64,000 nt of DNA. Source: Candidatus Thiodiazotropha sp. (ex Codakia rugifera) (GTDB lineage: Bacteria > Pseudomonadota > Gammaproteobacteria > Chromatiales > Chromatiaceae). The translations under genes were made by a program, and so were the position numbers. The stretch spans positions 277,501 through 341,500 of the forward strand of contig JAHXHN010000001.1 of the NCBI GenBank assembly GCA_025656675.1, read 5' to 3'. The notes beneath the pieces were generated by a model. It worked only from the letters and a program-made list of their open reading frames with translations. It was not told the origin of the DNA and did no database searches. Positions 1-64,000 of the stretch are shown piece by piece; position 1 is the first letter of the stretch; the number at the start of each line of letters is the position of its first letter.

Positions 1-854
1 CGGGGATTCGCCCCCTGCTCAACATCTTTTTTCCAGGCATCAATTTCATGCATGGGCCTGAAACTCAACAATTCGTAGTAACGCCACATCAGATCATCGG
101 AGACCGACATGATTTTGCCGAACATATCCTCCGGTTTATCCGTTATACCTATATAGTTATTCAGCGATTTGGACATTTTCTGCACCCCGTCCAACCCCTC
201 CAGGATGGGCAGGGTGATCACAACCTGTGGTTCCTGGCCATGAACCTCCTGTAATTGACGTCCAACCAATAGGTTAAACTTTTGGTCTGTGCCCCCTAAT
301 TCGACATCGGCCTTGAGCACCACAGAGTCATACCCCTGAATCAGTGGGTAGAGAAATTCATGCACCGCGATCGGCTGACCACTTGTATATCGCTTGTTGA
401 AATCGTCCCTCTCCAACATCCTTGCTACGGTATGATTCGCCGCCAGCTGAATCAGGTCTGCTGCTGACATTTCACCCATCCAGGATGAATTGAATAGAAC
501 CGTGGTCTTGGCAGGGTCCAGGATTTTGAAGATCTGGTGTTCGTAGGTCTTGGCGTTCTCGATAACTTCCTCTCTTGTAAGTGGAGGACGAGTGGCGCTT
601 TTTCCTGTCGGATCACCGATCATGCCGGTGAAGTCACCGATAAGAAAGATGACTTCGTGGCCCAATTCCTGGAATTGGCGAAGCTTATTAATCAGGACTG
701 TGTGCCCGATATGTAGATCGGGAGCCGTGGGATCAAACCCTGCCTTGATTTTAAGCGGCTTTCCACGTTGCAGTTTTTTAATCAGCAGCTCTTCAGGCAG
801 AACTTCTTCTGTACCCCGTTTAATTAGATCCAGGGATCGAGTGACATCAGTCAT
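1..854 (-). CDS. tyrS: Tyrosyl-tRNA synthetase, 3' end cut by the window
   Basis: This is a class I aminoacyl-tRNA synthetase that charges tRNA-Tyr in the cytoplasm. The minus-strand reading begins at an ATG at 854 and stays open for 284 codons to the window edge, so the C-terminal part, including the RNA-binding domain, is missing. The class I signature HIGH is at residues 49-52 in the context DLHIGHT. The KMSKS loop falls near residue 225, after the sequence GLDGVQ. The early HIGH position and the surrounding sequence fit the TyrS form common in beta- and gammaproteobacteria. It diverges from the peptidase/anmK pair across a 166-base gap that must hold both promoters. I see no frameshift in the visible part. 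Confidence 0.95.
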
Positions 855-1020
855 TTATCAAATCTCAAAAATTAAGACAATGGTTGCACACTCTACTAGA
901 AGCATCTGATAAAATTAACCATTGAGTGTTGTGATACTCTACAATCTGAAATGAGATCAATCGCTATGTTCTATTGCAAAGGGACCAACATACAGCTTTT
1001 CTCTGCTGTAATACCGTAAC

Positions 1021-2475
1021 ATGCAAGATTTTAAATCCTATACGCTGGAGAGAAGACCCGCACGTGGCCAGCTGGCCAGGCGTCTTGCCATCGCGGTTGT
1101 TTTCCTAATATTTCTGACAGCCGGTTTTCTCTACCTTATTTCAGAACCGAATCAAGATACTCGCAAAGAAGCACCCCCTATCCCAGAAGAGACCGGAAAT
1201 CAGCAACAAAAACTGATTCTGCCACTGTCTCTACCGGGTCAATCCAAAAAAGAAAGCCCCCCCAGGAGCATACCGCCACAGTCGATCAGCTTTATAAAAG
1301 ATGCTGTAGCCATAGAGACAGAACCCATGGCTGAAGTGGTCGTTCCTGTAGAACCACCAGCAGTAGAATTGAAAACCTATTCAACGACCTATCAGATTAA
1401 AAATGGGGACTCCCTGGCCAGTATATTCAAAAAACATGAACTGAGTGCCAATTTGCTGCACCGTATTGTCCACTCGAGTGATACAGCAAAGAAGCTGACC
1501 GACATCCGACCGGGTGAGATGCTCTATCTCAACCTCGACGAAGAGAAGAACTTTCTTGGTTTACGGCTTGAGCAGAGCAAGATTCACAGCCTGGAGATCA
1601 CCGCTGTTGATGATGATTTCAAGGCCGCCGAACTACAAAAGGAGGTGGAGCCTAGAACCACCCATCTCAGTGGTACGATAGAAAATTCACTCTACATCGC
1701 TGCCAAGGAAGCTGGTCTGTCGGAGAGACTGATCATGCAACTGGCCGATATCTTTGGCTGGGACATCGACTTTGCCTTGGAGATTCGCAGTGGCGATCGT
1801 TTCACTGTGATCTTCCAAGAGGATTATCTGGATGGTGAGAAACTTCGTGATGGTCCTATCCTGGCAGCTGAATTTGTCAATCAGGGTCGTACCTATCGTG
1901 CCTTGCGCTACACAGACGATAGGGGTAACTCCGATTACTTCACTCCCAAAGGCCGAAGTATGCGAAAAGCTTTTCTGCGTGCCCCTGTCGATTTCAGACG
2001 TATCTCATCAAAATTCACAAGGGAGCGGTATCACCCTGTATTAGGTAAGAAACGCCCTCACCGAGGGGTCGACTATGCTGCAAAAACGGGCACGCCAATT
2101 AAATCTGCGGGTGACGGCAAGATTATCCATCGTGGCAAGAAAGGTGGCTACGGCAGGACAGTCATCATTCAGCACGGTCAGACATATACTACCCTGTACG
2201 CCCATCTGTCACGCTACAACAAGAAAGCGAAAAGAGGCCAAAAGGTTAAACAGGGACAGGTCATTGGCTATGTTGGCAAGACAGGTCTTGCGACAGGCCC
2301 CCACCTGCACTACGAGTTCCGTGTCAATGGCGTACACCGCAATCCTCTGACGGTTAAGCTTCCGGCGGCTGAGCCGATTGCAAAAAAATACCGTGCCGAC
2401 TTTCAAATGAAGATTCAACCGCTACTGAGCAAACTTGAACTGATTAATCGTACACTCGTCGCCGATGCCAAGTGA
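1021..2475 (+). CDS. M23 family murein endopeptidase with LysM/OapA-like domain
   Basis: This is a predicted periplasmic zinc metallopeptidase that cleaves peptidoglycan cross-bridges, of the MepM/YebA type (484 residues). A single N-terminal membrane segment lies at about residues 22-42 and is followed by a proline-rich linker. An OapA/LysM-like domain (GDSLASIFKKHELS) lies around residues 128-172. The C-terminal M23 domain has the zinc ligands His347 and Asp351 (HRGVD) and the HLH motif at 428-430. The gene overlaps anmK by 11 bases, which links wall cleavage with recycling of the released sugars. The pairing of an M23 peptidase with anmK next to tyrS is common in gammaproteobacteria. No strong ribosome-binding site precedes the ATG, so the start is slightly uncertain. 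Confidence 0.9.
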   Translation: MQDFKSYTLERRPARGQLARRLAIAVVFLIFLTAGFLYLISEPNQDTRKEAPPIPEETGNQQQKLILPLSLPGQSKKESPPRSIPPQSISFIKDAVAIETEPMAEVVVPVEPPAVELKTYSTTYQIKNGDSLASIFKKHELSANLLHRIVHSSDTAKKLTDIRPGEMLYLNLDEEKNFLGLRLEQSKIHSLEITAVDDDFKAAELQKEVEPRTTHLSGTIENSLYIAAKEAGLSERLIMQLADIFGWDIDFALEIRSGDRFTVIFQEDYLDGEKLRDGPILAAEFVNQGRTYRALRYTDDRGNSDYFTPKGRSMRKAFLRAPVDFRRISSKFTRERYHPVLGKKRPHRGVDYAAKTGTPIKSAGDGKIIHRGKKGGYGRTVIIQHGQTYTTLYAHLSRYNKKAKRGQKVKQGQVIGYVGKTGLATGPHLHYEFRVNGVHRNPLTVKLPAAEPIAKKYRADFQMKIQPLLSKLELINRTLVADAK

Positions 2476-3583
2476 GTCCATCTATATAGGACTCATCTCA
2501 GGAACAAGTCTCGATGGGGTGGATGCGGTAGCGGTCGATTTTTCAACAGACCAGGTCAACCTCCTGGCAAGTCATCTTGAACCCTATTCGATACACTTGA
2601 AGGAGACACTACATTCACTCTGTCTTCCGGGTGAGAACGAGATTGATCGTCTCGGAGAACTCGACAGACAGATTGCCAAGACCTTTGCCGACGCCTGCCA
2701 TGCCCTGCTGGATAAGGCCGGATTGCAGCATAAGCATATCGTTGCCATCGGCAGCCATGGGCAGACGATCCGTCATCGCCCATATGCCAAACACCCTTTT
2801 ACTCTACAGATAGGCGATCCCAATACCTTGGCGGAACTAACGGGGATCACGACCGTAGCCGATTTTCGCCGCCGTGATATGGCCGCAGGCGGCCAAGGTG
2901 CACCACTTGTTCCAGCACTCCATCAAGCCCTGTTTCAACATCCTGAACAAAAGCGGATTGTTTTAAACCTAGGCGGGATTGCAAACATTACATGCCTCCC
3001 CAGCGAAAAAGCTAGCTTGGTCGTCGGTTACGATACTGGCCCTGCTAATACCCTGCTTGACCGCTGGATCACACTGCATCTGGCTGTCGACCTTGATCAC
3101 AAAGGTGAGTGGGCTAGAAGCGGGAAAGTGCAGGACACCCTTTTACAGGAACTGCTTGCCGACACCTATTTCAATCAACCGCCGCCTAAAAGCACAGGTA
3201 GTGAATATTTCAATCTTGACTGGCTGGGCAAAAAGCTGGCCCAAAGCAACTATACCGCTGAGGATGTTCAAGCCACCCTGCTGGAACTGACAGCTGTCAG
3301 CATTGCACAGGCCATCATCAGGGAGGGTTATTCCCAGAGCGAAATTCTTATTTGTGGCGGTGGTGTTCATAACACCTACCTGCTTGAGCGATTGAATGCT
3401 CAGCTCCCCGATTCGACTATTCACCCGACTTCGGAATATGGCGTCAATCCTGATTGGGTCGAGGCGATCACCTTTGCTTGGCTGGCAAAACGTACCCTTA
3501 CCGGACAGAACGGGAATCTCTCTTCCGTGACAGGCGCAGCACGTAATGTTGTATTGGGGGGGATCTACCCGTCATCATTGTGA
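2465..3583 (+). CDS. anmK: Anhydro-N-acetylmuramic acid kinase
   Basis: AnmK hydrolyses and phosphorylates 1,6-anhydro-MurNAc to MurNAc-6-phosphate during peptidoglycan recycling in the cytoplasm. The 372 residues match the family length. The N-terminal phosphate-binding loop (GLISGTSLDGVDA) is intact, and so are the segment with the likely catalytic aspartate (ADFRRRDMAAGGQGAP) and the second nucleotide-binding element (DTGPANTLLDRW). The gene overlaps the upstream M23 peptidase by 11 bases, so the two are probably co-translated. Its 3' end overlaps the convergent cytochrome gene by 9 bases. A kinase of the AmgK type also lies in the window at 26674, which points to the MurNAc-1-phosphate recycling branch downstream of AnmK. 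Confidence 0.95.
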   Translation: MPSESIYIGLISGTSLDGVDAVAVDFSTDQVNLLASHLEPYSIHLKETLHSLCLPGENEIDRLGELDRQIAKTFADACHALLDKAGLQHKHIVAIGSHGQTIRHRPYAKHPFTLQIGDPNTLAELTGITTVADFRRRDMAAGGQGAPLVPALHQALFQHPEQKRIVLNLGGIANITCLPSEKASLVVGYDTGPANTLLDRWITLHLAVDLDHKGEWARSGKVQDTLLQELLADTYFNQPPPKSTGSEYFNLDWLGKKLAQSNYTAEDVQATLLELTAVSIAQAIIREGYSQSEILICGGGVHNTYLLERLNAQLPDSTIHPTSEYGVNPDWVEAITFAWLAKRTLTGQNGNLSSVTGAARNVVLGGIYPSSL

Positions 3584-4348
3584 CAGTTGTTGCACATATT
3601 TAAGGATATCGATTTGCGACTGAATCGTTAACGAACGCGCATTGATCATCTGCTCACCTGGATGACCATTACGAATCTTGTGTAACACTTCCCAGGGATT
3701 CCGCCTACTAATGCCCCCCAGGTAGCGCGGCTTCTGTGGTGTATTGAAATTAATTTTTTTCCCCTTCAAGCCATGGCAGATGGCACAGAGGGCATCGAAA
3801 TGTGGCCGTCCATTCTCCAGATCTCCCTGAATAACTTCTCCCATATCAGAGATCCACTGTTGCATATCAATCAAGCCTTCTGAAATAAACAGTGCCAACG
3901 CTTTTGCCGACTGGTCATCGATCATTTCTTTTGTATAGCTGTGTGTTTCATTCCGGATAATCGCCAGAATATCTGCTTCAGGTCTTCCCATCATGCCCAA
4001 AACACCGTCAATTCCCGTGAAGTGGTCCCCTTTGCCGTAGACGCCATCAACTCCCCGATAATCCCATCCATGGCACTCCTTGCAACGCCAGGTAATGAAC
4101 CCCTTCTGCTTACCCCCCTCGGGGTAGGCTGGATGATTTTTCAGAAAATCAGCAATATTCAACTCTCGCTTTCGCTGCTCCTTACGACCGACTAATCCCA
4201 TCCAATTGTCATAGACCCTTCCACCCTGGGCATACCAATAGATTTTGTCTACCTGTTGTTGTGCATCCACAGAAGATGAAAACAACAGCAGACAACTCAA
4301 CAGTAGAGTCCAGAGGTTGCCACTAGGATATTCGTGGTGGTGTCTCAT
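3575..4348 (-). CDS. Periplasmic dihaem cytochrome c
   Basis: This is a secreted c-type cytochrome of 257 residues from the ATG at 4348. An earlier in-frame start at 4387 would place 13 residues before the signal peptide and lie deeper inside the upstream gene. The signal peptide is a hydrophobic stretch (LLLSCLLLFSSSVDA) after HHHEYPSGN. Two haem-attachment motifs are visible, CKECH in the N-terminal half and CAICH in the C-terminal half, indicating two cytochrome c domains. The coding start lies 26 bases inside the end of the haem-binding diguanylate cyclase gene, so the two are translationally coupled and may act together in redox sensing or signalling. The electron partner is unknown. Confidence 0.85.
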   Translation of the reverse strand: MRHHHEYPSGNLWTLLLSCLLLFSSSVDAQQQVDKIYWYAQGGRVYDNWMGLVGRKEQRKRELNIADFLKNHPAYPEGGKQKGFITWRCKECHGWDYRGVDGVYGKGDHFTGIDGVLGMMGRPEADILAIIRNETHSYTKEMIDDQSAKALALFISEGLIDMQQWISDMGEVIQGDLENGRPHFDALCAICHGLKGKKINFNTPQKPRYLGGISRRNPWEVLHKIRNGHPGEQMINARSLTIQSQIDILKYVQQLSQ

Positions 4349-6002
4349 CGAATTGAACCGTTTTATTGCGGCCCTGTTCTTTTGCACGATATAGAGCGGT
4401 ATCAGCTGCTTTTAACAGGGTCTCTGGAAAAAGGTCATGACATTGGCTAAGTGTAGCCACTCCTATACTAACGGTGACAGTTAAACCCTCAACCTGCATT
4501 TCCGATGCTGCTGTTCGAATATCCTCAGCCGTTTTTAATGCACCCTGCTTAGCCGTATTGGTCAGAATAACGCTGAACTCTTCACCACCATACCGACAGG
4601 CATAATCAGAATCTCGTAAGCGATCATTCAACAGGTCACCGAAAGCAGCCAAAACCCGATCACCCATTGCATGCCCGTAGCTATCGTTAAGTTGTTTGAA
4701 GTGATCCAAGTCGAGCATCAACAGGGTCAGGGGCTTATTTTTGTCTGTGGCATCCGCAATCGTTTGATGCAGGATATCCATCAAGGAGCGTCGATTGAGC
4801 AGACCTGTTAATTCATCCGTATATGAAATGGCTTCCAGGTAGGCTTCCCGTCGCTGTTGCACTGTGACATCTCGCATCAGGGCAGCCATGCCAAGGATGT
4901 CACCCTGAGACGTGTGAATTCTCGCTGCCATAACACTGAGATAGCGTTCACCCTGCAAGACCGACTCCGCATAGTTGGAATCCGGATTTTCAATGAGCCG
5001 ACTGATCAACAGCGGATCTCCGACCAGTTGGTCGAACCCCTGGCTGACTATCTCTGCGATTGATTTACCTAACAGCTTTTCTGCCGCCGGGTTGACCAGT
5101 ACGATTTCCCCATTCCTGCCTGTCACCACAATACCCTCTCCAGCATTGAGTATGATTGTGGTTAATTTATCCTGTTCCAACTCGAGTCCGGTATAGGTCT
5201 CAAGTATTTTACGGGTCATTGCATTGAAGGAACGGGCCATTTGACCCAACTCATCCTGACCAAGTTCTGGAACCTGCTGATCGAGATCACCCTGCTCGAC
5301 CTGATGCATTGCATGCGTCACCTGTTGTATCGGTTTAATGACTACCTTGTGAAGAAACAGATAGGTCAGCAACAGAAACAGGATCAGTACAACAACCAGT
5401 ACAACAGCTGCTCGATCACGGCTCTTGGTTACCATTTGATTGACATGTTGTAGTGAAGTGGATAAGCGGGCCAGTCCAAGTACAGCATGCTCTTTGCCAT
5501 GACAGCGATTACAGTCGCGATCATTGGCAATCGGCAAAAGGATAACATAATGCTGAAGGGCCTCATCCACGATACCTACTTGCTTTTCACTGCTGAGCGC
5601 TTCCAGTAGATGTGGATCATCTTCGCTATACAGGCGCCTCTCCTGCACCCCATCCCGCTGCTGGAAGAGCTCCTCACCACGGTGCCAGTTGACCTGAATA
5701 ATGGTGGCATTATCACGAAAAGCTTCCAGCCCATTGGGGCGGATAAAGCTGAAATCCTCTAAATCAATGGCATCCTTGATATCTTCCGCATATTGCTCGG
5801 CAATAGCAGCAGAGCCTGTTTCCATGATTGCCCCAAACCCGGCAGCCACGCTTGAAACCATCCGTCCAGTAACAGCTTTATAGTCCTGAATGATCGTGGC
5901 TCGCTGACTTTGCGTATAGAAAACAACCAACCCAATCAATGTAAGTGAGGCCGCAATCCCCACAACTATCAGTATTCTTGCACCGATACTTTTATTTATC
6001 AT
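4323..6002 (-). CDS. Membrane diguanylate cyclase with periplasmic c-type haem sensor (DUF3365-like), HAMP, PAS, GGDEF
   Basis: This enzyme is predicted to make cyclic di-GMP from GTP in response to a periplasmic signal (559 residues). Transmembrane helices lie at about 9-30 and 198-218. They flank a periplasmic domain resembling the Tll0287/DUF3365 haem sensors, with a CxxCH site at residues 164-168 (CNRCH). A HAMP linker (about 218-272), a PAS domain (about 275-385) and a GGDEF domain (about 395-552) follow. The active-site motif is GGEEF at 472-476, so catalysis is likely retained. The inhibitory site RxxD is present at 463-466, exactly five residues before it, predicting product feedback. 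The sensed ligand (oxygen, NO or redox state) cannot be read from sequence. The gene overlaps the dihaem cytochrome gene. Confidence 0.92.
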   Translation of the reverse strand: MINKSIGARILIVVGIAASLTLIGLVVFYTQSQRATIIQDYKAVTGRMVSSVAAGFGAIMETGSAAIAEQYAEDIKDAIDLEDFSFIRPNGLEAFRDNATIIQVNWHRGEELFQQRDGVQERRLYSEDDPHLLEALSSEKQVGIVDEALQHYVILLPIANDRDCNRCHGKEHAVLGLARLSTSLQHVNQMVTKSRDRAAVVLVVVLILFLLLTYLFLHKVVIKPIQQVTHAMHQVEQGDLDQQVPELGQDELGQMARSFNAMTRKILETYTGLELEQDKLTTIILNAGEGIVVTGRNGEIVLVNPAAEKLLGKSIAEIVSQGFDQLVGDPLLISRLIENPDSNYAESVLQGERYLSVMAARIHTSQGDILGMAALMRDVTVQQRREAYLEAISYTDELTGLLNRRSLMDILHQTIADATDKNKPLTLLMLDLDHFKQLNDSYGHAMGDRVLAAFGDLLNDRLRDSDYACRYGGEEFSVILTNTAKQGALKTAEDIRTAASEMQVEGLTVTVSIGVATLSQCHDLFPETLLKAADTALYRAKEQGRNKTVQFDETPPRIS

Positions 6003-6288
6003 TTAACAGCATCGTCCACTCATCAATAACCCAAAGCGATCCATGACGGGGAGTCTTATTGTTCAGATACCAGTATTTCCACTAGAACAGCCTTAAGAAA
6101 AGGCAGACACACTCTACCCCTTTTATAGTGTAGGCCGAATAAAAATTGAATTTGGGCACTTATCGACAGAAGAGAAAACAGCGTCCTTCAAGCAGAATAT
6201 GAGAAAAGTGACAATTGACTGTCCTGAGTCAGTGCATTAGAAGTTGTTAATTCTATAATATAGAGTGGGCAGGTAAACATTAGGCGCC

Positions 6289-6921
6289 ATGCAAGCATCC
6301 ATCCACAACCCGCATTTCATTCTTAGGCGATTGCATTCACTATTCGGTCTACTGCCGATAGGCGGGTTTCTCATATTTCACTTGTGGGAAAATTCTCAAT
6401 CGCGTTACGGCCAAATGCACTATAACGAACATGTAGTCGGATGGCTTCAAGGCCTCAATTATCTGGTCTTGATGGAGATATTCATCATCGCCATCCCTCT
6501 TCTGTTTCATGCTGGATACGGTTTAGTCATTGTGCACGGGAGCCAAAGCAACTGGCGCCTCTACCCCTGGCTGCATAACCGCTTTTACTGGCTTCAGCGA
6601 CTTTCAGGTATCGCCATTCTACTGTTTCTTCTGTTCCATGTGGGATGGACACGAATCTGGGGGTTGTGGGAGCCAGCCATATCAATTGACCTCTTCAGCC
6701 ATATGCAAAACCTGCTGAGCAATCCACTCTTTTTTATGCTCTACCTGGTTGGGCTCCTGTTATCGGTATTTCATTTATGCAACGGCCTCTGGAGCATGGC
6801 TATCAGCTGGGGAATCACCACAAGCATTGAAGCGCAGCGTTACTGGTTTTATCTCTGCACTATGCTGGCTATCATCCTTGGTGCAATGGGACTGCATGGC
6901 ATGCTGGGGTTTGTCCAATGA
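6289..6921 (+). CDS. sdhC: Succinate dehydrogenase cytochrome b558 subunit (Bacillus type)
   Basis: This is the membrane anchor of a succinate:quinone oxidoreductase or fumarate reductase, 210 residues with five predicted transmembrane helices. Histidines 31, 74, 117 and 162 are spaced 43, 43 and 45 apart, very close to the four axial haem ligands of the Bacillus subtilis dihaem cytochrome b558, so two b haems are predicted. The gene is followed by sdhA with a 4-base overlap and then sdhB. The single large anchor contrasts with the two small anchors (SdhC and SdhD) usual in gammaproteobacteria. A TATAAT-like -10 box lies at 6254-6259, but no convincing -35 could be matched. Confidence 0.9.
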   Translation: MQASIHNPHFILRRLHSLFGLLPIGGFLIFHLWENSQSRYGQMHYNEHVVGWLQGLNYLVLMEIFIIAIPLLFHAGYGLVIVHGSQSNWRLYPWLHNRFYWLQRLSGIAILLFLLFHVGWTRIWGLWEPAISIDLFSHMQNLLSNPLFFMLYLVGLLLSVFHLCNGLWSMAISWGITTSIEAQRYWFYLCTMLAIILGAMGLHGMLGFVQ

Positions 6922-8807
6922 AACGGCCACGTAAGGTCATTGTTATTGGTGGTGGACTGGGTGGATTATGGGCTGCTCTTCGAGTAGCAGAAGCTGGGCA
7001 TCAGGTCGATATCTTCTCTCTTTTCGAAGTCAAACGCTCTCACTCTGTTTGTGCTCAAGGTGGCATCAATGCCTGTTTCGACACCAAGGGAGAGAGGGAC
7101 TCAGTATGGCAACATATTGTAGATACCCTGAAAGGAGGTGCCTATCTCGCCAACCAGCCACCGGTTAAATCGATGTGTGAGGAGGCACCCGGTCTAATTC
7201 GCACCTTCGAGCGCATGGGTGTGACCTTTTCCCGGACAGCTGAAGGATTAATGGACCTGCGACTGTTCGGCGGTGTTAAAAACAGACGTACTGTATTTGC
7301 TGGTGCAAGCACAGGGCAACAACTGCTCTATGGCGTCGATCAAGAGGTTCGTCGACAGGAAGCGCTAGGCCGGGTCCAGAAATACGAATGGTGGGAGTTT
7401 TTATCACTGGTAAAGGATGGACAGGGAGTCTGTAAAGGTATCGTGGCAATGAACCTTCGCACCATGGATGTGAAGAGTTTCCGTGCGGATGCTGTGATCC
7501 TTGCCAGTGGTGGCATGGGACAAGTTTTCGGACATCGATCAACCAATTCCACCAACTCAACCGGTACAGCTGCCTGTCGGGTCTATCAACAAGGCGCCTG
7601 GTTCGCCAATAGTGAATTTTTCCAATTCCATCCCACAGCAATGTTGGGTGATGATAAGACCCGATTGATGAGTGAAGCGGCTCGCGGTGAGGGCGGGCGC
7701 ATTTGGGTTCCTAAAGATCCCAGCGACCGTCGAAAGGCGACCCAGATTCCTGAACATGAACGCCTCTATTTTCTTGAAGACTGGTTTCCCAGTTATGGCA
7801 ATACAGTACCTCGTGATGTAGCCTCTCGTGCGATCTGGAAAGTCATCCACGAAATGGGGCTCGGTGTTGGGGGAGAAGATAAAGTCTATCTTGACCTGAC
7901 CCATCTAAATCCAGGCTTCATAGAACAGCGACTACATGCCATCCTCGACATATACCGTAAATTCCATGGTGCTGACCCAGTACATGAACCGATGGAGATA
8001 TACCCTTCAGCCCACTACGCCATGGGTGGTTTGTGGGTCGATTTCGAAAATGACAAAACCGATGGTGGCATGAAACCTGGAAGCCCACGTAACCACGCTA
8101 CCAATATCCCCGGTTTATATGCCTGTGGCGAATGCGACTATGGTTACCATGGCGCCAATCGATTAGGTGCAAACTCGTTACTATCCGCCTCTTTCAGCGG
8201 TCGCGTTGCAGGGGAGGCCGTAAGCAACTATCTGAAAGGTCTGCAGGACGAACTACAAGCCGTACCGGAACAGCGTTTCAATGACGAAATAGCTCGCCAA
8301 CGAACAATTAATAAACAGCTGACCGAGACTCAAGGCAAAGAGAATCCCTACACCCTGCATCATGAACTGGGGGAAATAATGTCAAGTCAAGTTGGGGTGG
8401 TTAGAGACAATACAACGCTGCAAGAAGCCCTGTCATCTTTGCAAGACCTGGAACAACGCAGCCAGGCAGTTAGCTTACGAGAGACCAACACATGGAGTAA
8501 CCAGGCCTTGGTCTTTACACGCCAGTTGCAGGATATGATTAAACTTGGGCAGGTTATTACCGCCAGTGCCCTGGCCAGGGATGAGTGCCGCGGTGCCCAC
8601 TACAAACCCGCCTTTGAACTGACCCAACCAAAAGATGCCTACCCGGGTGACCCAGCCTATGAGGCCTATCGTGAGGCCTGGAAACAACAAAATGAAAAAT
8701 GGCTGAAAACCACCATTACCGAACAGTCCGATTCAGGACCGCTTATCAGTTTCCAACCCGTTGATCTATCGGTGCTGCCACCGGAAGAGCCTCGTGACTA
8801 TCGCTAA
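6918..8807 (+). CDS. sdhA: Succinate dehydrogenase / fumarate reductase flavoprotein subunit
   Basis: This is the catalytic FAD subunit that interconverts succinate and fumarate on the cytoplasmic face of the membrane (629 residues). The Rossmann FAD motif GGGLGG is at residues 11-16. The covalent-flavin histidine is His42 in RSHSVCAQGG, in the Bacillus/epsilon-proteobacterial style. Further family motifs are HPTAM, RGEGG, HYAMGG and RLGANSLL. It overlaps sdhC by 4 bases and sdhB follows after 7 bases, so the three genes form one transcript. The sequence does not decide whether the complex works mainly as dehydrogenase or as fumarate reductase. The dihaem anchor could allow a proton-potential-coupled reaction, as in Bacillus. 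Confidence 0.93.
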   Translation: MKRPRKVIVIGGGLGGLWAALRVAEAGHQVDIFSLFEVKRSHSVCAQGGINACFDTKGERDSVWQHIVDTLKGGAYLANQPPVKSMCEEAPGLIRTFERMGVTFSRTAEGLMDLRLFGGVKNRRTVFAGASTGQQLLYGVDQEVRRQEALGRVQKYEWWEFLSLVKDGQGVCKGIVAMNLRTMDVKSFRADAVILASGGMGQVFGHRSTNSTNSTGTAACRVYQQGAWFANSEFFQFHPTAMLGDDKTRLMSEAARGEGGRIWVPKDPSDRRKATQIPEHERLYFLEDWFPSYGNTVPRDVASRAIWKVIHEMGLGVGGEDKVYLDLTHLNPGFIEQRLHAILDIYRKFHGADPVHEPMEIYPSAHYAMGGLWVDFENDKTDGGMKPGSPRNHATNIPGLYACGECDYGYHGANRLGANSLLSASFSGRVAGEAVSNYLKGLQDELQAVPEQRFNDEIARQRTINKQLTETQGKENPYTLHHELGEIMSSQVGVVRDNTTLQEALSSLQDLEQRSQAVSLRETNTWSNQALVFTRQLQDMIKLGQVITASALARDECRGAHYKPAFELTQPKDAYPGDPAYEAYREAWKQQNEKWLKTTITEQSDSGPLISFQPVDLSVLPPEEPRDYR

Positions 8808-8814
8808 GGGCAAA

Positions 8815-9573
8815 ATGATGGATAAAACAATCGATCTAGATATCCGTCGCCAAGACACCCCCTACAGTCCACCCTACTGGCAAGGGTTTTCCATTCCTTA
8901 TCGAGAAGGCCATAACGTGGTCTCGGCACTGATGGCAATCCGTGAACTGCCGATCACCCGGAATGGTGATCGTGTCGACCCGGTGGCCTGGGAATTCAAC
9001 TGCATGGAGGAGGTCTGTGGTGCCTGCAGTATGATCATCAACGGACATCCCCGGCAGGCATGCTCTACCCTGATTGATACACTCGAACAACCGATCAGAC
9101 TTGAGCCTTTAAGCAAATTCCCCATTGTCCGTGACTTGATGGTCGATCGCAGCAGAATATTCAGCGATCTCAAGAAGGTCCGGGCATGGATAGAGATCGA
9201 TGGTGCCTGGGATATCCATGAAGGTGCCCCACGCATCTCTCCGGAGGCATGGAAAGAGAACTATCTTTATAGCCGATGCATGAGTTGCGGCTGCTGTATG
9301 GAGGCCTGTCCGCAATATGGACCGGAAAAGGTGTTTGTCGGTCCGGCTTCACTGGCTGCTGTCAGGCTGATGAATAATCACCCCACTGGAAGCTACCTCA
9401 AAAAGCAACGTCTGCACGCTATTATGGCCGAAGGAGGAATCAGTGATTGTGGCAATGCACAAAATTGTGTGCGCGTGTGTCCCAAAGAGATCCCACTCAC
9501 TACCGCCATCGGAGAGCTGGGACGCCAGTCTTCCCTTCAGCTACTGCGAGACCTATTTGGCAAGAGTCAGTAA
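8815..9573 (+). CDS. sdhB: Succinate dehydrogenase iron-sulfur subunit
   Basis: This subunit passes electrons from the flavin of SdhA to the haems and quinone in SdhC (252 residues from ATG 8815). The start was chosen because AAGGG lies just upstream at 8806-8810 and because an upstream in-frame start at 8761 would lie deep inside sdhA. A second ATG follows immediately at 8818. The N-terminal [2Fe-2S] ligands are Cys63, Cys68, Cys71 and Cys83. The C-terminal half carries the CMSCGCCMEACP and CVRVCPKEIP cysteine groups for the [4Fe-4S] and [3Fe-4S] clusters. The order C-A-B matches the Bacillus operon. No terminator is evident downstream. Confidence 0.93.
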   Translation: MMDKTIDLDIRRQDTPYSPPYWQGFSIPYREGHNVVSALMAIRELPITRNGDRVDPVAWEFNCMEEVCGACSMIINGHPRQACSTLIDTLEQPIRLEPLSKFPIVRDLMVDRSRIFSDLKKVRAWIEIDGAWDIHEGAPRISPEAWKENYLYSRCMSCGCCMEACPQYGPEKVFVGPASLAAVRLMNNHPTGSYLKKQRLHAIMAEGGISDCGNAQNCVRVCPKEIPLTTAIGELGRQSSLQLLRDLFGKSQ

Positions 9574-9834
9574 ATAACCCTCCAACTACCAGCGACACAT
9601 CCATTAACAATTGTTAAATCGTAGATCTATCGGCAAATTATATCACTGTTTTTTTGTTAGTATCTTGTACGAGCCTGAAAGTCAGCTGTCCATCTATCCC
9701 AAATTGAGATCATGATAGCTGTCACAATTATCTTTCTTAGCTACACTTATCCTGCCTCAGCAAGTGGCATGAAATCATAATCCGAAACAACCACCTCCAA
9801 GCCATCTGATACTCGGAGGACCAAGGAGATAGAG

Positions 9835-10506
9835 ATGTATAGACAAAGCGCCCTTTGTTGCCTGATCGCAAGCATAATAGTGTTGCAGGCATGCACCACA
9901 GTTGACCCTTACACCCGTGAAGAGAAGACCTCCAAAGCGACTACAGGTGCAATGATTGGTGCAGTCGCAGGCGCTGTATTGGGTATCGCTACCTCAAAAG
10001 ACAAAAAGAAACGCAAGGAACGTGCACTGAAAGGCGCTGGTATTGGCGCAATCGCGGGTGGTGGTGTCGGATACTATATGGATGTACAGGAAGCCAAGTT
10101 ACGTCAACGCTTGGAAAATACCGGTGTCAGCGTAACCCGTGAAGGCGAAAATATTATCCTGAATTTACCAGGTAACATAACCTTTGAAGTGGACAAAACG
10201 GATGTTAAGCCCAATTTTGTGGAAATCCTCAGTTCTGTCGCCCTGGTATTGAATGAGTACAAATCAACCATGATCGAAGTAGCAGGACACACCGACAGCT
10301 CCGGCTCTGAATCGTATAATCAGCTGCTGTCACAACAACGTGCGTCGTCAGTCTCCAATGTCCTGGCTCAACAAGGCGTCGATGGTGTACGAATCGATAC
10401 GGTTGGTTATGGGGAATCGCGGCCAACTGCTGCTAATACCTCACCAGCTGGACGTCAACAGAACCGCCGAGTCGAGTTGACCCTGTTACCCTATGTTGAA
10501 GGTTGA
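9835..10506 (+). CDS. OmpA-family outer-membrane lipoprotein with glycine-zipper domain (YiaD-like)
   Basis: This is an outer-membrane lipoprotein that probably anchors peptidoglycan (223 residues). The start has a good ribosome-binding site (AAGGAGAT). The signal peptide ends in the lipobox LQAC with the lipidated Cys20. A glycine/alanine-rich zipper segment (about residues 43-85) precedes a C-terminal OmpA-like domain (about 120-220). In that domain TFEVDKTDVKP, GHTDSSGS and the final NRRVELTL strand are recognisable. It resembles E. coli YiaD. It stands alone, convergent with erpA, with an inverted repeat between the two genes. Confidence 0.9.
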   Translation: MYRQSALCCLIASIIVLQACTTVDPYTREEKTSKATTGAMIGAVAGAVLGIATSKDKKKRKERALKGAGIGAIAGGGVGYYMDVQEAKLRQRLENTGVSVTREGENIILNLPGNITFEVDKTDVKPNFVEILSSVALVLNEYKSTMIEVAGHTDSSGSESYNQLLSQQRASSVSNVLAQQGVDGVRIDTVGYGESRPTAANTSPAGRQQNRRVELTLLPYVEG

Positions 10507-10532
10507 ACGCCGTAGGTTAGAGAGATCGCAAG

Positions 10533-10564
10533 GCCTGCATACCAACGTGATTGGGTATGCAGGC
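10533..10564. terminator. Inverted repeat between convergent genes, candidate bidirectional terminator
   Basis: An 11-bp perfect stem (GCCTGCATACC at 10533-10543 with its complement at 10554-10564) encloses a 10-base loop. It lies between the 3' ends of the OmpA-like lipoprotein gene (10506) and erpA (10576). T-runs on either side are weak, so factor-independent termination is plausible but not certain. Confidence 0.6.
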
Positions 10565-10575
10565 TTGTGGTGTGA

Positions 10576-10926
10576 TTAAACCGCGAAAGATGACCCGCAA
10601 CCACAAGTAGTGCTTGCATTGGGATTGCGAATAACAAACTGAGCACCCTGAAGGCCTTCGGTATAGTCCACTTCAGCTCCCATCAAATACTGCATACTCA
10701 TTGGATCCACCAGTAAAGTCACTCCGCCGGTAGTCACCTTGGTGTCGCCCTCGCCCTCGTTCTCATCGAACGAGAAACCGTATTGGAAACCAGAGCAACC
10801 ACCCCCCTGTATATAGACACGTAACATCAGATCCGGATTGCCTTCATCGGCAATCAGTGAGGCTACTTTAGTGGCCGCTGCTTCAGTAAAATTGATGGAA
10901 TCGCTGCTTGTTTCTACGCTAGTCAT
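10576..10926 (-). CDS. erpA: Iron-sulfur cluster insertion protein ErpA
   Basis: This A-type carrier protein delivers [Fe-S] clusters to apo-enzymes (116 residues). The three conserved cysteines are Cys44 ([11 protein letters not shown]), Cys108 and Cys110 (TTCGCGSSF). The [14 protein letters not shown] and GLQGAQF segments are ErpA-type rather than IscA-type. It is monocistronic here. Given the number of Fe-S proteins encoded in this window (SdhB, AcnD, the polyferredoxin fusion), several of its likely clients are local, although that is inference. Confidence 0.93.
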
Positions 10927-11106
10927 GATTGTGGTCCTGCAGTATCCAGCCTGAAGGTATCAGGCCACACACTAATGTTTTCTATTGCTGGATCGGACAG
11001 TCTAATGAATCAGCGGTCTATCAATCGGAACCCTGATTCAGTGTTCACCCTAAAGTATGCAATTACCAAGAAAAACAGTCAAGTATTATTTTCTCGCGAA
11101 TTCTGA

Positions 11107-11562
11107 TCAACCCTCAGGGGTTATTATCTGCTCGCTTTCCCTAATCACGTCCTTTTCTTCCTGCTGCCCATCAAACTGCAGTTGTAGAGGATCCTGCTCA
11201 CTTGCATGAATCAGCTTACCATTCACCTCCGCTCCCATAGCCATCTCCAGCATGGCATAGGTCAAGGTACCGGTTATTTTTGCCTTCGGCGCCAACTCAA
11301 CCCTATTACTGGCGACCACATCACCTACCACAGTCCCGTTCAACATCACATTACCTACACGCACATTCCCATCGATGGTCCCTAACTCACTCAGGGTCAA
11401 GGTGGCTGCTCCATCCTTTAGATCCGAGATCACATCACCTCTGATCACCCCATCCACATGTAATCCATCACTGAAGGTGATATCGCCTCTTATTTCGGTG
11501 CCTGATCCAATGACTGTCGTGATTCGAGGTGAACGAAATTTTTTCTTACTCTTTCCAAACAT
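11107..11562 (-). CDS. Bactofilin family cytoskeletal protein
   Basis: This is a polymer-forming protein of 151 residues that self-assembles without nucleotide into filaments or membrane-associated patches, and in other bacteria helps place cell-wall or motility machinery. The N-terminus is short and basic (MFGKSKKKF). The beta-helical DUF583 core runs from about residue 15 to 115 with repeated turns of the G-D-V/I type, and an acidic tail follows. The start at 11562 was chosen because the longer in-frame reading to 11706 runs entirely inside the upstream gene. It is the last gene of an argC / coiled-coil protein / bactofilin group. Confidence 0.88.
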   Translation of the reverse strand: MFGKSKKKFRSPRITTVIGSGTEIRGDITFSDGLHVDGVIRGDVISDLKDGAATLTLSELGTIDGNVRVGNVMLNGTVVGDVVASNRVELAPKAKITGTLTYAMLEMAMGAEVNGKLIHASEQDPLQLQFDGQQEEKDVIRESEQIITPEG

Positions 11563-11581
11563 AGTGTAATTCCTTATTACA

Positions 11582-12301
11582 TCAGGAGATGGGGGACCAG
11601 TTATAGGATTCACTGACCGGTGCCAGCTTGCTGTTGCTAGGCTTAACCTCAATGGTAATTGTTGCGGGCTGAAAGCCTTCTGGCAGATGGAACTTACCCT
11701 CAACATTCTGGTAATAGCGAAATCGCATTTTGTGACTGGTCAATTGCTCTTCTGACAATTGTTCAAGCTTCAACAGCTTAGTCTGACCCGCTTGCAGCCC
11801 CATGACCGTCATCTCAATCCGGCCTTTCACTACTGAGCCGCTGTTGATTACCTGACTGACAGAGAATTTATAGACATATTGTTGCGCTTCCAACCCAGGT
11901 TCAATTTTAAAGTTCTGTAGTTTCAGCACCTGTTTTTTCGATGAGGTGGAGACGATACCTCGAAGAAAAGTCAGCTCCTCCTCCATTTTCAGGCGCTCAT
12001 CCTGAAGCGTTTTGATCTGGTCACGAATCGCAAGGAGGGCTTCTCTATCCACATCGGCAGCCTGTTTGACCATGGCCAGTTCACGTCTTAGATCATTTCG
12101 TTCCTGCTCCAGCGTCTCAACCCGATCGCTACCCAATTGAAGCCGGGCAAACCCTTGAGAAATACTACTACCCCCCTTTTGGTAGGCTAACCAGGCGACG
12201 CCTCCCAGCAAAACCAGCAGCAGACCCAGGCGTAGCCACCGTGGGGCACCTTCATGGGCCCCAATAATCCTAGGTACATTGTATTTTTTATCTATGCCCA
12301 T
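11582..12301 (-). CDS. Inner-membrane coiled-coil protein of unknown function (DUF6776-like)
   Basis: This is a 239-residue protein whose exact role is unknown. The N-terminus is cytoplasmic and is followed by one transmembrane helix (LRLGLLLVLLGGVAWLAY, about residues 24-41). A coiled coil of charged heptads follows (about 58-115), and then a beta-rich periplasmic C-terminal domain. The ATG at 12301 lies 4 bases after the argC stop; a TTG at 12322 would overlap argC. The topology suggests a periplasmic scaffold, and the next gene encodes a bactofilin. The two probably work together in cell-envelope organisation, but that rests only on position. The DUF assignment is from memory of the family. 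Confidence 0.7.
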   Translation of the reverse strand: MGIDKKYNVPRIIGAHEGAPRWLRLGLLLVLLGGVAWLAYQKGGSSISQGFARLQLGSDRVETLEQERNDLRRELAMVKQAADVDREALLAIRDQIKTLQDERLKMEEELTFLRGIVSTSSKKQVLKLQNFKIEPGLEAQQYVYKFSVSQVINSGSVVKGRIEMTVMGLQAGQTKLLKLEQLSEEQLTSHKMRFRYYQNVEGKFHLPEGFQPATITIEVKPSNSKLAPVSESYNWSPIS

Positions 12302-12305
12302 CTTT

Positions 12306-13337
12306 TCAAGGTAGCAGAGCAACCTGATTCAAGCCGCAATCCTCTGCCAGACCGAACATCAGGTTCATATTCTGAACCGCCTGTCCTGCAGCCCCTTTGA
12401 CCAAATTATCGATAACAGAACTGACAACCACCACATCACCTTTCAGAGGTTTATGTATAGCGATACGACAATAATTCGCCCCTCGTACACTGCGTGTTTC
12501 TGGATGGGAGCCCTGTGGCAGAATATCGACAAAAGGCTCATCTTTATAGCGATCTTCAAACAGCCTTTGCAGATCAACCGTTTTGTCGTTCAGGCGGGCA
12601 TAGAGTGTCGCCTCTATACCCCGAATCATCGGTACCAAATGGGGCACAAAAGTTAAGCCGATCTCACCGTCACAGGCCCGACTGAGGGTCTGGCTGATCT
12701 CAGGCTGATGACGATGCCCGGGTATGGCATAGGCCTTGAAACTCTCGCCCATTTCACCCATCAGTGTAGCTACACTTGCTTTTCTGCCCGCCCCGCTGAC
12801 ACCCGATTTTGTGTCAGCAATCAAATAATCAGTCGCCACCAACCCATTTTCTATCAGGGGTAAAAATCCGAGCGCAACCGATGTGGGGTAACAACCAGGA
12901 TTTGCAACCAGTCGAGCCTGCTTAACTGCTTGACGATTCATTTCAGGCAAACCGTATACCGCTTCCATCAGGAGTTCAGGACAGGCGTGTTGCATACCAT
13001 ACCAATGCTCCCATAGGCCCTGGTCGGTAATTCTGAAGTCAGCAGCCAGATCGATAACCCGCACACCGGCTTCAAGCAATTCGGGCACTTGTGTCATGGC
13101 TACACCATTGGGGGTTGCAAAAAACACCAGATCGCACCCTCTAAGCAATGCCGGATCGGGTTCGACAAACCTCAGTTCCGAATAACCTCGCAGATTCGGG
13201 AACAGCTCCGCCACCGATTTACCGGACTCCGACCGGGAAGTTATCGCAATCAACTCACACTCCGGATGAGTGACCAATAACCGAAGCAGCTCAACACCGG
13301 TATAACCCGTGCCACCAACAATGCCTACCTTAATCAT
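12306..13337 (-). CDS. argC: N-acetyl-gamma-glutamyl-phosphate reductase
   Basis: ArgC reduces N-acetylglutamyl-5-phosphate to the semialdehyde with NADPH, the third step of arginine synthesis (343 residues). The start at 13337 gives the canonical N-terminus [20 protein letters not shown], with the nucleotide-binding GGTGYTG loop. The catalytic cysteine lies in NPGCYPT. The C-terminal half has the GHRHQPEI motif and the closing [17 protein letters not shown] segment. A longer reading to 13430 adds residues unlike the family and was rejected. It leads a three-gene group with the coiled-coil protein and the bactofilin. Confidence 0.95.
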
Positions 13338-13696
13338 ATTTCCAAACCTGAAGTACGGTCCATGAAAGTCACTCGACGATCCCGTTTGGCTTTCTAGCAA
13401 GTAAGGTATCTGGGATAAAGCCAAATGCACACAGCATCAACCATGCACAAAATGCCCATCAAAATTCACGCAAAAACCTTAAATTAGCAGGGATAATCTT
13501 TGCTTTCAGCGGTCCTAATAACTGAAATAAAGGTTGTTATCATAAGGCTTGATTAATAAAAGAAAAAGTAAACCGGTAGGAATTCCTAAACAATTGTGAA
13601 CTCCGGGGGTTATCAGGGACTTAAAATAGCCAATGAGTGGAAATTCGATTCAATAGGCATCACATTAGTATTCAGACAAACAGCAGGAAGATAAAT
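13338..13696. other. Intergenic region between divergent argC and the DUF4126 gene
   Basis: This 359-base region must hold promoters for argC (leftwards) and the DUF4126 gene (rightwards). I see an AT-rich middle part but no convincing -35/-10 pair, small gene or structured RNA. Confidence 0.5.
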
Positions 13697-14401
13697 ATGG
13701 AGACCATCGACACACTCGCACTGACTCTTGGCGCCGGATGGGCCGCTGGTATAAATCTGTATGCTGCTATCCTGGTGTTGGGTTATCTCGGCCTTACCGG
13801 TCATGTCGTGTTGCCACCCGGGCTCGAAGTCCTCAGTGACCCACTGGTGATGGGCATTGCCGGCGTGATGTATTTTATCGAGTTTTTTGCTGACAAGGTC
13901 CCTGGAGTCGATAGTGGTTGGGATGCACTACACACTTTTGTCCGTATCCCTGCCGGTGCCTTGCTTGCAGCAGGTGCTGCCAGTGGCTTAGAAGTCAATC
14001 AGGCCGCTGAACTGGCAGCCGCACTGGTCGGTGGCACGATGGCGGCCGGTAGCCATTTCACCAAGGCCGGTTCCCGTCTGATGATCAATACGTCTCCAGA
14101 ACCGGTAACCAACTGGACAGCCTCTGTCGCTGAGGACCTGGCTGTGATTGGTGGATTATGGGCCGCATTGAACTATCCTGTACCATTCATCATCATGCTG
14201 GTGATATTTGTGGGCATCGTGTTATGGCTGCTACCGAAGATCTGGCGGGCATTGAAATCCCTTTTTCGGCGTATCGGAGCACTCTTCGAAAAAGAGCCCA
14301 CGACCCGTGGTCCTGAAGCCGAGACTCACTCAGAAAAACCTGACGTACTAAAATCCCTCTATCACACAGCCAATGGTGGTGATCAAACCTTGAAGAAATA
14401 G
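13697..14401 (+). CDS. DUF4126 family membrane protein
   Basis: This is a 234-residue integral membrane protein of unknown function. The ATG at 13697 has a GGAAG ribosome-binding site at 13685-13689; an earlier start at 13637 lacks one. Family features are the N-terminal TLGAGWAAGINLYAAIL segment, the internal FFADKVPGVDSGWDALHTF sequence, and several alanine- and glycine-rich helices ending near residue 180. A basic then acidic cytoplasmic tail follows. Neighbouring genes are on the opposite strand or distant, so context gives no functional hint. Confidence 0.8.
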   Translation: METIDTLALTLGAGWAAGINLYAAILVLGYLGLTGHVVLPPGLEVLSDPLVMGIAGVMYFIEFFADKVPGVDSGWDALHTFVRIPAGALLAAGAASGLEVNQAAELAAALVGGTMAAGSHFTKAGSRLMINTSPEPVTNWTASVAEDLAVIGGLWAALNYPVPFIIMLVIFVGIVLWLLPKIWRALKSLFRRIGALFEKEPTTRGPEAETHSEKPDVLKSLYHTANGGDQTLKK

Positions 14402-14713
14402 GGATTGGCGTGAAATGTTGGGCTTAAATTAATGAAGTAGCCACAAATGAACACCAATCTTTTATCCACTACCCATCACCTCTCGTACAGGGCATCAGCA
14501 TTGACATGCTTGAGGCAGCAGACAGTTTTTACCGATTCATCAAGTTTTATACCGTACTCACCTAAATGCTGAATTATTCAGGACATGCTTTATGTCATTA
14601 CTTAGTGCCAGCAAAATTATGGCGGAGTGAAAAATACGGATAAAAACGGAATTTCCGAATTCATCTCGTTCTCAAGTGCCACGAATCTTGTTAAATATTC
14701 TGAAACTTGGATA
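14402..14713. other. Intergenic region between convergent DUF4126 gene and prpF
   Basis: These 312 bases lie between convergent 3' ends. I see no credible gene, repeat or clear terminator hairpin. A 41-codon open frame starting at 14448 shows no protein-like features. Confidence 0.5.
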
Positions 14714-15892
14714 CTAAAAGGCATCTCCGGGAATGCGTACCCAGCCTTCCATCAGCACGCGCGCGCTTCGACTCATCACTACTTTATCTGCGGTCCATGC
14801 GCCCTCTTGCTGACTGGCTGCCGCCCCGACCCGCAAGGTGCCTGATGGGTGGCCGAAGGTCACAGCATCCCGCTCATCGCCACCTGCGACCAGATTCACT
14901 AACGTACCTGGTATCGCAGCCGCTGTGCCAATAGCCACGGCTGCCGTGCCCATCATGGCGTGGTGCAATTTACCCATCGACAAGGCTCTGACATTGAGAT
15001 CGATATCCGATGCCTTGATCGGCTTTCCGCTGGAGGCTACATAGTCCTGCGGTTTTGCAACAAAAGCCACTTTGGGCGTGTGCTGGCGCCCGGCAGCTTC
15101 GTTGATGTTTTCAATCAGCCCCATCCGAACCGCGCCATGGGCACGAATGATTTCAAACATGGCCAGGGCCTTTTCATCACCATTGATCACTTCCTGTAGC
15201 TCGGTACCGGTGTAATTGATCTCGTCGGCGTTCAGGAAAATGGTGGGGATACCGGCATTGATCATGGTGGCCCTCAGGGTACCGACACCGGGTACTTCCA
15301 GATCATCAACCAGATTACCAGTGGGAAACATGGCCTCGGAGGGATCCACCGGTTTCAGGAACTCCACCTGCACCTCAGCAGCTGGGAAGGTGACACCGTC
15401 GAGTTCGAAGTCACCGGTCTCCTGCACCTCGCTGTTGGTGATGGGCACATGGGCAACGATGGTCTTCTCGATATTCTTCTGCCAGATACGTACTACAGCG
15501 GTGCCGTTATCGGGGATACGTTCAGCATCAACCAGACCGCTACTGATGGCAAAGGAACCGACTGCGGCGGTGAGGTTGCCGCAGTTGCCGCTCCAGTCGA
15601 CGAAGGGCTTGTCGATGGAGACCTGGCCGAAGAGGTAGTCCACGTCGTGATCCGGCTTATCACTCTTGGCCAGGATCACAGTCTTGCTGGTGCTGGAGGT
15701 GGCGCCCCCCATACCATCGGTCTGTTTTCCGTAGGGATCGGGGCTGCCGATCACGCGCAGTAACAGCTTGTCCCGCGCCTCTCCTGGCATCTGTGCTGTT
15801 TCTGGCAGGTCGGTGAGGTTAAAAAAGACCCCTTTACTGGTACCGCCACGCATATAGGTGGCAGGGATGCGAATTTGAGGTGCATGGGGCAT
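14714..15892 (-). CDS. prpF: 2-methylaconitate cis-trans isomerase PrpF
   Basis: PrpF isomerises the 2-methylaconitate isomer released by AcnD so the methylcitrate cycle can proceed (392 residues). The start at 15892 gives MPHAPQIRIPATYMRGGTSK; the RGGTSKG motif is characteristic of the family. Other recognisable parts are GSPDPYGKQTDGMGG near residue 50 and SGNCGNLTAAVG, which holds a conserved cysteine. The fold is diaminopimelate-epimerase-like. It is the last gene of the methylcitrate operon and is separated from acnD by a REP-like element. Its presence with acnD shows that this organism uses the AcnD/PrpF route rather than PrpD. Confidence 0.94.
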   Translation of the reverse strand: MPHAPQIRIPATYMRGGTSKGVFFNLTDLPETAQMPGEARDKLLLRVIGSPDPYGKQTDGMGGATSSTSKTVILAKSDKPDHDVDYLFGQVSIDKPFVDWSGNCGNLTAAVGSFAISSGLVDAERIPDNGTAVVRIWQKNIEKTIVAHVPITNSEVQETGDFELDGVTFPAAEVQVEFLKPVDPSEAMFPTGNLVDDLEVPGVGTLRATMINAGIPTIFLNADEINYTGTELQEVINGDEKALAMFEIIRAHGAVRMGLIENINEAAGRQHTPKVAFVAKPQDYVASSGKPIKASDIDLNVRALSMGKLHHAMMGTAAVAIGTAAAIPGTLVNLVAGGDERDAVTFGHPSGTLRVGAAASQQEGAWTADKVVMSRSARVLMEGWVRIPGDAF

Positions 15893-15917
15893 AAATCTAT
15901 GTCCTGTATATAAACCA

Positions 15918-15989
15918 GGGTGGGCCAAGCAGAGCACGGCCCACCAGTTTGCACATGATGGTGGACCGCACCTTTGGCTTGGCCCACCC
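15918..15989. repeat. REP-like palindromic element between acnD and prpF
   Basis: A perfect 13-bp inverted repeat (GGGTGGGCCAAGC at 15918-15930 with its complement at 15977-15989) encloses an inner imperfect pair (15938-15946 with 15959-15967). The outline, GTAGGGTGGGC with GCCCACC arms, is like the dispersed repetitive extragenic palindromes of many gammaproteobacteria. In the acnD-prpF transcript it would form a strong hairpin and could stabilise the upstream mRNA or lower prpF expression. Confidence 0.7.
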
Positions 15990-15999
15990 TACGATCTAT

Positions 16000-18585
16000 C
16001 TAAGCACTGGCGAGAAAGTCTTGGGCAAAGCGCTGCAGAACGCCACCGGCTTCATAGACAGAGACCTCTTCTGCTGTATCCAAGCGACAGGTGACAGGTA
16101 TCTCCACGCGATCGCCATTCTGCCGATGCATGACAACCGTCAGTCTGGCACGCGGCATGCGCTCACCGATCACATCGAAGGTTTCGGTACCGTCGATTCC
16201 GTAAGTCTCGCGAGTCTCACCCGCTTTAAACTCCAGCGGCAACACACCCATGCCCACCAGGTTAGTGCGGTGAATGCGCTCGAAGCCTTCGGCCACGATG
16301 ACCTCAACACCTGCCAGACGCACACCCTTGGCTGCCCAATCACGGGAAGAGCCTTGACCATAGTCGGCACCGGCTACAATGCAAAGTGGCTGCTCCCGTT
16401 CCATGTAGGTCTCGATAGCTTCCCACATACGGGTTTGCTGCCCTTCCGGTTCGATGCGTGCCAAAGAGCCTTGGATTACCTCACCGTGCTCGTCGCGGCA
16501 CATTTCATTGAGCAGTTTCGGATTGGCGAAGGTGGCGCGTTGTGCGGTCAGGTGGTCACCCCGGTGAGTTGCATAGGAGTTGAAGTCCTCCTCCGGCAGG
16601 CCCATCTTGTGCAGATAGGCACCCGCGGCACTGTCCAGCAGGATCGCATTCGAAGGTGACAGGTGATCGGTTGTGATGTTGTCACCCAGTACCGCCAGGG
16701 GACGCATGCCCTTGAGGGTGCACTCACCAGCCAATGCACCTTCCCAGTAGGGAGGACGGCGGATGTAGGTACTCTGGGGACGCCAGTCATATAGCGGGCT
16801 GTCCGCTTCCTCGATTACACCCAGATCGAACATCGGGTTGTAGATCTGGTTGAACTGCTCCGGTTTCACGTGCTCGGTAACGATGGCATCGATCTCTTCA
16901 TCGCTTGGCCAGATCTCTTTCAGGGTGATTGGGTGACCGTCTTTGTCAGTGCCCAACGCATCCTGTTCGATATCAAAGCGCACCGTGCCGGCAAGGGCGT
17001 AGGCCACCACCAGCGGTGGTGAGGCCAGGAAGGCCTGCTTGGCATAGGGGTGGATACGGCCATCGAAATTGCGATTACCGGACAGTACTGCGGTGGTGTA
17101 CAGATCACGGTCAATGATCTCCTGCTGGATTATTGGGTCCAGCGCACCGCTCATACCGTTACAGGTAGTGCAGGCGTAGGCGACGATGCCGAAACCGAGC
17201 TTTTCAAGCTCCGGCAACAGACCGGACTCTTCCAGGTAGAGCTTGGCTACCTTGGAGCCTGGTGCAAAGGAGGATTTGACCCATGGTTTGCGTACCAGCC
17301 CCAGCTCATTCGCCTTGCGTGCGATCAGGCCTGCAGCCACTACGTTGCGTGGATTGGAGGTGTTGGTACAACTGGTAATTGCCGCAATGATGACAGCACC
17401 GTCGGGCATTTCACCTGCCTTCTCTTCCCACTCACCGGCAATGCCACGTTCGGCCAGGTCGGAAGTCGGCAGGCGGCGATGCGGATTGGAAGGACCGGCC
17501 ATGTTGCGGCACACGGTCGACAGGTCAAACTCCAGCACTCGCTCGTACTCGGCCTCCGCGAGGCTGTCCGCCCACAGGCCGCTTGTCTTGGCATAATTCT
17601 CGACCAATGCCACCTGCTCGGCATCACGTCCGGTCAGTTTCAAGTAATCGAGGGTCTGCCCATCGATATAGAACAGCCCGGCCGAGGCGCCGAATTCCGG
17701 GGTCATATTGGAGATGGTGGCACGATCACCGATGGTCAGATCTGCCGCACCCTCACCAAAGAACTCGAGGTAAGAGGAGACAACACGCTCCTTGCGCAGG
17801 AACTCGGTGATGGCCAGCACGATATCGGTGGCAGTGATTCCTGGCTGACGCTTGCCGGTCAGCTTTACACCGATGATATCGGGCAGTCGCATCATGGATG
17901 GGCGGCCCAGCATTACGGTCTCAGCCTCAAGACCACCCACACCGATGGCGATGACGCCCAGTGCATCGATATGCGGGGTGTGGCTGTCGGTGCCCACGCA
18001 GGTGTCCGGAAAGGCGACGCCGTCCCGCGCCTGGATCACCGGCGACATCTTCTCCAGATTAATCTGGTGCATTATGCCGTTACCGGCAGGGATCACATCC
18101 ACATTGTCAAACGCAGTCTTGCACCACTCGATGAAGTGGAAGCGGTCCTCGTTACGACGGTCTTCTATGGCGCGATTCTTTTCGAATGCCTCCGGATCGA
18201 ACCCGGCGTGCTCCACCGCCAGTGAATGGTCGACAATGAGTTGGGTCGGTACCACCGGATTGACCTTGGCGGGATCGCCTCCCTGATCAGCAATCGCATC
18301 GCGCAGACCGGCCAGGTCGACCAGTGCGGTTTGTCCGAGGATATCGTGACAAACCACCCGGGCCGGATACCAGGGGAAGTCCAGATCTCGCTTACGCTCG
18401 ATGATCTGCTTTAATGAGTCTTCCAGCACAATCGGATCACAGCGGCGCACCAGCTGTTCCGCCAGCACTCGTGAAGTGTACGGCAACCTGTCGTAGGCAC
18501 CGGGTTGGATGGCCTCAACAGCCTCTCGGGTATCGAAGTAGTCGAGACCGGAACCCTTCAAAGATTTACGGTAATTCGTATTCAT
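16000..18585 (-). CDS. acnD: Fe/S-dependent 2-methylcitrate dehydratase AcnD
   Basis: AcnD is an aconitase-family enzyme that dehydrates 2-methylcitrate to 2-methylaconitate (861 residues from ATG 18585). The [4Fe-4S]-ligating cysteines are visible in ITSCTNTSNP and ACTTCNGMSG. The C-terminal swivel domain carries GADYGQGSSRDWAAKG and EGFERIHRTNLVGMG. Housekeeping AcnA shares these motifs; the AcnD assignment rests on the prpC upstream and prpF downstream. The longer in-frame start at 18633 was rejected because MNTNYRKSL matches the family N-terminus. ErpA-dependent Fe-S maturation is expected. Confidence 0.93.
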   Translation of the reverse strand: MNTNYRKSLKGSGLDYFDTREAVEAIQPGAYDRLPYTSRVLAEQLVRRCDPIVLEDSLKQIIERKRDLDFPWYPARVVCHDILGQTALVDLAGLRDAIADQGGDPAKVNPVVPTQLIVDHSLAVEHAGFDPEAFEKNRAIEDRRNEDRFHFIEWCKTAFDNVDVIPAGNGIMHQINLEKMSPVIQARDGVAFPDTCVGTDSHTPHIDALGVIAIGVGGLEAETVMLGRPSMMRLPDIIGVKLTGKRQPGITATDIVLAITEFLRKERVVSSYLEFFGEGAADLTIGDRATISNMTPEFGASAGLFYIDGQTLDYLKLTGRDAEQVALVENYAKTSGLWADSLAEAEYERVLEFDLSTVCRNMAGPSNPHRRLPTSDLAERGIAGEWEEKAGEMPDGAVIIAAITSCTNTSNPRNVVAAGLIARKANELGLVRKPWVKSSFAPGSKVAKLYLEESGLLPELEKLGFGIVAYACTTCNGMSGALDPIIQQEIIDRDLYTTAVLSGNRNFDGRIHPYAKQAFLASPPLVVAYALAGTVRFDIEQDALGTDKDGHPITLKEIWPSDEEIDAIVTEHVKPEQFNQIYNPMFDLGVIEEADSPLYDWRPQSTYIRRPPYWEGALAGECTLKGMRPLAVLGDNITTDHLSPSNAILLDSAAGAYLHKMGLPEEDFNSYATHRGDHLTAQRATFANPKLLNEMCRDEHGEVIQGSLARIEPEGQQTRMWEAIETYMEREQPLCIVAGADYGQGSSRDWAAKGVRLAGVEVIVAEGFERIHRTNLVGMGVLPLEFKAGETRETYGIDGTETFDVIGERMPRARLTVVMHRQNGDRVEIPVTCRLDTAEEVSVYEAGGVLQRFAQDFLASA

Positions 18586-18672
18586 GATGGACACTCTGTG
18601 CTGCCAGCCTCCAGCAACCAACGACCAACCCAAAGCTGGTGGCTGAATGCTGGCGGCCAGAGACTTTGATAG

Positions 18673-19824
18673 TTAACGCTGATCGATCGGCACCCAGGCG
18701 CGGTTCTCCGGTCCGTGGTAGTTTGCCGAAGGACGAATGATCTTGCCATCCTCACGCTGTTCGATCACATGCGCACCCCAGCCGGAGACACGGGCGATGA
18801 CGAACAAAGGTGTGAACATATCCGTGGGTACACCCATCAGATTGTAGGAGACAGCAGAATACCAATCGAGGTTGGGAAACATCTTCTTGGCATCCCACAT
18901 CACCGATTCCAGTCGTGCAGCAACATCGAACAGCTTGGTGTCACTCACCTCCTCTGATAGATTTTTAGAGACAGATTTGATGACCTCGTTACGGGGATCG
19001 CTGACGGTATAGACAGGATGACCGAAACCGATCACGATCTCTTTGCGCGCAACCCGTTCACGGATATCGGCTTCCGCCTCGTCAGGTGAGTGGTAGCGGC
19101 CCTGGATACGATGGGCCTCTTCATTGGCGCCACCATGTTTGGGACCACGTAGCGCACCGATGGCAGCCGTGATGGCAGAGTACATATCGGAATCGGTGCC
19201 AGCCACCACACGTGCCGTAAAGGTTGAGGCATTGAACTCGTGCTCGGCGTAGAGCACTAGGGATGTGTGCATAGCGCGCACCCAGGAATCTCTTGGCTTC
19301 TCTCCATGCAGCAAATGCAGAAAGTGGCCGCCGATCGAGTCTTCATCGGTCTCCACTTCTATGCGTTTACCATTGTGCGCATAGTGATACCAGTAGAGTA
19401 GAGCAGAGCCGAAATTGGCCATCAGTCGATCGATGATATCCCGGGCATCAGCTGGTGGGTGAGTATCCTTTTCCGGCAGACAGCTACCCATCACCGAACA
19501 GGCGGTACGCATCACGTCCATCGGATGGGCAGAGGTGGGTATGGCTTCAAGCGCCTGTTTGACTGGCAGAGGCAGACCGCGCAGCGCCTTCAGTTTGGTC
19601 TTGTAGGCCCTGAGCTCAGCCGATGTCGGTAAGTGATCGTGAATCAGCAAATAGGCGATCTCTTCGAATTCAGCCTTTTCAGCGAAATCGAGAATGTCAT
19701 AGCCACGATAGTGCAGATCGTTGCCAGTGCGGCCAACAGTACAAATGACAGTATTACCTGCTGCGGTGCCGGAAAGGGCGACCGATTTTTTAGCTTTGGG
19801 TAGGATTTGGTTAGGCTCACTCAT
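18673..19824 (-). CDS. prpC: 2-methylcitrate synthase
   Basis: PrpC condenses propionyl-CoA with oxaloacetate to give 2-methylcitrate (383 residues). The citrate-synthase catalytic residues are in the motifs GPKHGGANE (His), GFGHPVYT (His) and the later [18 protein letters not shown] region (Asp). The length and short N-terminus fit methylcitrate synthase rather than the longer type I citrate synthase. A strong ribosome-binding site, GGAGGT, lies before the ATG. The start overlaps the prpB stop by 4 bases, so the two are translationally coupled. Confidence 0.95.
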
Positions 19825-20717
19825 GGGGAGACCTCCTCTGATGATGCAAAAAGTTGATCCAGTTTGGTTTCGAAATCGTGATAACCGAGATAGTCATAGA
19901 GATCTGCACGACTTTGCATTATCTCGATGACGGCCTGTTGAGTACCTTCCGAGCGTAGGGTTTGGTAAACCTTAAGTGCAGCAGCATTTGCAGCACGAAA
20001 TGCGCTCAGCGGATAGAGTGCGATACTGACACCGGCAGAGGCCAATTCCCCGGTTGTAAATAATGGCGTGGAGCCAAATTCTGTTATGTTGGCTAGGACC
20101 GGTACCTTCACGGCCGCAACGAATTCCCGGTACTGATCGAGTTCTGTCATCGCTTCAGGGAAGATCATATCGGCACCCGCCTCGACACAAGCACATGCCC
20201 TATCGATAGCTGATTGCATACCTTCCACTGCCAGTGCATCGGTGCGTGCCATGACGACAAAATCACTATCCACCTTTGCATCCACTGCAGCCTTAATACG
20301 GTCGACCATTTCAGCTTGGGAAACAATCGCCTTATTAGGGCGGTGTCCACAACGCTTTTGCTGAACCTGATCCTCGATATGCACCGCAGCAGCACCAAAT
20401 TTATTCATATTGCGCGTGGCGCGGGCAATATTGAATGCACCGCCCCAGCCGGTATCGATATCCACCAACACAGGTAGCTCTGTAATCTCGGTAATACGGC
20501 GCAGGTCAGTTAATACATCCTCCATGGTGGTAATACCCAGATCAGGTATCCCACATGATCCGGCTGCCACACCACCACCGGAGATATACAACGACTGATA
20601 ACCTGAAGCCTCCGCCAACCGTGCATGGTAAGCATTGATTGCACCCACGCACTGCAACGGCTTTTCGCTTGTAATGGCTGCTCGGAAACGGGCGCCGGGA
20701 GTCATATTGGTCTTCAT
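19821..20717 (-). CDS. prpB: Methylisocitrate lyase
   Basis: PrpB splits 2-methylisocitrate into pyruvate and succinate, completing the methylcitrate cycle (298 residues). It belongs to the isocitrate lyase / PEP mutase superfamily. Visible motifs include the [16 protein letters not shown] substrate loop, DIDTGWGG with the metal-binding aspartates, and the catalytic-cysteine segment [11 protein letters not shown]. The ribosome-binding site GAGGT precedes the ATG at 20717. It lies 130 bases downstream of the gntR stop without an obvious own promoter, so it is probably read from the gntR promoter. Confidence 0.95.
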
Positions 20718-20847
20718 TTTCTTACCTCAAGGTTAAGAAATTTTGAATTTTGAATGAACGCGCTCGTTATACTCGTGCAGTCTGTTCCAAATCAGGCGTG
20801 CGAAAAGTGCACACCCTAATTCAAATTTCGTCATTTCAAATTCACAA

Positions 20848-21534
20848 TTAGTTCTCCAGCAGCATTCTTTCCACATTCCTGCGAGAGGAGCGAATATGCT
20901 GGCGCATTAATAGTTCAGCCATCTCCGGGTCACGGGCAACGATGGCATTAAGCAAGTAGTGATGTTCATCATAGGCCTGGCGGGAACGCCTGCTGCGCAT
21001 ACCGAACTGGTAACGATACATCCGCAGTAAGTGATAGAGGTCATCACAAAGCAAGCCGATCAGGTGGTGATTTTTACTCCCCTGAACAATACGGTAGTGA
21101 AAATCAAGATCACCCTGCTTCTGAAAGTAGGCCTGGCCTTGCTGCTCTTCAATCTGTTGCCCATGCTCTTCCAGTAATACCTGTAACTCTTCAATCTCCT
21201 GATCACTCATGTTTTGAGCAGCCAGTCGTGCAGCCATCCCCTCCAACGCCTCGCGAATTTGAAAAATCTCGATCAGTTGTTCATAGGAAAGAGTCACTAC
21301 ACGTGCACCGATGTTCGGTTTACGCTCCACTAATTTCCTTGCCTCCAATCGCCCGATAGCCTCACGCAGAGAACCGCGACTGACACCATGCTGGCGTGCC
21401 AGTTCAGGTTCACTAATCTTGCTACCGGGAGCAATCTCCCCTTCTACGATGGCACGCTGAAGGGTATCGAAGAGCCGGTCAGTGAGGGTGATACTGACTG
21501 GATCAGTGTTATTAGATGTTGATTGGTTTTGCAT
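20848..21534 (-). CDS. GntR-family (FadR subfamily) regulator of the methylcitrate genes
   Basis: This is a 228-residue transcription factor with an N-terminal winged helix (about residues 15-80, with GSKISEPELARQHGVSRGSL as recognition region) and an all-helical FCD ligand-binding domain (about 90-220). It is the first gene of a leftward transcription unit that continues into prpB, prpC, acnD and prpF. The same operator pair (TGTCGACA) lies upstream of this gene and of prpE, so it probably represses both promoters and itself. It would be released by a methylcitrate-cycle intermediate such as methylcitrate or propionyl-CoA; the ligand is inferred. GntR-type regulators of propionate genes (called PrpQ in some species) are known in gammaproteobacteria. 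Confidence 0.9.
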   Translation of the reverse strand: MQNQSTSNNTDPVSITLTDRLFDTLQRAIVEGEIAPGSKISEPELARQHGVSRGSLREAIGRLEARKLVERKPNIGARVVTLSYEQLIEIFQIREALEGMAARLAAQNMSDQEIEELQVLLEEHGQQIEEQQGQAYFQKQGDLDFHYRIVQGSKNHHLIGLLCDDLYHLLRMYRYQFGMRSRRSRQAYDEHHYLLNAIVARDPEMAELLMRQHIRSSRRNVERMLLEN

Positions 21535-21547
21535 ATCCTACTCAATA

Positions 21548-21555
21548 TGTCGACA
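21548..21555. promoter_or_regulatory. Downstream operator of the gntR-prp promoter
   Basis: This perfect palindrome, TGTCGACA, lies between the predicted transcription start and the gntR start codon. It is exactly 62 bases from the upstream copy at 21610, the same distance as in the prpE promoter. Confidence 0.75.
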
Positions 21556-21586
21556 ATCTTACTGGTTAATAGCCATAATGTGCCAC

Positions 21587-21617
21587 AATATAGACTAATC
21601 AGCCTAATATGTCGACA
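21587..21617 (-). promoter_or_regulatory. gntR-prpBC-acnD-prpF promoter with overlapping operator
   Basis: Reading the minus strand, a -35 box TCGACA (5 of 6 to TTGACA; plus-strand 21610-21615), a 17-base spacer and a -10 box TATATT (21587-21592) are present. The palindrome TGTCGACA (21610-21617) covers the -35 box. This predicts direct repression by occlusion of RNA polymerase. Confidence 0.75.
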
Positions 21618-21697
21618 ATTTATGTATTGTTTGTGCTGACCTCGACTGCCATGGATCGACTGAAGGGTGGTTTGACACCCCTCAGTCGCTACAGTCT

Positions 21698-23590
21698 CTA
21701 TTTGGCATAGCCCATATCATGTAGGGAAGATGAGATCTCTTCCAGGATGGCCGGGTCGTCGATTGTGGCAGGCATATTCCAATCCTCCCCATCAGCGATC
21801 TTTACCATCGTGCCACGCAAGATCTTTCCTGAACGGGTCTTCGGTAGGCGCTTGACTATAGAGATATGCTTAAAAGCGGCTACCGGACCAATCTGCTCCC
21901 GCACCAACATTACCAATTCACGGGCAAGCTCTTCGGCAGGCCGATCCACTCCCGTTTTTAATACCACAAGACCGAGGGGAAGCTGTCCCTTCAAGGCATC
22001 AGCGACCCCGATAACCGCACACTCAGCCACGTCAGAGTGGCCTGCCAGCACCTCTTCCATTTGCCCTGTAGATAGCCGGTGTCCCGCCACGTTGATGACA
22101 TCATCGGTACGACTCATGATCCACAGATAACCATCCTCATCCCTGTAACCTGCATCACCGGTCAGATAGTAGCCCGGGTAGGCACGCAGATAAGCATCAA
22201 CAAAGCGCTGCTCATTGTTCCACAGCGTTGGCAGGCAGGCTGGTGGTAACGGCTGTTTAATCACAATATCACCCATTTCACCATCAGGCTTTTCATTGCC
22301 CTGATCATCCAGGACACGTACGTCATAACCAACCATGGAGACTGTGGGAGAACCTGCCTTGATCGGTAACGGCTCAATACCCATCGGATTGGCAGCAATA
22401 GCCCAACCGGTTTCAGTCTGCCACCAATGGTCGATTACCGGCTTTTTCAACATGGTTTCTGCCCAGTGCAGGGTATCCGGATCACAGCGTTCACCTGCAA
22501 GGTAGAGCGTTTCCATACAACTGATGTCGTACTTCGACATATAGGCACCCTGAGGATCCTCTTTTTTGATAGCTCTAAAAGCAGTAGGCGCTGTAAAAAG
22601 TACTTTCACCCCATACTCATTGATCACCCGCCAAAAAGCACCCGGGTCAGGCGTACCGACCGGCTTACCTTCATAGATAACGGTTGTACAGCCAGCGAGT
22701 AGTGGGCCATAGACAATGTAGCTGTGACCGACTACCCATCCCACATCGGATGCTGCCCAGTAGACATCGCCAGCCTCCACGTTATAGACATTTTTCATCG
22801 ACCAGAGGAGAGCGGCAGCATGGCCACCATTGTCACGTACCACTCCTTTCGGCTGACCGGTAGTTCCTGAGGTATAGAGAATGTAGAGAGGATCGGTAGC
22901 TTCCACAGGTACACATTCAGCAGGTTCAGCCGATGCTACTGCATCATCCCAGTTCAAATCCCGTCCCGCCTGCAGGTCAGCAGCTAGCTGAGGACGTTGC
23001 TTGATAATGGTGGTTGACGGTTTATGCTGAGCTAGCTCAATGGCCTCATCCAATAAAGGCTTATAGGCCACCAGGCGGTTCGGTTCTATACCACAGGAGG
23101 CTGAAAGCACCATCTTAGGCTGACAATCATCGATACGGGTAGCCAGTTCTTTTGCTGCAAAACCCCCGAATACCACCGAATGGATAGCTCCAATACGGGC
23201 ACAGGCCAGCATTGCAATGGCAGCTTCCGGAATCATCGGCATGTAGACGATGACCCGGTCTCCCTTACCAACACCATTGGCGGCAATTACACCTGCCAGC
23301 TTGGCAACCGTATCGCGTAGCTCTTGATAGGTATAGCTGTGCTTCTGGTCAGTCACCGGACTGTCATAGATCAGTGCTAAACGATCACCCTGCCCAGCAT
23401 CAACATGGCGGTCGAGTGCGTTATAGCAAGTATTGAATAGCCCCCCGGTAAACCAGCGAGGAGAAGGCTTAGCAGTTTCATCCAGAACCTGGTCCCAGGT
23501 TTTATACCAGTGCAATCCATTTGCAACTGTGGCCCAGAAATCTTCAGGGTCATCCAAGGAGTGTTGATAGATCTCGGCATAACGTGGCAT
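21698..23590 (-). CDS. prpE: Propionyl-CoA synthetase (Acs family)
   Basis: PrpE activates propionate with ATP and CoA to propionyl-CoA, feeding PrpC (630 residues). The start at 23590 follows AAAGGAG; an upstream in-frame start at 23626 lies next to an operator and was rejected. The adenylate-forming signature YTSGTTGQPKG is near residue 250. The C-terminal catalytic lysine lies in KTRSGKILRG, the site usually controlled by acylation. The N-terminus (MPRYAEIYQHSLDDPEDFW) and the regulation shared with prpBC support PrpE over acetyl-CoA synthetase. It is separated from gntR by 163 bases and has its own promoter. Confidence 0.9.
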   Translation of the reverse strand: MPRYAEIYQHSLDDPEDFWATVANGLHWYKTWDQVLDETAKPSPRWFTGGLFNTCYNALDRHVDAGQGDRLALIYDSPVTDQKHSYTYQELRDTVAKLAGVIAANGVGKGDRVIVYMPMIPEAAIAMLACARIGAIHSVVFGGFAAKELATRIDDCQPKMVLSASCGIEPNRLVAYKPLLDEAIELAQHKPSTTIIKQRPQLAADLQAGRDLNWDDAVASAEPAECVPVEATDPLYILYTSGTTGQPKGVVRDNGGHAAALLWSMKNVYNVEAGDVYWAASDVGWVVGHSYIVYGPLLAGCTTVIYEGKPVGTPDPGAFWRVINEYGVKVLFTAPTAFRAIKKEDPQGAYMSKYDISCMETLYLAGERCDPDTLHWAETMLKKPVIDHWWQTETGWAIAANPMGIEPLPIKAGSPTVSMVGYDVRVLDDQGNEKPDGEMGDIVIKQPLPPACLPTLWNNEQRFVDAYLRAYPGYYLTGDAGYRDEDGYLWIMSRTDDVINVAGHRLSTGQMEEVLAGHSDVAECAVIGVADALKGQLPLGLVVLKTGVDRPAEELARELVMLVREQIGPVAAFKHISIVKRLPKTRSGKILRGTMVKIADGEDWNMPATIDDPAILEEISSSLHDMGYAK

Positions 23591-23627
23591 TAGTGAGTGC
23601 TCCTTTGGTGGTTTACGACACAACAAG

Positions 23628-23635
23628 TGTCGACA
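23628..23635. promoter_or_regulatory. Downstream operator of the prpE promoter
   Basis: A perfect TGTCGACA lies in the predicted 5' untranslated leader of prpE, 62 bases from the copy that overlaps the -35 box. Confidence 0.75.
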
Positions 23636-23666
23636 ATTATCGTGTTATTTGCTTTATAGTTCCTAA

Positions 23667-23697
23667 AATATAGACATATATTTACAATATGTCGACA
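23667..23697 (-). promoter_or_regulatory. prpE promoter with overlapping operator
   Basis: On the minus strand there is a -35 box TCGACA (plus-strand 23690-23695), a 17-base spacer and a -10 box TATATT (23667-23672). The palindrome TGTCGACA at 23690-23697 overlaps the -35. Geometry and boxes are identical to the gntR promoter, so both are probably controlled by the same GntR protein. Confidence 0.75.
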
Positions 23698-24237
23698 CTT
23701 TTACCGCATTTTATTTTTTTTTCCAACTATTTTATAAAACGACAGATTGCATAAAACCCACTTCAATCCGAGAAAGAACACCTATCACATTGAATAATCA
23801 AGAAAACAGATTAGATCTGAGCGAAAGAGGATTTTTTGAATAACCAGATTCAAACCTGAGGTCAGCTTAGTGTTTTGTAATAACCTGAATGCCTAAGTAT
23901 CCCAATTAACAAGCACCTTTCTTGTCAGGATGAGCATTTCAATCTTCAAATTTAACCAAGTAACACCCCTTGGGAATTCAATTACTCACCGGGTTGATAT
24001 TGAACAACCTCCCCTCATGAAATAGACAGATTAAAGCGAAAACACCGCTATCTTAGACACCCTATTCACTGAGTTCCTCTTGCCTACTCGGTCTGAAAAA
24101 AAACACTATTTTGTATATATCCAGAATCCCCCTTTCTAAAGTGGAATGCATTTTTTTTTGAAACATTCGTATATATTAACCTTACAGTTCAACCAGCGAT
24201 TATTAACAATCAGTTAATAGGGATTCAACAAACAACA
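23698..24237. other. AT-rich intergenic region upstream of prpE
   Basis: This 540-base stretch is clearly richer in A and T than its surroundings, with several T- or A-runs of eight or more. I see no gene, repeat family or clear promoter pair in it. It separates the prp locus from a small membrane-protein gene of similar composition. Confidence 0.5.
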
Positions 24238-24525
24238 ATGGAGAAACATAAACTTGTCGCACTCGCTGTTTTCTTATTCGTTGTGCTGTTTACCAGTATA
24301 AGGGATGGCTTTGAAGATGCGCTTGCAGGACATATAGTCCTTGCTGCTCTTTTAGTACCTATACTTTTTTATCGAGTCGTCGCTTTTTTTTCGAGCTTTG
24401 GTTTTCCAGAATATTTTGCAAAAGACTTCAAATCTGAAAATCACCCAGGACCCTACGCATTTTTTTTCTGGCTTCTTTTTCTAATTGCTTGTGTATTATT
24501 GCTGTTCAATTGGCATCTATATTAG
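24238..24525 (+). CDS. Small hypothetical membrane protein
   Basis: This is a 95-residue protein I do not recognise. It has two or three hydrophobic segments: about residues 6-22, 31-53 (with an FFSSFGFPEYF turn) and 73-92, ending in an aromatic tail. The short loops are polar and the C-terminus is hydrophobic. No good ribosome-binding site precedes the ATG. It sits in an AT-rich patch, so it may be acquired DNA. The coherent hydrophobic pattern supports a real gene, but the confidence is moderate. Confidence 0.5.
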   Translation: MEKHKLVALAVFLFVVLFTSIRDGFEDALAGHIVLAALLVPILFYRVVAFFSSFGFPEYFAKDFKSENHPGPYAFFFWLLFLIACVLLLFNWHLY

Positions 24526-24618
24526 TATTGCCTTACCTATACTAAAGGCTCTATATATCCTATCGTCCAGCTTAGATTCTCGTCTAATTTGCATATCAGT
24601 ATTCTGAGGTCCGTAATC

Positions 24619-25041
24619 ATGTCTGGATGTTGTACATCCTCAAGCACTGCAGCATCAGCGTGCAAAAAACACAGATGCCCGGTCAATGGCAAGATGTACG
24701 CACGGGTATCTGAAAAAACCCTACTACATCACATAAAAGAGCCATGGACTTGGCCCCATAAAAAACAAGCTTATTACTTCTGTGACGATCCAACATGTGA
24801 CGTAGTCTATTTTGGTCAAGATGACACAATAATCGATAAGATGGGGATGAAGGCCAAACCAGGGACAGATGCTGGATTGCAAGATTCTTTAATCTGTTAT
24901 TGCTTTGGTATTTCTTACAAAAAGGCAAGTACAAAACCAGAATTAAAGCAATTTGTTATTGATAAAACTAAAAATAACCTCTGCGCCTGCGAGGTTAAAA
25001 ATCCATCAGGTCAATGCTGTCTAAAGAACTTCCCTGCCTAG
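24619..25041 (+). CDS. Cysteine-rich CopZ-like iron-sulfur / metal-binding protein
   Basis: This is a 140-residue soluble protein resembling the N-terminal [2Fe-2S]/zinc domain of archaeal CopZ copper chaperones and related bacterial proteins. The start at 24619 follows GAGGT. The N-terminus is cysteine-rich (SGCCTSS, then CKKHRCPVNG). A central segment YYFCDDPTCDVVYFG binds metal in this family. The C-terminal part has a BFD-like pattern: CYCFGISYKKA, and CACEVKNPSGQCC near the end. It could take part in copper, iron or sulfur handling. The adjacent small membrane protein may be a partner, but no metal ATPase is nearby. Function is assigned only at family level. Confidence 0.75.
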   Translation: MSGCCTSSSTAASACKKHRCPVNGKMYARVSEKTLLHHIKEPWTWPHKKQAYYFCDDPTCDVVYFGQDDTIIDKMGMKAKPGTDAGLQDSLICYCFGISYKKASTKPELKQFVIDKTKNNLCACEVKNPSGQCCLKNFPA

Positions 25042-25192
25042 CTGTCTGCACACATCAGATAACCTCTCATTTGACATTAGCCAGCGTTAAGAAAGCTATC
25101 CATATGGACTAGAAATAGTTCGCCAGATTGATTTTTACTAGGGTGGTAGAAGAGGATTTGCGTAAGACAGCGTTAATACTGTGTAGTAATGT

Positions 25193-25220
25193 AAAAAAAA
25201 ACGGGGCCAAAAGGCCCCGT
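25193..25220 (-). terminator. Rho-independent terminator of the porin gene
   Basis: A perfect 8-bp stem (ACGGGGCC at 25201-25208, complement at 25213-25220) with an AAAA loop is followed, in minus-strand direction, by a run of eight or nine T residues (plus-strand A-run 25193-25201). It lies 28 bases beyond the porin stop codon. Confidence 0.93.
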
Positions 25221-25248
25221 TTCTAACTTAATAATACTGAGGTCAGTA

Positions 25249-26271
25249 TTAGAAGTTGTGGATCAAGCCACCGAAGAAAGCGTCGACTTCACGGCCAGAG
25301 TCATCTTCTTCATAAGAGGTATAACCTACGTGAGCAACGGTACGCTTGCTCAGAGCATGCTCATACCCAAGGCTGAACTGGTCGACGTCATTGCCGTCTG
25401 AACCATCAGGAATGGAGACATTTGGAGAGAAGCCTGCAGCAGTAACGCCATTAACTGAACTTCTTGGGGAGTCAGCAGTCAGGTACTGAGCTTTGATCTT
25501 GCCACTGGCGCCAACCTTGACGTGACCACTTACACCAACTGCATCAGAATCTTCTGCGAGATCATCGAAGTCGAAGCTGCTGAACATAACGCCAGCCTGC
25601 CACATACCACCGTTCCAAACCAGGGTAGCGCGCAACAGTGAAGGATCGCTATCAGCCAATGTGCCGAGATCGTATGTGTTATAAGCCAAAGATGCGAAGA
25701 TAGGACCGTTGTTATACAGACCAGCCAGTGAGATGTGATCGGCCAGGCCATCTATCTCAAGATCAGCTCTTTCACCAGAAACCAGTGCGCCGACAAAGGT
25801 CAAACCGCCCATGGCTGGAGAAACATAAGCGATGACGTTGTCAACACGGTCATCACCAGGAATTACGTTAGCAAGGTCACCGTTTGGCAGATCACCGAAC
25901 TGGTCGAACTTGCCTTGTGACATTTTCATTGGGGTGTCATGACGACCCAACAGAGCGGTACCGAAACCACCAGCAAGACCGATGAACTGATTACGATCAC
26001 CAAGGCCATCAGCACCGTCGTCCTGATGTACTTTGAATTCAAAATGGTACAGAGCCTTGAGTCCGCCGCCCAAGTCTTCGCTGCCTTTCACGCCAACACG
26101 AGAGTGAATGCTATCCACGCCCCATGCGTCAGTGCTGTCTGCACCAGAAGAAGGTGTTACATCTACATTTTCAACAATGAAATGCGCCTTACCAAATAGA
26201 GTAGCGTCAGCCATTGCAGCAGCAGGAGCCACCAGAGCAGCGGCAATTGCCAGAGAGAGTACTTTTTTCAT
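25249..26271 (-). CDS. Gram-negative general porin
   Basis: This is an outer-membrane beta-barrel of about 16 strands that forms a trimeric diffusion channel (340 residues from ATG 26271). It has a canonical signal peptide cleaved after AAAMA, then the mature start DATLFGKAHF. Other features are the SRVGVKGSEDLGGGLKALYHFEF segment, the QDDGADGLGDRNQFIGLAG loop, alternating aromatic strands and a C-terminal phenylalanine (GGLIHNF), the assembly signal. It has its own promoter and a strong terminator, so it is monocistronic and probably highly expressed. The pore specificity cannot be read from sequence. Confidence 0.93.
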   Translation of the reverse strand: MKKVLSLAIAAALVAPAAAMADATLFGKAHFIVENVDVTPSSGADSTDAWGVDSIHSRVGVKGSEDLGGGLKALYHFEFKVHQDDGADGLGDRNQFIGLAGGFGTALLGRHDTPMKMSQGKFDQFGDLPNGDLANVIPGDDRVDNVIAYVSPAMGGLTFVGALVSGERADLEIDGLADHISLAGLYNNGPIFASLAYNTYDLGTLADSDPSLLRATLVWNGGMWQAGVMFSSFDFDDLAEDSDAVGVSGHVKVGASGKIKAQYLTADSPRSSVNGVTAAGFSPNVSIPDGSDGNDVDQFSLGYEHALSKRTVAHVGYTSYEEDDSGREVDAFFGGLIHNF

Positions 26272-26673
26272 TGAGTTAACTCCGAAGAATTGATGGGTAG
26301 AAAATTTGACTACGATGCGAATATTAGTCAACGGAGATACAAATTGCAAGCGTTTTTTTGCAAAAAAGACACAGAAAAATTGACTGTTGTTTATTTACGA
26401 CACAATGCATGTGCTTCTAAGCAAAAAACATAACATCAATAAGTTATAAATACTATCTAAATTGTATTCTAGGAGTTAAACCGGTAATAACTTAGTATAT
26501 TACTCTGGTTAATGTTGCAGTATTTTTTATCCTAAAAAGTACAGCAACAAAGCCATTGTAAAACTATGTTAATTATCAGAATATCAGTGGATTAAGTTGA
26601 GATCGTGAAGTCCGACATAACAAAAAGGCATGAATTGCCTGATAAAGATATGGTATCCCCACCAGATTCATAC
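26272..26673. other. Intergenic region upstream of the porin
   Basis: This 402-base AT-rich region holds the porin promoter near its left end. The remainder, towards the 3' end of the kinase gene, shows no gene that I can support. Confidence 0.5.
26321..26349 (-). promoter_or_regulatory. Porin promoter
   Basis: On the minus strand, TTGCAA (-35; plus-strand 26344-26349), a 17-base spacer and TAATAT (-10; 26321-26326) lie about 50 bases before the porin start codon. A GGAG ribosome-binding site follows downstream. Confidence 0.65.
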
Positions 26674-27657
26674 CTATTTCAACAGCGGAAGGACTCGCTT
26701 TTGGATAAATGCTGCAAGTCCCTTCAATACTGGGTTCTCATTATCAATATTAACGATATAGCCCAAAGTTCTTGGAATATCCCCCAAATAGCCCGGCTTT
26801 CCGTCCCGCTGATTCAATCTGGCAAAGATACCACTCGCCTTGAGGTGCCTCTGAATACCCATCAGATCAAACCATATCTGGAACTGGCCCTCGTGCTTGG
26901 CTTGCAACACACCAGTCTGGACTGCCAGTTCGAAGTACCCTTTCGACCAGGCGTAAACCTGGTCTTCAGGCCAATTGATATAACAATCCCGCAACAATGA
27001 GACCAGGTCATAGGTCACTGGCCCAATGACAGCATCCTGAAAATCGAGAATGCCGGGATTATGTTGAGCTGTGACCATCAGATTGCGTGAATGATAGTCC
27101 CGATGCACACAAACCTGAGGTTGCTGCAGGGCATTATCGGCTAACAGGTCGAAGACACTATCCAACATCGATTGCTCTTCACACGTCAAAGTCAATTTCA
27201 ACTCTCTTGCCAACAACCAGTCACGGAACAACGCCATCTCCTGCATCAGCAAGGTCCGATCATAGTGGGGTAGATTTTGCAGTGGGCCACACGCCTGAAG
27301 CGTGACCAGTGCTCCCAAAGCATCGCCATAGAGCCTATCCACTGTTTCTGCGTTAAGCTTGTCGAGATAGAGTTCACTGCCCATATCTTGCAGGAGCATG
27401 AACCCCTGTGTGAGATCCTGGGCATGGATATGCGGCACGTTCAGTCCAATCGATTCGAACGCAGCCGCTATCTCAACAAAGGGTCTGGAGTCCTCTTTCT
27501 CCGTGGGTGCATCCACAGCGATATAACACCGAGCAGCCGTGCAGATGCGGAAGTAACGGCGAAAACTTGCATCCCCTGATGCAGGCTCGAAGGTAAAATC
27601 ACTCAATCCCGGTAGCGAGGCTAACCACTTTTTAAGTTGCTTTATACGTTGTGGCAT
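26674..27657 (-). CDS. amgK: AmgK-type N-acetylmuramate/N-acetylglucosamine kinase (aminoglycoside phosphotransferase fold)
   Basis: This is a 327-residue kinase of the APH family. The catalytic loop HRDYHSRN is at residues 185-192 and the metal-binding DFQD at 205-208; the N-terminal GDASFRRYFR segment is typical of AmgK. In Pseudomonas, AmgK phosphorylates MurNAc at C1 and works with MurU to make UDP-MurNAc, bypassing de novo synthesis. There, amgK-murU lies beside lptD-surA-pdxA. Here the kinase is in the same neighbourhood, but no murU follows and an RND system lies in between. AnmK at 2465 would supply MurNAc-6-phosphate to the same route. Confidence 0.82.
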   Translation of the reverse strand: MPQRIKQLKKWLASLPGLSDFTFEPASGDASFRRYFRICTAARCYIAVDAPTEKEDSRPFVEIAAAFESIGLNVPHIHAQDLTQGFMLLQDMGSELYLDKLNAETVDRLYGDALGALVTLQACGPLQNLPHYDRTLLMQEMALFRDWLLARELKLTLTCEEQSMLDSVFDLLADNALQQPQVCVHRDYHSRNLMVTAQHNPGILDFQDAVIGPVTYDLVSLLRDCYINWPEDQVYAWSKGYFELAVQTGVLQAKHEGQFQIWFDLMGIQRHLKASGIFARLNQRDGKPGYLGDIPRTLGYIVNIDNENPVLKGLAAFIQKRVLPLLK

Positions 27658-27702
27658 ATTTTATTCTTTCAACACCTGATGATCATGATTTCCGATGGGA
27701 AA

Positions 27703-27751
27703 TGAACGCGAATTAGCTGCTAATGTACGCGAATTGCCGCGAATATACGCC
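27703..27751. repeat. Short dispersed-repeat fragment (ACGCGAAT units)
   Basis: Three loosely repeated units (ACGCGAATTAGC, ACGCGAATTGC, CGCGAATATACGC) lie between amgK and the RND gene. They look like the GCGTTCATTCGCG-type extragenic repeats found in many bacterial genomes. No function is assigned. Confidence 0.5.
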
Positions 27752-27812
27752 TATCCTGAAGTGAAATAAATTATTATATATAAATCCGAATGATCGACTC
27801 TGCGGCAATCGG

Positions 27813-30800
27813 TCAGCCTTCTGATGCGATGGGTGGATGACCTGTATCACCCTTTCCGATATCTCTCGATGTTACCCACATCCTCATATCATCAGCTATG
27901 AGATAAAAGCAGGGTAATGCGAGCAATATCAATACTGTTGCGAACAACAATCCAAAACCAAGACTTACCGCCATCGGTGAAAGAAATGCTGTCTGACCGG
28001 TCGCGAAAAAAATCAGTGGAGAGATCCCGAGAAAGGTGGTGGCGGTGGTCAAAAGAATGGGCCTGATGCGTACCCGCCCCGCTTCGACTAAGGCATCTTT
28101 ACGATCCCATCCATTGCGTCTCAGTCGCTTGGCAAAATCGATCAGGATTAACGAATCATTGACCACAATACCGGTCAGCGCAAGGAAGCCAATGAGTGAA
28201 AGGAATTGCAGATGAAAGCCAAACAATAGATGTCCCACAATCACACCAATGGCGCCGAACGGAATAGCAAACATCACAACCAATGGGTCGAGCAGTGATT
28301 TAAAGAGTGCGGCCAGAATAAAAAAGATAATCGCGAGTGCGATCACACCCGCCCGCTTCATCCCTGCTATCGACTCTTCGGCTTTTTTCTTTTCACCAAG
28401 AAATATCAGACGCTGCTCTGCAGGGAGTTGACTGAACTCTGTCATGACGAGTTCCAAAACCTGATTGGGTGTAGTGACCTTTGCATCGACTTCAGCAGTG
28501 ATGGTTGCCAAACGACTGAGGTTGCGCCGATTGATACTGTTATAACCCCGAGCCTCCTCAATGTCGGCCACATCACCCAGGTAGACTGTACGCCCATCAT
28601 CCAGGGTAATAGGTAACCTGGCCAGAGCACTGGCATCGTGACGCAATTCATCGTTATAAATCAGGCGAACAGGAATCCGTTTATCACGCCAGCTGACGTG
28701 GGCCAGCTTGAGACCTAAAAAACCTGTTCGTACAGCGTTCGCCAGCAGTGTCTGAGAGAGACCTAAACGGCGTCCCCGCTCATTGAGCTCATAACGATAC
28801 TCCAATTTACCGGAATCCATGTCCTGCCTGGCATCTGAGACTCCCGGCAGGCGACCGATGAAACTGCGTATCGTCTCTGCTGTACGACTGATCCCGTCAA
28901 CCGACTCACCCAACACGCCAATCTCTACATCAGCCCCAGCCGGTCCTCCTTGTGTACGCAATATCGACATCCTCTGAATACCGGGTATCTGCTGCAGTGC
29001 ATTACGTACATCTTCGATCACCATCTTGGAGCTACGCGTACGACTTCCCTCCAGGGAGAACTTCAGGCTTACCAGCGGTGAGATCCAGCGTTCAATGAAA
29101 CCTTCAGGTTTCTGTTTCTTTAGATCGACGATCAATTGAATGTAACGACTACCCAATTTCACACGATGAAAATCAATAAACATCACACCCACATTACTCA
29201 GCAAGGTTTCCAGTTCATCCTCACCCAGGGTTTGCATGAGAGTCTCCTCCAGCTTATCTGCCAAGCGGGAAGCATCCTCGATACTGTAGGTACTGGGCGC
29301 CTCTACATTGACAAAAAACTGTCCCACATCAACATGGCCGAATAGTAGAAATGGGATTCGGGTAGTAGCAAAAGTAAGCGCAATCGCCAGTACACCGACA
29401 CTCAACATCGCCACTGGATAGCGATAGTCCAAACATGTGCGTAACAGTTGAGTATAACGGCGATTCAAAGCGGTCCAGTCGATACGCCCTGGCTTGCGCA
29501 CTTTTGCCGTACGTAAAAACTCCTTGGCATGAGAAGGCAAAACACCAAAGGCCTCCAATAGTGAACCAGCCAATGAGGCACTGACCACCACAGGAATAAC
29601 AGATATAAATGCACCCATAGTGCCACCAATCGCGAACATCGGCATAAAGGCAGCAATGGTTGTTGTGGTCGACGCCACAACAGGCCAGTAGACCTCCTTG
29701 GTACCTATCGCCGCAGCACCGGCAGGATTTTCTCCCATCTCCAGATGGCGATAGATATTTTCATTGACGATGATGGCATCATCAACAATCAGACCGAGTG
29801 CAATGAGAAAGGCAAACAGGGAGACCATATTAATGCTGTAACCCAGCATATATAAGGTAATCACCGCCACCAGGAATGAGACCGGAATACCTAGTGCAGT
29901 GATGAAGGCAACGCGGAAATTGAGCATCAAATAGAGCGCCAGCAGCACCAGTACAAGCCCGACAATACCCGATGACTTGACCGTTTCCAGCCGATTTTTC
30001 ACATACACAGAGAGATCGCTGAAGAGCCCGAGGCGGATACCTGCGGGCAGATTCTGCTGATGTTTCCCTACAAACTCATGCACCAGTCTCGCAACTTCAA
30101 TGGTCGATGCCTGACTGGTTTTATTAATGGTCAGGTTGACCGAGGGCTTGCCATTGAACCGTCCCAATGTCTGAGCCTCCTCCAGTCGTAACTGGACCTG
30201 AGCCAATTCCCCCAGACGCAACTGCCCACCCTGCTCGTTATGACGCAGTACGATTGCCGCCATCTGTTCGGGATCAGGGGGTACGCCCATGCCACGAAGA
30301 CGGATATCACCGCCCGTCGATTTCAACGTACCGCCAGGCAGATCACGTAAATTATTCTGTAAGGCATGGCCGATTTGATTGAGAGAGACACCCCTTGCTG
30401 CCAACACTTTAGGGTCTACAACCACCCAGATCTCCCACTCCCTGTCACCGGCGGTACCCACAGACGCCACACCCGGCAGCTGGATCAGTTCATCCTTGAT
30501 CTCCTCTGCAATGGCATACAGCTCACCTCGGGATATATCCCCGAACAGGCTTACCGATATGACAGGGAAACGCGTCTCAAGCCGCTCTAATTCAGGTTCC
30601 TCAGCCTCTTCAGGCAGGTCATCAACCTGATCCAGCGCAGTGCGTACCTTACGCATAAAGTTATCCACATCAGAACCGGTTTTTAATTCAATGAGGATAT
30701 TGGAGGTGCTCTCATTACTAGTGGAGCTGATGACATCGATATCGGCCAGACCGTCCAGCTCCTGCTCAATGGGCAGAGTAACCTGACGCTCCATCTCCTC

Positions 30801-30962
30801 TGGTGAGGCCCCTTCAAAGAAGGTCTTGATACTGACCTTGTCCTGCTCCACAACCGGAAACATCTCTTGCGGCATGGCATACCAGGAAATGACGCCAGCC
30901 AGCAGTACAATGATCAACAGCAGGTTGACCATCAATGGATTGCGAATCGAAAAATCGATCAA
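27813..30962 (-). CDS. RND-family efflux transporter permease
   Basis: This is an inner-membrane proton-driven exporter of 1049 residues, the usual length. It has twelve helices and two large periplasmic loops. The N-terminus MIDFSIRNPLMVNLLLI is typical. The proton-relay aspartates lie in helix 4 (GLIVDDAIIVNENIYRH), and the helix 6 and helix 11-12 motifs (FIVSxI-like and ILLTTATTFLG) are present. The 4-base overlap with the upstream adaptor gene shows they are made together. No outer-membrane channel gene is adjacent, so a TolC-like partner must be encoded elsewhere. The substrate is unknown; sequence points to the hydrophobe/drug exporter class rather than heavy metals. Confidence 0.9.
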   Translation of the reverse strand: MIDFSIRNPLMVNLLLIIVLLAGVISWYAMPQEMFPVVEQDKVSIKTFFEGASPEEMERQVTLPIEQELDGLADIDVISSTSNESTSNILIELKTGSDVDNFMRKVRTALDQVDDLPEEAEEPELERLETRFPVISVSLFGDISRGELYAIAEEIKDELIQLPGVASVGTAGDREWEIWVVVDPKVLAARGVSLNQIGHALQNNLRDLPGGTLKSTGGDIRLRGMGVPPDPEQMAAIVLRHNEQGGQLRLGELAQVQLRLEEAQTLGRFNGKPSVNLTINKTSQASTIEVARLVHEFVGKHQQNLPAGIRLGLFSDLSVYVKNRLETVKSSGIVGLVLVLLALYLMLNFRVAFITALGIPVSFLVAVITLYMLGYSINMVSLFAFLIALGLIVDDAIIVNENIYRHLEMGENPAGAAAIGTKEVYWPVVASTTTTIAAFMPMFAIGGTMGAFISVIPVVVSASLAGSLLEAFGVLPSHAKEFLRTAKVRKPGRIDWTALNRRYTQLLRTCLDYRYPVAMLSVGVLAIALTFATTRIPFLLFGHVDVGQFFVNVEAPSTYSIEDASRLADKLEETLMQTLGEDELETLLSNVGVMFIDFHRVKLGSRYIQLIVDLKKQKPEGFIERWISPLVSLKFSLEGSRTRSSKMVIEDVRNALQQIPGIQRMSILRTQGGPAGADVEIGVLGESVDGISRTAETIRSFIGRLPGVSDARQDMDSGKLEYRYELNERGRRLGLSQTLLANAVRTGFLGLKLAHVSWRDKRIPVRLIYNDELRHDASALARLPITLDDGRTVYLGDVADIEEARGYNSINRRNLSRLATITAEVDAKVTTPNQVLELVMTEFSQLPAEQRLIFLGEKKKAEESIAGMKRAGVIALAIIFFILAALFKSLLDPLVVMFAIPFGAIGVIVGHLLFGFHLQFLSLIGFLALTGIVVNDSLILIDFAKRLRRNGWDRKDALVEAGRVRIRPILLTTATTFLGISPLIFFATGQTAFLSPMAVSLGFGLLFATVLILLALPCFYLIADDMRMWVTSRDIGKGDTGHPPIASEG

Positions 30963-32152
30963 TGGTTTTCCTCGTTGGATTCCACCTGCACCTCGATATC
31001 GTGACTCAGTACTTCCACATCCCTGGCGACCACCAGATCACCCGCTTCGACCCCCTGCTGCAGAACCTGTAGATCATCCTGTCGAATGCCTGTCGTCACT
31101 TGTTGCTGTACAAGACGATCCTCCCTCACCAGAAAGACATAGTGTTTGCCCTCTTCCCGCATCACTGCCGATGCCGGTACAACCAAAGCATCCACTCTGG
31201 GGCGTAGTGGCAGACCGACCCGACCCAGTTGCCCAGGCAGAAATCCCTCACCCGGAATGCGAATGCGTAGCGGATGAGTATGAGTCTGGGGATCGGGATC
31301 AAACTGCAGGGCAACCAGCTCTCCCGTGACCTGCCGATGATCGATGTCCAGAACTAATACCTGCCCCAGTGTGAGTGCGGCAGCAACATCGCCACTCACC
31401 GCCAGCTCCAGCTCCATGGCATGGGTGTCGATCAACTCCAAAACCAAGCTGTTGCCTTGCAGATAGTCGCCCACCTCGGCCATCACCCGATTAACTCGTC
31501 CGTCGAACGGTGCCAATAGCTTGGTGCGATCAAGATTACGCTGTGCACGGCTGAGGGCTGCATCCTGTCTCGCCAGGCGAGCACGGCTGCTTTGCATGCT
31601 ATAGGCCAGTCTCGCCTCTTCACTTTGCAGGTTTATCAACTGCTGACGGGAACCCTCTCGCGTTGAAAGGGATGCCAGGGAGCCCTTCCCCAATTTCTCC
31701 AGACGCTGGTATTCACGCTCTGCCAGTTGACGGTTTTCTCGGGCCAGTTTAAGCAGGGCCTGATCGCGTTCCAAAGCCGCTTGAGTCTCACTCAGCTGAG
31801 ATGTCGCTTCCTTCACAGCATCCCTATAATCCGCATCATCCAACTGCAAGAGCAACTCACCGCCATCAACCAATTGACCCGGCTCCACATTTCGGAGCAT
31901 CAGTTCACCCGACACCTCGAAACGCACAGATGCAGTCTGACGGGGGCGTAGGACACCGGTAAATTCAATCATTGGCTGCAGGTCCTGCTGCATCACTTCG
32001 GTCACTACTACACGGGTGATACCGGGCTGCTTCATCTCCACATTGGCTTCAGGTCGTGTCGCTACCAATAGCACAACAGCAATGATCGTCACGATGAGAA
32101 TGGTCAGAGTAAGGAAAAAACGACGTCTAACAGAGGTCACGAGTGGTACCAA
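30959..32152 (-). CDS. RND efflux periplasmic adaptor (membrane fusion protein)
   Basis: This is a HlyD/AcrA-like adaptor of 397 residues that bridges the RND pump to an outer-membrane channel. An N-terminal membrane segment (FFLTLTILIVTIIAVVLLV) is followed by the lipoyl half-motif (GVLRPRQTASVRFEVSGEL), a long alpha-helical hairpin (about residues 105-200), the second lipoyl half (LLAPFDGRVNRVMAEVGDYL) and beta-barrel domains. The anchor is a helix rather than a lipobox. It is transcribed ahead of the permease and diverges from lptD over a 142-base gap. Confidence 0.9.
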   Translation of the reverse strand: MVPLVTSVRRRFFLTLTILIVTIIAVVLLVATRPEANVEMKQPGITRVVVTEVMQQDLQPMIEFTGVLRPRQTASVRFEVSGELMLRNVEPGQLVDGGELLLQLDDADYRDAVKEATSQLSETQAALERDQALLKLARENRQLAEREYQRLEKLGKGSLASLSTREGSRQQLINLQSEEARLAYSMQSSRARLARQDAALSRAQRNLDRTKLLAPFDGRVNRVMAEVGDYLQGNSLVLELIDTHAMELELAVSGDVAAALTLGQVLVLDIDHRQVTGELVALQFDPDPQTHTHPLRIRIPGEGFLPGQLGRVGLPLRPRVDALVVPASAVMREEGKHYVFLVREDRLVQQQVTTGIRQDDLQVLQQGVEAGDLVVARDVEVLSHDIEVQVESNEENH

Positions 32153-32294
32153 TTTTCCAGAGAATTTGAAGTAAGGCAGATTCTATGCGATTTTGTGCAG
32201 ACCCGCGTGATGTTTTATCAATGCCATTCCTAAATGAGTTCACTATTCAGTATTGGTTCCCTGACTGCTTTCACCTGAATATATTATCCAATAG

Positions 32295-34547
32295 ATGTCA
32301 CGCCTCACACTCATTCATACTTTACTCTCTTGTCTGATACTGCCCCTGCCGACTATTGCGGATGACTACAGACGTCTCGATCAAGGGATCAACTGGGACT
32401 TCTGCGGCCAGGAACCTGCCCATAATGACCTTTCAGCCCCGACACCACCCTTCCCCAGTAGACTGACCCAACTTGAGGCGGATCGCATGGAGTTCGACCA
32501 GGTGGGTGGAGTAAGCCGACTGAGCGGGTCGGTACAGCTCTGGCAGCAGGATGGTTATGCGGAAGCCGATAGCATCATTTACCGACAGGATGACCGAGCC
32601 GCCGACCTTTTCGGTAACCTTTTTATTCAGCAACCCGGCCTGAGGTTCAGTGCAACACAGGGATATCTGGCGTTAGACGAGGACAGGGGTTGGCTGAGTG
32701 ATACTGAATTTCGCCTCACAACGCACAATGCGCGTGGCAGTGCCAAGTTAATCAAGATAACCGGCAAAGAGCAATCTCACTATGAAGATGTAATCTATAC
32801 CACATGCGCACCCGGTAAAAATGACTGGAGCCTGGCTGCCTCTGAGCTGGATATCGATATGACAGAAGGTTGGGGGAGTGCCCATCATGCCCGCTTGCGT
32901 CTGGCTGGTGTGCCCGTTCTCTACATGCCCTACTTCACATTCCCTGTGGATGAACGGAGAAAAAGCGGCTTTTTAATACCCTCAATCTCATCATCTAACC
33001 GACTCGGCAGTGAGCTCACACTCCCCTATTACTTTAATATTGCACCAAATTATGATGCTACAATAACGCCTCGCTGGATGAGTAAACGTGGGCTTATGCT
33101 GGGCGGCGAATTTCGTTTTCTCGGTGCAAACCAACGTGCTGAAGTCAGTGGTGAGATATTACCGAATGACAGTGAAGAGAGTGTGGATCACGGCAGCCAG
33201 CGACGCGCCTTTCGGTTCTATCACGTCAGCCGGCCAGCCCCAGGGCTGACAACCCATATCGAAACCGATGCCGTAAGTGATAACGAATACCTGGATGATT
33301 TCGGCACCGGACTATCGATCACCAGTACTCGCCATCTGGAACGGGTTGGTGAGGTAAATTACCGGTTGGGTAACTGGCGTTTGCTTGGTCGCTTGCAGAC
33401 ATTTCAAACAGTGGATGAAACCCTCAGCAATAGCAGCCACCCCTACCGCCGGTTACCGCAATTGCTGAGTACCTACCGGAACCACCGCAACCCATTAGGT
33501 CTGACGCTTGGCTTCACTGGCGAATACACCCATTTTAAACACGACAGCTTGATAAACGGCGAGCGGGTCATTCTGCGTCCCTCACTTAGCTTGCCGATGC
33601 GTCGCAGCTGGGGTCATCTCACCCCCAAATTGAGCCTCAACTATGGCGGGTACATGCTCGATCAAGAGGATGCACCACGCAACGAAAAACCCGACTATTT
33701 CGTACCCGCCTTCAGCCTCGACAGCGGCCTGGTGTTTGAGCGTGAAACCCACTGGTTCGGTACAGCCGCCTTGCAGACATTGGAACCCCGTCTCTTCTAC
33801 CTCTCTGCACCCTTTGAAGACCAGTCTGATATCCCCGACTTCGACACAGCAGATCTTGACCTCAGTTTTGCCAACCTCTTCAAGGAGAACCGCTTTACCG
33901 GCAAAGACCGTTTCGGCGATGCTGATCAGATCGCATTCGGCCTGACCACCCGCTGGTTCCAGGCGAATAACGGCATGGAACGATTACGCGCCAGCATTGG
34001 TCAGATCTACTACAACGATAATAGAGAAGTACAACTGACTGGATCCACAGAAGAAAATCCCTCATCCGCCGTAGTTGCCGAGCTCTCAGCCAGGCTTGGC
34101 AGTTTTTGGCGAACGACACTGGCAGTGCGCCGTAACCCTCACTTGGATGAGGAACAGATTGATAAAGGCCGTTTCACCTTGCGCTATAACACGCCCAAAC
34201 GTGAACGCTTTAATATCGATTATAATTTCAAGCGTGACACTATTGAGGACTTAGACTTCTCATTTTTCTGGCCTTTTGGTCACAAGCTCAGTCTATTTGG
34301 TAAATGGAAGCACTCATACCTTTTCGAAAGAAATATGAATAGAATACTGGGTTTCGAATATGGTGGCCGCTGCTGCTGGAAACTGCGTACCTTCTTCCAA
34401 CGCTATGTGGCGAATGAAGATAAAGATGAAGAAGAGGAGTCACGTTTTATGCTGCAGCTTGAATTGAGAGGACTTGGCGCCTTGGGTCAGGCTGCAGACA
34501 AGGCAATGCAGGAATATATCTATGGTTACCAAACAGAACGGCACTAA
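32295..34547 (+). CDS. lptD: LPS assembly outer-membrane protein LptD
   Basis: LptD is the beta-barrel that inserts lipopolysaccharide into the outer leaflet together with LptE (750 residues). A signal peptide ends near residue 22. The N-terminal beta-jellyroll (LptA-like) spans about 50-190 and the LptD barrel domain follows to the C-terminus. Cys37, Cys171 and the adjacent pair Cys693-Cys694 match the four cysteines that form the essential disulfides in E. coli. It is followed after 2 bases by surA and then pdxA, the standard gammaproteobacterial cluster. SurA is also the chaperone that helps fold LptD. Confidence 0.95.
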   Translation: MSRLTLIHTLLSCLILPLPTIADDYRRLDQGINWDFCGQEPAHNDLSAPTPPFPSRLTQLEADRMEFDQVGGVSRLSGSVQLWQQDGYAEADSIIYRQDDRAADLFGNLFIQQPGLRFSATQGYLALDEDRGWLSDTEFRLTTHNARGSAKLIKITGKEQSHYEDVIYTTCAPGKNDWSLAASELDIDMTEGWGSAHHARLRLAGVPVLYMPYFTFPVDERRKSGFLIPSISSSNRLGSELTLPYYFNIAPNYDATITPRWMSKRGLMLGGEFRFLGANQRAEVSGEILPNDSEESVDHGSQRRAFRFYHVSRPAPGLTTHIETDAVSDNEYLDDFGTGLSITSTRHLERVGEVNYRLGNWRLLGRLQTFQTVDETLSNSSHPYRRLPQLLSTYRNHRNPLGLTLGFTGEYTHFKHDSLINGERVILRPSLSLPMRRSWGHLTPKLSLNYGGYMLDQEDAPRNEKPDYFVPAFSLDSGLVFERETHWFGTAALQTLEPRLFYLSAPFEDQSDIPDFDTADLDLSFANLFKENRFTGKDRFGDADQIAFGLTTRWFQANNGMERLRASIGQIYYNDNREVQLTGSTEENPSSAVVAELSARLGSFWRTTLAVRRNPHLDEEQIDKGRFTLRYNTPKRERFNIDYNFKRDTIEDLDFSFFWPFGHKLSLFGKWKHSYLFERNMNRILGFEYGGRCCWKLRTFFQRYVANEDKDEEEESRFMLQLELRGLGALGQAADKAMQEYIYGYQTERH

Positions 34548-34549
34548 TT

Positions 34550-35860
34550 ATGCGTAGTAGGCTCAACTTATTTCTCAAAACTATTGGCATCACATGCCTC
34601 ATGGCCAGTTTGCCCCTGCAGGCAGCGGTAAAAGAGCTGGACCATATTGTGGCTCTGGTGAATGATGACATTATCGCTAAGAGTGAACTCAACAGTCAGA
34701 CCCGTGAGATGCTCGCTCAACTTGCACAAAAGCGCGCCAGCCTGCCCCCTATGCGAATCCTCCAGCAACAGGTATTGGAGCGGATGATCACCAAACGCTT
34801 ACAACTGCAAACCGCACAACGGCTCGGTCTCAGCGTGAACGATGCCACCCTGACCAAGGCGATCACCAATATTGCAGAGACCAATCAGATTTCCCTGCTA
34901 CAGCTACGAGAGACTCTGGAAGCGGACGGCATCAGTTTTCCCTTGTTCCGTGAGCAGTTGCGAGATGACATTCTGATCAATCGCCTGAAACAGAAAGAGG
35001 TCATCAACCGGATTGTCATTACCGAGCAGGATGTCGCCACGTTTCTAGCCAGAGAGATGGGAACCAGTCGACAGCGTTCGGCTGCGCACTTGCTGCATAT
35101 CCTCATCGCCACGCCAGAGGGAGCTTCCCCTCAGGATGTGCAAGCGGCCAAACAACAGGCTCAATCCGTCTATGACCAGCTTCAGCAAGGTGCTGATTTC
35201 AGTGATCTCGCCCTGCGTCTATCAGATGGGCGTCAGGCCCTGGATGGCGGTGATCTTGGCTGGATCGAGATATCGCGCATTCCTAGCCTGTTTACCAGTG
35301 TCATCGACGAGATGGAACCAGGCACGTTCAGCGAACCAATCCGCAATGCTTCAGGATTTCATATCGTCAAGCTGGCGGAGGTAAAAGGTGGCAACAAGCT
35401 GATTATCAACCAGACTCATGCCCGTCATATTCTGGTAAATACAAACGAGATCGTTTCAGATAGCGAAGCGCAACAACGTCTGGAAACCTTGCGGGATCGT
35501 ATCATCGATGGTGATTCGTTCGAATCCCTGGCTCGCTCCCATTCAGACGACAAAGCCTCAGCCATCAAAGGCGGCGATCTGGGCTGGACCAGTCCAGGGG
35601 ACTTGGTTGATCAGTTCGAAGAGCAGATGAATGCCCTGGAAATCAACCAGATCAGTGAACCCTTTAAAACCCAGTTTGGCTGGCATATCGTACAGCCTCT
35701 TGAACGGCGTGAGCATGACAATACCGAAGAGGTATTGAAAAATCATGCACGTCAAGAGATCCAGAAGCAGAAGTCGGAAGAGGCCATAGCGCTCTGGTTG
35801 CGTCGACTACGTGATGAGGCCTATGTTGAGGTCCTCCTAGAGGAGTTGGATACACCTTGA
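34550..35860 (+). CDS. surA: Periplasmic peptidyl-prolyl isomerase / chaperone SurA
   Basis: SurA assists folding of outer-membrane proteins in the periplasm (436 residues). A signal peptide ends around residue 26 (PLQAAVKEL). A SurA N-terminal domain starts with [18 protein letters not shown], and two parvulin (PpiC) domains follow at about residues 172-275 and 285-385. Both contain the [17 protein letters not shown] and GGDLGW elements. The C-terminal helix completes the chaperone module. It lies 2 bases after lptD and its stop overlaps the pdxA start by 4 bases, so the three genes are co-expressed. Confidence 0.95.
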
Positions 35861-36858
35861 TTTCACGCCTAGCACTCACCCCAGGTGAACCGGCCGGAAT
35901 CGGCCCCGATCTCTGTGTCATGCTGGCACAGCGCCCCTATCCGGAAACCGAGATCGTCGTGATTGCCGATCCGTTCTTACTGCAACAGCGAGCCGAACGG
36001 CTGGGCCTGGCACTGGAACTGCTGCCATTCGACAGCAAACAGCCTGCCACACCTCTACCTCCAGGACAGCTCAGATTCCTCCCAGTGGCACTGGAAAATG
36101 AGGTGACCTGTGGCCAGCTGAATCCAGCCAATGCAGGTTATGTACTTGAAACACTGAAGATCGCCACCGAGGGTTGTATCAATGGTGATTTTGACGGCAT
36201 GGTAACCGGCCCGGTACATAAAGGGGTGATCAACGATGCCGGCCTGCCTTTTACCGGCCATACCGAATACCTGTCAGCACTTTGTGAAAATGCCTATCCT
36301 GTGATGATGCTCGCCACCCCTGACCTCCGGGTAGCTCTTGTCACAACGCATCTTCCCCTGGCGGAGGTCAGCCAGGCCATTACCAAACAGCGACTCAGAC
36401 AAGTAGCCAGCACCCTGCATCAGGATCTTCAACAGCGATTCGGCATACCGCAGCCACGCATCATGGTATGCGGACTCAATCCCCATGCAGGCGAACAGGG
36501 ATACCTGGGAAGGGAGGAGATCGATATCATTCAGCCAGTGCTGGCTGAGCTTAACAGTACCGGTATGCAGTTAATCGGCCCGCTACCGGCCGATACACTT
36601 TTCACGCCCATACATCTGCAGCAAGCCGATGCCGTATTGGCCATGTATCACGACCAGGGACTGCCGGTATTGAAGCACCTCGGATTTGGTAATGCGGTCA
36701 ATATCACCCTGGGATTACCGATCGTTCGCACATCAGTCGACCATGGCACGGCACTACCGCTGGCAGGTACCAATCAGATAGATTTGGGAAGTCTGAAATA
36801 TGCGGTCAAGGTGGCGGAAAAGATGGCCAGAAGCAGGCACCGGGCTTCCCCTGATTGA
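35857..36858 (+). CDS. pdxA: 4-hydroxythreonine-4-phosphate dehydrogenase
   Basis: PdxA oxidises 4-phosphohydroxy-L-threonine in pyridoxal-5'-phosphate synthesis (333 residues). The start is a TTG that overlaps the surA stop in TTGA, consistent with translational coupling. The N-terminus [17 protein letters not shown] is canonical. The metal- and substrate-binding residues are in [31 protein letters not shown] and [16 protein letters not shown]. In many relatives rsmA and apaG follow pdxA; here a palindrome and the convergent pmbA gene follow instead. Confidence 0.95.
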
Positions 36859-36861
36859 ACG

Positions 36862-36881
36862 AGGGCCTGTTAACAGGCCCT
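36862..36881. terminator. Perfect palindrome between pdxA and pmbA, candidate bidirectional terminator
   Basis: The 20-base palindrome AGGGCCTGTTAACAGGCCCT would form an 8-bp GC-rich hairpin with a TTAA loop. It lies 4 bases beyond pdxA and 41 bases before the end of convergent pmbA. No T-run follows on either side, so termination may be weak or factor-dependent. Confidence 0.6.
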
Positions 36882-36922
36882 AGTCCAGATAACTGTCGGA
36901 GAACATGCTAGCTATACCGGTA

Positions 36923-38257
36923 TCACTCACCGGCAATCATCATCTTATCGATTAGCCAGGAGCCGGTCTGTACACTGCTACGGGTTTCCAGATCTGTACC
37001 AACCTCCTGCAGTCCCAGCATCATATCGCGCAGGTTGCCGGCAATGGTGATCTCTTCGACTGGATATTGGACCGCACCATCTTCCACCCAGAAACCGGCA
37101 ACGCCACGGGAGTAGTCACCGGTCACCATATTGACACCCTGCCCCATCAGTTCAGTAACCAATAGGCCGCGATCCATCTTTTTCAGTAACCCCTCCCGGT
37201 CCAGTCCACCGCTGTTGATGCGTAGATTTCGCACCCCGCCAGCATTTCCAGTTGTCTGCATAGCCAGTTTGCGTGCTGCATAACTGTCCAGTACATAACT
37301 CTCAAGCACACCATTCTTGATAAAGTTGCGTCGCTGGGTAGCAACACCTTCGCTGTCATAAGATGCACTGGCGAGTCCCATGGGTAAATGGGGCTCCTCG
37401 TGGATATCAACAAATTCGGGGAAAACCGGTTTACCCAGATGATCAAGCAGGAAACTGGCCTTGCGATAGAGCGCGGAACCTCTGATTGCTCCAATGAAGC
37501 TACGCAGTAATCCAACCGCCACGTCTGCCTGAAACACAACCGGTGCCTGCTGGGTGGGTATTTGCCTGGCTTTGAGACGTGCAATGGTCCTCTGTGCGGC
37601 TACCTTCCCCACATGCTCAGGCGACTCTAGCTGATTCCCCTGCCGTGATAGGGTATACCAATAATCACGTTGCATACTGTCATCCTGCTTACCCACGACT
37701 GCGCAGCTGAGACTATGCCTGGATGAGGGATAACCACCAATGAAACCGTGAGTATTGCCATACACCTGCAAGCCGTTGTGAGAGTTCAGGGTGGCACCTT
37801 CCGAGTTAATAATACGTGGATCCAATTCACGAGCCGCAGTTTCACAACGTATTGCCAAATCGATCGCCTGTTCCACGCTCTGCTTCCAGGGATGATAAAG
37901 TTGAAGATCAGGTAGATCGGTTGCCATTAAGTGGGCATCTGCCAAACCGGAGCAGGGATCTTCTGAGGTGTAACGGGCAAAGTTGCAGGCGGCCTCTACT
38001 GTCTCCCTGATCGCCTGAGGCGAAAGGTCAGAGGTACTGGCACTACCCTTGCGCTGACCAAAGTAGACAGTGACACCCAGCCCATTATCCCGGGTGTGCT
38101 CGATTGTCTCAGTCTCACCCAGGCGTACCGTCAATGAGAGACCGGCATCGCTGCTTACGGCTGCCTCCGCCGCACTCGCGCCCTGCTGTTTCGCCTCCCC
38201 CAACAGATCCTCAACCAGTTGTTGAAGCTCACTCTTTCGCTTCTCCATATCGATCAC
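36923..38257 (-). CDS. pmbA: Metalloprotease-associated protein PmbA/TldE
   Basis: PmbA (TldE) forms a heterodimeric peptidase with TldD that degrades unfolded peptides and matures some ribosomal peptides such as microcin B17 (444 residues). It is the non-catalytic partner and lacks the HExxxH motif. Recognisable parts are [28 protein letters not shown] and the C-terminal [25 protein letters not shown] start at 38257 overlaps the tldD stop in GTGA and is preceded by GGGGG. An ATG at 38248 is the alternative but has a poorer ribosome-binding site. Confidence 0.93.
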
Positions 38258-39696
38258 TGTTCAGTACCCCCAACGATCAGCTCATCTACCTTCAGGGTCG
38301 GCTGTCCAACCCCCACAGGTACACTTTGTCCCTCCTTACCGCATACACCAACGCCTGCATCCAGTTTCAAGTCATTCCCAACCATGCTCACTTTGGTCAT
38401 AGCTTCAGGACCGTTACCGATCAATGTCGCTCCTTTCACCGGCCGGGTGACTTTGCCGTCCTCGATCAGGTAAGCCTCACTGGCGGAGAAGACAAAGCGA
38501 CCGGAAGTGATGTCCACCTGACCACCACCGAAATTGACTGCATAGAGCCCCTTATCCACAGAAGCAATGATCTCCTCCGGCACATGTTCACCTGGCAACA
38601 TATAGGTGTTGGTCATGCGTGGCATCGGCAGGTGTGCATAGGATTCACGCCGGCCATTACCGGTCGAAGCAACCTTCATCAACCGGGCATTATGTTTATC
38701 CTGCATATAACCCTTGAGGATACCTTTTTCGATCAGCACCGTATTCTGACTTGATGTCCCTTCATCATCGATATTCAGGGAACCACGACGTCCTGGCAGG
38801 GTGCCATCATCCACGACTGTGCAGCATGTGGCGGCCACCTGCTCACCCATCCGTCCGCTAAATGCGGATGTGCCCTTGCGGTTGAAGTCCCCCTCCAAAC
38901 CATGGCCTACAGCCTCATGCAGTAGTACACCGGGCCAGCCTGGGCCGAGTACCACCGGCATTGCACCGGCCGGAGCATCCACTGCTTCCAGATTCACTAG
39001 TGCCTGTCTGACTGCTTCGCGCGCATAACCCAAAGCACGATCTTCCTGAAGAAAATAGTCAAAATTCTCCCGTGCACCACCACCACTGCTTCCCTGCTCA
39101 CGCCGTGAGCCCTGCTCGACAATGACATGGACATTGAGCCTTATCAGCGGTCGTACATCGGCATTGAGGGTACCATCGATGGCAGCCACAAGGATCACAT
39201 CATGGGCACCAACCAGACTGACGATCACCTGTTTTACACGGGAATCCTGCTGACGGGCTTCGTTATCGACCCGTCTCAGCAGATCGATCTTCTCTATTTC
39301 GCTCAGGCTGGGTAGAGGATTGACTGGGGCGTAGAGTTGGCGGGACACCGGCATGCCGGCTATATGCACTGACTGGTCAGCCCCACTGCGAGCGATAGCG
39401 CGGGCGGCCCGCGCTGCTTCCTGCAAAGTAGGCAGTTGCAACTCATCCGAGTAGGCAAAACCGGTCTTTTCCCCACTGATTACACGTATCCCTGCGCCCT
39501 GCTCAATATTGTGTGCCCCCTCCTTGATAATGCCATCCTCCAGTACCCATGATTCGAGTCTGCTTGACTGGAAATAGAGATCGGCAGCATCGACCCCGCT
39601 GCCGGTTAGCTCACCGAGCATGCGGTCGAGATCCTGTTCCACCAACCCCACAGGGGCTAAGATCGTCTCTTGTGCAATTTGAATCAGATCAGACAT
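38254..39696 (-). CDS. tldD: Zinc metalloprotease TldD
   Basis: TldD is the catalytic half of the TldD/TldE peptidase (480 residues). The zinc site [12 protein letters not shown] (HExxxH) is intact, and [10 protein letters not shown] gives the family context. Also visible are the N-terminal [16 protein letters not shown] and the C-terminal [16 protein letters not shown] segments. The stop overlaps the pmbA start by 4 bases, which would help balanced synthesis of the two subunits. The gene follows the nitrilase gene in the order yhdP-nitrilase-tldD known from many gammaproteobacteria. Confidence 0.95.
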
Positions 39697-39755
39697 GATT
39701 TTCCAAGCCGAAACGGCTGAATAGCTAGAAAAGAATAAAACGGTAGCGAGGACCC

Positions 39756-40577
39756 TTATAACCGCCGGTGATCGATGGTTGGAAAGGTACGGCGTATGGT
39801 TTGCTGATACTCCCGGTCAAGTTCCACACTGACAAATCCAGTGCCTCTGGGCACTTGGGACAGTACGGTACCCCAGGGATCTACGATCATACTGTGACCA
39901 TGGGTCTCGCGACCACTGATGTGATAGCCACCCTGGGCGGCAGCAATGACAAAAGCAAGGTTCTCTATCGCCCGGGCTCTCACCAGGGTCTCCCAGTGCG
40001 CTTTGCCGGTCATTGCAGTAAAGGATGCGGGTACCACAAAAATCTCGGCTCCTTTGTCCTGCAACTGACGAAATAGTTCAGGAAAACGCAGATCATAGCA
40101 GATGGCCACGCCGAGATGACCGAATGGGGTATCAACCACCACCAGTTCATCACCCGGCTCGATGGTGTTAGATTCCACATAACGCTCGTCCGTCTCCACT
40201 AAATGAACATCGAACAGGTGTATCTTGTCGTAACGAGCCACCTGTTTGCCATTGCTGTCTATGATCAGGCAGGCTGCTCGCACTTTACTGCCCTGGCTGG
40301 CACGCAGGGGGATGGTACCACCCACCAACCAGACACCATATCGTTTCGCCATCCGGCTAAGGAAATCTTGTAATGGGCCATCCCCGACATCTTCGCAAAG
40401 GGTCAACATGTCCCGGTCGTGCTCCCCTTTGAAGGCGAAGTTCTCAGGTAACACCACCAAACCTGCCCCTGAATCGGCGGCTCCACTGATCAGCCGCTCC
40501 GCTTCCAGGAGGTTGGCGCTGACATTCGGGCTGGATGCCATCTGAACAGCTGCAACTTTATTGTTTTTACCACTCAT
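39756..40577 (-). CDS. Carbon-nitrogen hydrolase, Nit1/deaminated glutathione amidase-like
   Basis: This is a 273-residue member of the nitrilase superfamily. The catalytic triad is Glu45 (LPENF), Lys118 (YDKIHLFD) and Cys160 ([14 protein letters not shown]). The sequence resembles Nit1-type amidases, which hydrolyse deaminated glutathione formed by transaminase side reactions. It sits between yhdP and tldD in an order conserved in gammaproteobacteria. Substrate assignment rests on family similarity; other small amides are possible. Confidence 0.87.
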
Positions 40578-40734
40578 CTGAAGAATCTACCGTCAATACC
40601 CTACAATCTAAAGCAAGAGAATAGCATCATGAAGCTTGGTGCCGCCAGAGAGGCGTGTCCCTATCTGCTGGATTATTCAGGCTTTCTACCGCCTAATGGT
40701 TGTGGAATTCACCTGTTGCCAAAAGATTCACACA

Positions 40735-43700
40735 TCAATCTCCTGGCATCTCCGGCATCAATGCCTCTCCCTTGGCTTCTTCTTCGCTCCGTTCAGCCTG
40801 ATTGAATTGGGGGTCATCCCAACTACCGCTTACCTCATAAGTACGCATTGCGATACGGTCGAAAAGCTTACCAAACAGTTTCTGGGTAATGGCCAATGCC
40901 ACACCTGCTGTTGGATCGATGGCCAAAGCACCTACCAGGGGTAGTGTGGCACTGACATTGGGTGTAACGACAACCTTCTGATCATAAGTACGACTCGCCA
41001 GTCCGGTGCGACCACGCACATCGATGACTGCCGCAGTACTTTTCATTACCAAGTCCGAGGTATAGGCATCACCATCATTCAGGGTAAAGTTGCCTTCGAT
41101 CGTGTCAAATGCCAACCCTTTGGAAAAGAGATCCGAAAAGTCGAGTGCCAAGCGCTTACCCAAGGCGTTCAAACTGAAAAGTCCGATCAATCGCCCAACT
41201 CCGGGGTCGACGTTATTGACCTGTCCTTTGCCCACATTCAACCAGATGCTACCAAACAGCTTCTCGGCCCCCATTTCCAGTGGAGAAGAGGGCCAATAGA
41301 GCTCAGCCTTAACGTCTGTGGGGGCTTCCTCTATCCCACTCGTAAGACCCAGTGTATGCTGTAGTTCACCCAGACTATCCGTATGCAGTTTCAGATTCAG
41401 TGAGGTACTGTGTCCTTTTGTTGTCAGCCGCCAGTAACCCTGTCCTGAAAGGTCCATAGCATCACCAACAAGTGTCAGATTGTCAACGGTGATACCATCC
41501 GCCTCCTTGCTCCAGGTAATGTTGCCCTTACCCATTGGATTTTCGTTGATATAGAGTTTTTCAACCGAAAGATTGAGTGCGGGTACCGCTCTGGGATCGA
41601 GATCCGGAGCCACCTTATCCTTTGCCTCCTGACCGGTAATGGCACCAGCCAACTCTTTGAGATTCAGCTTGATAAAATCAAAGCGACCCAATATGGGACG
41701 TTGGCTTAGATCACCCGGTACCTGCATCATTCCTTGAGCCGTCTCGGAGGTTAGGTTTACCCGATAGCCATCGGCATAGTTTTTATAGGTGAATCGGCTA
41801 CCAGGGCAGGCTGTACCAAGCACAGTAAGCTGATCGACCAGCAGATCCATCTCAATGACAGGGGGCCCATCCTTTCCCGCGGCAGCCTGACTGCCAACCC
41901 AGGTAATCCAACTGTCTGCATTCAATGCCTCGAGGTGGCCGCTTAAATGAAATCCCTCGATGCCATCCAGAGAGAGTGACTCCTGGTCGAAACCGATGGC
42001 AGCGATCCACGGCTTATCCTCCGCCTCGTAAAAGCGAGACAGCGCATGGGTCCGATCGGCATATCGAATTCTTAGTTCGGTTGTCTTGTCACTGCGAAAA
42101 TCGGTCCCCAAAACAAGCTTCCGTTTCTCGTCTGAAGACTTACCCAGGGGAGCAGGCATATGGATTGACACCCCTTGCAGGTCTGACATCAGGTTTAATC
42201 TGACTGGCACTCGACTGGGATGGTGGGCGATCTTGACCTCAACATCCCCCTCACCTATTCCACTAAAATGTTCTAGTCTCCAATCGGGGAATTGCTGTTG
42301 CAAACGTTCCAGATTAAGGGGTATATGTGCAGTAAGACGTGTCCACTGATTGCCATCGTGCTCATATGGCACCACATTCAAAACGATACTATCACCCAGA
42401 AGCCTGGCCTTCAGGCCCTCGGCTTTCACCGCTGACTGATTGAATTGAAGCCGGCCCGTTAGGCGATCAACCTTCAGGTCGGCCTGTTTGATTGTGAGGG
42501 CGGCCTTATCGAAGCTGATCGTTCCATCTATTTTCAACCGATCCCGCTGTTGCAGAGGAATGGTCAGATCGACCGATGTTTGGGTTTGACCATCAACTTT
42601 TACAGCATCGACAAAGGGATGAAAATCATCGCTCAGCGGTGTATCCCCCAAGATCGCCATCAGGTCCTGAAACGGCCCTGTAGCAGCGCCTTGTATCTTT
42701 ACTGGTGATGTACCTTTGAGCTGTTCTATCTCAATCGCAACATCCTTCAATTGACTATTGAGCAACATACCCTCTTGAAGCTTTACCTGCAGACCATTAT
42801 TGATGAAATGGACTTCAGCTATCCCATCCACCAATTGAGGCCACTCCGGCATATAGTCGAGTATAAGGTCCTCAACCCCAAACCAGACTTCGAAACGGCC
42901 CTGGTGCTGGTGAAAAGGAAACTCGCTGATTGGACCGTATAGCAGGAAGCTGCCGGAGTTTACATAACCACTTACGACCGACTTATCCAGCCAGCTGACG
43001 AGTTGGTCCGGCATGATTCCGACAGGAAGATAATCACTCTTGCGAGATCCATCAGCCTCCCAGAAATCAGATTGGATATCGATAAACAGATCTTTGCCGG
43101 ATATGGGGATTTGCAGGTCGATTCTGGAGAGTGTCTGTACATCCCGGGTACTCATCTGCATATGGTCAGTTTGCAAATGGAGTCCCGACTTAAGATCAAA
43201 ATTCCATAAAAAATCACCTCTTGCCTGGCTGGCCTGGAGAGGACGTCGAAACAGCTGCGGGAAATCGACCATCAGATCGCTACTGTCAATTTTCAACCAG
43301 CCCCCCGCCTGGTTGCCGTCAAAAGCAAGTTTCAATCCCTGCAAACCGGGTACATTCTCCCAGGGCCGATTGGAGTAGCCATCGACCTCACCACTCAACT
43401 GCCATTTAATTTCACCCACTTCAGGTTGTCGCAAAGTGAAGTCCAGGTGGGTCAGCAGGCCCTGTGGTGAGAGACCGTTAAGCGCAGCATGCAAATCAGG
43501 GTCGGGTAATTGCAATATAGACAAAAAGTCATGGATCTCCTTTAGGGATAGGTTATCGGCCTGTAGATGAAAATTTTTCTCATCAGTCGGGGTTACCTGC
43601 CAGGCAATATTCAACTGTTCAGTGGGCCATCTTCCATAAGCCTGCTGTACCACGAGTTGCTCCAGATCGAGCAACCACCCACCATCCTGATTTCGCCAAT

Positions 43701-44643
43701 CGAGCCTGCCGGAAAGTTGTTCAAGCATGAAGGGGGCTGACTGTCCGGGTCCAGTGATGCTTAGATCACCCAACTCACTGAAACCCTGAAGCTGTTGTAG
43801 CTTCCCCTGCTTCAGATCACCCCAGAGTTCAACCTGCAGGGTGCCCTTATCAACACGGTAGCCTGCCGGTAACCACTCAGCCAGACGTCCTCCCAACACC
43901 AGGTCTTCACTCTTGATATAGAATTCACCACTCATCGCCAATGAGGCTTTATCCGGCTGGTGCAGATTGGCAATCAGGCGTATCCCCTCTTTCCCCTCTT
44001 GTCCTATTCGACTACTCATTGCGAGTTGATGACTCAAACCATCATTGAGAAGATCAACAGTCACACCCGAGAGCCTGAGTGGAGGTCGATCAGGTATCGC
44101 ACTTTTGAGATGGATTTCCGTATCGAATAGACGCAGATGATTTTGACCTAACAAGATGGCGGCAACAGCCCCCGGGTTCCCCTGACTGCCACCAGCAGAG
44201 GACCCCAATCCCCCGTCACTCCCCCCTCCAAGACCCTGCAGGGCAACAGAACCGTCGGAAAACCGTTCCAGCTTTAGTTTGGTACCGATCACTCTGGCTC
44301 TTCCCAGCTTAAGCTGACCGGAGAATAGGCTCCTCAACAATTGGATATCGACAAACACTTCCGGCGCGAACAGCAGTGGTTCCGCATTTTGTTCATCGAG
44401 CACACTGACATCAGTAAATTTCAGTGCAAGGTGGACACCCTTCAGTTGGGCCTGCATGGCAGCGATATTCAGTGTAAGCCCGGCAGTCTCTTCCGCTACC
44501 TGCTCGATCTCCCTTCGGTAGGGGTCGAGATCTATCACCGGTAGCAGCATTCTCAGTCCAGTGACAAAAACCGCCAAAATGATCACCATCCATGCCAGGA
44601 TTTGCCAGAATTTGGCATGGATGTATTTTGCAGCGGTCAACAT
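40735..44643 (-). CDS. yhdP: YhdP family AsmA-like protein (lipid transport between membranes)
   Basis: This is a very large envelope protein of 1302 residues. An N-terminal membrane anchor (ILAWMVIILAVFVTGLRMLLP, about 14-34) is followed by a long beta-rich periplasmic region and the C-terminal AsmA-like domain (VNNVDPGVGRLIGLFSLNALGKRL). In E. coli, YhdP with TamB and YdbH carries phospholipids to the outer membrane across a bridge-like groove. The length is close to that of E. coli YhdP. It follows rng by 25 bases in a leftward cluster. A glycine/serine-rich stretch near residues 140-155 is a low-complexity insert. Confidence 0.92.
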   Translation of the reverse strand: MLTAAKYIHAKFWQILAWMVIILAVFVTGLRMLLPVIDLDPYRREIEQVAEETAGLTLNIAAMQAQLKGVHLALKFTDVSVLDEQNAEPLLFAPEVFVDIQLLRSLFSGQLKLGRARVIGTKLKLERFSDGSVALQGLGGGSDGGLGSSAGGSQGNPGAVAAILLGQNHLRLFDTEIHLKSAIPDRPPLRLSGVTVDLLNDGLSHQLAMSSRIGQEGKEGIRLIANLHQPDKASLAMSGEFYIKSEDLVLGGRLAEWLPAGYRVDKGTLQVELWGDLKQGKLQQLQGFSELGDLSITGPGQSAPFMLEQLSGRLDWRNQDGGWLLDLEQLVVQQAYGRWPTEQLNIAWQVTPTDEKNFHLQADNLSLKEIHDFLSILQLPDPDLHAALNGLSPQGLLTHLDFTLRQPEVGEIKWQLSGEVDGYSNRPWENVPGLQGLKLAFDGNQAGGWLKIDSSDLMVDFPQLFRRPLQASQARGDFLWNFDLKSGLHLQTDHMQMSTRDVQTLSRIDLQIPISGKDLFIDIQSDFWEADGSRKSDYLPVGIMPDQLVSWLDKSVVSGYVNSGSFLLYGPISEFPFHQHQGRFEVWFGVEDLILDYMPEWPQLVDGIAEVHFINNGLQVKLQEGMLLNSQLKDVAIEIEQLKGTSPVKIQGAATGPFQDLMAILGDTPLSDDFHPFVDAVKVDGQTQTSVDLTIPLQQRDRLKIDGTISFDKAALTIKQADLKVDRLTGRLQFNQSAVKAEGLKARLLGDSIVLNVVPYEHDGNQWTRLTAHIPLNLERLQQQFPDWRLEHFSGIGEGDVEVKIAHHPSRVPVRLNLMSDLQGVSIHMPAPLGKSSDEKRKLVLGTDFRSDKTTELRIRYADRTHALSRFYEAEDKPWIAAIGFDQESLSLDGIEGFHLSGHLEALNADSWITWVGSQAAAGKDGPPVIEMDLLVDQLTVLGTACPGSRFTYKNYADGYRVNLTSETAQGMMQVPGDLSQRPILGRFDFIKLNLKELAGAITGQEAKDKVAPDLDPRAVPALNLSVEKLYINENPMGKGNITWSKEADGITVDNLTLVGDAMDLSGQGYWRLTTKGHSTSLNLKLHTDSLGELQHTLGLTSGIEEAPTDVKAELYWPSSPLEMGAEKLFGSIWLNVGKGQVNNVDPGVGRLIGLFSLNALGKRLALDFSDLFSKGLAFDTIEGNFTLNDGDAYTSDLVMKSTAAVIDVRGRTGLASRTYDQKVVVTPNVSATLPLVGALAIDPTAGVALAITQKLFGKLFDRIAMRTYEVSGSWDDPQFNQAERSEEEAKGEALMPEMPGD

Positions 44644-44668
44644 GAGATGAAAGGACGTGGCGGCAAAA

Positions 44669-46123
44669 TCAGACCAGCACTACATCGTAGTGTTCTTGGC
44701 TGTAGAGCATTTCCGCTTGCAGCTTGATGGGGTGCCCTGTGAACTGTTCCAACTCAGCCAAATGGGTAGACTCCTCATCCAACAGGCGATCGATCACCTC
44801 TTGTGAGGCGAGCACCAGTAAGGACTCCACATCGAACTGTCTGGACTCGCGCAGAATCTCCCTGAAGATCTCATAGCAGGTCGTCTCTGCAGTCTTCATG
44901 GATCCACGGCCACTGCAGCAAGGACAGGGCTCACATAAAATATGCTCAAGGGATTCACGAATACGCTTGCGGGTCATCTCAACGAGCCCCAGGGAGGAGA
45001 CCTCAGTGATATGGGTTCTGGCATGATCGTGAGCCAAACATTTCTCAAGTGCACGCAGTACCTGGCGACGATGTTCCGGATCGAGCATGTCGATAAAATC
45101 AATGATAATGATGCCCCCCAGATTGCGCAGACGCAGTTGCCGACAGATAGCCTGCGCCGCTTCCAGGTTGGTCTTGAAAATTGTCTCCTCTAAATTCCGA
45201 TGTCCGACGAAGGCCCCGGTGTTGACATCAATAGTGGTCATAGCCTCTGTCTGATCGATTATCAGGTGGCCACCCGATTTGAGCTGTACCTTGCGCTCCA
45301 GAGCCTTCTGAATCTCATCTTCGACACCATACAGATCAAACAATGGCCGCTCACCGGGGTAGTATTCGATGCGGTGTTTGATGTCAGGGATAAATTTCTG
45401 GGCAAAGGTGATCGCTTTTTGATGGGATTCCTTGGAATCGATGCGTACCTTCTCCACATCGGGTCCGACCAGATCCCGTAACGAACGCAACGGCAATGAC
45501 AGATCTTCGTGGATCAGTTCGATCCCATCGGTCAATTTACTCCGTTCCTGTATTGAGGCCCACAGGCGCGCTAAAAAGCGCATATCCGCCTTCAGCGATG
45601 GCTCATCCACACCCTCTGCAGCAGTACGGGCAATATAACCCCCTGAAATATCTCCGGCTTCCGCCACCTGATTCAATAGCTCACGCAGCCGTTGACGTTC
45701 ATCCTCAGCTTCGATTCTTTGGGAAATACCCATATTGCCCAACGAAGGCATGAACACCAGATGTCGAGAAGGGATTGAGATATTGGTGGTCAACCGGGCA
45801 CCCTTGGTGCCAATCGGATCCTTCAGAACCTGCACAATGACGTACTCGCCCTCATGCAATAGCTCATAGATATTATCTGTGTTCGGTTTATCGGTTGACT
45901 CACCAATATCGGAAACATGCAGAAAAGCCGCCCTTTCTAGACCAATATCGACAAAGGCCGCCTGCATTCCAGGCAGAACCCGACAGACTTTTCCCTTATA
46001 GACATTACCCACCAATCCACGCTTGCTGTAGCGTTCGATGATAATTTCTTGAACCGCACCGTTTTCGATGACGGCCACACGGGTTTCCGGCGGTGTCACA
46101 TTAATTAAGATCTCTTCACTCAT
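44669..46123 (-). CDS. rng: Ribonuclease G
   Basis: RNase G processes the 5' end of 16S rRNA and helps decay some mRNAs (484 residues, the usual length). An S1-like RNA-binding domain lies at about residues 38-125. The catalytic magnesium-binding aspartates are in TIDVNTGAFVG and IIIDFIDMLDPEHR. The zinc-link CPCCSGRG, which joins dimers in the RNase E/G family, is present. It lacks the long C-terminal scaffold of RNase E. It lies 3 bases downstream of maf and precedes yhdP. Confidence 0.95.
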   Translation of the reverse strand: MSEEILINVTPPETRVAVIENGAVQEIIIERYSKRGLVGNVYKGKVCRVLPGMQAAFVDIGLERAAFLHVSDIGESTDKPNTDNIYELLHEGEYVIVQVLKDPIGTKGARLTTNISIPSRHLVFMPSLGNMGISQRIEAEDERQRLRELLNQVAEAGDISGGYIARTAAEGVDEPSLKADMRFLARLWASIQERSKLTDGIELIHEDLSLPLRSLRDLVGPDVEKVRIDSKESHQKAITFAQKFIPDIKHRIEYYPGERPLFDLYGVEDEIQKALERKVQLKSGGHLIIDQTEAMTTIDVNTGAFVGHRNLEETIFKTNLEAAQAICRQLRLRNLGGIIIIDFIDMLDPEHRRQVLRALEKCLAHDHARTHITEVSSLGLVEMTRKRIRESLEHILCEPCPCCSGRGSMKTAETTCYEIFREILRESRQFDVESLLVLASQEVIDRLLDEESTHLAELEQFTGHPIKLQAEMLYSQEHYDVVLV

Positions 46124-46126
46124 ACA

Positions 46127-46768
46127 TCAATCATGCTCTTTTTTTTCATTATCAACAGAAACCATTGATAGTTCGATGCCAGTCCGACGGAGTAATTCCG
46201 CAGTTTCGAACAATGGCAGTCCCATCACACCTGAATAGCTGCCCTGTAAAGACTTGATAAATTGGGCGCCAAGTCCCTGTATGGCATACCCCCCGGCTTT
46301 ATCAGCCGGTTCTCCCGTTGCCCAATAGGCCTCGATTTCAGTCTCGCTCATGATGCGAAAAGTAACATGACTGAGGCAGAGACCGGTCTCGATCCTCTGC
46401 AAACCCAGTGCTACTGCCGTGTAGACTTCATGTGTCCTGCCTGAGAGTTGTCTGAGCATCGATAGCCCCATCTCTCTGTTTTTCGGCTTTCCCATCACCA
46501 CACCACCGACAACCACTGTGGTATCAGCGGCCAATACCGGTAATTGATTAATGCCTGATGTCAGCTGGATGCCCACATGAGCCTTTTCCCTGGCCAAACG
46601 CAGCACATAGGCCTTGGGCTGCTCACCCGGTAGCAGCCCCTCGTCCACCTCGACATCGACCAGCGAATAGCTGACACCGATCTGCCGCAGCAGTTCTCGC
46701 CTGCGCGGCGAACGGGAAGCCAGATAGATAACTGGATCCTCCTTCACAACGAACGCTTCCCTCTGCAT
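46127..46768 (-). CDS. maf: Maf family nucleoside triphosphate pyrophosphatase (YhdE-like)
   Basis: This enzyme hydrolyses dTTP/UTP or modified nucleotides to monophosphates and is thought to act in house-cleaning (213 residues). The N-terminal YLASRSPRRRELL motif, the LAADTTVVVGG segment, SGRTHEVYTAVAL and DKAGGYAIQGLG are all family-specific. The gene is followed by rng at 3 bases and preceded by rlmH, a conserved gammaproteobacterial arrangement. The first ten residues are non-conserved, so a slightly later start is possible. Confidence 0.92.
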   Translation of the reverse strand: MQREAFVVKEDPVIYLASRSPRRRELLRQIGVSYSLVDVEVDEGLLPGEQPKAYVLRLAREKAHVGIQLTSGINQLPVLAADTTVVVGGVVMGKPKNREMGLSMLRQLSGRTHEVYTAVALGLQRIETGLCLSHVTFRIMSETEIEAYWATGEPADKAGGYAIQGLGAQFIKSLQGSYSGVMGLPLFETAELLRRTGIELSMVSVDNEKKEHD

Positions 46769-46813
46769 GTCATCCTTTTTTTCTTTTTTTACGTTAACGC
46801 ATTGGGTCGGGGT

Positions 46814-47287
46814 TTAACCAGCCCTGTGATAGGGATGATTACGCAACAGACTCCAGGCCCGATAGAGCTGCTCGGCAACCACTACCCTTACCAATGGATG
46901 GGGTAGTGTCAGCGGCGAGAGAGACCAACGTCCCTGCGCCTTCTGCAGACAATCGGCTGCCAATCCCTCAGGACCACCCACCAACATCGCAAGATCCCTG
47001 CCATCCGCCATCCAGGTCTCAAGTTTGGCGGAAAGCTGCTCCGTACTCATGGCGGTACCCGACAGATCCAGCGCCAACACCTGACACCCTTTGGGGATTG
47101 CCTTTAGCATTCGCTCGCCCTCATCCCGTACGGTTCTGGAGATGTCGGCGTTTTTACCCCGGTGACCCGGCCCTATCTCTATCAGGTGTAGTGCACATTC
47201 TGCGGGCATTCTGCGGGCATACTCCTGATATCCCTCGGCCACCCAGCCAGGCATTCGGTTTCCTACTGAAATCAGATAGATGTTCAT
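46814..47287 (-). CDS. rlmH: 23S rRNA (pseudouridine-1915-N3) methyltransferase RlmH
   Basis: RlmH methylates pseudouridine 1915 in helix 69 of 23S rRNA using S-adenosylmethionine (157 residues, close to the family norm). It belongs to the SPOUT superfamily. Key motifs are LALDLSGTAMSTEQ, the glycine-rich cofactor loop MLVGGPEGL and the C-terminal RVVVAEQLYRAWSLLRNHPYH. It is the first gene of the leftward rlmH-maf-rng-yhdP block. A 148-base gap separates it from the divergent helicase gene. Confidence 0.96.
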   Translation of the reverse strand: MNIYLISVGNRMPGWVAEGYQEYARRMPAECALHLIEIGPGHRGKNADISRTVRDEGERMLKAIPKGCQVLALDLSGTAMSTEQLSAKLETWMADGRDLAMLVGGPEGLAADCLQKAQGRWSLSPLTLPHPLVRVVVAEQLYRAWSLLRNHPYHRAG

Positions 47288-47435
47288 GCGACAGATTGTA
47301 CGGGATTGTAAACTCCGATGAGGTTTAATTTTTAGTGTTTACTTAGAGTAACCTCAAAAAAACCGGATCACCCAAGCACCTTGCGTCTCACAGGAACGTC
47401 GTAGTCAGCAATAATATACTGTATCCTTCCGCCCC

Positions 47436-48791
47436 ATGAGCGATAAACACCTGACAGACACCCGATTTTCCGATTTCGACCTCCCTGAGCAGTTGCTGTT
47501 GGGTATCCAAACGGCCGGTTTCGAATACTGCACACCCATCCAGGCAGAAACCCTGCCAATCGCCCTTGCAGGCAAGGATCTGGCCGGACAGGCACAGACA
47601 GGTACAGGCAAGACTGCCGCCTTTCTGATTGCCGTTCTCCACTATCTGATGAAAAATCCTGTCAGCGAGAAACGGAAGCCCAATCAACCTCGTACCCTAA
47701 TCGTGGCGCCAACCCGTGAGCTGGCCGTACAGATCTACAACGATGCCCAGGCCCTGACTCAGCATACCGAGTTCACCACGGCGGCAGTGTTTGGCGGTAC
47801 CGGATACGATAGACAGCGTAAGCAACTTGAAGAGGGCGTCGACATCCTCATCGGTACACCAGGCCGCCTGATCGACTACCTCAAACAGCATGTATACGAC
47901 CTGCGGGAGATACAGGTAATCGTATTGGACGAGGCCGACCGCATGTTTGATCTCGGTTTTATCAAGGACATCCGCTATATGCTGAGACGCTGCCCACCAC
48001 CGGAAAAGCGACTTGGCATGCTCTTCTCCGCCACCTTATCCTATCGGGTGAAGGAGCTCGCTTACGAGCATATGAACAATCCACAGAGCATTGAAGTGGA
48101 ACCGGAGCGGGTCACTGCCGACAAAATCACCGAAACCTGTTACATGACCGCCAACGAGGAGAAGATTCCTCTTCTGATAGGCCTGCTTAAAGATTTGGAG
48201 AATGCCCGCAGCATCGTATTCGTCAATACCAAACGGGTTGCCGACAAGGTCTGGGGCTTTCTGCAAGGCAATGGTATCGACACCGCGGTACTCTCCGGTG
48301 ATGTACCGCAAAAAAAGCGTTTAAGCCTGTTAAAGGGCTTCCAAAACGGAGAGCTTCCTGTATTGGTAGCCACCGATGTGGCGGCCCGTGGTCTCCATAT
48401 CCCCGACGTAACCCATGTCTTTAACTACGACCTGCCGGAAGATGCAGAAGACTACGTCCATCGGGTCGGTCGAACTGCCCGCGCAGGCGCCAGTGGCGAA
48501 GCGATCAGCTTTGCCTGTGAAACCTATGCATTCTCCATGCCTGACATCGAAAAATATGTGGGTCACTCAATTGCGGCACAGACCGTAACCAGTGAGCTCT
48601 TGGCAGAAATCGATCCCAAAAGCCGGGTCTATCCGGAAAAAGGCTCCCGCCAACCCCATCGAGGCAAAGATGGCCATAAAAGCCATGGTAAAGGCCACCA
48701 TCATAAGGGTCATAGATCAAAGGGTGATAACAATCCGAACCGGCGCCGTCGCCACCATGGCCCGAAACCGCCTAAGAGCAGCAGCGAATAG
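47436..48791 (+). CDS. rhlB: DEAD-box RNA helicase (RhlB-like) with basic His/Lys-rich tail
   Basis: This is an ATP-dependent RNA helicase of 451 residues. The motifs are in order: Q motif TPIQAETLP, AQTGTGKT (Walker A), PTRELA, TPGR, DEAD, SAT, then VATDVAARGLH and HRVGRTAR in the second RecA domain. The core resembles RhlB, which works with RNase E in mRNA decay, although the assignment within the RhlB/RhlE/SrmB group is not certain. The last 60 residues are low complexity and rich in histidine, lysine, arginine and glycine, suited to RNA binding. It is monocistronic or followed by the small cysteine-cluster gene 54 bases downstream. Confidence 0.88.
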   Translation: MSDKHLTDTRFSDFDLPEQLLLGIQTAGFEYCTPIQAETLPIALAGKDLAGQAQTGTGKTAAFLIAVLHYLMKNPVSEKRKPNQPRTLIVAPTRELAVQIYNDAQALTQHTEFTTAAVFGGTGYDRQRKQLEEGVDILIGTPGRLIDYLKQHVYDLREIQVIVLDEADRMFDLGFIKDIRYMLRRCPPPEKRLGMLFSATLSYRVKELAYEHMNNPQSIEVEPERVTADKITETCYMTANEEKIPLLIGLLKDLENARSIVFVNTKRVADKVWGFLQGNGIDTAVLSGDVPQKKRLSLLKGFQNGELPVLVATDVAARGLHIPDVTHVFNYDLPEDAEDYVHRVGRTARAGASGEAISFACETYAFSMPDIEKYVGHSIAAQTVTSELLAEIDPKSRVYPEKGSRQPHRGKDGHKSHGKGHHHKGHRSKGDNNPNRRRRHHGPKPPKSSSE

Positions 48792-48845
48792 GGTAAGGAC
48801 TTGCCGAATTAGCACGTCTGTTTAGTTTTTGAACGAGTTTTGAGC

Positions 48846-49208
48846 ATGGCTAACAAGTGTAACCAATGCACCAATTCCAAGTGCTGCACCTATACAACTG
48901 AGGCGATTGGTGAAGCTCCTCGTTCCAAAGCGGACTTTGGTCACCTGTTATGGCAGGTCTCCCACACTGGGGTAGAAATCTATAAAGATGAGGATGGCTG
49001 GTTCCTGTTGATCAGCGGCAGCTGCGAGCACCTGCTCCCAGGGGGTGGCTGTGGCATCTATGATGAACGGCCTCAAATCTGTCGTGACTATGATAACGAC
49101 TGGTGTGAATTCGATGCACCTGCCGAGGATGGATTCGAACTCTATTTTCGTAACTACGCCGAGCTATTGGCCTACTGTAAAAAACGCTTCAAATCCTGGG
49201 GCAGATAA
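48846..49208 (+). CDS. YkgJ family cysteine-cluster protein
   Basis: This is a 120-residue protein with the YkgJ/CxxCxxCC zinc- or iron-binding motif. The ATG at 48846 gives MANKCNQC; a TTG six bases earlier is less likely. The N-terminal cysteines C5, C8, C13 and C14 are followed by a central CEHLLPGGGCGIYDERPQICRDY cluster. The biochemical function of the family is not established; it is thought to bind an Fe-S cluster or zinc. It follows the helicase gene with no clear promoter in between. Confidence 0.82.
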   Translation: MANKCNQCTNSKCCTYTTEAIGEAPRSKADFGHLLWQVSHTGVEIYKDEDGWFLLISGSCEHLLPGGGCGIYDERPQICRDYDNDWCEFDAPAEDGFELYFRNYAELLAYCKKRFKSWGR

Positions 49209-49386
49209 CACCTCATCGATGGGCTCTTGAATGCTTGACTCCTGTTGCCTTCCTTGTTGATAAATCCACAGGGGTATGGGTTTGCTTCATTTGAGTACCC
49301 GTAGGCTATACGCATCCAAACCACATACACTGACTCAGCTATAATCACTGCCTTTTATTGATAGTACAACTACCATATTCCCAACC

Positions 49387-50223
49387 ATGTTACCGAAAGC
49401 CGCCTACCTGCAAGACCGATTCATCAAACTCAGAGAAAATAAAATCTTTGAGACCTTTGTCATACTGGTCATCATCGTCTCAGCACTCATGATCGGTGCC
49501 AAGACCTATCCGATCCCGCCACCTGCAGTAAAGCTTCTGCGATTCCTCGATATTGGAGTCACCCTCTTTTTTCTTGCAGAAATAATTGTGCGCATGATTG
49601 CTGAACAGAACCTCAAACGCTTTTTCAGCAAGGCCTGGAATCTATTCGATTTTATCATCGTAACCGCCAGCATGATCCCTGTGGAAGATAGCGAAGCAGC
49701 CCTGCTGGGACGTCTGTTGCGGATCTTCCGGGTATTGCGGCTGGTCTCCATCATTCCCGAGTTACGGGTACTGCTGAACGCCTTCGTCACCGCCATTCCG
49801 CGGATGGGCTATGTCTCGCTGTTGATGTTTATCATCTTCTACATCTATGCGGCCATGGGCAGCATGTTCTTCAGCACGATCAACCAGGAGCTGTGGGGCA
49901 ATATCACCATCTCCATGCTGACCCTGTTCCGGGTTGCGACATTCGAGGATTGGACCGACGTGATGTACCAGACTATGGAGGTCTATCCGCTTAGCTGGTT
50001 CTATTATCTGTCATTCATCTTCATTGTTGCTTTTGTATTTCTCAACATGATGATCGGTATTGTGCTGGAAACCTTGCAGAGCGAGCACGAAAAACTGTCA
50101 CGTGAGAGTGGCGAGGGAGAAGCAGGAGAGGTACACCGTATAGACATCAGAACGGCAGAAATGGAACAAAAACTGATTAAAATAGAGCTTATGTTAGAGC
50201 AGCTTTCTGAAAAGCGGTCATAA
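49387..50223 (+). CDS. Voltage-gated cation channel, NaChBac superfamily
   Basis: This is a single-domain six-helix channel subunit (278 residues) that forms tetramers in the inner membrane. S1 is about residues 20-38. S4 carries arginines 109, 112, 115 and 118 at every third position, and Arg127 beyond. The pore filter is TFEDWTD at residues 185-191, in the context FRVATFEDWTD, and S6 spans about 205-230. A short C-terminal coiled coil (IRTAEMEQKLIKIELMLEQL, about 254-273) is typical of tetramer assembly. Compared with the sodium-selective TLESWAS filter of NaChBac, two serines are replaced by aspartate, so calcium permeability is possible. It is monocistronic. Confidence 0.88.
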   Translation: MLPKAAYLQDRFIKLRENKIFETFVILVIIVSALMIGAKTYPIPPPAVKLLRFLDIGVTLFFLAEIIVRMIAEQNLKRFFSKAWNLFDFIIVTASMIPVEDSEAALLGRLLRIFRVLRLVSIIPELRVLLNAFVTAIPRMGYVSLLMFIIFYIYAAMGSMFFSTINQELWGNITISMLTLFRVATFEDWTDVMYQTMEVYPLSWFYYLSFIFIVAFVFLNMMIGIVLETLQSEHEKLSRESGEGEAGEVHRIDIRTAEMEQKLIKIELMLEQLSEKRS

Positions 50224-50343
50224 CAAAATCAATGATTGCACCGGAATGGTGGCGCGATTTTCCTTTTGTGTGCCTTGATGGCAGCATGACAGGCGCTGAA
50301 CTGAAGCAATAAAATACACGACAGCAAGGGAGGACAGATTATT

Positions 50344-51309
50344 ATGGCCGAAAAAGCGATTGTACTTGTAACCCGAAAGCTGCCAGATAATGTAGAGGCA
50401 CGCCTGGCGCGTGATTACCGAGTCCGATTCAACCACCAGGACAAGGTATACAGCGACAACGAGCTGATAGAGCTTGCAGCCGGTGCAGACGCCATCATAC
50501 CCTGTCATACCGAAAAGTTGCATGCCGAAGTGATCGCCCAACTGCCTGATTCGATACGGGCGATCTGCAGTTTTTCTGTAGGGTATGATCATATCGATCT
50601 GGATGCAGCGAGATCACGTAATATTACTGTAACCAATACCCCTGACGTACTCAGCAGCGCCACCGCTGAGATCGCAATGCTGTTGTTGCTGGGTGCGGCA
50701 CGACGTGCCCACGAAGGTGCCAGACTACTGCGTACCGATGCCTGGTCGGACTGGAGTCCAACAGGACAGCTCGGTATAGAGGTGACCGGCAAGCGCCTGG
50801 GCATTATCGGTATGGGCCGGGTAGGTCAGGTGATGGCGAGATGTGCGCGTGGATTTGATATGGAGGTCCACTACTACAACCGCCATCGGCTGGCTGCTGA
50901 TCTTGAGCAGGGCGCGATTTATCATGCCGACCTGCACGCGCTGTTACCACTATGCCAGTTTCTTTCCATCCATTGTCCCGCGACACCCGAGACCCACCAT
51001 CTGCTCAACGCTGATCGGATCGCCCTGCTGCCCAATGGTGCAGTGGTAGTGAATACTGCACGTGGCGCCGTAGTCGATGACGATGCTCTGATCGACTCAC
51101 TCACCTCGGGTAAATTATTTGCAGCCGGGCTCGATGTTTTCAATGACGAACCAAATATCGATCCACGCTACCGTGACCTGGACAACACCTTTCTGTTACC
51201 ACATATTGGCAGTGCGACCCGGGAGACCCGCGATGCAATGGGTTTCAGAGCACTGGATAATCTGGATGCAATCATGGCGGGCAAGGAGCCGCGGGACCGC
51301 CTGGCTTGA
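50344..51309 (+). CDS. D-2-hydroxyacid dehydrogenase (glyoxylate/hydroxypyruvate reductase B-like)
   Basis: This is a 321-residue NAD(P)H-dependent enzyme that reduces glyoxylate or hydroxypyruvate, or oxidises D-glycerate. The start is preceded by GGGAGG. The nucleotide-binding loop is GIIGMGRVGQVMA. The catalytic Arg lies in NTARGAVVDDDAL, the Glu in DEPNID and the His in LLPHIGSATRE. The sequence is closest in outline to GhrB or D-glycerate dehydrogenase. Neighbours give no pathway, so the substrate remains open. Confidence 0.87.
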   Translation: MAEKAIVLVTRKLPDNVEARLARDYRVRFNHQDKVYSDNELIELAAGADAIIPCHTEKLHAEVIAQLPDSIRAICSFSVGYDHIDLDAARSRNITVTNTPDVLSSATAEIAMLLLLGAARRAHEGARLLRTDAWSDWSPTGQLGIEVTGKRLGIIGMGRVGQVMARCARGFDMEVHYYNRHRLAADLEQGAIYHADLHALLPLCQFLSIHCPATPETHHLLNADRIALLPNGAVVVNTARGAVVDDDALIDSLTSGKLFAAGLDVFNDEPNIDPRYRDLDNTFLLPHIGSATRETRDAMGFRALDNLDAIMAGKEPRDRLA

Positions 51310-51816
51310 GCCCGAAGACGCAGAACCACCGATAACTCATATCATTCATTGGCCCTGGTGGGTTTGCTTGTTTTGGTTACATTAAACAAGAAATTGTTTA
51401 CTGGATTTGCCTTCGGAAGACATGAATGCACAATGAGCTCTATTTGGCATTCATTCAGGAAGAAACTCGGTCTGCTGCCAAAAAGCGGACATGATATAGA
51501 CCAGATCCAGCAACCAAAACCAGCCAGTAGTGGTCATTTCACGCATGATGCAACTCTACGCTCTCAGCTTTAAGCTGTCCTTCAGGGCCGCAAACTCCCT
51601 TATACAACCTACATAAAATCAGTGGTATGTTCTTCTTGATCCATGACACTTCCCCACTGACCAGAGCATCCCCATATAACCAATAAGCGAATGTGAACCA
51701 CCCCATCCACCAGAAGCTGGTGAATGCATCGTTGCCAAAGTTAGCTTAGAAGGCCTTCCCGACCAACCCCGGTTGGCTTATATTGAATCAACTTTCTCTG
51801 CAACATAGGTAGCGCC
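51310..51816. other. Intergenic region upstream of the antiporter gene
   Basis: These 507 bases contain no gene I can support. One frame of 74 codons (51349-51573) is open but lacks a ribosome-binding site and any recognisable protein feature. I see no hairpin terminator or clear promoter. Confidence 0.5.
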
Positions 51817-54501
51817 TTGACCGAGACTCACTTTATCATTGATATCCTGGTACTGCTGGCTGCGGCGGTGCTTGCCGTACCACTCTTCCAACGTCTCGGT
51901 CTCGGTGCGGTGCTGGGTTTTCTGGTGGCGGGGACGTTGGTCGGTCCTTGGGGACTGGCCTATATCGTAGCGGTAGATGAAATACGGCACCTGGCCGAGT
52001 TCGGTGTTGTCTTCCTCTTGTTTGTGATTGGCATTGAGATGAAGCCGTCGCGATTATGGGTCATGCGACGCAGCGTGTTTGGTCTTGGCACCGCTCAAGT
52101 GGTGGTCACAGGGACAGTTATTACTTTACTGGCCCAGGCGCTGGGGATGCCGACACGCTCTGCCCTGATCGTGGGATTTGGCCTGGCACTCTCATCCACT
52201 GCTTTCGGCCTGCAAATACTCAGCGACAAAAGTCAACTGGGCACAGCCTATGGCCGTACATCCTTCGCCATACTACTTCTCCAGGATTTGGCGATCGTAC
52301 CTTTAATGGCGCTTCTACCGCTGCTCGCACAGCGGGAACTGTCGATCACCGAGGATGTGGAACTGGCTGCACTTGAATCGGTGGCGATCATTATTGGTGT
52401 CTTTATCCTGGGCCGCCTCCTGTTGCGGCCCGCACTGCAGATTGTTGCCAGGAACCGCCGAAATCCTGAGATTTTCACCGCGACGGGCATATTTCTGGTG
52501 CTTGGGGCTGCCTGGCTCACCGACTGGGCCGGCTTATCCATGGCCCTGGGCGCCTTCCTCGGCGGCTTGCTGTTGGCGGACTCTCATTACCGCCACCAAA
52601 TTATGGCCGACATTCAACCATTCCGTGGCCTGCTGCTCGGTTTGTTTTTCATGAGTGTGGGCATGTCCATCAATTTTGGACTCCTGGGTCAGCAGGGATT
52701 ACTCGTGGCAGGGCTGGTGGGCGGACTGTTGCTGCTCAAAGCAACGATCCTGTGGGCGTTGTGCCGAATAACCGGACGCGCTAATAAAGAATCTGTGCAG
52801 GTCGCCTTGCTGCTTGCCCAGGCAGGTGAGTTCGGATTCATTCTGTTCGGACTGGCAAACATGCTGGGCGTATTGGATGACGATCTCTTCCAGCTGTTAC
52901 TGGTCACGATCGCTCTGAGCATGGCAGCCACCCCCCTGTTGACGAAGCTCAGTGAAATACTTGGCCGAACGCATACTGACGCGACGCCTGCTGCCCCCCC
53001 CTCAATCAAGCCTATTCCTGTCTCCCGAGACCATGTCATCGTTGCAGGCTTCGGCCGGGTAGGTCGATCCCTGGCCCGAAGTCTGGCCAAGGCAAAGCTT
53101 CCCTACCTGGTGCTGGAGGTCGATCCGGAACGGGTAACAAGAGCCCAGGCGCTCGATTACCCGGTATTTTTCGGGGACGCGAGTCGCATCGAGATACTGC
53201 GTGCTGCCGGTGCTGCTCATGCCTCGAAAGTGGTTTTTGCCATGGACCACATGGAAAGCATCGGGCAGGGAGTCGTAACGGTACGGGAGGCCTTTCCCGG
53301 CCTCCCGGTATACGCCCGGGCCTGGGACGCGAGCATGGCGAAGAGGCTGACTACATTGGGCGTCACCTTTACGGTTCCAGAAACCCTGGCGTCTGGACAA
53401 CAGCTCTCCCGAGAGGTTCTCCAGGCATCGGGAGTCCCTGTGGAGTTAACGGCACAGCTCATCGAAGATGATCAGGATTGGAGGCATCAAAAGCACACGA
53501 AGTTCACCGTAGCTGACAAGAGGGCCGGTTTTCGGGACATCCTGCTGGTGATGACACCAGGTATTGATGAGTTAACCACACTCGAATATGCCGCAGCCTT
53601 GGCCGAGGACAGCGGAGCTGCCCTCACGGTAGCGGAAATACTCACCGAGGTCTCAAGCAGCATCGAGGGAAGCGTCTCTTCACCGGACGAACTGGAACAA
53701 TACATGAAGGAGGATCGACGTATCCGGCTGGATGCGTTGGTTGCCCGTCTCCACGTGGAACTCGACATTCAGACCAAAGTGCTTGTCGGTCGGCCGCATG
53801 AGGAGATCGTCCGTGAGGTTGTTGCTAATGAACGGGATCTGGTACTGAAGGCGGCGGAGGGAGGGGAAGGACTGAAAGAACGTCTCTTTGGTGGCCACGA
53901 CTTCCGCCTGTTAAGGGCATGTCCCTGTTCGGTTCTGCTCATCCGAAAGATACCGCCCAAACCCTACCGTCATCGCCTTATCTGTGCGGGTGTTTACCAG
54001 GATGAAAATCCTGGGGGGCGTCGGGACGACAGATACGCCATCAACCACAAAATTCTGGAACAAGCGACCTGGATCACTACATCCCAGTTTGCCGAACTGC
54101 ATATCGTCCATGCCTGGGACGCCTACGGCGAGCAGGATATGAGAAGTGGACGTTCTTATCTGAATTTTGATGCAGACAACTACGTTGCAGGTGAGCAGCA
54201 AAGAAATCGGTTGGCGCTGAACAGCTGCCTTTCTGAATTGAGGGAGTCATTGGTGAGTGACGTACTGCCTGCATTCAAGCCTGAATGCCACCTGGTAAAA
54301 GGGAACCATCGGGACGAAATCACCAAGGTTGCCACTAAACTTGAAGCGGACCTCGTCGTTGTGGGTGATTTGGCAAATTCCGGAATAACCCAGTTGATCG
54401 TCGATAGTACCGCTGACGCCATTATCAGGAAATTGAGCTGTTCTGTGCTGGTGGTGAAACCGCCGAATTTTGTCACGCCAATTGTTGTGGATGAACACTA
54501 G
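51817..54501 (+). CDS. CPA2 cation:proton antiporter (KefB/C-like) fused to RCK-N and two UspA domains
   Basis: This is an 894-residue inner-membrane protein. The first 380 residues form about twelve helices of a monovalent cation:proton antiporter, beginning with IIDILVLLAAAVLAVPLFQRLG. An RCK/TrkA-N nucleotide-binding domain (HVIVAGFGRVGRSLA, about 404-520) follows. The C-terminal half holds two UspA-like domains (about 570-712 and 720-890), each ending in CSVLLI or CSVLVV. Antiporters of this kind exchange potassium or sodium for protons; the RCK and Usp domains would sense NAD(H) or adenine nucleotides. The start is a TTG at 51817, the only usual start after the in-frame stop at 51784. 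It stands alone. Confidence 0.88.
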   Translation: MTETHFIIDILVLLAAAVLAVPLFQRLGLGAVLGFLVAGTLVGPWGLAYIVAVDEIRHLAEFGVVFLLFVIGIEMKPSRLWVMRRSVFGLGTAQVVVTGTVITLLAQALGMPTRSALIVGFGLALSSTAFGLQILSDKSQLGTAYGRTSFAILLLQDLAIVPLMALLPLLAQRELSITEDVELAALESVAIIIGVFILGRLLLRPALQIVARNRRNPEIFTATGIFLVLGAAWLTDWAGLSMALGAFLGGLLLADSHYRHQIMADIQPFRGLLLGLFFMSVGMSINFGLLGQQGLLVAGLVGGLLLLKATILWALCRITGRANKESVQVALLLAQAGEFGFILFGLANMLGVLDDDLFQLLLVTIALSMAATPLLTKLSEILGRTHTDATPAAPPSIKPIPVSRDHVIVAGFGRVGRSLARSLAKAKLPYLVLEVDPERVTRAQALDYPVFFGDASRIEILRAAGAAHASKVVFAMDHMESIGQGVVTVREAFPGLPVYARAWDASMAKRLTTLGVTFTVPETLASGQQLSREVLQASGVPVELTAQLIEDDQDWRHQKHTKFTVADKRAGFRDILLVMTPGIDELTTLEYAAALAEDSGAALTVAEILTEVSSSIEGSVSSPDELEQYMKEDRRIRLDALVARLHVELDIQTKVLVGRPHEEIVREVVANERDLVLKAAEGGEGLKERLFGGHDFRLLRACPCSVLLIRKIPPKPYRHRLICAGVYQDENPGGRRDDRYAINHKILEQATWITTSQFAELHIVHAWDAYGEQDMRSGRSYLNFDADNYVAGEQQRNRLALNSCLSELRESLVSDVLPAFKPECHLVKGNHRDEITKVATKLEADLVVVGDLANSGITQLIVDSTADAIIRKLSCSVLVVKPPNFVTPIVVDEH

Positions 54502-54717
54502 CCGTTATAGCCACTCAATGAGCCGGAACCCCTGCTGCCTGAGAATAATCCGCTGGATGGTTAGCAGTTCCATGGACTAACGGGTGAACCGGAAAAAAAG
54601 GACACCATCTTAACGATACAATCGCTTTTTTAAGGATGGGTAGTTTCGATCTCTTGAGTGTGAATATTTTGACTTCATGCAGACACCGTATAACGTCAAG
54701 AGAAATGGCGACACATA

Positions 54718-55521
54718 TCACTCCTCTCGATTGCCCAACAGCCTTTTACGCCGCTGAGATTCGCTGATGGCATCACGAATTCTGATCAGGTCGCCATCCA
54801 ATGCCGGCTGCCCATGCCACCATTGATAATCCGGAGACTGATGACCGACTCCAAGGAGGACATTTTCACGGTGCTGTATCAGATTTTGCCGTAGCTTCGG
54901 CAATACATCTGGCTGCGTCTCAGTAACAGAGGACATCAACGATTCACCCTCTGCCAACTTGAGGTCGGCAATCGCCAGCTGCCTTTTTCCATTGGCAAAC
55001 TGCTCGCGAACATAGCGGGGACTATGACACCCCGAACAGATCCATTGCCGCACTTCAGGGCCCCGATCAGGCGCCATGGTGTCACCATGATCACCATTAT
55101 GGAGGTGACAATAGCTGCAACCTGGAGCCCGGTAGTAACCAGGTTGCAAGGGTTTTTGCCAATCCTGTCTTCCCGCTTCGAGGCGATTGATGACACCATG
55201 TTTTGATGTGCTGTAACTGTGGCTGGCAGGACCCTCATGGCAGCTGCTGCAACTTTCATCTCTTCTCGCCCGCATGCCTGAGTCCTCATGGCTGTCACCA
55301 TGGCAACTGCTGCATTCGGTTTTGGATACGGTTGAGTGAGGACCCTCCCGCCATTGCTTAACCAGTACCGGATCCCGCTCTGTGTGACAGGTGATGCACT
55401 CGGTCTCTGTAAAGGGTCCTGGGGGGACCTGCTGCTCCGCTAAGGCGGTATGAGCTGCCAGGCAGAGTATGCCCGGTAGCCAGGCAAATGATATAACCCG
55501 ACAGGCGCTGGTCTTTATCAT
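54718..55521 (-). CDS. Pentahaem cytochrome c, related to the hydroxylamine oxidoreductase family
   Basis: This is a periplasmic multihaem protein of 267 residues with a signal peptide (start MIKTSACRVISFAWL, cleavage near AHTALAEQ). Five CxxCH motifs are present: CITCH, CSSCH, CSSCH, CSYCH and CSGCH. The spacing and the KHGV and YYRAPGCSYCHLHNGDH segments echo the middle part of octahaem hydroxylamine oxidoreductases, so it looks like a shortened paralogue of its upstream neighbour. The start at 55521 shares one base with the stop of the octahaem gene. It could serve as electron shuttle or as partner subunit. The catalytic role is not known. Confidence 0.85.
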   Translation of the reverse strand: MIKTSACRVISFAWLPGILCLAAHTALAEQQVPPGPFTETECITCHTERDPVLVKQWREGPHSTVSKTECSSCHGDSHEDSGMRARRDESCSSCHEGPASHSYSTSKHGVINRLEAGRQDWQKPLQPGYYRAPGCSYCHLHNGDHGDTMAPDRGPEVRQWICSGCHSPRYVREQFANGKRQLAIADLKLAEGESLMSSVTETQPDVLPKLRQNLIQHRENVLLGVGHQSPDYQWWHGQPALDGDLIRIRDAISESQRRKRLLGNREE

Positions 55522-56873
55522 CAGTTGTGTTTCCGATTGTAGTCGGTGTACGCACCTTTCATCCAAATCTCGTGTGAAGGTTCAGGTGTGATTTCAGCCC
55601 GCTGCTCTGTTTCAGAAAGATGGTACAACTCGCTGGCTCTGGTCTCGATACGATCCAGTGAGGCAGCCATTTTCCGGTGTCCGGATTCAACGCCTGCCTG
55701 ATTGCCGTGGGCAGCCGATTTATACGCACCCAGATTGTCGAAATACCACATCTCGAAGTAGTCACGTTCGATGGCTGAGACGTTGTAGAAGGCTGATGCC
55801 TGACCCTCGAAGAAACCGATACGCTCTCTGGGCCAGAGACGGTCCATCCAGTCCATGGGATAGGGTGGACGCTCACCAGCGGCAGGTTGCAACAGATTGT
55901 CGTTACGCAGATCCTTTAGGATATCCTCCGCTGCATAGAGTTTCTGCCAGGCTTGCTTACGTTCCTGGTCCAATCCAGTCAGCCACTGTCTGGCCTGCTC
56001 CTGGTCGTGGCAATCGCTACACAGTTTGATCCATTTTTTACGCAGCACCTGATTCTTGGACGTGTGAGGATTAACCTCTCGCAGGCCGAATTTCCATACA
56101 GACTTATGGGCAACCTGGTGGCGACCGCTGTCCATGTGACAGTAGGCACAGGTGGGTGCTTTGTAGTTGCCCTTGGTCAGCGGTTTCGACCAGTCCCAGT
56201 CATCACCCTCGGCCAGGTAGAGTCGGCCGTGGGCGGAGCCGAAGTATGTCTCGTCATCTGGATGGGGAGGCCCAGAATGGCAGGTGATGCAGGCCTCAGG
56301 GCGGCGCGCCTCCGCCGCGTCAAAACGGTGCCGGGTATGGCAGGAGTCACACTTGGTGGCCACTGAGTGGCACTGGATACAGGATTGGACTTCGCCCTTG
56401 GGTTTGTCAACGAAGTGTTTGGCATCCACTGCCCGTTCCATAGCCAGCACATGACTGGGAAATCCATAACGGGCTTCATCCTTAAACTCGCCGTGCTGTT
56501 TCTGATGGCAATTACCACAGACCTCAGGCGTGGGTAGTCTGAGGTGTTGATGATCATTGCCATGGCAGTCGTTGCAGTAGACCGGATTGTCGCTTTGGCC
56601 ATGCCGGCTGACACGCCAGTCCGCGACTATGCCGGGAGTGATCCCCTCATGGCATTGGATACACAGTGCTGCTTTGAATACACCCTCTACACTCTTGACT
56701 GACTGGTAGAAGTTGTCTGGGTCCCAATAGCCTTGTACCGGATCGGGTGACCAGTAGCGGGAGTAGAGACCCGTCCCTGTTCCTCCTTTGCTCCAGTGGA
56801 CATAAGCAAAGCCTGCTGACACAACCAGCAGCGCAATGACAGGAAGCGCCAACAGTATCAATCGATAACGCAT
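55521..56873 (-). CDS. Octahaem cytochrome c of the hydroxylamine oxidoreductase (HAO) family
   Basis: This is a 450-residue protein held by an N-terminal helix (YRLILLALPVIALLVVSAGFAYV) or an uncleaved signal. Eight CxxCH motifs are visible: CIQCH, CNDCH, CGNCH, CIQCH, CDSCH, CITCH, CAYCH and CSDCH. The fourth to sixth lie in KCDSCHTRHRF and AARRPEACITCHSGPPHP-like context diagnostic of HAO. HAO-type proteins either oxidise hydroxylamine (with a P460 crosslink) or reduce nitrite/hydroxylamine (without it). I could not assign the crosslinking tyrosine, so the direction is undetermined. The start at 56873 overlaps the upstream monohaem gene by 16 bases. The ERDYFEMWYFDNLGAYKSAAHG region is conserved in the family. 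Confidence 0.9.
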   Translation of the reverse strand: MRYRLILLALPVIALLVVSAGFAYVHWSKGGTGTGLYSRYWSPDPVQGYWDPDNFYQSVKSVEGVFKAALCIQCHEGITPGIVADWRVSRHGQSDNPVYCNDCHGNDHQHLRLPTPEVCGNCHQKQHGEFKDEARYGFPSHVLAMERAVDAKHFVDKPKGEVQSCIQCHSVATKCDSCHTRHRFDAAEARRPEACITCHSGPPHPDDETYFGSAHGRLYLAEGDDWDWSKPLTKGNYKAPTCAYCHMDSGRHQVAHKSVWKFGLREVNPHTSKNQVLRKKWIKLCSDCHDQEQARQWLTGLDQERKQAWQKLYAAEDILKDLRNDNLLQPAAGERPPYPMDWMDRLWPRERIGFFEGQASAFYNVSAIERDYFEMWYFDNLGAYKSAAHGNQAGVESGHRKMAASLDRIETRASELYHLSETEQRAEITPEPSHEIWMKGAYTDYNRKHN

Positions 56874-57382
56874 GATTTTTGATCGTATCGGACGGTTCGC
56901 CACCAACGCAGCAGCCCCAATCCTGTCAACAGCAGGAAGGGAGACAAGGTGAGGGTACGGATCAGCCATGGACGACCGGTCGTATCACTCTCAACAGGCT
57001 TTTTACTGACTATGGATTGCGTGGCATGGCGTTCCAGATAGGCGAGCAGTATCTTTTGATCCTGTGTTTGCATGACCTCTACTTTGCCCTTCAATCCCCC
57101 AAAACGATTTGCAACATCCATTAACACGAACATACTTGATACCAGGTCACGCCACTCTGTTGCTGTATGACGATCAGGTCCCGGCAGGTTGTGGCATTGG
57201 GTACAGAATTGGTTAAGTAATGCAGCACCTGGAGAATGAGCCTCGGGTAGGGAGGCTGCAGTAAGACCCGGTGGGAGTTTGTCTTTATATACCTCACATA
57301 GATCGATATCGGCCCAGGTGTGGCTTGCGGCGACAGGCAGTGACATAAATAAGCACATGAGCAGAAGGAGTGTCCGCTTCAT
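56858..57382 (-). CDS. Membrane-anchored monohaem cytochrome c
   Basis: This is a 174-residue protein with a signal peptide (LLLMCLFMSLPVAA, about residues 5-19), one haem site CTQCH near residue 60 and a C-terminal transmembrane helix (LIRTLTLSPFLLLTGLGLL, about 139-160). The haem domain would face the periplasm. It lies between the polyferredoxin fusion (4-base overlap) and the octahaem gene (16-base overlap). It is well placed to carry electrons from the membrane protein to the octahaem cytochrome, replacing the NrfH/HaoC-type partner often found with such enzymes. The role is inferred from position. Confidence 0.83.
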   Translation of the reverse strand: MKRTLLLLMCLFMSLPVAASHTWADIDLCEVYKDKLPPGLTAASLPEAHSPGAALLNQFCTQCHNLPGPDRHTATEWRDLVSSMFVLMDVANRFGGLKGKVEVMQTQDQKILLAYLERHATQSIVSKKPVESDTTGRPWLIRTLTLSPFLLLTGLGLLRWWRTVRYDQKSCVID

Positions 57383-59748
57383 GCTCGCCTCCGTAAGCGT
57401 TTCAAAACCCTAAAACTGGCAAGCATCCCTTCAGCCGCTTTACGACCGGCAGCCATGGCGTTGACGGCGAGATTAGGGCCTAGTGTGTTGTCCCCGCCGG
57501 CCCAGATTTTGGGGTGTGTGGTGTGGCCTTGAATATCCACACGGATGTTTCCATTGGGTTCTGTGGCGATGTCTAAAACGGCCAACCAGGGAGGAGGCGC
57601 AGGTTGTTGGCCGAGGGCAAGAAGCACCTGGCTGGCATTGATCACCTGTTTGCCGCTGGGTGTATCGAAATGCACCCTGGTGACTTGCTGTGTGCCCTCG
57701 CAGAGGATCGGGGCGTGTTCCAATACGAACCGGCCTCCCTCTTCGCGGGCTAATGCGATCTCCTTGGGCGATGCACGTAGGCCGTCGGCCGGTCCCCGGT
57801 AGGCAATGGTGACTTCTGCTCCCAGACGCAGTGCTGATCGGGCACAATCCATCGCAGTATCACCGCCACCGAGCACCAGCACGTGCTGTCCTTCCAATGA
57901 CTCCCTTGCACCGGTATTGATTTTTTCCAGCCAGCCTAGGGCCTGTTCAACACCGGGGAGGGTTTGTCCCGGCAATTCAATGGTTCGGGCTTTTTGTGCA
58001 CCCAGACCCAGAAAAATCGCATCATGGTTTTCAAGCAGCGCGGATAACATGGCCTTGTCCACCAAGGTATCAAGCACAAAATGGATACCCGCCTGTTCCA
58101 GTATTGCTTGCCGACGATCCAGCAGAGACTTATCAAGTTTGAATGATGGAACGCCAGTCTGGAGCAGGCCGCCGATCTTGTTCGAGCGATCATAGACAGT
58201 GACTTCTACGCCTGATCGATTCAGACGTTCAGCACAACTCAATCCTGCAGGGCCTGCACCAATAACCGCTACCCTGTGGTCGCTGCGATGTGTCGGTGTG
58301 GACGGTTGCCAACCGGCATCCAGCACCCGGTTTGCAATAGTTCGCTCAACCGCACCGATGGTGACAGCACCTTCCATTTTGCTACGCGTGCAGGCACCTT
58401 CACAGAGTCGGTGCTGGGGACATATTCTGCCGCACACTTCCGGTAGTGGCGAGGTGGCGTGAGCGAGGTCACCGGCCTGCTTCCAGTCCCCCCGGGCAGT
58501 GGCTTCCAACCAGTCTGGGATGAAGTTACCCAGTGGGCAGGCATTGCGACAACCGGGCACGCCACAATCGAGGCAGCGTTCGGCTTGAAGTTGCAGATCT
58601 CCCAATGAGAGCGATTGTTCCGTCTCGTTCCAATCTGCCAAACGTGCAGCCGATGGGCGATGGGCAGGTTCTATCCGGGGTTCAGAAACCTTTTGCTTAC
58701 GTTTAAGCAGATAGCTGGCATCCTGACGCAGAGAGGGACGAAATAAATTGCGCACATCATGAATTGCCAACGCATCGGTGGGACAGGAGATAATACAGCG
58801 GGCACAGCCCATGCAGTCTTCGAGTCCGGTGACTTTTCCTGTCATTTTGCCTTGTCGCCAGACCGGGATACCCATGTCGCAGACCTGTTCACAGCGCTGG
58901 CAATCGACGCACCGCCGGGTGTCCATCTCAATGCCATAGAAACCGGCATGATTGAGCAGACCGAAGGTGGCGCCATAGGGACAGAGGTAGCGGCAGTAGA
59001 AGCGGTTGCCCGTGATCGGAATGATGAAAAAGCTGCCGAAGTAGGTAATCCCCACCACCAATCCGAACAGGCCGACCAAGGTCGCGGTCCAGGCATTGGG
59101 TGGAAACTGGGTGGCCACCATCACACCCAGGTACCAAGTGAAGAAGAACCATTTGCTATGGCGCAGGCGCCAGGCCCAATCGCTGCGCAGGGAGAAACGG
59201 CGGAACGGAAAGCCCACGGTCTCGCGTATGCCCACACAAGGGCAGCCAAAGCCACAAATGATCCGTCGCCCGAAAAGAAAAACCAGCAGCAGAACAAGAA
59301 AAAAGGTAAGCGTCCCCGGTGTGTGCAGGGCGGGAAACACCGGCTGGTTCCAGACGTAACCCGTATAGGGCTCGAACATCGGTGAGAGCCAGGGGATCAG
59401 CCACCAGAAGGCGGTGACCACCGTTACCAGAATGATCAGACGTTTGCGTGTATAGGGGTTCTGTTCCGCACGGATACGCCAAAGGCCAAATCCAAGGATA
59501 ATGGCATATTCGGTAAAGCGGTTGAGCCAGATCGGACTCTCGTACAGATAGAGCCAGGACTCATTCAGCCAGCCAAGGAAGGCTAAGGTGAAGGCGACCA
59601 TGGCAATTGCCATGACCCACCCGCGATAACGACCCGGCAAGGTATCCTGAAGCGTCGCCCCACTGGGTCGAGCACTGTATGTCAGATGGGATGCGGGTTG
59701 AATGACTGGATTCATGGGTGTGCTTTTACCGGTTTTACTGGCATTCAC
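57379..59748 (-). CDS. Fusion of NapH-type membrane polyferredoxin with GltD-type FAD/NAD(P)H oxidoreductase
   Basis: This is a 789-residue two-part protein. The N-terminal half has about five transmembrane helices (roughly residues 43-60, 76-92, 104-121, 145-160 and 222-243), cysteine pairs at 165/169/171 and 252/256, and two [4Fe-4S] ferredoxin motifs (C280/283/286/290 and C312/315/318/322) as in NapH/RdxA/CcoG proteins. The C-terminal half, from about 380, is like the glutamate synthase small subunit: Fe-S cysteines 392/395/400/404 and 439/443/449/453, FAD loop GAGPAG at 497-502, NAD(P)H loop GGGDTA at 627-632 and GGDN at 751-754. It would link cytoplasmic NAD(P)H to the membrane and the downstream periplasmic cytochromes. 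No glutamate synthase large subunit is present. Confidence 0.88.
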   Translation of the reverse strand: MNASKTGKSTPMNPVIQPASHLTYSARPSGATLQDTLPGRYRGWVMAIAMVAFTLAFLGWLNESWLYLYESPIWLNRFTEYAIILGFGLWRIRAEQNPYTRKRLIILVTVVTAFWWLIPWLSPMFEPYTGYVWNQPVFPALHTPGTLTFFLVLLLVFLFGRRIICGFGCPCVGIRETVGFPFRRFSLRSDWAWRLRHSKWFFFTWYLGVMVATQFPPNAWTATLVGLFGLVVGITYFGSFFIIPITGNRFYCRYLCPYGATFGLLNHAGFYGIEMDTRRCVDCQRCEQVCDMGIPVWRQGKMTGKVTGLEDCMGCARCIISCPTDALAIHDVRNLFRPSLRQDASYLLKRKQKVSEPRIEPAHRPSAARLADWNETEQSLSLGDLQLQAERCLDCGVPGCRNACPLGNFIPDWLEATARGDWKQAGDLAHATSPLPEVCGRICPQHRLCEGACTRSKMEGAVTIGAVERTIANRVLDAGWQPSTPTHRSDHRVAVIGAGPAGLSCAERLNRSGVEVTVYDRSNKIGGLLQTGVPSFKLDKSLLDRRQAILEQAGIHFVLDTLVDKAMLSALLENHDAIFLGLGAQKARTIELPGQTLPGVEQALGWLEKINTGARESLEGQHVLVLGGGDTAMDCARSALRLGAEVTIAYRGPADGLRASPKEIALAREEGGRFVLEHAPILCEGTQQVTRVHFDTPSGKQVINASQVLLALGQQPAPPPWLAVLDIATEPNGNIRVDIQGHTTHPKIWAGGDNTLGPNLAVNAMAAGRKAAEGMLASFRVLKRLRRRA

Positions 59749-59754
59749 CTACAG

Positions 59755-60099
59755 CTAGAAAACCAGTACTTTATCTGCTGCCAATGTGCGTTCGGCCAGT
59801 GCCTGCATGGTGCTGCGCCGGGCACCCACGGCAATATCTTCATCGGTGATGCCGCGAGCATCCATACAGGTGCCGCAAAGCAGCACCTCACCTTTGCGTA
59901 TGACAGCGTTGAGCATCAATTCCATGTTGTAGAATCCCTGCGGCACCTTCTGTCCGCGTTTTGCACAGGCCACGGCGTCAGCCATCAGAAATACCATGAC
60001 CTTCGAATCTTTATGGATCAATGCCTTAGCCAGACGCAGGCCGTTATAGCTGCGCTCGGTCCCATAAGGGGGGTCATTCAAAATAATGAGTACGTCCAT
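59755..60099 (-). CDS. DsrE/YchN family protein
   Basis: This is a 114-residue cytoplasmic protein of the DsrE/F-like fold (N-terminus VLIILNDPPYGTERSYNGLRLA). Cysteines are at 45, 75 and 78 (CGTCMDARG). In sulfur oxidisers DsrE-type proteins carry persulfide on cysteine during sulfur transfer; more distant relatives bind other partners. It is the first gene of a leftward operon with the polyferredoxin fusion 7 bases downstream and the multihaem cytochromes after it. Whether it transfers sulfur here is unknown. Confidence in the fold is good, in the function low. Confidence 0.82.
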   Translation of the reverse strand: MDVLIILNDPPYGTERSYNGLRLAKALIHKDSKVMVFLMADAVACAKRGQKVPQGFYNMELMLNAVIRKGEVLLCGTCMDARGITDEDIAVGARRSTMQALAERTLAADKVLVF

Positions 60100-60198
60100 A
60101 ACGGTATCCTGTTGAATTTAAGATGTTGTGTGACTGACCAAACGCTGTTCCATGTTCCACAGGGTCAACTTTCCAACGGGCACATACCCCTTTATATT

Positions 60199-60220
60199 CA
60201 ATTGATCACTTGATTAATTG
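60199..60220. promoter_or_regulatory. Imperfect palindrome upstream of the DsrE-polyferredoxin-cytochrome operon
   Basis: The 22-base sequence CAATTGATCAC followed by TTGATTAATTG has half-sites matching at 9 of 11 positions. It lies about 100 bases upstream of the first gene of the operon. It resembles FNR/CRP-family half-sites (TTGAT) but the spacing differs from the FNR consensus, so the binding protein is unknown. Confidence 0.35.
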
Positions 60221-60389
60221 AAGTCTAAAAAAAGTACGCTGTCAACGGGAAATTATAAATATGAACTTATCAGCCAATTTACACGGGTTACCAAAGCCCT
60301 AGTCAGGCTGCCTTTGCATCGGTTTTTAGCAAATCTGAGAATGAGTGATGGTCACAAACAGCGACAAATTCAACAGCAGGCATGCATTT

Positions 60390-60545
60390 TTAGTGGCGTA
60401 AGGATTTCCAGAAGTCGTAGATGACCATTGCAGTAACCAGGACGATAACCAGGATCAGATCGATATCCGGAACAAATACGGCAACCACTGCCAGGAAGAC
60501 AATCATTGTCACCAATGCCGTAATTGCCATGATCTTGTCTGTCAT
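60390..60545 (-). CDS. 51-residue hydrophobic membrane peptide
   Basis: This short gene lies just downstream of the amidase gene (14 bases). The product is 51 residues, with MTDKIMAITALVTMIVFLAV at the start, a PDID turn at residues 26-29, and a second hydrophobic stretch ending in FWKSLRH. It predicts two short membrane helices, or one hairpin, with a basic C-terminus. The upstream sequence has GGAAGG. I do not recognise a family. It may be a small accessory subunit of the TRAP/amidase transcription unit. Its position in the operon and the uninterrupted hydrophobic design support a real gene. Confidence 0.6.
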   Translation of the reverse strand: MTDKIMAITALVTMIVFLAVVAVFVPDIDLILVIVLVTAMVIYDFWKSLRH

Positions 60546-60559
60546 CTGTCGTACCTTCC

Positions 60560-61882
60560 TCAGATCTGTCCGGTCAACCAGCGTGCAGTACGTAGCAGGC
60601 GTGCATCGTCGTTACGTCGTCCGATCAGCTGCACACCTACTGGCAAACCGCGTCGGCCGGTCAGCAGTGGCAGGGTGATAGCCGGCACGCCAGTGAGTGA
60701 CCATAATACATTGAAAGCGGCGCTACCGGTGCTGCTGTGACCAATCGGTGCCTCACCCGGCGCTGCCGGTGTAATGACCGCATCGTAGCGATCAAAAACC
60801 GCCTCCAACCCAGCATAGAGGGTATCCCGCCACGCCATGGAAGCAAGATAGTCAACTGCACTTATTGTCCGGCCCTCTTCGATTGCAGCACAGGTTTCTG
60901 CGGCTAGTCTGTCAGCACCCCGATCATAGTAGTGACGGAGATTATGAGCCATCTCGGTCAGCATGATGCAGCGGTGGGCCTTTACCCCTTCATTGAAAAT
61001 TCCCGGCAGCTCAAATGCGTCGCAATGTTCACCAAGCACATCGACAAGTTCAGCGAACCCCTCGGCGCAGTCGGGCTCGATATCCGACCATGCGGGTGAT
61101 TTGACGAATGCAAGCTGTGGCGTTACCGGTGGGTTGGTCAGTGTCGTTTCAAGAAGTCGAGGCTGAGCCATTGGCATGGTGTCTGGATCGGCCAGGTCGT
61201 GACCGGCCAGTACATCAGCAAGCAGGGCCGCATCTTCGATGGTACGACCAAACGTACCGACTGTGTCGAGTTGTCGTGAGGTACGCAGCACACCGCTTCG
61301 CGGGATCATGCCGAAGCTTGGTTTGAAACCGACAATACCGCAAAAAGAGGCCGGTCGGATGACCGAACCGCCGGTCTGTGTACCCACTGCAAACGGTACC
61401 ATGCCACTGGCTACTGCAGCTGCGGAACCGGACGATGACCCTCCCGGTGTGTGCTCCAGATTATGTGGGTTGCTTGTTTTAGCGGGCGCCAGATAGGCGC
61501 ACTCTGTCGTTACTGTCTTGCCCGGAATAATCGCACCGGCTGCACGCAGACGGGCAACCAGCCAGGCGTCCTCTGTCGGTTGTCGTCCGCTATCGACCGC
61601 ATTACCATTCTCGGTTGGCAGATCATGGGTATCGATGATGTCCTTGATACCCACTGGCAGCCCGTGCAATGGCCCGAGGGGGCGTCCTGTCCGGCGATAC
61701 CCATCAAGCATCCTGGCCTGGATCAACGCCACTTCTTCATCCACACAGGTCCAGGCCTGGATTGACGCTTCCCGTGCTTTGATACGCTGCAGACAATTTG
61801 TGACCAGCTCGACCGCACTGAGTGCCCCGCTGGACAGGCGTTCACGTAAAGCCAATGCCGTCAGATCGGCCTGATCGGTCAT
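60560..61882 (-). CDS. Amidase-signature family amidase
   Basis: This is a 440-residue hydrolase of the amidase-signature family (acyl amide to acid and ammonia), starting [10 protein letters not shown] at 61882. The Ser-cisSer-Lys triad is visible: Lys80 (VGIKDIID), the GGSSSGSA loop around residues 147-154 and the nucleophile Ser173 ([16 protein letters not shown]). The overall sequence is like that of general amidases rather than GatA, since no gatC or gatB is near. It lies downstream of a TRAP transporter, which suggests the imported substrate or its product carries an amide bond. The substrate is not identified. Two in-frame starts further upstream overlap the dctM stop and look less likely. 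Confidence 0.88.
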
Positions 61883-61907
61883 GTTGCCGCTGATCAGTGG
61901 CGCTTCT

Positions 61908-63329
61908 TTAACGCCCATAGACCTGGTCCGGCAGCCAAAACGCGATCTGTGGAAACTGGTACAGAATGACCATGGCAAACACCACCATCGCCAGGAACGG
62001 ATAGTTGCCCTTGAAGATCTCGTTCAGCTGTACCTGAGGCGGTGCTATGCCTTTGAGGTAATAGGCCGACATCGCCATTGGCGGGGTCAGGAAAGAGGTC
62101 TGCAGATTAAGCGCGACCAGGATGCCGAAGAACAGCGGATCTATGCCGAAATGGGGCAACAACGGCAGAAAGATCGGTACAAAAATGATAATAATTTCAG
62201 ACCACTCCAGTGGCCAGCCGAGGATAAAGATGATCACCTGCGCCAACAGCAGGAACATTATCGGTGAGATCTCCAGACTGGTAACGAACTCACTGATGAT
62301 CTGTTCGCCACCGAGATAGGAGAACACCGATGAGAAGGTCCAGGAGCCGACAAACAGCCAGCAGACCATCGATGTTGTTCGTACCGTCAGATAGACGGAT
62401 TCCCGCAGGCGCTGCCAGGTGAAGGCGCGATAGGCAAAGGTCAGCAACAAGCCGCCCAATGCACCCACAGCGGCAGCCTCGGAGGGTGTCGCCAGGCCGA
62501 AAAGGATTGCGCCAAGCACTGCCAGAATCAGAAATGCGAGGGGGAAGAACGAAGTCAGCAACTGCCAGATGATCTGGCTGACTGAGATATCACCGATCTC
62601 CTCTTTGGTCGGTTTCGGTGCCAATTGTGGTTGCAAAGCCGAGCGCAACACCACATAGCTGACGTACAGACTGGCCAACAATAAACCAGGAAACAGGGCG
62701 CCGGCATAGAGCTTTACAATCGAGATACCGGAAGCTGCAGCATAGACAATCAGCATGATCGACGGCGGGATCAGAATACCCAGGGTACCGCCTGCGCAGA
62801 TGACACCGGCGGCCAGACTGGTGTTGTAGCGTGCCTTGAGCATTGCCGGAAAAGCAAGCAGCCCCATCAAGGTTACCACCGCGCCGACGATACCGGTTGC
62901 TGTAGCGAACAGGGTACAGGTGATCAAGGCGGCTACCGCCATCGATCCGGGAACGTTTCTTGCTGCAATATTCAACGTATGGAACAGTCTGGCCACGATG
63001 TTCGCGCGCTCGACGATGTAACCCATGAACAGGAACAGCGGCACTGCAGTCAGTACATCATTCGCCATGACTGAATAGGTCTGATTGACGAACAGGTCAA
63101 AGATCCTGTTATTGAACAGGCCATCAATCCATAGCTGGATCTGTGTCAGCTGATCCGCATCGGCAGCAACCGCCTTGTTATAGGCACGCCACATGCGATC
63201 GGCATCGAAATAGGCGTAGTAACCGAAGCCGATGCCCATTGCCATCAGCGTGAAAGCAACCGGGAAGCCAAGCAGGATGATGAACAGAAAGATCGCCAGC
63301 ATGAATAACGCAACAATAGGATCAGACAT
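61908..63329 (-). CDS. dctM: TRAP transporter large permease (DctM family)
   Basis: This is the membrane subunit that couples sodium entry to uptake of a substrate brought by a periplasmic binding protein (473 residues, longer than the usual 425-440). It has about twelve transmembrane helices, with PLFLFMGYIVERANI, the GILIPPSIMLIVYAAASG motif and the C-terminal LNLQTSFLTPPMAMSAYYLKG. The extra length lies in a 40-residue loop after the first two helices (about residues 43-85). It pairs with the small permease, whose gene ends 3 bases upstream. The amidase gene follows after 25 bases. Confidence 0.92.
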   Translation of the reverse strand: MSDPIVALFMLAIFLFIILLGFPVAFTLMAMGIGFGYYAYFDADRMWRAYNKAVAADADQLTQIQLWIDGLFNNRIFDLFVNQTYSVMANDVLTAVPLFLFMGYIVERANIVARLFHTLNIAARNVPGSMAVAALITCTLFATATGIVGAVVTLMGLLAFPAMLKARYNTSLAAGVICAGGTLGILIPPSIMLIVYAAASGISIVKLYAGALFPGLLLASLYVSYVVLRSALQPQLAPKPTKEEIGDISVSQIIWQLLTSFFPLAFLILAVLGAILFGLATPSEAAAVGALGGLLLTFAYRAFTWQRLRESVYLTVRTTSMVCWLFVGSWTFSSVFSYLGGEQIISEFVTSLEISPIMFLLLAQVIIFILGWPLEWSEIIIIFVPIFLPLLPHFGIDPLFFGILVALNLQTSFLTPPMAMSAYYLKGIAPPQVQLNEIFKGNYPFLAMVVFAMVILYQFPQIAFWLPDQVYGR

Positions 63330-63332
63330 GGT

Positions 63333-63977
63333 TCAACTGCGCTCCTGGTCGGAATATTCTTGTTTTAGTCCGCGACCATCTTCGCGGGATGTGCCTGCAG
63401 CAAAATCACCCGCTTCCAATTCCTTTTCACGGGCCAGCCGAACCTCCGTCTCCTCGACATCTTCTGCAGCCACTAGCCACTCACCGGTGCGGATGCAGAT
63501 GATGCAACGGAATACCTGGGCGATGCCTTGGATAAACAGCAAAATACCAGCGGCGACGATGACGGTCTTGAATTGAAAGATGGGTATGCCCGCCGGACTG
63601 TTGACACTGACTTCAAGGTAGCGCCATGATCGCTCGGCATATTTCCAACCGGAGATGATCAGGGCGATGACACCGGGAAAAAAGAACAGGAAATAGAGCA
63701 CCAGTTCAACACGTCCCTGGGTGCGTGGTTTCCACAGTCGGTAGATGAAGTCGCCGCGTACATGCCCCCCTCTCGAAAGGGTGTAGGCACCTCCCATCAT
63801 GAACAGTGCGCCATAGGTGATATAGGAGAGATCGAATGCCCAGCTGGTCGGTGCGTTGAATCCGTAGCGCACCACGACCTCGTAACCAACTCCGATGGCC
63901 ATGACCATGATCAGCCAGGCAAAGGCCTTGCCAAACCAGGCCGATAGGCGGTCAGCGAATCGTATATAGCCGAGCAT
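63333..63977 (-). CDS. dctQ: TRAP transporter small permease (DctQ family)
   Basis: This is the small four-helix subunit of a TRAP transporter (214 residues). It contains the family segments YEVVVRYGFNAPTSWAFDLSYITYG near residues 28-52 and GGHVRGDFIYRLW. The C-terminus is a charged cytoplasmic tail (about 172-214). It starts at 63977, 23 bases from the window end, so the periplasmic binding protein (DctP) gene may lie just outside. With such a long charged tail it fits the DctQ group seen with mannitol/chloroaromatic-type TRAP transporters, but the substrate is unknown. Confidence 0.9.
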   Translation of the reverse strand: MLGYIRFADRLSAWFGKAFAWLIMVMAIGVGYEVVVRYGFNAPTSWAFDLSYITYGALFMMGGAYTLSRGGHVRGDFIYRLWKPRTQGRVELVLYFLFFFPGVIALIISGWKYAERSWRYLEVSVNSPAGIPIFQFKTVIVAAGILLFIQGIAQVFRCIICIRTGEWLVAAEDVEETEVRLAREKELEAGDFAAGTSREDGRGLKQEYSDQERS

Positions 63978-64000
63978 CGAGTTCCCCTTAAACGCTACTT

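Follow-up and report, generated by a model that had tools for sequence, protein, structure and literature searches.

Textbooks present HAO-family octahaem cytochromes as enzymes of nitrification and anammox, and in environmental genomes such proteins readily attract a nitrogen-cycle annotation. The locus described here, in a 64,000-nucleotide stretch (the window) of a Candidatus Thiodiazotropha-like genome, raises the question of what such a cytochrome does when it is encoded beside a DsrE-family protein, a membrane polyferredoxin-GltD fusion, and two further cytochromes. Our tentative answer, close to but short of an even call, is that the operon forms the core of a conserved redox system linked to sulfur in sulfur-oxidising bacteria. 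Under sulfane-sulfur control, this relay would pass electrons derived from NAD(P)H to a periplasmic octahaem that works as a reductase, probably on a sulfur substrate.

All five open reading frames lie on the minus strand (Table 1). Their positions and one-strand arrangement are as given in a preliminary description, and our recount agrees with its CxxCH totals (one, eight, and five in the monohaem, octahaem, and pentahaem proteins) and with its overlaps of 4 (57379-57382), 16 (56858-56873), and 1 base (55521). The gap that it placed between the DsrE and fusion genes is also present, but with the GTG at 59748 as fusion start it measures 6 rather than 7 bases. A start at 59715, leaving a gap of 39 bases, is possible because a close relative (locus L071) is 778 aa long, as if it began from Met12 of the window protein. 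Promoter and terminator scans did no better than shuffled sequences. The earlier treatment of the operon as one functional unit is supported.

Table 1. Operon genes, pocket codons, and putative operator, in window coordinates.
Feature	Position	Strand	Basis
DsrE-family sulfur-carrier protein, 114 aa	59755..60099	-	PF02635 E=7.8e-26; Cys75 and Cys78 (CGTC)
Membrane polyferredoxin-GltD fusion	57379..59748 (start may be 59715)	-	Domain searches, hydrophobic segments, Fe-S motifs
Monohaem cytochrome	56858..57382	-	1 CxxCH, hydropathy, alignment of 30 sequences
HAO-superfamily octahaem cytochrome	55521..56873 (best start 56873)	-	PF13447, PDB matches, 8 CxxCH
Octahaem Pro203-His204 codons	56262..56267	-	Aligned to catalytic Asp267-His268 of Nitrosomonas HAO
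Pentahaem cytochrome, shortened HAO-like, conserved GHQSPDYQWWHGQPALDGDL tail	54718..55521	-	PF13447 E=7.7e-10; alignment of 48 sequences
Putative operator, TATTCAA-N3-AT-N3-TTGAATA type, one mismatch	60195..60216	-	95 bp upstream of DsrE start

Conservation of the core of this arrangement extends well outside the genus; this core comprises a polyferredoxin (usually fused to GltD), an octahaem of the HAO family, and a shortened cytochrome resembling HAO. A scan for the octahaem gave 118 matches, and 80 named loci among the matches listed were examined; matches to the fusion below 45% identity (plain GltD) were left out of the neighbourhood counts. Among these 80 listed loci, a polyferredoxin lay upstream of the octahaem at all 71 with room for one, and a pentahaem relative lay downstream at 70 of the 71 with room; the six listed loci with no polyferredoxin match all had less than 1300 bp upstream. 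Where the polyferredoxin was clear of a contig edge (64 loci), it was fused to GltD at 48 and had no GltD module at 12, while four split or truncated forms (L082, L093, L094, L124) fall outside both counts. All 17 fusion-bearing genomes of the class have the octahaem next to the fusion, if those are included in which the octahaem is broken over several frames (G068, locus L063) or only fusion residues 16-454 and the octahaem tail are present (G298, locus L067). Within the genus, a full-length octahaem is carried by only 8 of 22 genomes.

Since the core recurs across several classes, it is no chance assembly, and its recurrence across loci and genomes rules out both a chance neighbourhood and an oddity of the window. 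The search for the same five-gene order in other genomes thus bore out the core; DsrE as first gene proved patchy (upstream at 20 of 44 loci) and the monohaem gene was not constant. The gene set had not been recognised as a described system, and our literature search likewise found no description of it; it is apparently an undescribed gene set of many sulfur oxidisers, including clam and tubeworm symbionts.

The earlier domain assignments hold. The DsrE protein carries the PF02635 domain but is not a TusD/DsrE equivalog (33 bits, cut-off 89). In the fusion, residues from about 1 to 350 are NapH-like with 4Fe-4S motifs, and two CX3CP (165, 252) and two CX2CX2CX3C (280, 312) motifs mark a NapH-type polyferredoxin, although the score against TIGR02163 (69 bits) is under the cut-off of 213. 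Residues from about 353 to 780 hold the Fer4_20 and Pyr_redox_2 domains of a GltD-type NAD(P)H/FAD/Fe-S module, although its TIGR01318 score of 418 bits falls short of the cut-off (483). The monohaem protein matched no Pfam family and has a hydrophobic N-terminus (a signal peptide, as judged by eye) and a C-terminal membrane anchor; it is not essential to the gene set, since other loci replace it with a dihaem form or with an anchor that lacks haem, or show no recognisable counterpart. The pentahaem was modelled well by AlphaFold2 (pLDDT 90), and of its 11 Foldseek matches at E<=0.001, 10 are chains of the HAO family and one is the hypothetical multihaem protein 4qo5.

The octahaem carries a hydrophobic anchor segment at its N-terminus and matches PF13447 (E=9.7e-44, measured on a longer ORF); its sequence matches in the PDB are 4n4j, 6h5l, 6hif, and 1fgj, with 6h5l the best (E 8e-65). 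Together with the eight CxxCH motifs found in 80 of 80 listed relatives, this places it in the HAO superfamily, where it forms a separate clade. In the alignment, all 80 listed relatives have Pro at the place of the catalytic Asp (Asp267 of Nitrosomonas HAO, NeHAO), keep the His of the Asp-His pair (His204 here, His268 in NeHAO), and have no Tyr within three columns of Tyr467 of NeHAO, the residue that cross-links to haem P460. The kustc1061 row was out of register at this Tyr column, and its Tyr was placed by pairwise alignment. The octahaem thus represents an HAO-family clade whose catalytic pocket is altered as judged by alignment; the argument rests on sequence because the AlphaFold2 model (16 rows) reached a pLDDT of only 51. 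The 6h5l protein retains the Asp, as do two of the three further HAO-like octahaems encoded in the window's genome. Because the Tyr is absent and Pro replaces the Asp, we reject the reading as a hydroxylamine oxidase.

One rival reading is a reductive role in nitrogen metabolism. The octahaem could be a periplasmic, NAD(P)H-fed reductase of nitrite, hydroxylamine, or NO, comparable to the HAO-type reductases of anammox bacteria, with regulation of a sulfur type merely because the hosts respire nitrogen oxides with sulfur. Its superfamily, the reducing complex 6h5l among its closest solved relatives, the retained His204, and the loss of the cross-linking Tyr, which is the rule in reducing members, would all fit, but the Pro in 80 of 80 listed relatives replaces an Asp that the 6h5l protein keeps. 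The gene narG is somewhat commoner in fusion-bearing genomes (5/17 versus 58/352 others), but not significantly so (p=0.18). The preliminary description noted that octahaem proteins of this family usually pair with cytochromes of NrfH/HaoC type; no four-haem (NrfH/NapC-like) gene was present within the 80 listed loci; a further ORF with at least three CxxCH motifs occurred at only three of them (five, five, and seven haems), none being a tetrahaem protein of NrfH/NapC/HaoC type. These counts cover CxxCH motifs within the DNA around the loci, so the gene for such a partner could lie elsewhere in the genome. A NapC/TorC-like gene adjoins another octahaem of the window's own genome. We consider a nitrogen-oxide reductase unlikely and do not favour the nitrite/hydroxylamine reading of the operon; as with the oxidase, an ordinary nitrite or hydroxylamine reductase is not supported, given the absent Tyr, the Pro, and the lack of a four-haem gene at these loci.

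The predicted regulation of the operon points to sulfur. A relative of an ArsR-rhodanese regulator was found upstream at 41 of 44 loci and not at the other three; it is clearly divergent (>=55% identity over >=150 residues) at 35, while at three Thiobacillus loci it lies on the same strand and is only 46% identical. In the window's genome the regulator is on another contig (C4), away from the operon. The rhodanese cysteines Cys185 and Cys190 (CRGxxC) are kept in all 46 aligned regulators and mark the only columns with Cys in at least half of the rows, the ArsR domain having no conserved Cys; the score against the BigR model is 46 bits (cut-off 155).

Searched as an exact palindrome, the window's upstream site matched only itself, so we used instead a consensus derived by eye from the divergent regions of ArsR-rhodanese genes in other genomes. 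Of 46 divergent regions, each with a minus-strand regulator at >=55% identity and a known next gene no more than 500 bases away, 38 contain this dyad at <=2 mismatches, versus 0 of 920 shuffles; the count of 38 partly reflects choice because the consensus was picked from these 46 regions after the window dyad had been noticed. Less affected by that choice is a genome-wide search: at <=1 mismatch, the 4.65-Mb genome contains only two sites, in the regulator promoter and in the promoter of the window operon. Within the window the operon site is the best by far, the next best having four mismatches. Position and predicted operator thus tie the gene set to the ArsR-rhodanese regulator.

Other neighbours and the hosts themselves are consistent with this. 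Besides DsrE, the upstream sulfur genes include VTT-rhodanese (27/44 loci) and TauE (5/44), and NifS occurs at only 2 of the 80 listed loci; the low counts of DsrE, TauE, and NifS weigh against the sulfur scheme. Among genomes of the class, dsrA is present in 16 of 17 that bear the fusion versus 103 of 352 others (Fisher 8e-8), or 15/17 versus 97/352 at the curated cut-off; these statistics ignore shared ancestry, and the 17 genomes span 14 families. One fusion-bearing genome (G101) had no dsrA match and another (G252) only dsrA pieces, below the curated cut-off. The earlier hint that the DsrE partner indicates a sulfur link therefore holds, since sulfur genes and the regulator recur in the neighbourhood and genomes with the fusion tend to carry dsrA. 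All the same, a regulator that senses sulfur and hosts that oxidise it are no proof that the octahaem has a sulfur substrate.

From these features we infer a substrate and a direction of electron flow. The regulator would sense sulfane sulfur through its rhodanese cysteines and then come off the operator that precedes the DsrE gene. Electrons from NAD(P)H would next enter at the GltD module and move through its own Fe-S clusters to the membrane polyferredoxin, which may deliver them across the membrane, via an anchored small cytochrome or a haem-free substitute, to the periplasmic octahaem/pentahaem pair. At this point the octahaem, with neither P460 cross-link nor catalytic Asp, would reduce its substrate, most likely a sulfur species such as polysulfide, a sulfur oxyanion, or an organic per- or polysulfide, while DsrE and rhodanese partners could handle sulfane sulfur in the cytoplasm. 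The likeliest role would be to dispose of reactive sulfur or mobilise it, and to keep redox in balance while sulfur is being oxidised. The path proposed in the preliminary description, from NAD(P)H through fusion and monohaem to the octahaem and pentahaem, fits this anatomy, but neither NAD(P)H entry nor the monohaem step is general because GltD is absent at 12 of 64 loci and a haem-bearing anchor at many.

Alternatively, electrons may flow in the opposite direction: the octahaem would oxidise some sulfur compound in the periplasm, and the polyferredoxin-GltD protein would reduce NAD(P)+ with the electrons gained, for use in CO2 fixation. In the Dsr pathway, DsrL-type GltD proteins probably return electrons to NAD(P)+ in this way, and the HAO family includes oxidases as well as reductases; the hosts look like sulfur oxidisers and, in this class, usually carry dsrA. 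However, transfer from periplasmic haems to NAD(P)+ would be uphill with no evident proton-driven step, and it is typically the reductive members of the family that have lost the P460 cross-link. We regard this reverse chain as improbable.

An FA_hydroxylase-family gene could suggest another use for the cytochromes. An FA_hydroxylase relative lies upstream at 34 of 44 loci, downstream at another (L090), and on a separate contig in the window's genome, with three His boxes in 40 of the 43 sequences found; it has no place in the sulfur relay scheme. The cytochromes might serve this diiron enzyme or some other membrane-lipid pathway, possibly related to arsenosugar or sulfur lipids, for which the sulfur genes would give building blocks, consistent with the VTT-domain protein and with ArsS within 10 kb downstream at 13 of 47 loci. 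Diiron hydroxylases, however, normally receive electrons on the cytoplasmic side, and no hydroxylase was found upstream at 10 of the 44 loci, so we consider such a role very unlikely. Least probable is an extracellular or inter-cytochrome electron outlet, a redox valve whose octahaem has no specific substrate: several multihaem partners and an NAD(P)H input would suit it, but not the conserved His at the pocket position.

If the favoured NAD(P)H-fed relay has a sulfur substrate, annotating such octahaems as nitrogen-cycle enzymes would be misleading, and a so far overlooked step in the oxidation of sulfur, possibly one that handles reactive sulfur at the cost of NAD(P)H, becomes testable; the HAO enzyme family may then act on sulfur too. 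More loosely held is the broader view that a whole clade of HAO-family octahaems left nitrogen chemistry for a sulfur substrate. In that view a dedicated polyferredoxin-GltD conduit would supply the clade with electrons from NAD(P)H, and ArsR-rhodanese proteins, as sulfane-sulfur sensors of a new class that recognise an operator of their own, would control it in sulfur oxidisers ranging from animal symbionts to magnetotactic bacteria. The operator and regulator offer a direct experimental handle on the gene set.

Compared with known octahaem systems, the window protein shares eight CxxCH haems and PF13447 with NeHAO (1fgj/4fas), Kuenenia 4n4j, and the hydrazine dehydrogenase 6hif (E about 1e-46 to 1e-64), but differs from them in its Tyr and Asp positions (80/80 listed), its separate clade, and its partners. 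The closest match, Kustc0457/Kustc0458 (6h5l), keeps Asp-His; Kustc0458 presumably lacks the Tyr cross-link as well, and the partner in that complex is not known to be a polyferredoxin or a shortened HAO-like pentahaem. Octahaem tetrathionate reductase (OTR) and the sulfite reductase MccA are periplasmic octahaem enzymes acting on sulfur oxyanions, MccA having an unusual CX15CH haem site. Neither identity fits the window octahaem, which has no TIGR04315 (OTR) match, no PDB sequence match to either enzyme at E<=1, and eight CxxCH sites in all 80 listed relatives. A separate, true OTR is encoded in the same genome. Like the sulfane-sulfur repressors SqrR, BigR, and SoxR, the regulator is an ArsR-type protein encoded beside sulfur genes with a dyad operator, but it differs from SqrR and BigR in having no conserved Cys pair in the ArsR fold, so that sensing would sit in the fused rhodanese domain. 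The membrane protein, finally, resembles NapH/NosR-type polyferredoxins in its NapH-like segment and its CX3CP and 4Fe-4S motifs, and GltD/AegA/NfnB-type modules in its GltD_gamma-family domain; it stands apart from both in scoring below the curated NapH and GltD cut-offs, and in that here the two are fused and encoded beside an octahaem.

The five open reading frames, all on the minus strand, are arranged as the preliminary description had it, and their coordinates bear out its overlaps (4, 16 and 1 bases). The gap between DsrE and the fusion, put there at 7 bases, comes to 6, and the true fusion start may be 33 bases further downstream than 59748. Pfam and NCBIfam back the assignments of four of the five proteins, while no Pfam family was found for the monohaem protein. 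By hydropathy and motifs, the fusion begins with a membrane domain that carries a pair of CX3CP motifs and a pair of ferredoxin motifs, and the GltD-type module follows it; hydrophobic segments lie at the C-terminus of the monohaem protein and at the N-termini of the octahaem and pentahaem, with anchor and signal peptide distinguished by eye. This cofactor order suggests a path from NAD(P)H to the octahaem/pentahaem pair, in which electrons would pass through FAD to the Fe-S of the GltD-type module, then via the membrane polyferredoxin to the anchored cytochrome, and finally to the octahaem and pentahaem for reduction of a periplasmic substrate.

Genes of the operon, with strand and basis of assignment
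Feature	Position in window	Strand	Basis
DsrE	59755-60099	minus	ORF + Pfam/NCBIfam
Polyferredoxin-GltD fusion	57379-59748	minus	ORF + Pfam/NCBIfam
Monohaem cytochrome	56858-57382	minus	ORF; no Pfam family
Octahaem	55521-56873	minus	ORF + Pfam/NCBIfam
Pentahaem	54718-55521	minus	ORF + Pfam/NCBIfam

Within the genus, 8 of 22 genomes, the window's own (4.65 Mb) among them, carry a full-length octahaem; the best match among the other 34 genomes compared was 37% over 297 residues (G048). The fusion, counted with ordinary GltD hits (returned in many genomes) left out, is present in 17 of 369 class genomes spanning 14 families: near full length, or in pieces covering most of it, in 16, and as residues 16-454 only in genome G298. 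The octahaem adjoins it in all 17, though broken in G068, partial in G298 and sometimes partial at contig ends. In the one-contig genome G068 (L063:12500-14140), the octahaem coding sequence is scattered across several frames beside a full-length fusion, and in G298 (L067:7982-10442) the partial fusion stands next to an octahaem tail and a pentahaem relative, an arrangement that would fit loss or misassembly of the middle.

A contig scan with a 16-row octahaem alignment gave 118 matches, the best 80 of which were examined as loci, with neighbours counted only where DNA sufficed on the relevant side. These 80 include Thiodiazotropha, tubeworm symbionts, Thiogranum, Lamprocystis, Thiohalobacter, Sulfuricaulis, Thiobacillus, Sulfuritalea, Magnetococcales, Rhodospirillales and two Nitrospinota MAGs; since nearly all come from metagenome bins, isolated odd placements may be binning errors. 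The core gene order recurs in these best 80 of 118, with a polyferredoxin upstream of the octahaem at 71/71 loci and a pentahaem relative downstream at 70/71 (exception L159). Among 64 polyferredoxins clear of contig edges, 48 are fused to the GltD module, 12 are unfused (Magnetococcales, Alphaproteobacteria, Nitrospinota) and four are split or truncated. The monohaem slot is variable, holding a monohaem, a dihaem or a haem-free anchor, the last (about 70 residues, starting AHHxxxH) at 17 of the 80. The octahaems of L065 and L066 carry such a haem-free anchor sequence, with its HH, fused to their N-terminus (16-row alignment), which suggests that the small anchor may work directly with the octahaem. 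The NrfH/HaoC-type pairing named beforehand as usual for the HAO family did not appear: CxxCH counts found no four-haem gene in the best 80 of 118 loci, and further ORFs with at least three CxxCH occur at three (5, 5 and 7 motifs). Other neighbours in the same set are VTT-rhodanese (27/44), DsrE (20/44), TauE (5/44) and a NifS-type desulfurase (2/80). At 13 of 47 loci with room (L090, L097, L099, L109, L114, L120, L123, L124, L129, L133, L145, L146, L151), the arsenosugar radical-SAM gene ArsS follows the octahaem within 10 kb on its downstream side; several of these loci also hold a methyltransferase or glycosyltransferase.

The octahaem matches the solved HAO proteins 4n4j, 6h5l, 6hif and 1fgj, and CxxCH is kept at all eight haem sites in 80/80 relatives (best 80 of 118). 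In a 46-row tree, all 27 rows of its family fall into a single group (SH-aLRT 100); the outgroup has long branches, whose order is not readable. Nitrosomonas Asp267-His268 aligns with octahaem Pro203-His204 (Pro and His each 80/80), and none of these 80 has a Tyr within three columns of the place of the cross-linking Nitrosomonas Tyr467. Loss of the P460 cross-link in other HAO members goes with reduction, and its loss from this sequence points to a reductase. Electrons might instead run inward from the octahaem side through the same cofactors, a direction that fits less well with a reductase. Three further HAO-superfamily octahaems occur in the same genome (L079:7430-8932, L080:8525-9976, L081:3770-5212; contigs C7 and C3), two keeping the Asp-His pair and the third without a match to the pattern used; the L080 copy has as neighbours a NapC/TorC-like cytochrome and, at L080:4839-6443, a true octahaem tetrathionate reductase (TIGR04315).

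The confident pentahaem AlphaFold2 model (mean pLDDT 90) had eleven Foldseek matches at E<=0.001, ten HAO-family chains and the hypothetical multihaem protein 4qo5. Residues 80-190 align best to the 4n4j stretch holding HAO haems 5-8, and a weaker second alignment begins at HAO haem 1; the pentahaem therefore looks like a shortened HAO-like protein that would lack the catalytic fourth haem, and probably serves as an electron-transfer partner. Six betaproteobacterial versions inspected have only three CxxCH.

A relative of the ArsR-rhodanese, a putative sulfane-sulfur regulator, lies upstream at 41/44 loci with room (best 80 of 118): 35 divergent at >=55% identity over >=150 residues, three partial, and three (Thiobacillus) same-strand at 46%. 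In the window's genome, amidase and TRAP-type transporter genes occupy the upstream side (60560-63977), as in the close relatives L071 and L075; regulator and hydroxylase take that place in L072, L073, L074 and L077. The genome's own ArsR-rhodanese (87% identity) and FA_hydroxylase (85%) stand together on contig C4 (C4:174244-175833, within L164, C4:168001-182000), away from the operon. Close to this pair is a block of four genes; two of its proteins have starts resembling those of Tat substrates, and it also includes a cytochrome with seven CxxCH. Divergent regions beside the regulator in other genomes share the dyad TATTCAA-N3-AT-N3-TTGAATA, a consensus picked by eye once the palindrome in the window was known, which at up to 2 mismatches occurs in 38/46 regions versus 0/920 dinucleotide shuffles. 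The whole genome holds exactly two sites at 1 mismatch: one precedes the window's DsrE by 95 bp, and the other lies in the ArsR-rhodanese/FA_hydroxylase intergenic region on C4. Four more have 2 mismatches, and the reversed control pattern gave 2 sites with no more than 2. At the equivalent place, L075 has a site with 1 mismatch and L071 one with 3. The putative operator occurs at 1 mismatch only at the operon and the regulator, which links the two in trans. Participation of the hydroxylase in the system is an unlikely alternative, for which its family's presence at 34/44 loci with room (best 80 of 118) speaks; it was not found upstream at the other ten. Across 46 aligned regulators the ArsR domain has no conserved cysteine, and the rhodanese CRGxxC motif keeps its two cysteines in 46/46. 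PMC10451225 describes SoxR of Hyphomicrobium, an ArsR-type repressor, as sulfane sulfur-responsive, and by analogy the fused ArsR-rhodanese may respond likewise.

With genomes counted as independent of ancestry, dsrA (E<=1e-30) is present in 16/17 fusion-bearing versus 103/352 other class genomes (Fisher p 8e-8); it was not found at that threshold in fusion-bearing G101, and G252 gave only pieces below the cut-off. Such an association with hosts that oxidise sulfur falls short of proof that the substrate is a sulfur compound. Two dsrA copies in the window's genome exceed the family cut-off (C3:808695 and C2:508770). For narG (E<=1e-100), counted in the same ancestry-independent way, the figures are 5/17 versus 58/352 (p 0.18). 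A nitrogen compound as octahaem substrate, which its HAO kinship had suggested in the form of nitrite or hydroxylamine, is a less likely alternative, as the lost Asp and the sulfur regulon both point elsewhere.

The gene set had not been recognised as a described system, and a keyword search of open-licence literature found no published description, nor did the portions of PMC9226611, PMC11267869 and PMC7787665 within it contain one. PMC11237559 deals with lucinid symbionts and an octahaem tetrathionate reductase, which belongs to another family than the operon's octahaem.
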